This document shows positions 1 through 35,400 of a stretch of DNA of 35,400 nt, one piece after another. The translations under genes and the position numbers were made by a program. The stretch's first letter is position 1. Each line of letters starts with the position of its first letter. Source of the stretch: an uncultured Bacilli bacterium (GTDB lineage: Bacteria > Bacillota_I > Bacilli_A > RF39 > UBA660); the NCBI GenBank assembly GCA_947588895.1, contig CANQBF010000008.1, positions 1 through 35,400 on the forward strand, read 5' to 3'. A model generated the notes under the pieces. It searched no databases. It had not been told where the DNA came from and saw only the letters and a program-made list of their open reading frames with translations.

Positions 1-44
1 TAGATGAACTCACTTCGTTCGCCCTTGATTTTTCTTTAGTCCTT

Positions 45-80
45 TTTTTGATGTCTCCTATTTGGGGTTCACATCAAAAA
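45..80. repeat. Inverted repeat downstream of the ATPase gene
   Basis: A 10-bp perfect inverted repeat: TTTTTGATGT at 45-54 and ACATCAAAAA at 71-80, loop of 16 bases. The T-run comes before and the A-run after the stem on the plus strand, the reverse of a normal intrinsic terminator on either strand, so a terminator call for the ATPase is not well supported. I see no gene in 1-90. Confidence 0.4.
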
Positions 81-90
81 CTAGATTTTT

Positions 91-2649
91 TTAAACATCT
101 ATTTTAATACCTTTCTTTTTTAAAATAATTTTTCTTAAAAAATCAATAGGGATAACTGTAAAAGCTAGACAAATAACAAAGATAAGTTCAAAGATAGTCA
201 TACCATAAGTTCTAAATAAATCATGGCCATTATAAATTAAATATATTTGAACAATAGTAATAAATAAGAAAACAAATAAGAATACTTTATTTTTAGTAAT
301 ATTAGATAAAATATTTAATCTTTCAGTTCGAGCATTGAAAGCATTAAAGATACCAATAAAAATAAATAAAGCAAAATATGATGTCATAAAATGTTTATAA
401 TCACTTCTAACTATTTCTTTAAATATTGGTAATTTTAAAAATAAGATACAAAGTAATGCTGAATAAAAACCATTGATAATAATTTGACTATACATATATT
501 TATTGATTATAGCTTCATCTCTTTTTTTAGGTCTTTGCTCCATATAATATTTTAAAGGATATTCATAAGAGAAAGCTAGTCCTGCAAAAGTATCCATTAT
601 CATATTAAGCCATAACATTTGAATAATTGTAATTGGTGTACTAATTCCAATATAAGAACCAACAATCGATAAGAAGAGAGCAGTCATATTAACAGTTAAC
701 TGATAAATAACAAATCTTCTTATACTTTTAAAAATTGTTCTTCCATATAATATAGCTTTACTAATAGATAAAATATTATTATCTAATATAACAATATCAC
801 TAGCTTCTTTAGCTACTTCAGTACCACTTCCCATGGCAAATCCCACATTAGCTTTTTTTAACGCTGGAGCATCATTAACGCCATCTCCAGTCATTCCAAC
901 AACTAAATTCATTTCTTCTAAAATCGAAACTAAGCGACTTTTATCTTGAGGTAAAGCTCTAGCAATAACTTTTATATTTTGAATTTTTCTTTTGATATCT
1001 TCGGTATTAAGTTTATTAAATTCTTCACTTGATAAAACAATATCATTAGGACTATTTACAATACCTGAATCAATAGCAATATTTTTAGCTGTATCTTTTG
1101 CATCCCCCGTAATCATTATGACATTAATACCAGCATTTCTAATTAAACTAATACCTTCTTTAGCTTCTGATCGAAGTTCATCTTTTAAAGTTATAAAACC
1201 AATAAACGTTAAATTATTTAAAGTAGTACCTTTACATAAAGTTAAAACTCTTATTCCTTTTTTTGTATAATTTTCTATTTCTTTTAAAATTAATTTATTA
1301 TTTAAAATAATTTTTTCTTTACCATCACTTGTAAGATATTTAGTACATTTAGGTATTAATATTTCACTAGCACCTTTTAAATATATATCTTTATCAATAT
1401 AAATAGCACTATATTTATGAACACTATCAAATGGTATTTTTTTATCTATTTTAATATTACTATTATTATTTTTTAAAAATTTAATTAAAGCTTTATCTGT
1501 TATATTACCACCAATAACTTTATTTTCACTAATTACTGATTCATTATTTAAAATAATTGCTTTATAAACATCATCATATAATTTACTTCTTTTAAGTTCA
1601 CTTTCATTTTTAAATTTTCTTAAATCATAAGAAATAAAATTAGTTACTTCTAATTCTCCTTTAGTTAATGTTCCTGTTTTATCAGTTAATAAATAATTTA
1701 TATTACCACTTGTTTCAATACCAGTCATCTTTCTTACTAAAACATTATCTTTAAGCATTCTTTTCATATTAGATGATAATACTAAAGTAATCATCATAGG
1801 TAACCCTTCCGGAACGGCGACAATAATAATAGTAACAGCTAAAGTTAAAGCATAAATTAAATGATTTAATATTATTTTAGGAGTAGTAATAGTAGTTATT
1901 ATTAAATTAAAATCAAAATTATTTTCAATAATTATTTTATTAAAAAGATAAGAAAGTGAAACAACAAAAGCCCCAATATAACCAATTTTACTAATTATTT
2001 TAGCTAAACCATATAATCTTAATTTAAGTGGTGAAGTAGGGTCTTTACTTTGAATTTCTAAAGATATTTTACCATATTCAGTATTAGTACCTACTTTTAA
2101 AACAAGCATTTTACCATTACCATTGGTAACAATCGAACCACGATATAATTTTTGATTAACCAATTTTTTTATATCTTTAGCTTCACCAGTTAAACTTGCT
2201 TCATTACAAGAAATATTACCACTTATTAGTTTCCCATCAGCAGGTATAGAATCGCCTAAATTAAGAATAACTATATCTCCAACAACAACTTCATCAATAA
2301 CTATTTCTTTTAAGATTTTATTTCTTAAAACTTTTACTTTTATTTTACTCGCTTCATTTTGTAATCGTTTAAAAGCTTCTTCACTACCATATTCAGAAAT
2401 AGTGGAAATAAAAGACGCTAAAAAAACAGCAATAGCAATACCTATGGTTTCATACCAATCATATTTGGAAAAAATAAAAAGAATCTTAATACCTAGAGCA
2501 ATTAATAATATTTTAATAATAGGGTCTCCTAAAGATTCTAATAATAATTTCCAAAATGTTTTTTGCTTAACTTTAACTAATTCATTATTTCCGTTTTGCT
2601 TCCTACTAACTAATACTTCATCATCACTAAGACCATTATAATTAATCAT
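91..2649 (-). CDS. P-type calcium-transporting ATPase (PMCA-like, type IIB)
   Basis: Membrane ATPase that probably exports Ca2+ from the cytoplasm at the cost of ATP. About 852 residues, near full length for the family. Seen: actuator loop with TGEA, VPEGLP in transmembrane helix 4, phosphorylation motif DKTGTLT near residue 323, hinge GDGVNDAPAL near residue 590, and helix 6 LNMIMDT whose Asn and Asp are the usual Ca2+ ligands. The N-terminus has no heavy-metal domain, and the C-terminus keeps the four-helix bundle. An upstream in-frame GTG at 2664 exists, but ATG at 2649 follows AAAGGA and is preferred. Family membership is solid; Ca2+ rather than another divalent cation is inferred from the motif set. 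No clear -35/-10 pair was found upstream. Confidence 0.93.
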   Translation of the reverse strand: MINYNGLSDDEVLVSRKQNGNNELVKVKQKTFWKLLLESLGDPIIKILLIALGIKILFIFSKYDWYETIGIAIAVFLASFISTISEYGSEEAFKRLQNEASKIKVKVLRNKILKEIVIDEVVVGDIVILNLGDSIPADGKLISGNISCNEASLTGEAKDIKKLVNQKLYRGSIVTNGNGKMLVLKVGTNTEYGKISLEIQSKDPTSPLKLRLYGLAKIISKIGYIGAFVVSLSYLFNKIIIENNFDFNLIITTITTPKIILNHLIYALTLAVTIIIVAVPEGLPMMITLVLSSNMKRMLKDNVLVRKMTGIETSGNINYLLTDKTGTLTKGELEVTNFISYDLRKFKNESELKRSKLYDDVYKAIILNNESVISENKVIGGNITDKALIKFLKNNNSNIKIDKKIPFDSVHKYSAIYIDKDIYLKGASEILIPKCTKYLTSDGKEKIILNNKLILKEIENYTKKGIRVLTLCKGTTLNNLTFIGFITLKDELRSEAKEGISLIRNAGINVIMITGDAKDTAKNIAIDSGIVNSPNDIVLSSEEFNKLNTEDIKRKIQNIKVIARALPQDKSRLVSILEEMNLVVGMTGDGVNDAPALKKANVGFAMGSGTEVAKEASDIVILDNNILSISKAILYGRTIFKSIRRFVIYQLTVNMTALFLSIVGSYIGISTPITIIQMLWLNMIMDTFAGLAFSYEYPLKYYMEQRPKKRDEAIINKYMYSQIIINGFYSALLCILFLKLPIFKEIVRSDYKHFMTSYFALFIFIGIFNAFNARTERLNILSNITKNKVFLFVFLFITIVQIYLIYNGHDLFRTYGMTIFELIFVICLAFTVIPIDFLRKIILKKKGIKIDV

Positions 2650-2741
2650 TATTCCTTTAGTCACCCAATTAAATATATGATGTCTCTTTATAATATATGC
2701 GAAAGTTATAATTGTGTTCCAGTATTTTTAAGCAAATAAAA

Positions 2742-2874
2742 AATTAGGGTAGCTTATAATATTATAATAACTTTTAAATAAGATTTTGATAGTAATAATA
2801 TTTTTGCTATTATCTGATAATATACTAAAAAAGACGCACCTATAGTAGTAATACCAAAATATTTTTCCCTAATT
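2742..2874 (+). pseudogene. Relic of a small hydrophobic peptide cassette (copy A)
   Basis: Positions 2770-2855 match the peptide-coding core of the two intact cassettes downstream. About 40 bases around the stretch reading ttttgatagtaataatattt are identical to copy C, while the 3' part (gacgcacctatagtagtaatacc) is identical to copy B. There is no start codon, an extra T shifts the frame near 2773, a deletion shortens the membrane part, and both promoters and the 3' half of the antisense terminator are gone. The relic lies between an 8-bp inverted repeat, AATTAGGG (2742-2749) and CCCTAATT (2867-2874), which may be coincidental. Confidence 0.6.
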
Positions 2875-2963
2875 AGATGATGTTTTCACATCTTCTATAA
2901 TTAATATAACATAGTAAATATAGATAAGCAAGAGGACATTTCGTTTAATGATAAATAAAATAC

Positions 2964-2992
2964 TTTACAATAGATGTAAAATATGATTTAAT
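2964..2992 (+). promoter_or_regulatory. Promoter of cassette B with internal dyad
   Basis: -35 TTTACA (2964-2969), 17-base spacer, -10 TTTAAT (2987-2992). The -35 is the left arm of a dyad TTTACA-N5-TGTAAA (2964-2980). The same arrangement and spacing recur in cassette C, with different loop bases but identical arms, suggesting an operator or other selected element. TATGAT at 2982 is an alternative -10 with no suitable -35. Predicted start near 2999. Confidence 0.5.
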
Positions 2993-3068
2993 TAGTTTAC
3001 AGGAACTTAAGTGCGTCGCCGACACCATACAGGGGGTTTTGGAAAACAAAATGCTGGAGGTGATGGTC

Positions 3069-3176
3069 GTGAAATCAAAAACTCTAATCAGATTTTTGAT
3101 ATTAATGATATTAATGTTGCTATATATAATTATAGTAATTATTAAAAAAGACGCACCTATAGTAGTAATACCTTAG
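3069..3176 (+). CDS. Small hydrophobic peptide, toxin-like (copy B, 35 residues)
   Basis: Starting at GTG 3069 the frame encodes 35 residues: a short polar N-terminus (MKSKTLIRF), a long run of Leu/Ile/Met/Val that would form one membrane helix, then KKDAP and VVIP before TAG. Size and layout are those of type I toxins such as the Fst/Ldr, TxpA and Hok groups, but I do not recognise this family. GGAGG at 3056-3060 lies 8 bases before GTG. Two in-frame ATGs further up (3051, 3063) would add 6 or 2 residues; 3063 touches the ribosome binding site, 3051 has none at good distance. Copy C shares the SKTL, IL, LLY, IKKDAP and VVIP elements although the DNA differs, which argues for selection on protein. 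Toxicity is inference. Confidence 0.6.
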   Translation: MKSKTLIRFLILMILMLLYIIIVIIKKDAPIVVIP

Positions 3177-3223
3177 GTAGCGTCAAATAAAGAATTTTAG
3201 GCGACGTAAAACTTACGTTTCCT
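3144..3223 (-). ncRNA. Predicted antisense RNA of cassette B (antitoxin-like)
   Basis: On the minus strand, -35 TTGTAT (3259-3254), 18-base spacer and -10 TATACT (3235-3230) predict a start near 3223. A hairpin (GACGCTACCT/AGGTGCGTC, 3184-3150) followed by six T (3149-3144) predicts the end, giving about 80 nt. The RNA would be complementary to the 3' end of the peptide frame and its downstream region. Its 5' end begins with the same ACAGGAA as the predicted sense RNA, as in convergent type I toxin-antitoxin loci of the par/Fst type. No transcript evidence is available. Confidence 0.5.
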
Positions 3224-3307
3224 GTAAATAGTATACTACAAGTTGATGGGTAGATACAAGAGATTTTTAACTGGTATAAAAATATCAGTTTTTATTTTAT
3301 AAAACGC

Positions 3308-3336
3308 TTTACAACAAATGTAAAATATGATTTAAT
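3308..3336 (+). promoter_or_regulatory. Promoter of cassette C with internal dyad
   Basis: -35 TTTACA (3308-3313), 17-base spacer, -10 TTTAAT (3331-3336); dyad TTTACA-N5-TGTAAA spans 3308-3324. Sequence and spacing repeat those of cassette B. Predicted start near 3343, within TTTACAGGAAG. Confidence 0.5.
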
Positions 3337-3392
3337 TAGTTTACAGGAAGCTGAATGCGTCGCCTTAAAACCAAAATTCAGGGGAGGTACCA

Positions 3393-3416
3393 ATGAAGGA
3401 GGTGACGAGGTTATGA
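3393..3416 (+). CDS. Possible 7-residue leader ORF overlapping the copy C peptide start
   Basis: ATG at 3393 opens MKEVTRL and stops at TGA 3414-3416, sharing ATGA with the start codon of the copy C peptide. GGGGAGG at 3381-3387 sits 5 bases before it, a good ribosome binding site, and the second ribosome binding site (GGAGG, 3398-3402) for the peptide lies inside it. This could couple translation of the peptide to the leader, like mok-hok. It may also be chance: the leader codons are made of ribosome-binding-site sequence. Confidence 0.35.
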   Translation: MKEVTRL

Positions 3417-3523
3417 ACTCAAAAACTTTAAATAAGATTTTGATAGTAATAATATTTTTGCTATTATACATCATGATTATATACATCAAAAAAGACGCAC
3501 CTTCAGTAGTAATACCTAGGTAG
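3413..3523 (+). CDS. Small hydrophobic peptide, toxin-like (copy C, 36 residues)
   Basis: ATG 3413 to TAG 3523 encodes 36 residues: MNSKTLNK, one hydrophobic segment rich in Ile/Leu (about residues 9-25), then IKKDAP, SVVIPR and stop. It is a paralogue of the copy B peptide. AAGGAGGTGA (3396-3405) is a near-perfect ribosome binding site 10 bases ahead of ATG. A single membrane-spanning helix with a basic, charged C-terminal end is typical of membrane-acting type I toxins; the family is not one I can name. The reverse-strand open frame over the same DNA is a shadow. Toxicity is inferred from size, hydrophobicity and the antisense signals around it. Confidence 0.65.
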   Translation: MNSKTLNKILIVIIFLLLYIMIIYIKKDAPSVVIPR

Positions 3524-3562
3524 CGTCAGCCAAAATTCAGGTGACGTTTTTCACGCCTTCCT
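3488..3562 (-). ncRNA. Predicted antisense RNA of cassette C (antitoxin-like)
   Basis: Minus-strand -35 TTGTAT (3598-3593), 18-base spacer, -10 TATACT (3574-3569), start near 3562; terminator hairpin 3527-3494 (GACGCTACCT/AGGTGCGTC) then TTTTTT at 3493-3488. About 75 nt. It contains the complement of the direct repeat CCAAAATTCAGG, a second copy of which lies in the leader of the sense RNA (3371-3382) beside the ribosome binding sites, so it could pair both with the 3' end and with the translation start region of the peptide mRNA. Confidence 0.52.
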
Positions 3563-3607
3563 GTAAATAGTATACTACAAGTTGAGGGGTAGATACAAGT
3601 TTAATTA

Positions 3608-3648
3608 GTTAATTTTCTAGAATAATAGCAATAATATTATTCTTTTTT
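3608..3648 (+). terminator. Orphan terminator, remnant of a lost zinc-ribbon paralogue
   Basis: GAATAATA (3620-3627), loop of 7, TATTATTC (3635-3642) and TTTTTT form an intrinsic terminator. The sequence from 3608 on matches the 3' end of the next gene (last codons at 4820-4837) and its terminator, and the bases after it match the next promoter region. It is probably the tail of a third tandem copy whose body was lost; it may now end the cassette C transcript. Confidence 0.6.
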
Positions 3649-3693
3649 AATTGTATAAATGTGTCAAAATGTATAGTAATATAAAATTACTAA

Positions 3694-3720
3694 TTGTTAA
3701 TAATTTAAAAATAATATAAT
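3694..3720 (+). promoter_or_regulatory. Promoter of the first zinc-ribbon gene
   Basis: -10 TATAAT at 3715-3720 with TTGTTA at 3694-3699, a short 15-base spacer. The second paralogue has the same arrangement, so the spacing is conserved or both rely mainly on the -10. Confidence 0.45.
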
Positions 3721-3745
3721 CTATATTATATAGGGTGTGATATAG

Positions 3746-4837
3746 ATGATATGTAAGAATTGTGGAAAAAATAATGAAAATAGTAACAAATTTTGTTTAA
3801 ATTGTGGTGCTCTACTTGAAAATAATGTTGGAATAAATAATTCAGTCAATTTAAATAATAATAGTAATGATAATAATAAAATACCAACTTCAAATAATAG
3901 AAGTATAATATTAATAATTTTAATGATTTTAATATTTATTTTAGTATTACTTGAAATAGGATATATTAATTATAAAAATACTAATTCTAATACAAATAAT
4001 AGTGATAATAATAGAGTTCAAACTATTGAAGAAAGAATAGAAGAATTAAAGAATGCAGGTTATGAAGAAGTTATAACTAATAATATAAATATTAATACTG
4101 AATTAAATAATAATGAAATTATTAGAAGTTTTGATACTACTAATGGACTTGAAAAACTTTATGAAGGAACTAGTAAAAAATATGATAATTTTACAATTAA
4201 TCTTAAAGATGGAATAGTAGTATTTAATGATAATGAAAATCAAGAGTTAAAGAAAGAAATTAATGTTAATAATATTAGAAATGTTTATATAACTGATTTA
4301 ACTTGTGGTGGCGAAGTTGACTTAATATTATTAGATGTTAATGGTAAAATTTATGTTTTAAATTCATTAAATACAAATAGTACCTTAAATGAATTAGTTT
4401 TAGATGGTATTCAAAATATTACATCTACAAATACTTATATTGATATTTTACAATGGAAACAAGGAATAGATACATGTAGTGTAGAATATAAAATAGTTGG
4501 AATTGCTAGTGATGAAAATATGTACTTTATAGATTCTAATGAAATAGTAGATACTAAAGAATTATATACAACGTTAAATAATATTAATAATTCACAAGAT
4601 ATAAAATTATATTTAAATAGAGATATTGAAATAAATGGAGTAATAGAAAGTTATAAATTAAAGATGTTAGTAGGTAATAAATATATATTAACAAGTGATG
4701 ATTATTTATATAATATTGAAAATAATAATTTAATAAATGATAAAAAAGTACAATTAATATTAAAAAATGAAAGTAATAATTTAACTAAATATGTTATCAT
4801 ATTTAATGATAATAATAGTGTTGAATTTTCTGAATAA
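3746..4837 (+). CDS. Zinc-ribbon membrane protein, paralogue 1
   Basis: 363 residues. N-terminal zinc ribbon with two CXXC knuckles (MICKNCG and FCLNCG, residues 3-21), an Asn-rich linker, one membrane helix at about residues 54-74, then a large domain predicted outside the membrane. The motif IEERIEELKNAGYEEV just after the helix and the C-terminal YVIIF are shared with the next gene. Proteins with zinc-ribbon, one helix and an extracytoplasmic domain are common in Firmicutes, mostly without known function. ATG 3746 follows GGGTGTGA; the reading frame upstream is closed. It has its own promoter and terminator, so it is a single-gene unit. Function unknown. Confidence 0.88.
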   Translation: MICKNCGKNNENSNKFCLNCGALLENNVGINNSVNLNNNSNDNNKIPTSNNRSIILIILMILIFILVLLEIGYINYKNTNSNTNNSDNNRVQTIEERIEELKNAGYEEVITNNININTELNNNEIIRSFDTTNGLEKLYEGTSKKYDNFTINLKDGIVVFNDNENQELKKEINVNNIRNVYITDLTCGGEVDLILLDVNGKIYVLNSLNTNSTLNELVLDGIQNITSTNTYIDILQWKQGIDTCSVEYKIVGIASDENMYFIDSNEIVDTKELYTTLNNINNSQDIKLYLNRDIEINGVIESYKLKMLVGNKYILTSDDYLYNIENNNLINDKKVQLILKNESNNLTKYVIIFNDNNSVEFSE

Positions 4838-4858
4838 TAGTAAAATATTATTCTTTTT
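4832..4858 (+). terminator. Terminator overlapping the stop codon of paralogue 1
   Basis: GAATAATA (4832-4839), loop of 6, TATTATTC (4846-4853), then TTTTT. The TAA stop (4835-4837) is inside the left arm. Confidence 0.75.
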
Positions 4859-4903
4859 AATTGTATATAAATGTCAAATTGTACATTAATAGACAGTTTC
4901 TAA

Positions 4904-4930
4904 TTGCTAATAAGTTAAAAATAATATAAT
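4904..4930 (+). promoter_or_regulatory. Promoter of the second zinc-ribbon gene
   Basis: TTGCTA (4904-4909), 15 bases, TATAAT (4925-4930). About 100 bases of this intergenic region resemble those before paralogue 1, so promoter and gene were duplicated together. Confidence 0.45.
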
Positions 4931-4954
4931 CTAATTGTAGAGAGTGTGATATAT

Positions 4955-6112
4955 ATGATATGTAAAAATTGTGGGGCAAATAATGAAAATAGTAATAAAT
5001 TTTGTTTAAATTGTGGTAAACCATTAGATAATAATGATGTAATAAATAATCCAACAAATTCAAATAGTAGTATTAATAATGTAAGTAGCAATAATGTTAA
5101 TACTCCTCTAAATAATCAAGTAAATAATAATGTTAATAATCCAATAAATAACAATAATATGAATAATATATCTAATAATGGTAATGTAAATAATAATAAT
5201 AATAATAATAATATCATACCAGTTATAGTAATAGGAGCAATAATAATATTAATTGTAGTGGTAGGATTAGTAAGTAAAAATTTGCTAAATAATAATGATC
5301 AAAATAATAATACTAACAATAATAGTAACATAAATGACAATACTTCTAATAATGAACAAGAAGATAATAGTAATTCTATTGAAAAGAGAATAGAAGAATT
5401 AAAAAATGAAGGATATCAAGAAGTTGAAATAAGTTATAATTTAGAAAAATTAACAACTACTTTAGAGCAAAATTATGAACCATTTCACAAAATTACAAAT
5501 AATGAAAAATCACTTATTCCAGTAGATAGTGACTTTGATAGTGTTTTAGATGGCAATATTTTAATTGAAATTGAAAATAATATATTATATTTTGGCAATG
5601 GTACTGAAAAGTTTGCTAGCAATATAAATGATGTCGAAAGTGTTTATTATATAGATAGGGAATATGCTGGTGATAGAGAATTTGTAATGTATATTAAAAC
5701 TCTATCAAATAAAACATATGAATATATTGGTGGTCCAGTAGGATTCTTTAGCAATACGAAAGAATCTATTAATGACATTAAATTATACAATAATAATTTA
5801 TCGATAAATTTTGTGAAATATTATGAATGGTGGTATGGATTTGATTGCGTTAATGATTTTCATATTTTAGTTGGAGAAGATGTTAATGGAGAACAATACA
5901 TAGTACCGAGTGGAATAAAATATTCGGACTTAAAATATAGTACTAATTCTAAATTTTATATTACTAATGATAACTACTTAATAGATATTTTTACTGGGAA
6001 AAATGTTAATGATTCAAAAGTATTGCATGTATTTGCAAAAGATGATGGATGGAATTGTGATACATTTGAATATGTTATTATATTTGAAGATGGTACTGAA
6101 GAAAAAATTTAA
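4955..6112 (+). CDS. Zinc-ribbon membrane protein, paralogue 2
   Basis: 385 residues from ATG 4955. The GTG at 4946 is in frame but is excluded by comparison with paralogue 1, where the same place holds a stop. Zinc ribbon with CKNCG and CLNCG, a longer Asn-rich linker (runs of AAT codons at 5150-5210), one membrane helix at about residues 86-106, an acidic Asn-rich stretch, then IEKRIEELKNEGYQEV and an extracytoplasmic domain ending YVIIFEDGTEEKI. The ends are well conserved with paralogue 1, while the central domain is strongly diverged (for example a Trp/Tyr-rich patch EWWYGFDC here), so the two copies probably have different ligands or partners. Function unknown. Confidence 0.88.
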   Translation: MICKNCGANNENSNKFCLNCGKPLDNNDVINNPTNSNSSINNVSSNNVNTPLNNQVNNNVNNPINNNNMNNISNNGNVNNNNNNNNIIPVIVIGAIIILIVVVGLVSKNLLNNNDQNNNTNNNSNINDNTSNNEQEDNSNSIEKRIEELKNEGYQEVEISYNLEKLTTTLEQNYEPFHKITNNEKSLIPVDSDFDSVLDGNILIEIENNILYFGNGTEKFASNINDVESVYYIDREYAGDREFVMYIKTLSNKTYEYIGGPVGFFSNTKESINDIKLYNNNLSINFVKYYEWWYGFDCVNDFHILVGEDVNGEQYIVPSGIKYSDLKYSTNSKFYITNDNYLIDIFTGKNVNDSKVLHVFAKDDGWNCDTFEYVIIFEDGTEEKI

Positions 6113-6128
6113 ATTTATTGAATTTCAA

Positions 6129-6158
6129 GAATAATACTAAAAATATTATTCTTTTTTT
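6129..6158 (+). terminator. Terminator of paralogue 2
   Basis: GAATAATA (6129-6136), loop of 7, TATTATTC (6144-6151), then seven T. Same stem as the terminators at 3620 and 4832. Confidence 0.78.
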
Positions 6159-6196
6159 ATTTTAAATTATTTTATATAATTATATTGGTGGTATAA

Positions 6197-6592
6197 ATGA
6201 TATATGATCTTATAAAGGAATATGATAGTAAAGTTATAAAGTATTATTTATTATTAAATAATTATAATATAGCTAATATAAGTAAAGATGAATTAAATAA
6301 AGTAGAGAAAGAGTATAATGATTTAGAAAATACTATTATTAAATTAAGAGAAGAAATAAATAAAATAACATATACTACTTTAGAAATAGTAGTAGATGTA
6401 GAAGAATTAAAAAGAAATTGTATTGAAATAATTAATAATAATTTTAATACTAAAGATATAATAAAATATATTAAAGAAGCTAAAGAACTGATAGATAAAG
6501 AATTAGAACAAAATAAAAGACCTAGTAGATTACTAGCTCTTGATAGTTTTATAAAAGAATTTTTAGAACATATCCTTGGTTTAACAATTTAA
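6197..6592 (+). CDS. Hypothetical small helical protein
   Basis: 131 residues, no membrane helix or signal peptide. Residues about 25-60 and 75-110 are rich in Glu, Lys, Ile and Leu and look like a helical hairpin or coiled coil. GGTGGT at 6187-6192, 4 bases before ATG, is a good ribosome binding site, and TATAAT at 6175-6180 is a likely -10 with no convincing -35. It ends tail to tail with trmL, the two stop codons sharing bases 6589-6592. Not recognised; possibly a cytoplasmic partner of the zinc-ribbon proteins, by position only. Confidence 0.75.
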   Translation: MIYDLIKEYDSKVIKYYLLLNNYNIANISKDELNKVEKEYNDLENTIIKLREEINKITYTTLEIVVDVEELKRNCIEIINNNFNTKDIIKYIKEAKELIDKELEQNKRPSRLLALDSFIKEFLEHILGLTI

Positions 6593-7098
6593 CTTTCTTC
6601 AATAAAGTTTTTAGATTTATGAGGTTCATCAAATAATAGATTAGGATAATTTTGTTGTCTTAATGCTTCATATACAACAATGGCTACAGTATTAGAAAGA
6701 TTTAAGGCTCTAACATCACTAGTCATAGGTATTCTTAAACATCTATCAATATAAGGTTTTAATATTTTGGGAGGAATACCAGTAGATTCTTTACCAAAGA
6801 AAAAATAAATATTTTTAGAAGTATCACTATAATCAAAAGAAGTATGTGGTTTATGTCCATATCTTGTTAAGAAATAATATTCACCCTTATTCTTTTGAAA
6901 AAATTCATCAATATTTTCATATAAAGTATAATGACATTTATCTATATAATTAACACCACTTCTTCTTACATATTTATCATCTAAACTAAATCCTAGAGGT
7001 TTAATTAAATGTAAATGAGTATTAGTAGCAATACAAGTACGCATTATATTTCCGGTATTAGTAGGTATTTCCGGTTCAAATAAAACAACATTAATCAT
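6589..7098 (-). CDS. trmL: tRNA (cytidine(34)-2'-O)-methyltransferase TrmL
   Basis: SPOUT-family methyltransferase that uses S-adenosylmethionine to methylate the ribose at the wobble base of tRNA-Leu isoacceptors. 169 residues, typical for the minimal SPOUT fold. Seen: N-terminal INVVLFEPEIPTNTGNIMRT, GFSLDDKYVRRSG, the trefoil-knot segments FFGKESTGIP and IPMTSDVRALNLSNTVAIVVYE, which are the cofactor-binding loops of the TrmL/TrmH group. GGTGA lies 7 bases before ATG. It is transcribed from a strong promoter divergent from ftsK. The match to TrmL is clear; the exact tRNA targets are family knowledge. Confidence 0.93.
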   Translation of the reverse strand: MINVVLFEPEIPTNTGNIMRTCIATNTHLHLIKPLGFSLDDKYVRRSGVNYIDKCHYTLYENIDEFFQKNKGEYYFLTRYGHKPHTSFDYSDTSKNIYFFFGKESTGIPPKILKPYIDRCLRIPMTSDVRALNLSNTVAIVVYEALRQQNYPNLLFDEPHKSKNFIEES

Positions 7099-7115
7099 AA
7101 TAAATCACCAAAAAT

Positions 7116-7144
7116 ATTATAATAGAGTTAGAATTAATTGTCAA
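7116..7144 (-). promoter_or_regulatory. trmL promoter
   Basis: TTGACA (7144-7139), 17 bases, TATAAT (7121-7116) on the minus strand: consensus sigma-A promoter. Its -35 overlaps the ftsK -35. Confidence 0.8.
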
Positions 7145-7166
7145 AAAATAAGATTTAGTTTATAAT
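7138..7166 (+). promoter_or_regulatory. ftsK promoter
   Basis: TTGTCA (7138-7143), 17 bases, TATAAT (7161-7166). The predicted start near 7173 leaves a leader of about 10 bases carrying GGTGGT, which supports ATG 7183 over ATG 7171. Confidence 0.78.
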
Positions 7167-7182
7167 TATTATGGTGGTAAAA

Positions 7183-9450
7183 ATGGCAAAGAGAAAAAAA
7201 TCAAGAGAAGCTAGTAGTAAAGGAATGAGTAATGAATTAGTTGGTTTAATTCTTGCTATCATTGGAATTATTGGCTTAGGTTTTGGTTATGTTGGAACAT
7301 TAATTAAAGAATTTGCCATGTTTTTACTAGGAACTTGGTGGATAGTTTTTGATATATATTTAGTACTTGTAGGTATATATATGTTATTTAAAAGAAAATT
7401 ACCTAAGTTTTTTTCATCAAGATTAATTGGCTTTTATTTAATAATGATAGTAATATTAGTAGCAAGTCATTTTACCTTTTTAGATAAAATTGGTAAAGTA
7501 TCAGAAATATTAAAAATAACATTAGACCAATTTATGGATAGAATTACAACTATAGATATTTCTAATTCAATATTAAATGCTGGTAGTTCATCTATTGCTA
7601 TTGGTGGTGGTTTAATTGGTGCTGTATGTATTAGTATTTTATATTTCTTATTTGCTAAAGCAGGAACGATTGTTGTTTTAGTAGTTATGGCTTTATTTGG
7701 TTTTATTCTTTTATTTGATATTACTTTAAGTGATGTAATTGATAAGATTAAAGCCTTTATTAAGAGAAATCGTGATGATAGAGAAGAAAAAGAAGATAAT
7801 GATAATGAAAATGATAATATAGATTCTATTAAAAATAATGAAAAAGAAGAAATACCAGAAAAACATTTTGAAGATAAAGAAGAAAGTATTGTTGTTTCAA
7901 GTTTAGCTAATATTAAAAATCATCATGAAGATGTAAAAGAAGAAGTAAGTGAAGTAGTTGATGCTGAAGTTATAAATGAAGCGGAAATAATATCAAATGC
8001 TCCATATAAATTACCACCATTGAATATTTTAAATGAAGTTAAGAAAGAAAAGAAAACAACACTTGATAGTCATACTTTAAATAATAGAACCGTATTAGAA
8101 ACAGTCTTAAAAGATTTTCAAATTACAGCTAGAGTAGTGGATATTCATGTTGGACCTGCTGTTACTCAATATGAAATTGTTGTTCCAGCTGGTACCAAAG
8201 TAAGTAGAATTTTAAATATTAATAAAGAAATAGCTTTAGCTCTTGCTGCCAAAGATGTTCGTATTGAAGCACCGATTCCCGGAAAAAGTACAATAGGTAT
8301 TGAAATACCTAATCAATCAATAAGTGCTGTATCATTTAGAGAAATAATTGAAGCTAATCAAAGTGTTAAAGATAAATATGATATAATGGTTACTTTAGGT
8401 AAAAATTTAATGGGTAAACCTATTGTAGCAGATATGGCAAAGATGCCTCACCTTTTAGTAGCAGGTTCTACTGGTTCTGGTAAATCAGTTTGTATTAATT
8501 CTATTATTTGTTCTATATTAATGAATTATAATCCTAATGATGTTAAATTAGTTTTAGTTGACCCTAAAAAAGTAGAACTTACAAATTATAATGGAACACC
8601 ACATTTATTATGTCCTGTTGTAAATGACCCAAAGAAAGCATCATTAATGTTACAAAATGTTGTAAGAGAAATGGAAAGAAGATATGATGTCTTTAGTGAA
8701 AAAGGGGTTAAAAAGATAAGTGAATATAATGCTTATATTGAAAAAGAAAATAAAAAACATCCAGAAACGCCACTTAATAAAATGTTTTATTTAGTTGTTA
8801 TTATTGATGAACTTGCTGATTTAATGTTAGTTGCATCTAAAGAAGTAGAAGATTCAATTATGCGAATTACGCAAATGGCAAGAGCAGCTGGTATTCATTT
8901 AATCGTTGCCACCCAAAGACCATCAACTGATGTTATTACTGGTGTAGTAAAAGCAAATATTCCATCAAGAATATGTTTTGCTGTAGCTAGTCAAATTGAT
9001 TCAAGAACAGCACTAGATATGAGTGGTGCTGAAAAATTACTTGGTAAAGGTGATATGTTATATTTACCAATGGGGGAAAATCAACCAACTCGTATTCAAG
9101 GTTGCTATATATCTGATGAAGAAATTAATAGATTAATTAATTATTGCTCAAAACAAATTGCTGTTCATTATGATGATACAATTACATCAAGTAATGTATC
9201 AACAACTGAAGCAAGTGGAAGTGGTAATGGTGAGGATGGTTATGATGACCCAATGTATAATGAAATAGTAGAATTTGCTATGCAAACAGGTAAAATTAGT
9301 GCATCTTTAATTCAAAGAAAATTCCGTTTTGGATTTAATCGAGCAGCAAGAATGATTGACTTACTAGAATCAAGGGGAATAGTTGGACCTCAAAATGGTG
9401 CTAAACCACGTGAAGTATTGAAAAAATATAATAATGATGAGGAAGAATAG
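7183..9450 (+). CDS. ftsK: DNA translocase FtsK/SpoIIIE
   Basis: Septum-bound, ATP-driven double-stranded DNA pump that clears chromosome from the division or sporulation septum. About 755 residues. Order: four to five N-terminal membrane helices (residues about 15-190), a short acidic Glu/Asn/Lys linker (about 195-290), the alpha/beta RecA-like motor with Walker A GSTGSGKS near residue 427 and Walker B LVVIIDELADLM, ATQRPSTDVITG, and a C-terminal winged-helix gamma domain (ASLIQRKFRFGFNRAARMIDLLE) that reads polar DNA sequences. Length fits SpoIIIE/SftA-type proteins. Start at 7183 follows GGTGGT. Since the window also carries spoIIP and cotJ genes, a role in moving DNA into the forespore is plausible but cannot be separated from a cell-division role. 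Confidence 0.95.
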   Translation: MAKRKKSREASSKGMSNELVGLILAIIGIIGLGFGYVGTLIKEFAMFLLGTWWIVFDIYLVLVGIYMLFKRKLPKFFSSRLIGFYLIMIVILVASHFTFLDKIGKVSEILKITLDQFMDRITTIDISNSILNAGSSSIAIGGGLIGAVCISILYFLFAKAGTIVVLVVMALFGFILLFDITLSDVIDKIKAFIKRNRDDREEKEDNDNENDNIDSIKNNEKEEIPEKHFEDKEESIVVSSLANIKNHHEDVKEEVSEVVDAEVINEAEIISNAPYKLPPLNILNEVKKEKKTTLDSHTLNNRTVLETVLKDFQITARVVDIHVGPAVTQYEIVVPAGTKVSRILNINKEIALALAAKDVRIEAPIPGKSTIGIEIPNQSISAVSFREIIEANQSVKDKYDIMVTLGKNLMGKPIVADMAKMPHLLVAGSTGSGKSVCINSIICSILMNYNPNDVKLVLVDPKKVELTNYNGTPHLLCPVVNDPKKASLMLQNVVREMERRYDVFSEKGVKKISEYNAYIEKENKKHPETPLNKMFYLVVIIDELADLMLVASKEVEDSIMRITQMARAAGIHLIVATQRPSTDVITGVVKANIPSRICFAVASQIDSRTALDMSGAEKLLGKGDMLYLPMGENQPTRIQGCYISDEEINRLINYCSKQIAVHYDDTITSSNVSTTEASGSGNGEDGYDDPMYNEIVEFAMQTGKISASLIQRKFRFGFNRAARMIDLLESRGIVGPQNGAKPREVLKKYNNDEEE

Positions 9451-9466
9451 AAATATTCTTTTTCTT
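9443..9466 (+). terminator. ftsK terminator
   Basis: AAGAATA (9443-9449), loop GAAA, TATTCTT (9454-9460), then TTT. The last codons and the TAG stop lie in the left arm and loop. Confidence 0.65.
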
Positions 9467-9500
9467 CTTGACATAAAATGTTTATTAAAGAAAATAAAAG

Positions 9501-9530
9501 TTTACAAAGAAAAAGCTATTGTGATAAAAT
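9501..9530 (+). promoter_or_regulatory. Promoter of the thioredoxin-fold gene
   Basis: TTTACA (9501-9506), 18 bases, extended -10 TGATAAAAT (TAAAAT at 9525-9530). Predicted start near 9537 rules out translation from the in-frame ATGs at 9478 and 9535. Confidence 0.5.
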
Positions 9531-9552
9531 TAAAATGAAAGGGTTGATTAAA

Positions 9553-10137
9553 ATGGCTCAAAAGAAAAAAACAGTGTCTAAAAATAGTAGTATAAAAAAA
9601 GAAAATGCAACTATGGCTAGCTCTAAAAATTATCTAATTGCCTTTGTTATATTATTTGGTAGTATTCTTTTAGCATTATATTTATTTTCTTGGTATAAAG
9701 TTAAAAGAGATGAAAAACTTATGAATAGTTATTTAATTACTACAAATACAATTGAATCAAATATAAAAGATTTAAATTCATTAACCCAAGTAAGACAAGA
9801 AGCACCAAATTCATATTTTATTTATTTTGGTTATACAAATGATGAAGATGAATATAATTTAGAGAAAAAATTAAAAAAAGTTATTGATAAATATAAATTA
9901 AATGATATATTTTATTATTTTGATGTAACTGATTTAAAAGAAAATAATAAAGATTATTTAAATAAAATAGAGAAAAATTTAAATATAAAAGATTTAGCTA
10001 ATGTACCAGCAATTATTTATGTACGTAATAATGAAATATTAGAAGATAATATTATTGTTGGTAAAAATAATAAGATGTTAAATATTAATGATTTTAATAA
10101 ATTGTTAGATATTTATGATTTTGATGTAATAAAATAG
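9553..10137 (+). CDS. Membrane-anchored thioredoxin-fold protein lacking the CXXC motif
   Basis: 194 residues from ATG 9553 (AAAGGG 9 bases upstream). A Lys/Ser-rich cytoplasmic tail, one membrane helix (about residues 27-48), then a domain outside the membrane. The order strand (SYFIYFGYT), helix, strand (IFYYFDVTDL), NVPAIIYVRN and a following glycine resembles thioredoxin, the VPAIIYV piece matching the cis-proline strand. Where thioredoxins have WCXXC this protein has YTNDED, and there is no cysteine in the domain, so it cannot be a disulfide oxidoreductase. A binding or chaperone role is possible. It precedes the cotJ genes but has a separate promoter. Confidence 0.8.
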   Translation: MAQKKKTVSKNSSIKKENATMASSKNYLIAFVILFGSILLALYLFSWYKVKRDEKLMNSYLITTNTIESNIKDLNSLTQVRQEAPNSYFIYFGYTNDEDEYNLEKKLKKVIDKYKLNDIFYYFDVTDLKENNKDYLNKIEKNLNIKDLANVPAIIYVRNNEILEDNIIVGKNNKMLNINDFNKLLDIYDFDVIK

Positions 10138-10150
10138 GCGAATACATCTA

Positions 10151-10177
10151 CGGGTAAATTAATTATCTCATACATTA
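10151..10177 (+). promoter_or_regulatory. Candidate sporulation-sigma promoter of the cotJ operon
   Basis: CATACATTA at 10169-10177 matches the -10 of mother-cell sigma factors (E: CATACAnT; K: CATAnnnTA), and AC at 10150-10151 lies 17 bases before it as in sigma-K promoters. The predicted start would fall at the edge of the ribosome binding site (10182-10188), which weakens the call. Confidence 0.3.
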
Positions 10178-10197
10178 ATGTAGGAGGTAATTTTTTT

Positions 10198-10665
10198 ATG
10201 TTATTTGATAATAACGATGTTGATTTAGATTTTACATTACTTAATTTAGCAGGTATGCCAACTAAAGATTTAATGAGTATGAATAATTTTAATCAAAGTA
10301 CTAGTAATATTTTATCAGCTAAAGAAGGATTTTTAAGAGGAAATATGTTTAAAAATGAATATAAACCATATCGTAATTTAACTTATATTGATATTAAACC
10401 TAAAAATGACAGAGAAGCTAAATTATATAATGTAATGCAATTTGCTTTTGCTATTAATGATATGAATCTTTATTTAGATTTACATCCTGATGATAGTAGT
10501 GCAATGATGCTTTTTGAAGAATTTGTAAAAGAAGAAAGAAAAGCAAAGAAAGAATATGAGGAAAGTTATGGTCCACTTACAGTAACTCATACTAAAGGTA
10601 ATGACTTTGATTGGATTGATAACCCATGGCCTTGGGAAAATTTAGGAGGTAGTATGTATGTTTAA
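10198..10665 (+). CDS. cotJB: Spore coat protein CotJB with N-terminal CotJA-like segment
   Basis: 155 residues, longer than usual CotJB (about 85-90). The C-terminal half is CotJB: LYLDLHPDD near residues 91-99, YEESYGPL near 122-129 and DNPWPWE near 141-147. The N-terminal half contains EGFLRGNMFKNEYKPY (about residues 42-57), which resembles the EALxxGTLFPELYxPY core of CotJA, normally a separate gene just upstream; no separate cotJA exists here. AGGAGGT lies 9 bases before ATG. It overlaps cotJC by 8 bases. CotJ proteins sit in the inner spore coat or mother-cell side of the forespore. The CotJB call is firm; the CotJA fusion rests on a short motif. Confidence 0.85.
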   Translation: MLFDNNDVDLDFTLLNLAGMPTKDLMSMNNFNQSTSNILSAKEGFLRGNMFKNEYKPYRNLTYIDIKPKNDREAKLYNVMQFAFAINDMNLYLDLHPDDSSAMMLFEEFVKEERKAKKEYEESYGPLTVTHTKGNDFDWIDNPWPWENLGGSMYV

Positions 10666-11215
10666 ATATGTCAAACACACTAATTATCCAATATCAATTA
10701 AAAAGAAAGATTTAAGAATGGCTAAATATCTTTTAACACAATTTGGTGGAGCAAATGGTGAACTTGCTGCAGCAATGCGTTACTTTAGTCAAAAATATAC
10801 TATGCCTGATGATAAAGGTAAAGCTTTATTAAATGATATTTCAACTGAAGAATTAGGACATTGTGAAATGATTTGTACAATGGTACATGAACTTACTAAA
10901 AATGCAACAGTAAAAGAATTAGAAGAAGCAGGTTTAGGTTCATATTATGCTGATCATAATAAAGGAATATATCCAGTTGATGCTTCAGGAGTTCCATTTA
11001 CTGCTACTTATTTTGCTGTAACGGCTGACCCGATTGCTGATTTAATGGAAGATATGGCAGCAGAACAAAAAGCAAGAGCAGTATATGAAAATTTAATTAA
11101 TTTAACTGATGATGAAGATGTTTTAGCACCACTTTTATTCTTAAGACAAAGAGAAGTAGTTCATTTTAATCGTTTTAAAGAATTATATGAATATTATAAA
11201 AGTAAAGGATATTAA
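10658..11215 (+). CDS. cotJC: Spore coat protein CotJC, manganese-catalase family
   Basis: 185 residues. Ferritin-like four-helix bundle of the Mn-catalase family, which breaks down hydrogen peroxide with a di-manganese centre. Seen: GELAAAMRYFSQ (first helix Glu), EELGHCE (second helix Glu/His), AEQKARAVYENL and FLRQREVVHFNRF, supplying the later Glu/His ligands, so the metal site looks intact. AGGAGGT at 10644-10650 is 7 bases ahead of ATG 10658, which overlaps the cotJB end, implying translational coupling. Catalase activity is known for some CotJC homologues; coat location is family knowledge. Confidence 0.93.
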   Translation: MFKYVKHTNYPISIKKKDLRMAKYLLTQFGGANGELAAAMRYFSQKYTMPDDKGKALLNDISTEELGHCEMICTMVHELTKNATVKELEEAGLGSYYADHNKGIYPVDASGVPFTATYFAVTADPIADLMEDMAAEQKARAVYENLINLTDDEDVLAPLLFLRQREVVHFNRFKELYEYYKSKGY

Positions 11216-11232
11216 ATTGTTAAATTTAAAAT

Positions 11233-11260
11233 AAAAAATGTTGGTTATCAACATTTTTTT
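11233..11260. terminator. Bidirectional terminator between cotJC and the DUF3800 gene
   Basis: AAAAAATGTTG (11233-11243), loop GTTAT, CAACATTTTTTT (11249-11260). T-run on both strands. The minus-strand gene stops inside it. Confidence 0.8.
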
Positions 11261-11928
11261 GGTATATGAATTATATAATTAATTTTAATTGGATTTAAAT
11301 AATGAACTCTTGTATAACCGGCGATAATATCGGCAGCTTGGACTAAAAAATTATAGTAAGAATTTTTATGTTTAACAGTTACTTTTAAATTACTATTGAT
11401 AATATTTTTAAAAGATATATTATTTCTTATATTAGACATACCATATTTTAATTCTTCATATATACTATTTTCTAAAATATAATAGCCATTACTTTTATAA
11501 TTACTTTCATCTATATATATAATTAATTCTAAGTCAATATTGGGGTTAATTATTTTTTTATTAATTAATTCTTTAATAACATTTTTAATAAGTATTTTAA
11601 TAGCATAATCTAAGTATCTACCTTTAGATTTACTATTTTTCATAATATTAGGATATACTTTATTATTATCAATGATAATGGCAAAAGTAAAATATTTTTC
11701 TAAATAATCTAAAAAATTATGAAGATAACAATTACTTAAATTATTATATTTTAATTCTTTCTTAGTTTTACGTCCTTTATTTGTTTTATCAACAATATTT
11801 TGATATTCTTTATTAAATTGTTCTTTATTTGTTAAAGCTAAACCACCAAAAGTCATTATATTATCTCTTTTGGATAATTGTCCTGAGTCATCAATAGCAA
11901 GATAAATTGTTGGGTTAGTATTATTCAT
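11248..11928 (-). CDS. DUF3800 domain protein
   Basis: 226 residues from ATG 11928, which has AAAGGA about 6 bases upstream; the longer open frame to 11991 runs through the promoter and is rejected. The N-terminal motif IYLAIDDSGQ and the C-terminal FLVQAADIIAGYTRVH are the two conserved ends of DUF3800, an RNase H-like fold with acidic residues at putative catalytic places; a third acidic element is YIDESN. DUF3800 genes are often found near defence and mobile genes but lack a settled function. Here it stands alone between cotJC and a small membrane protein gene. It is the only gene in the window ending in TGA, followed at once by TAA. Confidence 0.82.
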   Translation of the reverse strand: MNNTNPTIYLAIDDSGQLSKRDNIMTFGGLALTNKEQFNKEYQNIVDKTNKGRKTKKELKYNNLSNCYLHNFLDYLEKYFTFAIIIDNNKVYPNIMKNSKSKGRYLDYAIKILIKNVIKELINKKIINPNIDLELIIYIDESNYKSNGYYILENSIYEELKYGMSNIRNNISFKNIINSNLKVTVKHKNSYYNFLVQAADIIAGYTRVHYLNPIKINYIIHIPKKC

Positions 11929-11960
11929 ATAAGTCCTTTCTACTACCCATAAATAATATA

Positions 11961-11991
11961 ACATATTTAATAATGTATTTAAATATGTCAA
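11961..11991 (-). promoter_or_regulatory. Promoter/operator region of the DUF3800 gene
   Basis: ACATATTT (11961-11968) and AAATATGT (11981-11988) form an 8-bp inverted repeat with a 12-base spacer. It overlaps a minus-strand TTGACA (11991-11986). No good -10 was found at 17 bases (TAAATA lies at 16), so the layout suggests a repressor site over a weak promoter. Confidence 0.35.
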
Positions 11992-12037
11992 ATAAGAAAA
12001 AAATATAAGATAAAAATAAATAAAAATGTTAAAAGTT

Positions 12038-12046
12038 TGGTATAAT
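12038..12046 (+). promoter_or_regulatory. Extended -10 promoter of the 59-residue membrane protein gene
   Basis: TGGTATAAT with TATAAT at 12041-12046; no recognisable -35 at 17 bases. Predicted start near 12053. Confidence 0.5.
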
Positions 12047-12072
12047 TTGAATAAGAAAGTAGGATAATAAAA

Positions 12073-12252
12073 ATGAAAAGAGAAGAAAATAATAATATTG
12101 AAGTTAAATTAAGAAGTGAAGCATATAACAATCATAATAGTGAATTAATTGAAAAAAGAGAAAAAGAAAATACTGGAGTTATGTGGGGATTTGTTTTAGG
12201 ATTTTTATTATTTTTTATAATTTTAATATTAATAGTTCTCTTTGTTAAATAG
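12073..12252 (+). CDS. Small single-pass membrane protein (59 residues)
   Basis: ATG 12073 to TAG 12252. A charged Lys/Glu/Asn-rich N-terminal half of about 36 residues is followed by a hydrophobic helix (VMWGFVLGFLLFFIILILIVLFV) reaching almost the C-terminus. AGGA lies about 9 bases before ATG and an extended -10 promoter precedes it. Such tail-anchored small proteins are common in Firmicutes and have no assigned role. It ends 11 bases before the UPF0316 gene and probably shares its transcript. Confidence 0.7.
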   Translation: MKREENNNIEVKLRSEAYNNHNSELIEKREKENTGVMWGFVLGFLLFFIILILIVLFVK

Positions 12253-12263
12253 AGGGTGATATT

Positions 12264-12770
12264 ATACTTACTTGTTTTAAAATATTTACAGCTAGAATTA
12301 TTGATGTTACATTAGGAACTTTAAGAACCGTATATTTTGTAAAAGGTAAAACCATAGAGCCATTTATAATTGCTTTTTTTGAAGTATTAATTTGGTATTT
12401 AATAGCTAAAGAAGCATTGAATGCAACAGGTAATGTTATGGTAATTGCTGTTAGTTATGCTGGAGGGTATGCAACAGGTACCTTTATTGGTTCGTTTTTA
12501 TCTAATCATTTAATTAAAGGGGTTGTGGGAGTTCAAGTTGTTGTTAATAAATCAGCTAAAAAATTAATTAATATTTTAAGAGATAAAGGTTATGGAGTAT
12601 CAGTTATTAATTTAAAAGATGATTATGAAGGTAAAAATAAAGATATGCTTTATATTCAAATTAATAATAATAAATTAAAAGAATTAACAAGTATTATTAA
12701 AAAATATGATTATAATGCATTTATCGTTGTCAATGAAACAAAATTAGTTCAAAATGGGTTTGTTAAATAG
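12264..12770 (+). CDS. UPF0316 family membrane protein (DUF5698 + DUF2179), non-canonical start
   Basis: The frame is open from 12249 and encodes a full-length UPF0316 protein of about 168 residues: KIFTARIIDVTLGTLRTVY, an aromatic helix FIIAFFEVLIWYLI, a Gly/Tyr helix SYAGGYATGTFIGSF, then a soluble DUF2179 domain (VQVVVNKSAKKLINILRDKGYGVSVI to the end), a likely ligand- or nucleotide-sensing module. No ATG, GTG or TTG lies in frame before TTG 12417, which would delete the conserved first helices. GGTGAT at 12255-12260 is a ribosome binding site, so translation probably starts at ATA 12264 (or ATT 12261). Loss of the start codon by a point change or a sequence error is the alternative. Physiological role unknown. 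Confidence 0.8.
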   Translation: MLTCFKIFTARIIDVTLGTLRTVYFVKGKTIEPFIIAFFEVLIWYLIAKEALNATGNVMVIAVSYAGGYATGTFIGSFLSNHLIKGVVGVQVVVNKSAKKLINILRDKGYGVSVINLKDDYEGKNKDMLYIQINNNKLKELTSIIKKYDYNAFIVVNETKLVQNGFVK

Positions 12771-12796
12771 AGTAATAATTTTTTGTTTAAATTTTG

Positions 12797-12825
12797 TTGT
12801 TTTATTAGAAAATGTTTGATATAAT
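12797..12825 (+). promoter_or_regulatory. Promoter of the rimP-nusA-infB operon
   Basis: TTGTTT (12797-12802), 17 bases, TATAAT (12820-12825) extended by TGA at 12817-12819. Predicted start near 12832. Confidence 0.65.
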
Positions 12826-12839
12826 ATATTTGCAATTTT

Positions 12840-12861
12840 AAGTGGGCATAATTTCCCACTT
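12840..12861 (+). promoter_or_regulatory. Leader hairpin of the rimP-nusA operon
   Basis: AAGTGGG (12840-12846), loop CATAATTT plus one base, CCCACTT (12855-12861), then TTATTATTAG. It lies between promoter and rimP in a leader of about 50 bases. It could be an attenuator, a stability hairpin, or the terminator of the preceding gene. Confidence 0.5.
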
Positions 12862-12883
12862 TTATTATTAGTTAGAGGTGAGT

Positions 12884-13132
12884 ATGGGAGAATTAGAAAG
12901 ATTAAAAAAACAATTAGAAGAAGTTTTACAAAAAGATGAAATAATTGTTGATGAAATTACTTTGGAAGAAAAAGGTAAATATACGTTTTTAACCATTGTT
13001 TTAGACAAAGTTGGTGGTATTGATTTAGATGGGATTGTCGATGCAACCAATATTATAAATCCTATCGTAGATGAATATGATATATGTGATAGTGAATATA
13101 TATTAGATGTTATTAGTAAAGAAAGAGGATAG
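12884..13132 (+). CDS. rimP: Short ribosome maturation factor RimP (N-terminal domain only)
   Basis: 82 residues; RimP is usually about 150. The sequence (VDEITLEEKGKYTFLTIVLDKVGGIDLDGIVDATNIINPIVDEYD, then YILDVISKERG) fits the N-terminal alpha/beta domain that helps 30S assembly, and stops where the conserved SSPGxxRPL hinge and the C-terminal SH3-like domain should begin. No continuation is visible in other frames: nusA starts 2 bases later. ATG 12884 is chosen over GTG 12878 because AGAGG (12874-12878) needs about 5 bases of spacing. Position before nusA is the conserved one, which supports the call. Confidence 0.8.
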   Translation: MGELERLKKQLEEVLQKDEIIVDEITLEEKGKYTFLTIVLDKVGGIDLDGIVDATNIINPIVDEYDICDSEYILDVISKERG

Positions 13133-13134
13133 TT

Positions 13135-14271
13135 ATGGATAGTAAAGCATTTATTAAAGCCTTAGATGGTATAGTTAAAGAAAAAAATATTAGTGCTGAT
13201 GTAGTATTTGAAGCAATGACTTTAGCATTACAAACAGCATATAAAAAGAATTTTGATTCAAAAACCAATGTTAGAGTAGATATTAATCGTGAAACAGGAG
13301 AAATTAAAGTTATATCTTATTTAGTTGTAGTTCCTGAGATAGATTATGGTACGGAAGAAGAGGATGAAGAAGGAAATATTGTTGAAATTCCTCCTAAAAT
13401 TAATTTAGATGCCCAAATTTTATTAGAAGATGCTCTAAAAATTGATCCAAATGCTAAAGTTGGTGATACAATCGAAAGAGAAGTTACGCCAAAAGATTTT
13501 GGAAGAGTAGCAGCAGGTACAGCTAAACAAGTAGTTACACAAAAAATTAGAGAAGCTGAAAAGAATAGTATTATTGAAGAATTTGCGGATAAAGAATTTG
13601 AATTAATGGTTGGTTTAGTTGCAATGGAAGACCAAAAAAATTATTATATTGATTTAGGAAGAACAAGAGGTATTTTACCAAAATCAGAAATTATTCCTCG
13701 TGAAACAATAAAAATGGGTTCTAATATTAAAGTATATATAACTAAAGTAGAAAATGGTACTAAAGGACCTGTTATAATGTTATCAAGAAAACATTATGGA
13801 TTTGTTAAAAGATTATTTGAATCTACTATTCCAGAAATGCAAGATGGTTTAATTGAGCTTTATGCTGTGGCAAGAGATGCAGGTAATCGTAGTAAAGTAG
13901 CAGTTTATTCAACAAGTGAAAGAATTGATGCGATTGGTTCTTGTATTGGGGAAAAAGGTAGTCGTATTGCTAGTATTTTAAAAGATTTAAATGGTAATAT
14001 GGATAAAGATGCCCCAGGAGAAAAAATAGATTTAGTATTATATGATGAAAAACCGGAAACATTTATTGCTAATGCCTTATCACCTGCTAAAAATGTAATA
14101 GTTAATATAACTGATGAAGCTAAAAAAGAAGCTTTAGCAATAGTTACTGATGATAATTTAAGTTTAGCTATTGGTAAAAAAGGTAGTAATATAAGACTTG
14201 CTAGTAAACTTACTAAATATAAATTATCAATTAAGACATTATCTCAAATTAATGAGGAAGGTAATAAATAA
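13135..14271 (+). CDS. nusA: Transcription termination/antitermination factor NusA
   Basis: Binds RNA polymerase and nascent RNA, promoting pausing, termination and antitermination. 378 residues, the normal size in Firmicutes, which lack the C-terminal AR repeats. Order: N-terminal polymerase-binding domain (about 1-130), S1 (about 135-200, including GLVAMEDQKNYYIDLGRTRGILP), KH1 with GSCIGEKGSRI, KH2 with LAIGKKGSNIRLASKL. GAGG sits about 6 bases before ATG, 2 bases after the rimP stop. Part of the operon read from the promoter at 12797. Confidence 0.96.
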   Translation: MDSKAFIKALDGIVKEKNISADVVFEAMTLALQTAYKKNFDSKTNVRVDINRETGEIKVISYLVVVPEIDYGTEEEDEEGNIVEIPPKINLDAQILLEDALKIDPNAKVGDTIEREVTPKDFGRVAAGTAKQVVTQKIREAEKNSIIEEFADKEFELMVGLVAMEDQKNYYIDLGRTRGILPKSEIIPRETIKMGSNIKVYITKVENGTKGPVIMLSRKHYGFVKRLFESTIPEMQDGLIELYAVARDAGNRSKVAVYSTSERIDAIGSCIGEKGSRIASILKDLNGNMDKDAPGEKIDLVLYDEKPETFIANALSPAKNVIVNITDEAKKEALAIVTDDNLSLAIGKKGSNIRLASKLTKYKLSIKTLSQINEEGNK

Positions 14272-14273
14272 TT

Positions 14274-14534
14274 ATGATGAAACAGAGAAAAATTCCAATG
14301 CGTACATGTATTGTAACTAAGGAAAAATGTGAGAAAAAAGATTTAATTAGAATTGTAAAAACACCTGAGGGAAATATTGAAATAGATTTAACAGGTAAGA
14401 AAAATGGAAGAGGAGCTTATTTAAAAAAAGATATAGAAGTTTTTAAATTAGCTAAACAAAAGAAAATATTAGATAGAGTTTTTGAAAAAGAAGTAGATGA
14501 GAAAATTTTTGATGAGTTAAATGAGTTGTTATAG
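14274..14534 (+). CDS. rnpM: RNase P modulator RnpM (YlxR family)
   Basis: 86 residues of the YlxR/DUF448 family, which in Bacillus binds RNase P RNA and modulates its activity. Seen: IPMRTCIVTKEK at the start, DLIRIVKTPEG, and KKNGRGAYLKKD, the conserved GRGAYL loop. ATG 14274 or ATG 14277 could both serve; GAGGAAGG lies about 12 bases upstream. It sits between nusA and infB as usual, but the ylxQ (L7Ae-like) gene that often follows is absent. Confidence 0.9.
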   Translation: MMKQRKIPMRTCIVTKEKCEKKDLIRIVKTPEGNIEIDLTGKKNGRGAYLKKDIEVFKLAKQKKILDRVFEKEVDEKIFDELNELL

Positions 14535-14549
14535 GAAAGGAGAATTAGA

Positions 14550-16655
14550 ATGAATGTAAAAGAATATGCGGAAAGTATTAATTTATCAGTAGCGGCAGTA
14601 TTAAAGAAATGTAATGAGCTAGGTATTAATGTTAAAACTGGAGATGATATTTTAAAAGATGATGATATAATCACTTTAGATTATACTTTAGATTTAATTA
14701 GTACGGATAATGAAATTACTTATGATGAAGATGAATTAATTGAAAATGCTGCAATGGATATTATGGAAAGTAATAATATTGCTGAAAGTAATACATCTAA
14801 AAAACAAAAATTAAAGAAAAAAGATAGTATTAAAGAAAGTAAAGATAACTATCAAATAATGAAAAAAGAGATGTATAAGCATAAAGAAAAATTAATGAGT
14901 AATAATGTTCAAGAAGATGTTGTTTTATATAAACATAATATGACTGTTAATGATTTAGCTAATGAATTAAATGTTAATAGCACTGATATAATTAAGAAAA
15001 TAATGGGTTTAGGACTTATGCTTAGTTTAAATGATGTAGTGGATTTTGATACTGCTGAAATTATTACTTTAGATTATAAGAAAACATTAAAAAAAGAAGA
15101 AACCCAAGATATTGCTAATTTTGAAGAATATGAAATTGTAGATTCGGAAGAAGATTTAGTAAAAAGACCACCAATCGTTACAATAATGGGACATGTTGAT
15201 CATGGTAAAACAACATTACTTGATTATATAAGACATTCACATATTGTTGATAAAGAATTTGGTGGAATTACCCAACATATTGGAGCTTACCAAATTGATG
15301 ACAATTGTAATAAAATAACATTTATTGATACACCTGGACATGCTGCTTTTACAGAAATGCGAGCAAGAGGAGCATCAGTTACGGATATTGTTATTATAAT
15401 TGTTGCTGCTGATGATGGAGTTATGCCGCAAACTAAAGAAGCTATAGACCATGCTAAAAGTGCTAATGTTCCAATTATTGTTGCTATTAATAAAATTGAT
15501 AAACCTAATGCTAATCCTGAAAAAGTTTTAACTGAAATGGTAGAAAATGGAATAACTCCAGAAGAATGGGGTGGAGATACACCATTTGTTAAAATTTCAG
15601 CTCATACCGGAGAAGGAATTGACCTTTTATTAGAAACTATTGAGACTATTGCTGAAGTAAATAATTATAAAGCTAATCCTAATCGATATGCCACAGGTAT
15701 AGTTATTGAAAGTAAAATTGATAAAAATGTTGGTGGAGTAGCATCATTTATTATTCAAAATGGTACTCTTAGATTAGGTGACCCAATAGTAGTTGGTGAA
15801 TTTTATGGTAAAGTAAGAACAATGAAAAATGATTTAGGAGTATCTATAACTCAAGCTGGACCATCAATGCCAGTAGAAGTTACCGGTATTTCTGATAATC
15901 CTCAAGCTGGTGATAAATTTATGGCTTTTGAAACTGAAACTAAAGCTAAAGAAATTGCTAGTAAAAGAAAGAATTTAAATGCTTCTAAATATAAACAAGA
16001 TATTGTATCTTTAGATGATTTATTTAAGAAAATAGAATCTGGACAAAAAGAAGTTAATGTTATTTTAAAAGCTGATGTTAGAGGTAGTGAAGAAGCAGTT
16101 AAAAATGCTTTAGAAAAAATTAGTATTGGTGATGTAGTAGTAAAAGTTATTAGAAGTGGTATAGGAACAATTACCGAAAGTGATGTTGTTTTAGCTAATG
16201 CATCAAATGCAATTATAATTGGATTTAATGTTGTACCTAATAATATTACTAAAGAAATTGCTAAAGAATATAATGTTGATATTAGATTATATACAATTAT
16301 TTATAAATTAGTTGAAGAAATGGAACAAGCTATTACTGGTATGCTTGACCCTAAATTTGAAGAAAAAGTTATTGGTAATGTGGAAATAAGAAAAATATTT
16401 AAATTCTCAAAGATTGGTAATATTGCTGGTTGTTATATTACTGATGGTATAGTTAAGAATAATTCTTCAGTTAGAGTTATTAGAGATAGTGTTGTTTTAT
16501 GTGAAGATAAAATTTCTTCATTACAAAAAGGTAAAGAAGCTGTTAAAGAAATGAAAAAAGGCTTTGAATGTGGACTTACTTTAGAAACATTTAATGATTT
16601 TAAAGAAGGCGATATTTTAGAAGTATTTGAATTAGTTGAGGTAAAAAATGGCTAA
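14550..16655 (+). CDS. infB: Translation initiation factor IF-2
   Basis: GTPase that brings initiator fMet-tRNA to the 30S subunit and promotes subunit joining. 701 residues. Order: IF2-N helical domain ([24 protein letters not shown]), Lys/Glu-rich linker, a second IF2-N-like domain ([25 protein letters not shown]), G domain with GHVDHGKTT near residue 213, DTPGHAAF and NKID, then domains II-IV with the C2 fMet-tRNA-binding barrel. A strong GGAAAGGAGAA site precedes ATG. It overlaps rbfA by 8 bases. Confidence 0.97.
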
Positions 16656-16992
16656 TTATAAAATAGATAGAATTGCTAGTGATATTTTAAAATATTTAAG
16701 TAATATTATTTATACTGAAACTAATGATGAATTACTTAAAACAATTACGATAACTGATGTTGATTTATCAAAAGATTTAAGTTATGCCAAAGTTTATTTT
16801 ACAAGTATTAGCGATATGGAGCATAAAGTATTAGAAAAAGAAGTAAATGAAGCATCCCCTTTCTTAAGAGGTTGTCTTGCTAAAGTTATTGAAATAAGAA
16901 ATATACCAGAACTTAAGTTTATTTATGATGAATCTATTGCTTATGGTAATAATATTGAAAAAATAATTACTAATTTACATAAAAATGATTAG
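16648..16992 (+). CDS. rbfA: Ribosome-binding factor A
   Basis: 114 residues; KH-type factor needed for 16S rRNA 5' end maturation and cold adaptation. Seen: YKIDRIASDILKYLSNII, ITDVDLSKDLSYAKVYFT, and RNIPELKFIYDESIAYGNNIEKII, the conserved P-x-L-x-F-x-x-D-x-S segment. ATG 16648 lies inside the end of infB, implying translational coupling. It is followed directly by truB. Confidence 0.95.
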   Translation: MANYKIDRIASDILKYLSNIIYTETNDELLKTITITDVDLSKDLSYAKVYFTSISDMEHKVLEKEVNEASPFLRGCLAKVIEIRNIPELKFIYDESIAYGNNIEKIITNLHKND

Positions 16993-16999
16993 AGGTTTT

Positions 17000-17836
17000 A
17001 TGAACTTTGGAATAGTTATTAATAAAGAAAAAGATTATACAAGTAGAGATGTTATTAATAAACTAAATCATATTTTAAGAACGAAAAAAATTGGACATAC
17101 AGGTACACTAGACCCGCTTGCGACTGGTGTACTTGTTTGTTTAATTGGAAAATATACAAAATTAGTTTCATTAATAATGGATGAAGATAAAGAATATATA
17201 GCTAGTATTAAATTAGGTATAAAAACAGATACTTTAGATATTACTGGTAATATTATAGATAAATGTGAAATAAAAAAGTATAATCTTGAAGAAATAAACA
17301 ATATTTTAAAAAGTTTTTTAGGAGAATATCATCAAATAATTCCTTTATATTCAGCTAAAAGAGTAAATGGTAAAAGATTATATGAATATGCAAGAAGTAA
17401 AGAAGAAGTTAAATTACCTGAAAGTATTGTAAATATTAAAGAAATAGAATTATTAGATTATCATGATGATTTAATTAAATTTAGAGTAGTAGTAAGTAAG
17501 GGGACATATATTAGAAGTTTAATTCAAAGTATGTGTGATAAATTAAATTGTTATGGTACAATGAATGAACTTATAAGAACTAGACAAGGTAAATTTAGAA
17601 TTAATAATTCTTATACTTTAAATGACATAGAAAATAATAATTATCAAATATTAAAGATAGAAGACTTATTAGATGTCGAAGTATTAAATATACCTAATGG
17701 TTTAGAAAAAAGTATTCTTAATGGAAATAAAATAGAATTAGATAAAAATGGTTATATTTTGTTTAAAAAAGATAATGAAGAAATAGCTTTGTATTATTTT
17801 GAAAATAAGATTGGAAGATTAAAAATATTATTTTAA
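17000..17836 (+). CDS. truB: tRNA pseudouridine(55) synthase TruB
   Basis: Converts U55 of the T loop of tRNAs to pseudouridine. 278 residues. Seen: N-terminal GIVINKEKDYTSRDVINKL, the catalytic loop GHTGTLDPLATGVL with the active Asp, YSAKRVNGKRLYEYAR, and SKGTYIRSLIQSM. The frame is open from ATG 16985, but ATG 17000 has AGAGG 4 bases upstream and aligns with the usual start. The last cistron of the rimP-infB operon, closed by a strong terminator. Confidence 0.95.
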   Translation: MNFGIVINKEKDYTSRDVINKLNHILRTKKIGHTGTLDPLATGVLVCLIGKYTKLVSLIMDEDKEYIASIKLGIKTDTLDITGNIIDKCEIKKYNLEEINNILKSFLGEYHQIIPLYSAKRVNGKRLYEYARSKEEVKLPESIVNIKEIELLDYHDDLIKFRVVVSKGTYIRSLIQSMCDKLNCYGTMNELIRTRQGKFRINNSYTLNDIENNNYQILKIEDLLDVEVLNIPNGLEKSILNGNKIELDKNGYILFKKDNEEIALYYFENKIGRLKILF

Positions 17837-17849
17837 TTATATGTTAATT

Positions 17850-17883
17850 TGCAAATATTAAAAGTTAATATTTGCACTTTTTA
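17850..17883 (+). terminator. Terminator of the nusA-infB-truB operon
   Basis: TGCAAATATTAA (17850-17861), 3-base loop, TTAATATTTGCA (17865-17876), then CTTTTTATTT. A perfect 12-bp stem. Confidence 0.88.
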
Positions 17884-17936
17884 TTTAACATTTGCTTTTA
17901 TATAAAATTGTCGTTTAAAAACACTAAAAAAATATA

Positions 17937-17945
17937 TGGTATAAT
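17937..17945 (+). promoter_or_regulatory. Extended -10 promoter of the KOW-domain gene
   Basis: TGGTATAAT (TATAAT at 17940-17945). TTGTCG at 17908 is too far to be its -35. Confidence 0.5.
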
Positions 17946-17973
17946 GTTATTGTCAATTAAGAAGGAGGATTTT

Positions 17974-18747
17974 ATGAATTGGTACAAATCAACTAAAGAA
18001 GTGGTTAAATTATTAGAAAGCAAGGATAATATTATTGAGCAGTTGCAAGTTTTAAGAAAATATCAATATAAGAAAGGAGTAAGAACTTATATTGATAATC
18101 TAATAAGAGCTAACCAAGTTCGGCATGATGATGAAGATTCTGAATACATCTTATATTGTATTGCAAAGTATTATTATGGATTTGATGTAAAGGAGGTAAA
18201 AGAACCTTTACCAAGATTACCATTGAATATGAGTTCTAGTTCTAATTTTCAGGGTAATTCTGATGCTATTGCTGACTTACTCAATCAAAAAAAGGATATT
18301 ATTGAGCAATGTAAATTGTTACGAGAACATAAAAATATGAATGGGGTGGATGAATATTTTGATTGGGTATTCGAATGGTATGGTTATGATGTAGCTATTG
18401 CAAATCAATCTCGAGATTTTGAGACTTATTGTATTAATAAATATTATTTTGGCTTAGATGTTCCGGAAGTTAAACCACCACATATTTATTTATATGCTTA
18501 TCATCGTGAAAAAAGAGATGATACGATTATTTATGAAGATGTAAGCGATGCAACACCTTTTAATGAATTAAATAAGGGAGATAAAGTAGAAATAGTGAAT
18601 GGACCATTTAAAGGGGTTGAAGCAACTATTCTAGGCATTTCTGAAGATTTTAAAGAAATTAATTTGAATTGCGTATTGTTTGGTAAAGATACTCCAATAA
18701 ACTTAGATGATGATAATAAGATGAGAAAGATTATTGATGATAAATAA
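17974..18747 (+). CDS. KOW-domain protein with duplicated helical N-terminal module
   Basis: 257 residues from ATG 17974 (AAGGAGGA at 17962-17969; the longer open frame runs through the terminator and promoter). Residues about 195-252 (FNELNKGDKVEIVNGPFKGVEATI, then VLFGKDTPINLD) match the KOW domain of NusG: G-D-x-V-x-I-x-x-GPFKG and a FG-x-x-TP-x-x-L end. The NusG NGN domain is missing. Instead there are two copies of a helical unit of about 65 residues: NIIEQLQVLRKYQYKKGVRTY ending YYYGFDVKEVKEP, and DIIEQCKLLREHKNMNGVDEY ending YYFGLDVPEVKPP. It occupies the place where ribF often lies between truB and rpsO. KOW domains bind ribosomal protein S10 or polymerase partners in NusG; a coupling or elongation role is a guess. 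Confidence 0.8.
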   Translation: MNWYKSTKEVVKLLESKDNIIEQLQVLRKYQYKKGVRTYIDNLIRANQVRHDDEDSEYILYCIAKYYYGFDVKEVKEPLPRLPLNMSSSSNFQGNSDAIADLLNQKKDIIEQCKLLREHKNMNGVDEYFDWVFEWYGYDVAIANQSRDFETYCINKYYFGLDVPEVKPPHIYLYAYHREKRDDTIIYEDVSDATPFNELNKGDKVEIVNGPFKGVEATILGISEDFKEINLNCVLFGKDTPINLDDDNKMRKIIDDK

Positions 18748-18756
18748 TCTTTTTTC
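18726..18756 (+). terminator. Terminator of the KOW-domain gene
   Basis: AAAGATTATT (18726-18735), loop of 7, AATAATCTTT (18743-18752), then T-rich. The TAA stop is in the right arm. Confidence 0.72.
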
Positions 18757-18803
18757 TTTTTATTACAAATTCGGCAATTTATTTGTTTTTTTTGATATTT
18801 TTG

Positions 18804-18832
18804 TTTACTTTTATAGGGTTTTGTTATATAAT
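18804..18832 (+). promoter_or_regulatory. rpsO promoter
   Basis: TTTACT (18804-18809), 17 bases, TATAAT (18827-18832). Predicted start near 18839, giving a leader of about 77 bases. Confidence 0.6.
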
Positions 18833-18852
18833 TAAATAGAAGTTTTTACTTG

Positions 18853-18881
18853 GATTAAAAAAGCATTTTCCGATTTTAATC
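18853..18881 (+). promoter_or_regulatory. Leader hairpin of rpsO, possible S15 autoregulatory element
   Basis: GATTAAAA (18853-18860), loop of 13, TTTTAATC (18874-18881), in the rpsO leader. S15 represses its own mRNA through leader structures in several bacteria; this hairpin is in the right place, but I cannot match it to a known S15 leader class. Confidence 0.35.
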
Positions 18882-18915
18882 TCAGTTTAAACCAATTTAA
18901 TAGAAAGGAAAAATT

Positions 18916-19185
18916 ATGGCATTAAGTAAAGAAGAAAAAGCAAAAATTATAAAAGATTTTGCAAAGAATGAAAAAGATTGTGGTTCTGCAGAAGTTCAAA
19001 TTGCTATTCTTACAAAAGAAATTAATGAATTAACTGCTCATATGCAAAAGCATATACATGATTATCATTCAAAAAGAGGATTACTTATAAAAGTAGGAAG
19101 AAGAAAAAAATTACTTAACTACTTAAAAGAAAATGATGTAGTAAGCTACAGAGAAGTAATTAAAAAATTAAATTTAAGAAAATAA
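18916..19185 (+). CDS. rpsO: 30S ribosomal protein S15
   Basis: 89 residues, the standard length. Primary 16S rRNA-binding protein of the platform. Seen: the GSAEVQIAILTKEINELTAHM helix, HIHDYHSKRGLLIKVGRRKKLLNYL and a C-terminal YREVIKKLNLRK. AGAAAGGAA lies about 6 bases before ATG. Its own promoter and terminator separate it from pnp, though read-through into pnp, 54 bases on, is likely. Confidence 0.97.
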   Translation: MALSKEEKAKIIKDFAKNEKDCGSAEVQIAILTKEINELTAHMQKHIHDYHSKRGLLIKVGRRKKLLNYLKENDVVSYREVIKKLNLRK

Positions 19186-19214
19186 GGCACATTTTGTTTT
19201 TTGTGTCTTTTTTA
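19184..19214 (+). terminator. rpsO terminator
   Basis: AAGGCACA (19184-19191) pairs with TGTGTCTT (19202-19209) with one G-T pair, followed by TTTTT. The stop codon's last bases begin the stem. No promoter is evident between it and pnp, so partial read-through is expected. Confidence 0.7.
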
Positions 19215-19239
19215 TTTTTAGAAAAAGAAAAGAGGTTTT

Positions 19240-21420
19240 ATGAAAAAAGTATTTGAATTAGATTTTTATGGAAGAAAATTAATTGTAGAGCATGGAGAAC
19301 TTGCTAAACAAGCACATGGTAGTGTATTAGTTAGATTTGGAGATACTGTTATATTAAGTACAGCAGTTGTATCAAAAACAGCTAATTTACTTTCTGATTT
19401 TTTCCCATTAATGGTATTATATAATGAAAAATTATATTCTGTTGGTAAAATTCCTGGAGGATTTATAAAAAGAGAAGGAAGACCTACTGAAAATGCTACA
19501 CTTGCAGCAAGAATGATTGATAGACCTATGCGTCCTTTATTCCCTGATGATTTTAGGAATGAAGTTCAAATTGTTAATACTGTGTTAAGTGTTGATCAAG
19601 ATAATTCACCAGAACTTACAGCATTATTTGGTTCATCTTTAGCTACATGTATTAGTAAAATACCATTTAATGGTCCAGTTGCAGCAGTTAAAGTTGGAAG
19701 AGTTGATGGTAAATTTATTATTGACCCAAATGTTGAAGAAGCTGAAAAAAGTGATATTGATTTAACAGTAGCAGGTACAATGGATGCCATAAATATGGTT
19801 GAAGCAGGAGCTAAAGAAGCTAGTGAAGAAGATATGCTTGAAGCTTTATTATTTGGCCATGAAGCAATTAAAAAATTAGTTCAATTTGAACTTGATATAA
19901 TTAAAGAAATTGGCGAAGAAAAAATGGATTATCCAAGACTTGAAATAACTGATGAATTAAGATGTGAAATAAAAGACTTAGTCCATGATCGTTTAGATGA
20001 AGCTTTAAGAATTAAAGATAAACAAACAATGTATGAAACTATAGATAAAATAAAAGAAGAAACGATTGAAAAATATCGTGTAGAAAATGAAGAAACACTT
20101 AAACCAGAAGAACTTACAGAACTTCTTACTAAAGTTGCTTTAGTATTTGAGAATGTTCAATATGAAGTATTTAGAAAAATAGTTGTTGATGAAAAAATAA
20201 GAATTGACGGACGAAAGATGGACGAAATAAGACCACTTAGTGCTAGTATTGATATTTTACCTAGAACTCATGGTTCAGCTTTATTTACAAGAGGCCAAAC
20301 TCAAAGTTTATCAATTACTACTTTAGGTGCTTTAGGCGAATCACAAATGCTTGATGGATTATCAATTGAAGAAGAAAAGAGATTCATGTTACATTATAAT
20401 TTTCCACAATTTAGTGTTGGCGAAACTGGTAAATATGGTTCACCAGGAAGAAGAGAAATTGGCCATGGTGCTTTAGGCGAAAGAGCTTTAGCCCAAGTTA
20501 TTCCATCTGAAGAAGAATTTCCTTATACTATAAGAGTAGTATCAGAAATCCTTGAAAGTAATGGTTCATCAAGTCAAGCAAGTATTTGTGCTGGTTGCCT
20601 TTCATTGATGGCTGCTGGTGTACCAATTAAAGCTCCAGTTGCAGGAATTGCTATGGGACTTATTACTAATAATGATAAATATACAATTCTTACTGATATT
20701 CAAGGTATGGAAGACCATTTAGGAGATATGGATTTTAAAGTTGCAGGTACTAGAAAAGGTATATGTGCTTTACAAATGGATATTAAAATAGATGGTGTTA
20801 ATAAAAATATATTAAGTGAAGCTTTAGCTCAAGCTAAAAAAGCAAGAATGCAAATACTTGATTTATTTGAAACTATTATTAAAGAACCAAGAAAAGAATT
20901 AAGCCCATATGCACCAAAAATTGAAACATTTAATATTGAACCTGAAAAAATTAAAGATGTTATTGGTCGTGGTGGCGAAATGATAACAAAAATAATTTTA
21001 GAAGCAAGTAATGTTAAAAGTGTTAATGATAAAGATGCTGTAAAAGTTGATTTAGAAGATGATGGTAGAGTAATCATTTATCATAATGATATTAATATTA
21101 TTAAGAAAACAAGAGAAATGATTGAAAGCGTTATTCGGGTTGTTGAACCAAATACTATTTATACTGGTAAAGTAGTTAAAGTAGAAGATTTTGGATGTTT
21201 TGTTGAATTATGGCCAGGATGTGAAGGCCTTGTTCATGTTTCACAACTTGATGAAAAAAGAGTAAATAAACCAAGTGATATTGTTAAAGTTGGCGATGAA
21301 ATAATGGTTAAATCTTTAGGATATGATAATCGTGGAAGACTTAATCTATCAAGAAAAGAAGCATTGCCAAAAAAAGAAAAAATTAAAGAAATAAAAGAAG
21401 AAAAAAAGGATATGGAATAG
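19240..21420 (+). CDS. pnp: Polyribonucleotide nucleotidyltransferase (PNPase)
   Basis: 3'-to-5' phosphorolytic exoribonuclease, working as a trimer in mRNA decay. 726 residues, slightly longer than usual because of a Lys/Glu-rich tail. Order: first RNase PH domain ([44 protein letters not shown]), helical domain, second RNase PH domain with [36 protein letters not shown] and [21 protein letters not shown] domain ([11 protein letters not shown]) and S1 domain ([30 protein letters not shown]). AGAGG is 5 bases before ATG. Classic rpsO-pnp order. Confidence 0.97.
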
Positions 21421-21446
21421 AAAATCATTATTATAGTAATTCTAAG

Positions 21447-21467
21447 AAGACTTTATAGTCTTTTTTT
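21447..21467 (+). terminator. pnp terminator
   Basis: AAGACT (21447-21452), loop TTAT, AGTCTT (21457-21462), then TTTTT. Confidence 0.75.
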
Positions 21468-21500
21468 CTTTACATAAATTTTAACTATTATTTTTAAATA

Positions 21501-21529
21501 TTGAAATATTAGTATTTTTTTTATATAAT
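21501..21529 (+). promoter_or_regulatory. Promoter of the NPQTG protein gene
   Basis: TTGAAA (21501-21506), 17 bases, TATAAT (21524-21529). Confidence 0.65.
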
Positions 21530-21569
21530 TTATTTATAATAAATAATAATAAGGAGATGATTGAAGTAG

Positions 21570-22511
21570 ATGAAAAAAATAATAAAAATAATTTTGATTA
21601 CACTTTTAGTATTTTGCTATGGAAATAATGTGTATGCCAAAAAGAATAATATTACAATCGATGATATAGTAGCCTTTACAAAAATAGGACTTGAAAATTA
21701 TAAAGAGTCAGATAAATTCCTTTATACAAATGTTGTTGTTTATAATAATGCTGCAGCTCATTTGATTGAGATTGAATGTCAATATAATGGTAAAAGTTTA
21801 AAAACTGGTATAACATATGATGATAATTTAAATTTGCAACCAGGTGTTCATACTTTACGAGAGGCAATGGATGTTGAAAACTGCGAAAATCATGAAAATG
21901 CCTCTTTAGATAATGCAATTCATATTCTTAAAATATTTAGTCCATTAAATAATTACTATTTTTCTAATTTAACAGGTTATACTGAAAAAGATATTGAAAA
22001 ATATTTTGATACCGCTAAAAGCACTATGCAAGATAATGGATATGAAAAGAATAGTGACTATGATGGATATTTTAATGTTAATTTTAATAATTTTAGCTTA
22101 GGTATAGATGCAGTAGCACCAACTCAAGAATTAATTAGAGAAGGAGATAGTATTACTCTAAAAATATCATCTGCAGAAAATGATAATACTATTATTCATA
22201 TATTTAGGTCATTAGATAATGTTAATTATGAAGAATATAAAGATATTCAAATTACGAATCAAAGTGGAAATGTTCTATTAACTGCAGAAGATGGTGGTTA
22301 TTATTATAAATCAGTTGTTGAGGGAAGTAATAATTGGAGTGAACCAATATTTGTTGCTAAAAGTTCTGAAAAAATAGGTAGTGATGTTGACCAAGAAACT
22401 GCTAATCCTCAAACTGGTGCAATAGGTATTTCAATTGCTTTATTTATAATGTTAATACTTGGAGTTACATATAATATTTTAAATAAAAAGAAGAATATAG
22501 CTAAAATATAG
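21570..22511 (+). CDS. Secreted protein with C-terminal NPQTG sorting-type signal
   Basis: 313 residues. Signal peptide MKKIIKIILITLLVFCYGNN with likely cleavage after NVYA (about residue 23). The C-terminus has NPQTG, then a hydrophobic segment (IGISIALFIMLILGVTYNIL) and a basic tail NKKKNIAKI, the three-part layout of a sortase substrate with an NPxTG variant of LPXTG. The mature part (about 260 residues) has a Tyr/Asn-rich region and a last portion (ITLKISSAENDNTIIHIF, DGGYYYKSVVEG) that looks like a beta-sandwich. AAGGAG lies 13 bases before ATG 21570, longer than usual. Exported and probably cell-wall anchored; otherwise unknown. No sortase gene is in the window. Confidence 0.82.
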   Translation: MKKIIKIILITLLVFCYGNNVYAKKNNITIDDIVAFTKIGLENYKESDKFLYTNVVVYNNAAAHLIEIECQYNGKSLKTGITYDDNLNLQPGVHTLREAMDVENCENHENASLDNAIHILKIFSPLNNYYFSNLTGYTEKDIEKYFDTAKSTMQDNGYEKNSDYDGYFNVNFNNFSLGIDAVAPTQELIREGDSITLKISSAENDNTIIHIFRSLDNVNYEEYKDIQITNQSGNVLLTAEDGGYYYKSVVEGSNNWSEPIFVAKSSEKIGSDVDQETANPQTGAIGISIALFIMLILGVTYNILNKKKNIAKI

Positions 22512-22536
22512 TAATTAAGTATCTAAATAATATAAA

Positions 22537-22566
22537 AAAACTAGTTCATTATTTTGAACTAGTTTT
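22537..22566. terminator. Bidirectional terminator between the NPQTG and cysteine-rich protein genes
   Basis: AAAACTAGTTC (22537-22547), 8-base loop, GAACTAGTTTT (22556-22566). An 11-bp perfect stem with A/T flanks, between converging genes. The minus-strand stop codon is in the loop. Confidence 0.8.
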
Positions 22567-24717
22567 AGTTTGTCTTGTTTTACCGGTTCTTTCCCAACCT
22601 GGAATGCTTGTTTTTGTACTCCATTGATATCTATATTTTGTTACTTGACTACTAGATTTAGTTACATCTATATATTCAAGTTTGCCTTTAGTACAAATAG
22701 TATTGGCATTTTCACCATATTTAGTATATCCTTTAGGACAAGTATAAGTAGTATTTACTGTTGCATTTTTAGAATCAGTTGTATTCATTACACATTTACT
22801 ACCACTTAAAGTTCCTTCAGCACAAGAATAAGAAGTATTAACACTTGGTGCTTTATATTCATCAGTTGTTTTATAACATGTTGATCCAGATAATGTATAA
22901 CCATAATCACAATAGTAATTTATATTTTTATTAGGCATTATTGTTTCCGTATTTTCTACATAACAATAATCACCATTTAATTCTCCACCATATGGACATA
23001 CTTGGTCAACTTCTTCGATATACTCAGCAGTTTTTGAACATACAGTGTTGTATCCACTTCCTGATTTGCTATAACCAGCTGGACAAGTTGGATTAAATTT
23101 ACTACTATTAGTTTCAGTTTTGACACATGATTTACCATCTGAACTTAAAGTTCCTGATGAACAACTTGTAGTTCTCTTAGAAGTTGTAGCATAACATTTT
23201 GTTGATGAACCACTAGTGCCTTTAGATGAATATCCACTAGCACATGAATATGTTTTAGTAGCTTCAGTATAATAAGATGAACCAGCTGGACAGTTATAAG
23301 TATATGTACCTGTTGAACAATTTGATGAACCACATTTATCTGGTGTATATCCAGAATATGTACATCCTTTATAAGTTTCTCTCATGTATTCTTTTACTTT
23401 TAATGTTGTAGCTTTACTTCTTGTAACTTTACATTGCGAACCTTCAAGTTTTCCACTAGAACATGTATAACTAGTTTTAACTGCTGAAGAAGTATAATTC
23501 TTAGCTACACATGTAGAACCATATACCTCATATCCACTTGGACATTTAGATGATGGAGTACCTACAGTTACGGTTTTAACACATGTTCCATTTGAATAAG
23601 TATATCCATCACTACATTTAGCTATATAGTTTGTACGTTGTACACAAGTATTACCTTGTTTTGTATAACCACTAGGACAACTTCCACCATTTGATACTTG
23701 TGTAGCTCTATAATTATATTTTGTAGTTTTAACACAACGAGCAGTTAATCCATAACCGAATAATTGATATCCAGCTGGACAAGTTAAAGCTTCGTTATAG
23801 TAAGCAGCTTTTGTACTACTTGTAGTTTTATAACACTTAGTATTTGCACCAGTTCCAACAGCTACATAACCATTTTTAGTATCACATGAGTATTTAGTTG
23901 TAACTTTTGCATCAATAGTTTTACTACCATTTTTAATACATTTTGTGCCTGATTTAGTATATCCAGTTGGACAAGTGTATGTAGTTGTTACTGTTGGCTT
24001 AACACTACTTGAAGTTTCTCTATAACATCTATTTCCTTGTTTTACATATCCATTTGGACAAATATAATTAACAACATCTTCAACATATGATTGTTTATAT
24101 TCGTATTCTGTTATATAAGTTGGAGTATTTTTATCTTCTGGAGTGTTATCACTTGGTTTATCTGATGGTGTTGGTGTATTATTACTTGGTTTATTACTTG
24201 GTGTTTCTGTACAACTACCATTTGTACATAATTGATTACATCCTAATTCTTCATTAGTTTTACCAACTTCTTTACCACAAACTAGAGTAATAGTCATAGT
24301 ATAATCACCATTAATATTAGTAACTAAAGCATAACTTGCTTCTAAGTCACAAGCTTGATTATTATATCCAAATGGTAATAATAATCCTTTATCAATTAAT
24401 TCTTTTAATGTGAATTTTAATGATTTTCCTGTATCAGGTAAGTTACTAATTAAAAAGTATTCTTTAGCAGTATCGTGAAAATAACGATAATTTTCAATAA
24501 AATCATTTGAATAATAACTTTCTTGAAGAGAAGAGTTTGAGTTATTACCAGTACCGTTTGTACCATTATTATTAACATTAACTAATGTTTTTTGACCATT
24601 ATTTCTAATTAATAACCAAAATATTAAGAATAATAATACTACTACAATAACAACTATTGCAACCTTTTTAAATAAGCTTCCCCAATTGATTTCATTTCTT
24701 GGTTCTTCAGTATACAT
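22549..24717 (-). CDS. Membrane-anchored cysteine-rich repeat protein
   Basis: 722 residues. Cytoplasmic tail of about 18 residues, one membrane helix (about 19-37), an Asn/Gly linker, a domain of about 100 residues (TAKEYFLISNLPDTGKSLKFTLKELIDKG to TLVCGKE), a Pro/Ser/Thr spacer (PSNKPSNNTPTPSDKPSDN), then about 16 repeats with paired cysteines, typical form CPxGYxxxGxxC, separated by Thr/Tyr-rich strands such as TTYTC. Nearly all cysteines come in such pairs, pointing to disulfide-stapled hairpins outside the cell. No enzyme motif is seen. AAGGAGGT lies 9 bases before ATG, 24 bases after the stop of the coiled-coil gene, so the two form an operon. The repeats resemble EGF- or TNFR-like modules in look only. 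An adhesin or surface structure is plausible. Confidence 0.85.
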   Translation of the reverse strand: MYTEEPRNEINWGSLFKKVAIVVIVVVLLFLIFWLLIRNNGQKTLVNVNNNGTNGTGNNSNSSLQESYYSNDFIENYRYFHDTAKEYFLISNLPDTGKSLKFTLKELIDKGLLLPFGYNNQACDLEASYALVTNINGDYTMTITLVCGKEVGKTNEELGCNQLCTNGSCTETPSNKPSNNTPTPSDKPSDNTPEDKNTPTYITEYEYKQSYVEDVVNYICPNGYVKQGNRCYRETSSSVKPTVTTTYTCPTGYTKSGTKCIKNGSKTIDAKVTTKYSCDTKNGYVAVGTGANTKCYKTTSSTKAAYYNEALTCPAGYQLFGYGLTARCVKTTKYNYRATQVSNGGSCPSGYTKQGNTCVQRTNYIAKCSDGYTYSNGTCVKTVTVGTPSSKCPSGYEVYGSTCVAKNYTSSAVKTSYTCSSGKLEGSQCKVTRSKATTLKVKEYMRETYKGCTYSGYTPDKCGSSNCSTGTYTYNCPAGSSYYTEATKTYSCASGYSSKGTSGSSTKCYATTSKRTTSCSSGTLSSDGKSCVKTETNSSKFNPTCPAGYSKSGSGYNTVCSKTAEYIEEVDQVCPYGGELNGDYCYVENTETIMPNKNINYYCDYGYTLSGSTCYKTTDEYKAPSVNTSYSCAEGTLSGSKCVMNTTDSKNATVNTTYTCPKGYTKYGENANTICTKGKLEYIDVTKSSSQVTKYRYQWSTKTSIPGWERTGKTRQTKTSSK

Positions 24718-24741
24718 AATTTTTTACCTCCTTTAATTTTT

Positions 24742-27700
24742 TTATCTTGATAAACTACAACCATCATTGGCACTACGCCATTGACTAGTATAGAATTCTT
24801 GAATTTCATTATTTATATTAAATGTTTCATCAGAAACTTTATAATCTATTAATACAAATAAACCATTAATAATGTGTCCAACAAATCTATGGTCTCCAGA
24901 ATCAACAATTGTTGCATTTGAATTATTTCCATAAATATTTGCACCATTATAATTATTAGCATATGTTTTAATAAATTCTGTTATTGACTTATTGATAGAA
25001 TCATCAGTTGGATTAGTTACTTTCATATTTAATAAGTTTTCAAATTCTACTAAGAAATAATATAAATCAGAATCAACTGCTGCTAATAAATGTAAATTAT
25101 TTAACTTAGCAGAATTTTCTGGTGTAAGAGCACCATCATCGATAAGGTCAAATGAAATAGCATTTAATTCATCACATATTTCAGTTAAGTAATCAGCATC
25201 TTCATTAGTAATAATATTTCTATTAGCAATTGAATTTAAAACACCAACGATATAATTAATTTCTTTATCATTTAATATTCCAACTGATTTAATATTATAA
25301 GCTCTATTAACATATTCAACAGCAGTATTTCCAGTTAAATTATAAATGTTACGAGCATTTTCATAATCAGCGATATTTATAATGTTAAATCCATTAGCAT
25401 TTAAATAACTTTGAGCAAGTAGAGAAGCATTAGATTCATCATATCCACTAGCCATTATAATATTTTTTAAATTACTAAATGCATCATTAGCAGTATTAAC
25501 ATCTAAATTGTATGTAATTTCATTATTACTTTCATAATTACTTGAAATACTTGGAATATCATCAATTTCAGTATTTTTACTATTTTTTATAGCTTTACTA
25601 ATTTTGCTACCTGCAATAATTATTGCAGTAATACCAATAACACAGCCAGTGATAGCAAGTATTTTATTTTTATTATCTTTTATTTTATCAAGTATTTCAT
25701 TTTTCTTTTCATTTTTTACTTCATTATTTTCATTCATATTTTCTTTATTTTTGTTTAATTTTTTGATTTCTTTTTCAATAGAAGTTAATTCTTTTTGTAA
25801 TTGTTTAATTTCTTTATTAGAATATAAGAATTTATTATTTAACATTTCATTTAATTTTGCTTGTTTTTCTTTATATTCAATTGTTAATGATTGAACTTTT
25901 TCGTTTATTTCTTCTTCACTTAAATTCTTTTCTTCAATTTTTTTAGCTTCATTTTGAATTTTAGTTGCTTTTTTGTTTGCTTGTTCTTTTACTTTTTCTG
26001 CTTTCTTTTCAGCTTCTTTTTTAGCTTCTAAAGCTTCATTTACTAATTTTTGGGCTTCTATTTCAGCCATTTCTTTTTCTTTATTTGCATCATTCATAAT
26101 TTTATTCACCTCATCTTTAGCATCTTTTAAAATCTTAAGAGCTTCTTCTCTTATTTTTTCAGCTTCTATTTTTGCTTCCTCAACTTTTGTTTTCATCATT
26201 TTAGTATTTTTTTCAAAATCTTTTATTTTTTCTTCATATTTATCTAGTTGTTCTTGTGCTTTAATTGATGTTTCAGTTGCTTCATTTTTAATTTTTTCAT
26301 TTTTTTCTTTAGCTTCTTTTACTTGTTGCATCATCATTTTTACATTATTTAAAGCATCAATCGTTTCTTGATCTATTTTCTTAAGTTCATCTTCAGCTTT
26401 CTTTTTAGCTATTAATAAACTATTAATTTCTTCATTTGATTTATTTTTAGCATTAATAACTTGTTGCTTTAATGTATCAACTTCTTGTTTCTTTTCTAAA
26501 ACACCATTATTAATTTCATTAATTTTTTCTTCAAGTTTAGCTTTTTCTTCATTAGCTGAATTAATTATCATTTCTGCTTCGTCTTTACTTTTGTTATACT
26601 CATCTAAAGAGTTATTTATAATATTTTGAGCTTCAACTTTAGCTTCTTCTAATTTTTTATTAGATACTTCAACATTTTTTTGAGCTTCTAAAGCTTTTTC
26701 TTTTAAATCATGAACTTCTAGTAGTTTTTGATTTAAAATTTCATTTTCTTCTAAAGCTTTATCTTTATTTTCTTGAGCTTCAACTTTAGCTTGTTCTAAT
26801 TTTTCTTTTAATTCTTCAACTCTTTTTTGAGCTTCTTCAACTTCGTTATTAATTTCTTCTAATTCTTTTTGAGCAGTCATTTCTTCAATTGTTGCTTCAT
26901 TAATTAAATCCTCAGCTTTTTTCTTTTCATCCAATAAATTTTGTTTAGCTTCTTCTAAAGAATTTTGACTTAAAAGTACAGTATTGTTAATTTCTTTAAT
27001 TTTATTATTAATATTTTCTTTTTCTTTATTTGAATTATTAATAATTTCATTAGCTTCATTTTCAGCTTTTTCTTTATCTTCTAAAGCTTTATTAATTATA
27101 TCATTAGCATTTTGTTTAGCTTCTTCTAATTTAGTTTCAGCTAATTTAACATTCTCTTCAGCTTCTTTGGCTTTAATTTCAAAATCTTTTATTTGATCTT
27201 CATATTCTTTTTGAATGTTTAAAGAATTTTCAATTATTTCTTTTGATTTATTTTCAGCATCAATAACTTGTTGTTTAGCATTTAAAATATTATTTTTTGC
27301 TTCTTGAGTTTGATTTTCAAATTCTTGAATTTTCTTTTGAGCTTCATTTTGTTCATTTATTGAATCTTGAATTATTGCATTAGCTTTCTTTTCTGCCTCT
27401 TCAACTTTTTGTTTAGCTTCATTTGCTGTTTCTTGAGCTTTAGCAATTTTATTTTCAATTTCACTAAGTTCTGTTTCAGCATTTTTTTGCTCATCTAAAG
27501 CTTTATTAATATCATCTTGAGCTTTTTGTTGCATTTCATTTAATTTTTGTATCATATCATCAGCATTTTGTTTAGCTTCTTGAATTTTTTTATTTATCTC
27601 TTCTAATTCTTGAGTTGTTTTATTTTGCATATCAATATTACTATTAGTGATTTCCTCAAGTTCTTTTAAAGCTTTATTTTTATCATCTAAAGCTTTTTTT

Positions 27701-28377
27701 ATTGCTCCTTCAGTTTCTTTTTGAATCTCAATTGCGTTTTGTTTAGCTTGATTAGCTTTTTCTTGAGCTTCTAAAGCTTGATTTTTCATTTCTTGAATCT
27801 TTTCTTGAGCATTTTCAATTGCATTTAAAGCTTCTTTTTTCATTCTATCAGCTTCATCAGTAGCTTCTTTTAATATTTTATTAGTGTCTTCAATAATTTT
27901 ACTATATTCATTTTTGTCATTTTTAAACATAACTGAAATTTTCTTTTCTAGGTCCTCTTTAATTGGCTCAATGTCAACTTCGTTTTTATTTTCATAAAAT
28001 TCTTCGCCTATATTTGGTATAACTAAATTATCTTCATCATCATTACTAATTTTTGTATTCTTTTTTGCTCCTTCAATTAAAGCATTAGTATCAATATTTT
28101 TAATTTTATCAAGTTCATCTGGTGTAAATTCCTTTAATAATTTATTCATTTTGGAATTATAATTTTTATTTACTTTTTCTAATGCATTTCTTTTAGCATT
28201 ATTTTTCATGCACGTATCACGTTCAAAATCTGTTAATTCTCTTTTTTGGTCATCAGCCTTAGAATAAATATCCTTAATTTCTTGATTTAAATCTTTAATT
28301 TTTTGATTATTAAGTGTTATTATTGATAATATTTGAATGTATTGGTTAATTTTATCGTTTGATTCACCTAAACTCAT
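24742..28377 (-). CDS. Giant coiled-coil membrane protein
   Basis: 1211 residues from ATG 28377, which follows GGGGG by 9 bases; the open frame to 28404 is rejected. Short N-terminal helical part, then an almost unbroken Glu/Lys/Ala/Asn-rich coiled coil from about residue 130 to 890 with recurring units such as ALEAQEKANQAKQNA and NNSLDEYNKSKDEAE; one membrane helix (ILAITGCVIGITAIIIAGSKI, about 903-923); and a C-terminal domain of about 280 residues that would lie outside, ending in DGCSLSR. No signal peptide, so the coil is predicted cytoplasmic. The layout recalls cytoskeletal or tethering proteins (EzrA-, TolA- or myosin-like in appearance only). No ATPase motif, so it is not SMC. The first gene of the operon with the cysteine-rich protein. 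Function unknown. Confidence 0.85.
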   Translation of the reverse strand: MSLGESNDKINQYIQILSIITLNNQKIKDLNQEIKDIYSKADDQKRELTDFERDTCMKNNAKRNALEKVNKNYNSKMNKLLKEFTPDELDKIKNIDTNALIEGAKKNTKISNDDEDNLVIPNIGEEFYENKNEVDIEPIKEDLEKKISVMFKNDKNEYSKIIEDTNKILKEATDEADRMKKEALNAIENAQEKIQEMKNQALEAQEKANQAKQNAIEIQKETEGAIKKALDDKNKALKELEEITNSNIDMQNKTTQELEEINKKIQEAKQNADDMIQKLNEMQQKAQDDINKALDEQKNAETELSEIENKIAKAQETANEAKQKVEEAEKKANAIIQDSINEQNEAQKKIQEFENQTQEAKNNILNAKQQVIDAENKSKEIIENSLNIQKEYEDQIKDFEIKAKEAEENVKLAETKLEEAKQNANDIINKALEDKEKAENEANEIINNSNKEKENINNKIKEINNTVLLSQNSLEEAKQNLLDEKKKAEDLINEATIEEMTAQKELEEINNEVEEAQKRVEELKEKLEQAKVEAQENKDKALEENEILNQKLLEVHDLKEKALEAQKNVEVSNKKLEEAKVEAQNIINNSLDEYNKSKDEAEMIINSANEEKAKLEEKINEINNGVLEKKQEVDTLKQQVINAKNKSNEEINSLLIAKKKAEDELKKIDQETIDALNNVKMMMQQVKEAKEKNEKIKNEATETSIKAQEQLDKYEEKIKDFEKNTKMMKTKVEEAKIEAEKIREEALKILKDAKDEVNKIMNDANKEKEMAEIEAQKLVNEALEAKKEAEKKAEKVKEQANKKATKIQNEAKKIEEKNLSEEEINEKVQSLTIEYKEKQAKLNEMLNNKFLYSNKEIKQLQKELTSIEKEIKKLNKNKENMNENNEVKNEKKNEILDKIKDNKNKILAITGCVIGITAIIIAGSKISKAIKNSKNTEIDDIPSISSNYESNNEITYNLDVNTANDAFSNLKNIIMASGYDESNASLLAQSYLNANGFNIINIADYENARNIYNLTGNTAVEYVNRAYNIKSVGILNDKEINYIVGVLNSIANRNIITNEDADYLTEICDELNAISFDLIDDGALTPENSAKLNNLHLLAAVDSDLYYFLVEFENLLNMKVTNPTDDSINKSITEFIKTYANNYNGANIYGNNSNATIVDSGDHRFVGHIINGLFVLIDYKVSDETFNINNEIQEFYTSQWRSANDGCSLSR

Positions 28378-28411
28378 AATTATTTTCCCCCTTTGTGAAT
28401 ACACGGCGTCT

Positions 28412-28440
28412 ATAATACCACTAAAGAGTCATAATGTCAA
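28412..28440 (-). promoter_or_regulatory. Promoter of the coiled-coil/cysteine-rich operon
   Basis: TTGACA (28440-28435), 17 bases, TATTAT (28417-28412) preceded by TGG, an extended -10. A strong housekeeping-type promoter. Confidence 0.75.
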
Positions 28441-28441
28441 T

Positions 28442-28464
28442 AAAAAAGTGCTTTTAAGGCACTT
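28442..28464 (-). terminator. tmcAL terminator
   Basis: Minus strand: AAGTGC (28464-28459), loop of 7, GCACTT (28451-28446), then TTTT. Lies against the -35 of the next operon. Confidence 0.75.
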
Positions 28465-28465
28465 C

Positions 28466-29581
28466 TTAGAATTTTAAGGGTTTATTACTGATTTCAAATG
28501 CTAAATTACTTTTATTATTTACTAAATCATAAATCGCAGCACTTTTAAGTTCATACATATTTTGAAGAGAATTTTTAACTGGTACAAGAGAAATTGTTAT
28601 TTGTTTTTTAATTTTATTTAAATATTTTTTACCATTATTATTAAATCCTAATATTTTTATATATTCTAATTTAACATTTTTATTATCTTCTTTAGTTAAA
28701 CCTACTAATATATGAATAAGCATTCTCCTAATTTTATTATATGTGTATCTTTTTGATTTAGTATTATCAATTAAATCATCAATATTATTGCAATCATTAA
28801 TAACTTTTTTTAAACGATTTTCTATTCCTTCATCAACATCTAAATAATTTTCTAAATGTTTTTCAGTAATAATTTTATATTTAATTGTTTTAAAATAAGC
28901 ATTTAAATCAATATTATTAATATATGAAAGAGTAGCACTAGGTACATATTTACTTATATCTTCATTTCTTTTTAATTTTTCTCTAATATTTGTTGCACTG
29001 ATAACTTCTTCATTAGAACTAGTATCTAAATAATCACTAGTTCTTTTAATTGGTATGCATTCAATATTATAATGATGAATTTTAATACTTTTAAGATATG
29101 ATATAGCTAATAAGTCATTTGGTTTAAATTCAAAATCAATATTTAAAGCTTTAGCACAAGCCGTTGGATAATTTAATCCGTTATCTAAGTATTCTTTAAC
29201 TTTATTATTATATTCATCACTATTATTAATAATATAATCCGTTATTTTATTTAAACTTTTTATATCATTTGATTCACTACCAAATACTAAATAGTCACAT
29301 TTTAAATGATTTAAAATTGTAACCCCCGTATCAGCAAAAATATCAGCACTTTGAGTTCCAAAAACAAAAGGTAATTCCACAATTAAATCAACACCATAGA
29401 GAAGAGCTAAATTAGTCTTATCTTGTTTAGATATAATTGATACTTCGCCTCTTTCTAAAAAATAACCATTTAAAACTAAAATTACTAAAGAATCAGGATA
29501 TAATTCTTTAACTTTTTCTAAATGATATAAATGTCCATTATGGAATGGATTATATTCACAAATAATACCTACTATTTTCAT
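28466..29581 (-). CDS. tmcAL: tRNA(Met) cytidine acetate ligase TmcAL
   Basis: Uses acetate and ATP to make N4-acetylcytidine at the wobble base of elongator tRNA-Met. 371 residues, a usual length. Seen: nucleotidyltransferase start KIVGIICEYNPFHNGHLYHL with the HxGH-type site, LVILVLNGYFLERGEVSII, DLIVELPFVFGTQSADIFADTGV and a helical C-terminal part that binds tRNA. ATG 29581 follows GTGAT; the in-frame GTG at 29590 is less likely. Divergent from miaA, another tRNA modification gene. Confidence 0.94.
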   Translation of the reverse strand: MKIVGIICEYNPFHNGHLYHLEKVKELYPDSLVILVLNGYFLERGEVSIISKQDKTNLALLYGVDLIVELPFVFGTQSADIFADTGVTILNHLKCDYLVFGSESNDIKSLNKITDYIINNSDEYNNKVKEYLDNGLNYPTACAKALNIDFEFKPNDLLAISYLKSIKIHHYNIECIPIKRTSDYLDTSSNEEVISATNIREKLKRNEDISKYVPSATLSYINNIDLNAYFKTIKYKIITEKHLENYLDVDEGIENRLKKVINDCNNIDDLIDNTKSKRYTYNKIRRMLIHILVGLTKEDNKNVKLEYIKILGFNNNGKKYLNKIKKQITISLVPVKNSLQNMYELKSAAIYDLVNNKSNLAFEISNKPLKF

Positions 29582-29596
29582 ATTGATCACAACTAA

Positions 29597-29625
29597 AATA
29601 TAGCAAATTATAAATAGATAGTCAA
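29597..29625 (-). promoter_or_regulatory. tmcAL promoter
   Basis: TTGACT (29625-29620), 17 bases, TATATT (29602-29597). Confidence 0.65.
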
Positions 29626-29640
29626 GTTAACTAAAACGAA

Positions 29641-29670
29641 TTGACAAATTAAAAAAATTTGAATTATACT
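29641..29670 (+). promoter_or_regulatory. miaA promoter
   Basis: TTGACA (29641-29646), 18 bases, TATACT (29665-29670). Confidence 0.68.
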
Positions 29671-29690
29671 ACATTTAGGAAGTGATAATC

Positions 29691-30548
29691 ATGATTATTT
29701 GTTTAACTGGTCCAACTGGGGTAGGAAAGACAAAATTAAGTATAATGTTAGCTCATAAATATAATGCAATAATTATTTCAGCTGATGCAACCCAAATATA
29801 TAAAGAATTAAATATTGGCTCTTCTAAAATAAAAGAAGAAGAAAAAGAAGGAGTAGAACACTTTTTAATTGATATTAAAAATCCTTTAGAAGATTATAGT
29901 GTTTTTGATTATCAAAAAGATTTACGTAATTTATTAGCTAAATATCATGATAAAAATATTATTATTTGTGGAGGAAGTGGATTATATATTACAGCTTCTT
30001 TATATGATTATCGTTTTAGTCCTAAAAATAATAATGATTATCAAAATTACACTAATGAAGAATTATATAAGATGTGTAAAGAAATAGATGAAAATATAGA
30101 TATTCATGTTAATAATCGTAGAAGATTAGAAAATTTTTTAAATAAAAAAGAACATCATAATATAGAAAGTAAATTATTATATGATGTTATATTTATTGGA
30201 CTTACTACAAATAGAGATGTTTTATATCAAAAGATTAATGATAGAGTAGATGAAATGTTTAAGGAAGGATTAGTTGAAGAAGTAATTAATTTATATCATA
30301 AATATCCTAAGTCAAGAATATTAAAAAGTGCCATTGGATATAAAGAAATAATTAATTATTTAGATGGTTTAATAACTTTAGATGACGCTCGGGAATTAAT
30401 AAAAAAAAATACAAGACATTATGCTAAAAGACAATATACTTGGTTTAATAATAAAATGCAAATAAAATTTTTTGAAACTAATTATGATGATTTTAATAAA
30501 ACATATGATGAAGTAGTTAAATACATTGAAAAAGAGAATAATAATTAA
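29691..30548 (+). CDS. miaA: tRNA dimethylallyltransferase MiaA
   Basis: Transfers a dimethylallyl group to A37 of tRNAs that read codons beginning with U. 285 residues, slightly short for the family (about 300-315). Seen: P-loop LTGPTGVGKTKL, ADATQIYKELNIGSSK (usual DSxQxYxxxxIGTAK, here with ADAT instead of DS), GGSGLYI, the CxGHR-like region, and KKNTRHYAKRQYTWF near the C-terminus. ATG 29691 is chosen over in-frame GTG 29682; AGGA lies about 10 bases ahead. Overlaps the stop of the facing transglutaminase-like gene by 4 bases. Confidence 0.94.
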   Translation: MIICLTGPTGVGKTKLSIMLAHKYNAIIISADATQIYKELNIGSSKIKEEEKEGVEHFLIDIKNPLEDYSVFDYQKDLRNLLAKYHDKNIIICGGSGLYITASLYDYRFSPKNNNDYQNYTNEELYKMCKEIDENIDIHVNNRRRLENFLNKKEHHNIESKLLYDVIFIGLTTNRDVLYQKINDRVDEMFKEGLVEEVINLYHKYPKSRILKSAIGYKEIINYLDGLITLDDARELIKKNTRHYAKRQYTWFNNKMQIKFFETNYDDFNKTYDEVVKYIEKENNN

Positions 30549-30564
30549 TCGTTATTCTCTTTTT
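30529..30564. terminator. Bidirectional terminator containing two stop codons
   Basis: AAAAAGAGAATAA (30529-30541), loop of 10, TTATTCTCTTTTT (30552-30564). A perfect 13-bp stem; the converging genes both stop in the loop. Confidence 0.88.
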
Positions 30565-31513
30565 CAGTTATAAATTCTTGATAAATAGCTTTATTAAAAT
30601 TATGTTCTTCTACTGTTACATTACCAGAATCACTTTCATTCATTTCTTCAGTTGATACTAAAAAATATTTATGATATAAGTAATCTTTACCATCCACACT
30701 AACTGGGTCATCCCAAGTTAAATCTAAATGTAACCATTTATCTCCAATTTTAACAGCATTCCAAACATGGCCATTAGATTCATAAGATATTTCATCACTA
30801 GTAGTGGCTATTTTATAATTAGGAAAATTTAAAGCACTTAGAATAATTGCCATTAAATCAGCATAACCATTACAAGTTGCATAACCTGATACAACTGGTC
30901 CATAAGCATTATAAGATTTATATTCACTATCTCCTGTATCATTTCTAGTAACATCATATTTAGTATTATTAATTATATAATCATGAATTCTTTTTAAATT
31001 TTCATAATCATCACTATCTTCTTTAATATTATTACTAATTATATTTTTAACATAATCATTAATAACAGCAATTTCATCATTAGTATATAAATAAAAAATA
31101 TTTAAAGTAATTTCTCCAGAATCAGTTATTGAAGTTTTTATTGAACTAAAACTATTATATGGATGAACAAAGTTATTAATGTGAGTTAATATCCCTTCAT
31201 CATTAGTAATTTTGGCAATATCAGTCTTACATTCATAATATTCATTAGGACAATAAAAAGTAAATTCTTTCCAACCATTATTAATAACACTATAAATAAT
31301 ATCTAATAAATCATTATAAGAATAAGGAATATAATCTTTACTTCTTTTAACAAATAAATAATCTTCATCTTTGGTATATTCATTACTAGCACTGATAGTT
31401 AGAGTAGGATTATTAGATAAAGTTTTAGCTAATAAATCAGTAATATCATTAATATTAAGTAATATTAAGATAATCGATAAGTAACAAATACCAGGTATTA
31501 CATATTTTCGCAT
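30545..31513 (-). CDS. Transglutaminase-like membrane-anchored protein
   Basis: 322 residues. N-terminal membrane anchor or uncleaved signal (YVIPGICYLSIILILLNI), a region of about 150 residues with no match I recognise, then a transglutaminase-like/papain-fold domain: GYATCNGYADLMAIIL carries the Cys nucleophile, ESNGHVWNAVKIGDKWLHLDLTWDDP the His and Asp. The triad seems intact. Bacterial relatives act outside the cell as proteases, cross-linkers or peptidases. GTGATTTAATT precedes ATG 31513. A TGATACAAT extended -10 (31538-31531) without a clear -35 is its probable promoter. Substrate unknown. Confidence 0.88.
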   Translation of the reverse strand: MRKYVIPGICYLSIILILLNINDITDLLAKTLSNNPTLTISASNEYTKDEDYLFVKRSKDYIPYSYNDLLDIIYSVINNGWKEFTFYCPNEYYECKTDIAKITNDEGILTHINNFVHPYNSFSSIKTSITDSGEITLNIFYLYTNDEIAVINDYVKNIISNNIKEDSDDYENLKRIHDYIINNTKYDVTRNDTGDSEYKSYNAYGPVVSGYATCNGYADLMAIILSALNFPNYKIATTSDEISYESNGHVWNAVKIGDKWLHLDLTWDDPVSVDGKDYLYHKYFLVSTEEMNESDSGNVTVEEHNFNKAIYQEFITEKENND

Positions 31514-31572
31514 AATTAAATCACGCTTTTATTGTATCATATTTTTTTATATAAGAAAATATGCAAAAATAG

Positions 31573-31600
31573 GTAAAAAAATAAAGTAGATGGACTACTT
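31573..31600 (-). terminator. rpsT terminator
   Basis: Minus strand: AAGTAG (31600-31595), loop of 5, CTACTT (31589-31584), then TATTTTTTT. The TAG stop codon is in the stem. Confidence 0.72.
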
Positions 31601-31858
31601 CATATTTTTAATCTTAGCATTTAATCTTTGTTTTTCTCTAGCAGCAGTGTTTTCTTTAATTAAACCTTTTTGTAAAGCTTTATCAATATTTTTTTGTAAA
31701 TCTTTAAATACTTTAGTAGCATTTTCTGAATTACCTTCAGCTATTTCTTTTTCACAAGCTTTAATTAAATTTTTAACTTTAGCTTTTAGTTCATGATTTT
31801 CATCTGTTTTTTTAGCTATAACTTTAACAGCTTTTTTTGAACTTTTGATATTTGGCAT
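31595..31858 (-). CDS. rpsT: 30S ribosomal protein S20
   Basis: 87 residues, typical. Binds the 5' domain of 16S rRNA. Seen: MPNIKSSKKAVKVIAKK, then a three-helix bundle with KVFKDLQKNIDKALQKGLIKENTAAREKQRLNAKI. AAGGAGGGA lies 5 bases before ATG. Its neighbourhood with spoIIP (divergent) is the Bacillus rpsT-gpr-spoIIP neighbourhood without gpr. Confidence 0.96.
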   Translation of the reverse strand: MPNIKSSKKAVKVIAKKTDENHELKAKVKNLIKACEKEIAEGNSENATKVFKDLQKNIDKALQKGLIKENTAAREKQRLNAKIKNMK

Positions 31859-31885
31859 AATATCCCTCCTTAAAAATTCATATTA

Positions 31886-31914
31886 ATTTTATCAAAAAAT
31901 ATTATTGTATGCAA
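31886..31914 (-). promoter_or_regulatory. rpsT promoter
   Basis: TTGCAT (31914-31909), 17 bases, TAAAAT (31891-31886) with TGA just upstream as an extended -10. Confidence 0.65.
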
Positions 31915-31995
31915 GTATATTTGAATTTTTATTAAATTCATACTTTTCGACATAATATTTTATATCTATCTTATATAATAGAATTGGTGATAAAG

Positions 31996-32967
31996 ATGAA
32001 AAGATTTAAAACCCATAAAAAAAGAAATAATTTAATTATTTATCTTGGTTTATTTTTAATAAGTATTGGTTTAACTATAAGATATATTTATAAAAATAAT
32101 TTAATTAATAATAATACTATTGTTGATTATATGATTAATGATAATTTTGGTAACTTAAAAAAAGATTTAACTGATGTAGATTTTATTCTTAAGTATGCCA
32201 TGAATATTAATTTAAAAGAAGATAAAATAGCATTTAGTAAAGAAGATGATGTTAAAGATAAATTAGAAGTACCAAAAGATGATAAAGAAGAAGTAAATGA
32301 TAATAAAAATGATAATGATAAACAAGATGTAAATAAAGAAGAGTTAGAAAAAGTAGTATATATTTATAATACTCATCAAGAAGAGAAATATAAAAGTACG
32401 TATTTAGAAGCTTTTAATATAACACCAAGTGTATTTATGGCTAGTAAAATGTTAAAAGAATATTTAGAAAATTTAGGTATTGGGGTTATAGTGGAAGAAA
32501 ATAATGTTTCTGAAAAATTACATAGTTTAAATTTAAAGTATAGTGGTAGTTATAAAGTATCACGAATATTTATGGAAGAGGCAGTAAAAAAGACACCAAC
32601 TTTAAAATATTTTATTGATTTACATCGAGATAGTAGTGTATATGATAAAACTACAACTAATATTAATGGCGAAAGTTATGCTAAAGTATTATTTATTGTT
32701 GGATTAGAAAATAAAAATTATGAATTAAATTTACAATTAGCAAATAAATTAAAAGAAAAAATTGTCAATTATGATAAAAGTTTATTTAGGTCAATTTATA
32801 AAAAAAGTGGAGCAGGAGTTAATGGCATTTATAATCAAGATTTTAATCCTAATACAATGCTAATTGAAGTGGGAGGACAATATAATAATATTAGTGAGGT
32901 GAATAATACATTGCAAGTTTTAGCAAAAGTAATTAGTGAATATATAAAGGAAAATCAAAATGAATAA
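31996..32967 (+). CDS. spoIIP: Stage II sporulation protein P (SpoIIP), cell-wall amidase
   Basis: N-acetylmuramoyl-L-alanine amidase of the DMP machine that thins septal peptidoglycan and drives engulfment in sporulation. 323 residues from ATG 31996, with GGTGAT 4 bases before it; in-frame TTG 31984 is rejected. One N-terminal membrane helix (about residues 13-31), an acidic Lys/Asp/Asn linker, then the amidase domain: YIYNTHQEEKY (first zinc His), GSYKVSRIFMEEAV, YFIDLHRDSSV (second His), YAKVLFIVGLENKNY and NTMLIEVGGQYNNISEV (catalytic Glu). All expected catalytic residues are present. TATAAT at 31974-31979 is a possible -10. No spoIID or spoIIM is in the window. Confidence 0.93.
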   Translation: MKRFKTHKKRNNLIIYLGLFLISIGLTIRYIYKNNLINNNTIVDYMINDNFGNLKKDLTDVDFILKYAMNINLKEDKIAFSKEDDVKDKLEVPKDDKEEVNDNKNDNDKQDVNKEELEKVVYIYNTHQEEKYKSTYLEAFNITPSVFMASKMLKEYLENLGIGVIVEENNVSEKLHSLNLKYSGSYKVSRIFMEEAVKKTPTLKYFIDLHRDSSVYDKTTTNINGESYAKVLFIVGLENKNYELNLQLANKLKEKIVNYDKSLFRSIYKKSGAGVNGIYNQDFNPNTMLIEVGGQYNNISEVNNTLQVLAKVISEYIKENQNE

Positions 32968-33286
32968 AAAGAAAAAAATGCATCCTATATTAAAAATATT
33001 ATGTGCTTTATTTATTGTTTATATCGCCCTTTTTATTGCTAATATGAGTGGTTATTATGAAGGAAGAGTACGTAGTCGAGTAGAACTTACTAATGAAAAA
33101 ATATTAGAATTTGAAAAATTAGTCCAAAGTGGGGAAAATATTGATATTGAATCTTTTGTTAATCCTGAAAAAGAAGATTATAGTAATAGTTTTTCTAATT
33201 TTGGAGAAAAATTAACAGCTAATATTGAAAATGTTGTGAAAGATGGTATGCATATAATTGGTAATGTTTTTAAATCCCTCTTTTAA
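32960..33286 (+). CDS. Small membrane protein coupled to spoIIP
   Basis: 108 residues: a basic start (MNKKKKMHPIL), one membrane helix (about 10-30), then an extracytoplasmic stretch with GRVRSRVELTNEKILEFEKLVQSGENIDIESFV and an amphipathic end. It overlaps spoIIP by 8 bases, so the two are translationally coupled. Its size, topology and place recall YqxA (DUF3679), which follows spoIIP in Bacillus, but similarity is too weak for me to assign it. A sporulation role is inferred only from context. Confidence 0.75.
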   Translation: MNKKKKMHPILKILCALFIVYIALFIANMSGYYEGRVRSRVELTNEKILEFEKLVQSGENIDIESFVNPEKEDYSNSFSNFGEKLTANIENVVKDGMHIIGNVFKSLF

Positions 33287-33303
33287 ATTTAGATAAGTTA
33301 TTG

Positions 33304-33309
33304 TATAAT
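33304..33309 (+). promoter_or_regulatory. Candidate -10 of the PfkB-fold gene
   Basis: TATAAT at 33304-33309, 27 bases before ATG 33336; at 17 bases upstream only TTTTAA is found. Start near 33316. Confidence 0.4.
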
Positions 33310-33335
33310 TAAAGTTAGAAAGTATGGTTGATAGT

Positions 33336-34475
33336 ATGAAAATAATAGTTATAGGTAATTCAAGATTAGAAACTACTTGCCAAATAAATGCTAGCTTTAA
33401 AGAGGGCGATAATGTAAGATGTGAAAACCGAATTGAATGTGGTGGTGGAGTTGCCGGTAATATTGCTTATCTACTCGGTAAATGGGGAATTGAAACATAT
33501 ATTGCAAGTATGCTTGGGGCTGATGATTTTGCTACTAAAATAAAGAAAGAATTTGCAAGTGTTGGCGTTAGAACGGATTACATTGAAACAAGTTATGATA
33601 AATCAACCGGTCAAGCTTTAATTTTAAGTAATACAGCTAATAAAACTATTACTAGTTTTGATATTGCTAGTAATGCTTATTTAAAAAAATATTCATTTAC
33701 AGTAGCACCTGATATTATTGTTACTGATGGTAATGACCATAATGCAATTGTATCAGCTTATGATAAATTTCCCCAAGCTCAAAGTTATATGGTTATTAAA
33801 AGAATTACTACTGAAACTGATGAATTAGCAAGATATTCCAAATTTTTAATTCTTAATCAAAGTAGCGCTGAAGCTTTAACTAAAATGACTATTAATTTTA
33901 ATGATAGTGGTACTTTAGTTAATGTTTATAATAAATTAAAACAAAAATATAATAATGCCGAAATTGTTATTATGTTGGGTGAAAGAGGTTCTGTTTATTC
34001 AATTAATTCCAATGTTAAAATAATGCCACCAGCTAAAATGGAATATGTTGATGGTTATGGAGCTGGAGAAGTATATGCCGGAGCACTTATTTATGGCATG
34101 GCTAATAATTTTGGCCTTGAAAAATCTATTGCTTATGCCACGATTGCAGCATCAATTAGTACAACTAAACCATCAGCTAGAAATTCAATTCCATCTTTAA
34201 ATGAAGTATCTAGTTATTATGATGCTAAATTTGGAGCTCAAAATAATCCAAATAAAACAAATGTTGAAGTTCAAAATAATAATCCGGCACCAAATATGAG
34301 TACAGTTGAAAGTTTGGATACAACACCAAACATGAGTACAACAGAAGTTCCAAATAATGCTCCAAATATGAATACGATGGAAAGTCAAAATCCTGCTCCG
34401 AATATGAGTGTTGTAGAACCACCAATTCCTAATAATCCAATAAATAATAATGTTAATAATAATGGAGTAAACTAA
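33336..34475 (+). CDS. PfkB-family sugar kinase-like protein with altered catalytic motif and repeat tail
   Basis: 379 residues from ATG 33336 (GGTTGAT upstream; ATG 33324 leaves no room for a ribosome binding site). Ribokinase-like fold: KIIVIGNSRLETT, GGGVAGNIAYLLGKWGIETYIASMLGADDF, GVRTDYIETSYDKSTGQALI, and LNQSSAEAL in place of the NxxE motif. The catalytic signature DTxGAGD reads DGYGAGE (about residues 239-245), so the Asp base is replaced by Glu and the Thr by Gly. After about residue 300 follows an Asn/Pro-rich tail with four 12-residue repeats (PNMSTVESLDTT type). The kinase may be weak, altered in specificity, or inactive. It shares its last base with the Smr gene start. Substrate cannot be predicted. 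Confidence 0.85.
   Translation: MKIIVIGNSRLETTCQINASFKEGDNVRCENRIECGGGVAGNIAYLLGKWGIETYIASMLGADDFATKIKKEFASVGVRTDYIETSYDKSTGQALILSNTANKTITSFDIASNAYLKKYSFTVAPDIIVTDGNDHNAIVSAYDKFPQAQSYMVIKRITTETDELARYSKFLILNQSSAEALTKMTINFNDSGTLVNVYNKLKQKYNNAEIVIMLGERGSVYSINSNVKIMPPAKMEYVDGYGAGEVYAGALIYGMANNFGLEKSIAYATIAASISTTKPSARNSIPSLNEVSSYYDAKFGAQNNPNKTNVEVQNNNPAPNMSTVESLDTTPNMSTTEVPNNAPNMNTMESQNPAPNMSVVEPPIPNNPINNNVNNNGVN
34290..34433 (+). repeat. Four 36-base in-frame repeats in the PfkB-fold gene
   Basis: Units start at 34290, 34326, 34362 and 34398, each beginning CCA/CCG-AAT/AAC-ATG and encoding PNM(S/N)xxE followed by Ser/Asn/Pro/Thr. The most similar parts are the first seven codons. Unit count probably varies between strains. 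Confidence 0.75.
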
Positions 34476-34723
34476 TGCTAACTTCTAAAAGTCCTCGTCT
34501 TGACCTTCATGGAGAAGAAGTAGCTTTAGTTTTTTCTTTGGTTAATGAGTTTATTAATGATAATTATAAAATGGGAATAAAAGAAATAGCTATTATTCAT
34601 GGTAAAAGTACAAATATTTTAACTAGAGAAGTTCATAAAGTGTTAAAGATGAATAAAAAGGTTGTCAAATTTCATCTTAATATGTGGAATTTGGGTGAAA
34701 CAATTGTCTATTTAGATTTGTAA
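34475..34723 (+). CDS. Small Smr domain protein
   Basis: 82 residues, essentially just an Smr domain. Seen: LDLHGEEVALVFSLVNEFI (the LDLHG motif) and IAIIHGKSTNILTREVHKVL, where the usual HGKGTG loop is HGKSTN. Smr domains are nucleases or nucleic-acid binders, as in the C-terminal part of MutS2 and the ribosome-collision endonuclease family. The start overlaps the previous stop as TAATG, so it is translationally coupled to the PfkB-fold protein. Function cannot be said more precisely; nuclease activity is a family inference. Confidence 0.85.
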   Translation: MLTSKSPRLDLHGEEVALVFSLVNEFINDNYKMGIKEIAIIHGKSTNILTREVHKVLKMNKKVVKFHLNMWNLGETIVYLDL

Positions 34724-34802
34724 AAATTTACAAATAATTATATCAAATTGTTGAATATAAATATATAAAAAAGTAGTAAAAAAAGAAAAAATGTACAAAA
34801 TG

Positions 34803-34831
34803 TTGACATTTCAAAAAATATATGCTATACT
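34803..34831 (+). promoter_or_regulatory. Promoter of the 141-residue orphan
   Basis: TTGACA (34803-34808), 17 bases, TATACT (34826-34831) with TGC just upstream. Predicted start near 34838. Confidence 0.8.
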
Positions 34832-34859
34832 TATAACGTATTTAGGGGGTATGGCATAT

Positions 34860-35285
34860 ATGAAAGGATACGTTTTAGATTACATAAATGAAAATGAATT
34901 TAAGAAATTAGAAAGAGCTTTAAAAAAATATAATATGTTAGCTTTTAAAAAGCTTAACTTTGATTATTATCCAGCTTTAAGAAATGGTAATTTCTTAGGA
35001 GAAAAACTTGAAAGTAATAAAAAGAATGGAACTGAAAAGTATTCTTTAAAATTACCTAGTGATAGAATGTTTACACAAATCCATGGTGAAGTTAAATTAA
35101 TATATACAGTTCATAAGAAAGAACAAGTTGTTATTCTTGAAGAAATTACACCAGCTAAGATTTTACTTGAAGGACATATGTCAGAGTTAACTGCATATAA
35201 AGGAATAATGATTTCTAAAGCTAATGCATCTAAAGATATGTTTAAAATAGACTTACTTAATATGTTACAAGACAAACATGATTAG
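34860..35285 (+). CDS. Hypothetical protein, 141 residues
   Basis: No membrane helix or signal peptide. Starts MKGYVLDYINENEFKKLERA, continues with a helix-strand mix, and contains KLIYTVHKKEQVVILEEITPAKILLEGH, then a helical end. I do not recognise the family. The promoter at 34803 rules out the longer frame to 34791; of two ATGs, 34860 has a good distance (10 bases) from AGGGGG (34844-34849), while 34851 has none. With a consensus promoter and a strong terminator it is a one-gene unit and probably well expressed. It lies just before a tRNA gene. Confidence 0.8.
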   Translation: MKGYVLDYINENEFKKLERALKKYNMLAFKKLNFDYYPALRNGNFLGEKLESNKKNGTEKYSLKLPSDRMFTQIHGEVKLIYTVHKKEQVVILEEITPAKILLEGHMSELTAYKGIMISKANASKDMFKIDLLNMLQDKHD

Positions 35286-35298
35286 TTTGTCTTTTTTT
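35269..35298 (+). terminator. Terminator of the 141-residue orphan
   Basis: AAGACAAAC (35269-35277), loop of 7, GTTTGTCTT (35285-35293), then TTTTT. The TAG stop overlaps the stem. Confidence 0.85.
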
Positions 35299-35309
35299 GT
35301 AATTAGTGC

Positions 35310-35338
35310 TTGAAACTTAAATATAAATATAGTATAAT
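35310..35338 (+). promoter_or_regulatory. tRNA promoter
   Basis: TTGAAA (35310-35315), 17 bases, TATAAT (35333-35338). Start near 35345, five bases before the tRNA. Confidence 0.75.
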
Positions 35339-35349
35339 GAAAAAGCAAT

Positions 35350-35400
35350 GGACCTCTAGCTCAGTTGGTTAGAGCATCCGGCTCATAACCGGGCGGTCGT
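35350..35400 (+). tRNA. tRNA with anticodon CAT (Met elongator or Ile2), partial at window end
   Basis: Acceptor 5' strand GGACCTC, TA, D arm GCTC-AGTTGGTTA-GAGC, anticodon arm TCCGG-CTCATAA-CCGGG with anticodon CAT, then variable loop. The 3' part lies beyond the window. Anticodon CAT means elongator Met, or Ile if the wobble C becomes lysidine; the visible half cannot decide. Not the initiator: the D arm and anticodon stem lack the GGG/CCC initiator pattern. Confidence 0.92.

Follow-up and report, generated by a model that had tools for sequence, protein, structure and literature searches.

What do a very long coiled-coil protein and a cysteine-rich protein, encoded side by side, build in the envelope of an uncultured gut Bacilli bacterium? 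The two genes lie on the minus strand of contig CANQBF010000008.1, of which we analysed positions 1 to 35,400, here called the window. The first, COIL (24742–28377), encodes a single-pass protein of 1211 residues from its ATG; an alternative GTG start at 28404, giving 1220 residues, falls within the conserved leader described below. The second, CYS (22549–24717), encodes a single-pass protein of 722 residues with 39 cysteines and a membrane helix at residues 19–37. They are separated by exactly 24 nt (24718–24741, minus strand) carrying the ribosome site AAAGGAGG, so that the arrangement given by the first-pass annotation, an operon with the genes 24 bases apart, holds. The operon is ordinary-looking and undescribed, and constitutes a genuine envelope module of two genes that is widely conserved.

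The promoter, TTGACA-17-TATTAT with an extended TG (28440–28412, minus strand), matches the consensus at 11 of 12 positions. Promoter-like sites are not commoner in the region than in shuffled sequence (72 versus 75.6), and it is conservation across the genus which makes this one convincing: a site matching at 11 or more positions precedes COIL in 25 of 32 genus loci, with a 17 nt spacer in nearly all. The promoter proposed for the pair is thereby confirmed. A near-identical leader, GACGCCATATTCACAAAGGGGGATT, follows the promoter upstream of COIL in the genus loci. In the window it occupies 28378–28411 (minus strand), running from GACGCC to TATTCACAAAGGGGG and including a ribosome site. The 15-mer TATTCACAAAGGGGG occurs in 40 of 247 loci, once in each. 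Promoter and leader are kept although the COIL ectodomains share only 17–29% identity with that of the window, and together they are possibly a regulated leader. In the window (28378–28440) and in loci L031–L065, promoter plus GACGCCATATTCACAAAGGGGGATT occurs once per locus and is far better conserved than the protein downstream.

Of the 38 genus genomes, 34 contain the COIL ectodomain. COIL lies immediately upstream of CYS, with gaps of −28 to +26 nt, in each of the 33 genus loci showing both genes, window included; a further COIL locus (L041) stops at a contig edge and is outside this count. The usual setting is between tmcAL/miaA and pnp. Profile searches found neither gene in the four remaining genomes, two of which are at least 92% complete. 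The named records of relatives, largely of the same species, belong to uncultured Bacilli, and rabbit gut metagenomes are the source of most of them. Genome size, SpoIIP and the literature (PMC6784871, PMC10868615) suggest that the genus belongs to order RF39. The relatives behind all co-occurrence counts are not phylogenetically independent. Absence of linkage or co-occurrence in relatives had been named as what would speak against the pairing; as the genus shows the two genes linked and co-occurring throughout, this objection falls away. COIL and CYS thus form one putative transcription unit and are inherited together.

The cytoplasmic part of COIL comprises residues 1–905 (25663–28377, minus strand). 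It contains a proline-free run of 767 residues (139–905), in which hydrophobic periodicity has a peak power of 65 at 3.54 residues, compared with no more than 6.9 after shuffling. The run also carries a degenerate 46-residue quasi-repeat (46/13 = 3.54), with an autocorrelation z of 5.6 against shuffles preserving the hydrophobic pattern. The coil is genuine, and periodicity and repeat analysis bear out the predicted length of about 750 residues and more than 100 nm: at 0.1485 nm per residue, 767 residues correspond to about 114 nm if fully extended. A comparable periodicity was found in the COIL cytoplasmic region of no other congener. These regions are mostly 140–380 residues long (634 in L065, at least 532 in L061) and short in L151 and L156. 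In L057 and L062 the cytoplasmic part is missing, and a lipoprotein signal at the start directly precedes the ectodomain. Homology between the cytoplasmic sequences of the window and of its relatives was not detectable. A shared conserved N-terminal cytoplasmic domain was rejected, the relatives' profile scoring no better on the window than on shuffled sequence; a conserved coil ruler is ruled out by the lack of periodicity in congeners. SMC and Rad50 were likewise dismissed, since matches lay mainly over the coil, with a score of 21 bits where the cut-off is 567, and no ATPase head was found. The long coil is a peculiarity of the window species, and the conserved part of COIL lies elsewhere.

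This bears on the structure originally suggested for the pair, a cytoskeleton-to-surface organelle for attachment or shape, in which coils would bundle inside the cell and CYS would act as the outer adhesin. The genuine 767-residue coil with its regular repeat and the surface partner encoded in the same operon would fit it, and coil rulers exist in Mycoplasma (PMC8191905). HMW2 of the Mycoplasma pneumoniae attachment organelle resembles the COIL of the window species, and of this species only, in being a very long cytoplasmic coil of a small-genome bacterium. Unlike HMW2, however, COIL has a membrane anchor and an outer domain, and its coil does not form the conserved core among congeners. A sequence relation to HMW2 was not found, and Pfam and NCBIfam revealed no homology to HMW-type proteins. 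As a conserved organelle the proposal fails because the relatives lack the coil on which it would depend: no congener shows a comparable coil signal, two lack the cytoplasmic part, two have a short one, and the inner regions show no homology. It is left as a species-specific possibility, and we regard it as unlikely.

Conservation is found outside the membrane. The COIL membrane helix (residues 906–924; 25606–25662, minus strand) is followed by a 287-residue outer domain (residues 925–1211 plus stop; 24742–25605, minus strand). An N-in/C-out orientation is supported by the charge at the helix, on average net +2.3 on the N side and 0 on the C side, and by the lipoprotein signals preceding the ectodomain in L057 and L062. 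The single-span topology and outer domain of the first-pass annotation therefore stand, and COIL and CYS are both single-pass with their conserved parts outside. In CYS these parts are a five-cysteine N-domain (Cys 123, 147, 160, 164 and 169; 24163–24717 including the membrane helix), a region of two-cysteine CPxGY...C hairpins holding 34 cysteines (Cys 220–675; 22690–24060) and a C-terminal tail, TKYRYQWSTKTSIPGWERTGKTR (22552–22650), all on the minus strand; in COIL it is the ectodomain. A pair conserved outside and variable inside could also be a transmembrane sensor, whose outer parts detect the state of wall or host and whose inner part relays it, and a membrane J-domain protein is encoded in one CYS operon (L135). 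We found no signalling domain in COIL with Pfam or NCBIfam, however, and two species dispense with the inner part, which makes a sensor improbable. Relatives of known structure were found in the PDB for neither the COIL ectodomain nor the CYS domain, and the CYS N-termini, considered for a type IV pilin-like protein, showed no prepilin motif.

The first 90 or so residues of the COIL ectodomain match the N-terminal accessory module of M15 carboxypeptidases of the VanY/LdcB type (hhalign E 4e-5). The matching module comes from such an enzyme encoded after CYS in 13 loci. Outside the genus, the profile of the first COIL module gave hits in 24 further genera (the tally is 24 of 144 with the own genus included), and all 18 out-of-genus loci examined proved to be M15 carboxypeptidases. 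This suggests that the first module of COIL is wall-associated. Unlike these enzymes, COIL gave no Pfam or NCBIfam match to the M15 catalytic domain, only the accessory module being in common, and runs on into a different, probably helical domain. The shared module and the adjoining carboxypeptidase in the 13 loci could alternatively indicate a wall-remodelling or sporulation complex acting with the enzyme; the window contains a SpoIIP gene, and RF39 Bacilli are predicted to be thin-walled, with some sporulating (PMC10868615). Yet neither the window locus nor most others have the carboxypeptidase, and SpoIIP is a separate gene on the opposite strand, at a distance of about 3.5 kb. We give this explanation little credence.

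Of the 39 CYS cysteines in the window protein, the N-domain holds five and the repeat region the other 34; within the genus totals range from 27 to 51, with an odd number in 30 of 31 proteins, and elsewhere the count is odd in 69 of 79 despite widely varying totals. Totals shift by even steps between species, and the conserved extracytoplasmic cysteine pairs looked for in a disulfide-bonded surface protein were found. Nearly all COIL ectodomains, in turn, carry a cysteine at most 24 residues from the C-terminus. Odd CYS counts together with this residue make an interchain disulfide between CYS and COIL plausible; since CYS proteins with no visible partner can have odd counts too, the free cysteine could instead serve CYS–CYS bonds. 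Even parity of the combined cysteine count was rejected (even in 14 of 31) and lends an interchain disulfide no support. A search of the 38 genus genomes for four families of the disulfide machinery found VKOR and DsbB in none. DsbD and Thioredoxin_4 matched in a single genome (G210; L234 and L235), which may be contamination. The short, probably cysteine-bonded repeats resemble EGF-like repeats (EGF_LRP2, E 0.014, below the Pfam cut-off), from which they differ in having two cysteines per unit, not six.

Outside the genus, 123 of the 145 genomes sampled, representing 122 of 144 genera, carry the CYS N-domain. In 79 such loci, close co-directional neighbours of CYS have a single internal transmembrane helix in 35 of 63 cases, compared with 9 of 134 background genes (Fisher 1e-13); some of these partners lie upstream and others downstream. 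For the upstream cluster L103/L110/L112/L127, hhalign gave a match to the distal part of the COIL ectodomain (P 6e-5 to 7e-5, against 0.49 for the reversed control and 0.066 for the best of 60 column shuffles), and the match holds with 12 members (P 4e-5). A search with the partner profile only gave hits in 14 of 193 genomes, with CYS directly downstream in all 12 loci fetched; eight of these had built the profile, so that four are independent. Cysteine-repeat tails in CYS are associated with the upstream, COIL-like partner type (Fisher P 3e-5). The main downstream cluster of other genera was rejected as a COIL homologue (P 0.24). A phage origin of the pair was also rejected, with no PHROG of weight and no viral-contig relative. 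That COIL and CYS are functionally unrelated neighbours held together by a shared strong promoter, as could be argued while their direct interaction is putative, is most improbable given that the pair persists in other genera and despite strong divergence of its proteins, and that both genes are absent together from four genomes.

We consider the chances even that COIL and CYS are the two subunits of a complex dedicated to the envelope, COIL as its wall-associated anchor and CYS as a cysteine-laddered stalk. COIL would keep this complex at the thin peptidoglycan layer, while CYS, stiffened by its ladder of two-cysteine hairpins, would project outward and end in the conserved tail rich in Tyr and Trp. 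With a fifth, unpaired cysteine in its N-domain, CYS may form a bond to the near-C-terminal cysteine of COIL or to another CYS. The fast-changing cytoplasmic part of COIL would be dispensable, and in the window species it may have grown to a rod of about 114 nm, by which the complex could be linked to the inside of the cell. Rather more doubtful is the full version, a new family-wide envelope module of uncultured gut Bacilli combining the laddered stalk, a one-cysteine bond to the wall anchor, an exchangeable inner half and, in one species, a rod of more than 100 nm. The surface of these abundant bacteria is almost uncharted, and the pair provides a named target among its unannotated proteins. 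That the pair is retained when its proteins have become almost unrecognisably different would mark a core envelope structure. The reading predicts wall binding and, in an organism for which no thiol oxidase is known, a disulfide between the two chains, and the species-specific coil may serve as a natural experiment in which an internal rod is added to a membrane complex.

Several further observations concern the surroundings of CYS and the window. The J-domain protein of L135 (6924–8210) is a single-TM protein with its DnaJ domain on the cytoplasmic side (Pfam E 2e-8); another single-TM protein in a CYS operon (L127, 283–1869) has a cytoplasmic N-terminus that looks similar and gave no Pfam match. 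In L131 (4988–7637), a CYS-like N-domain is fused to Ig-like domains beside a sortase-like gene and a 997-residue protein with 33 cysteines; the layout of L133 is similar. These sortase-associated surface proteins match the CYS N-domain weakly behind an N-terminal transmembrane helix, and unlike CYS they have Ig-like instead of cysteine-hairpin tails and no COIL-type partner. At the edge of the window, a truncated tRNA (35350–35400) was matched by Rfam and missed by ARAGORN. Convergent to CYS, the window encodes a secreted protein of 313 residues (21570–22511) ending, like a sortase substrate, in NPQTG and a hydrophobic tail; its relatives adjoin CYS in L052 and L054.
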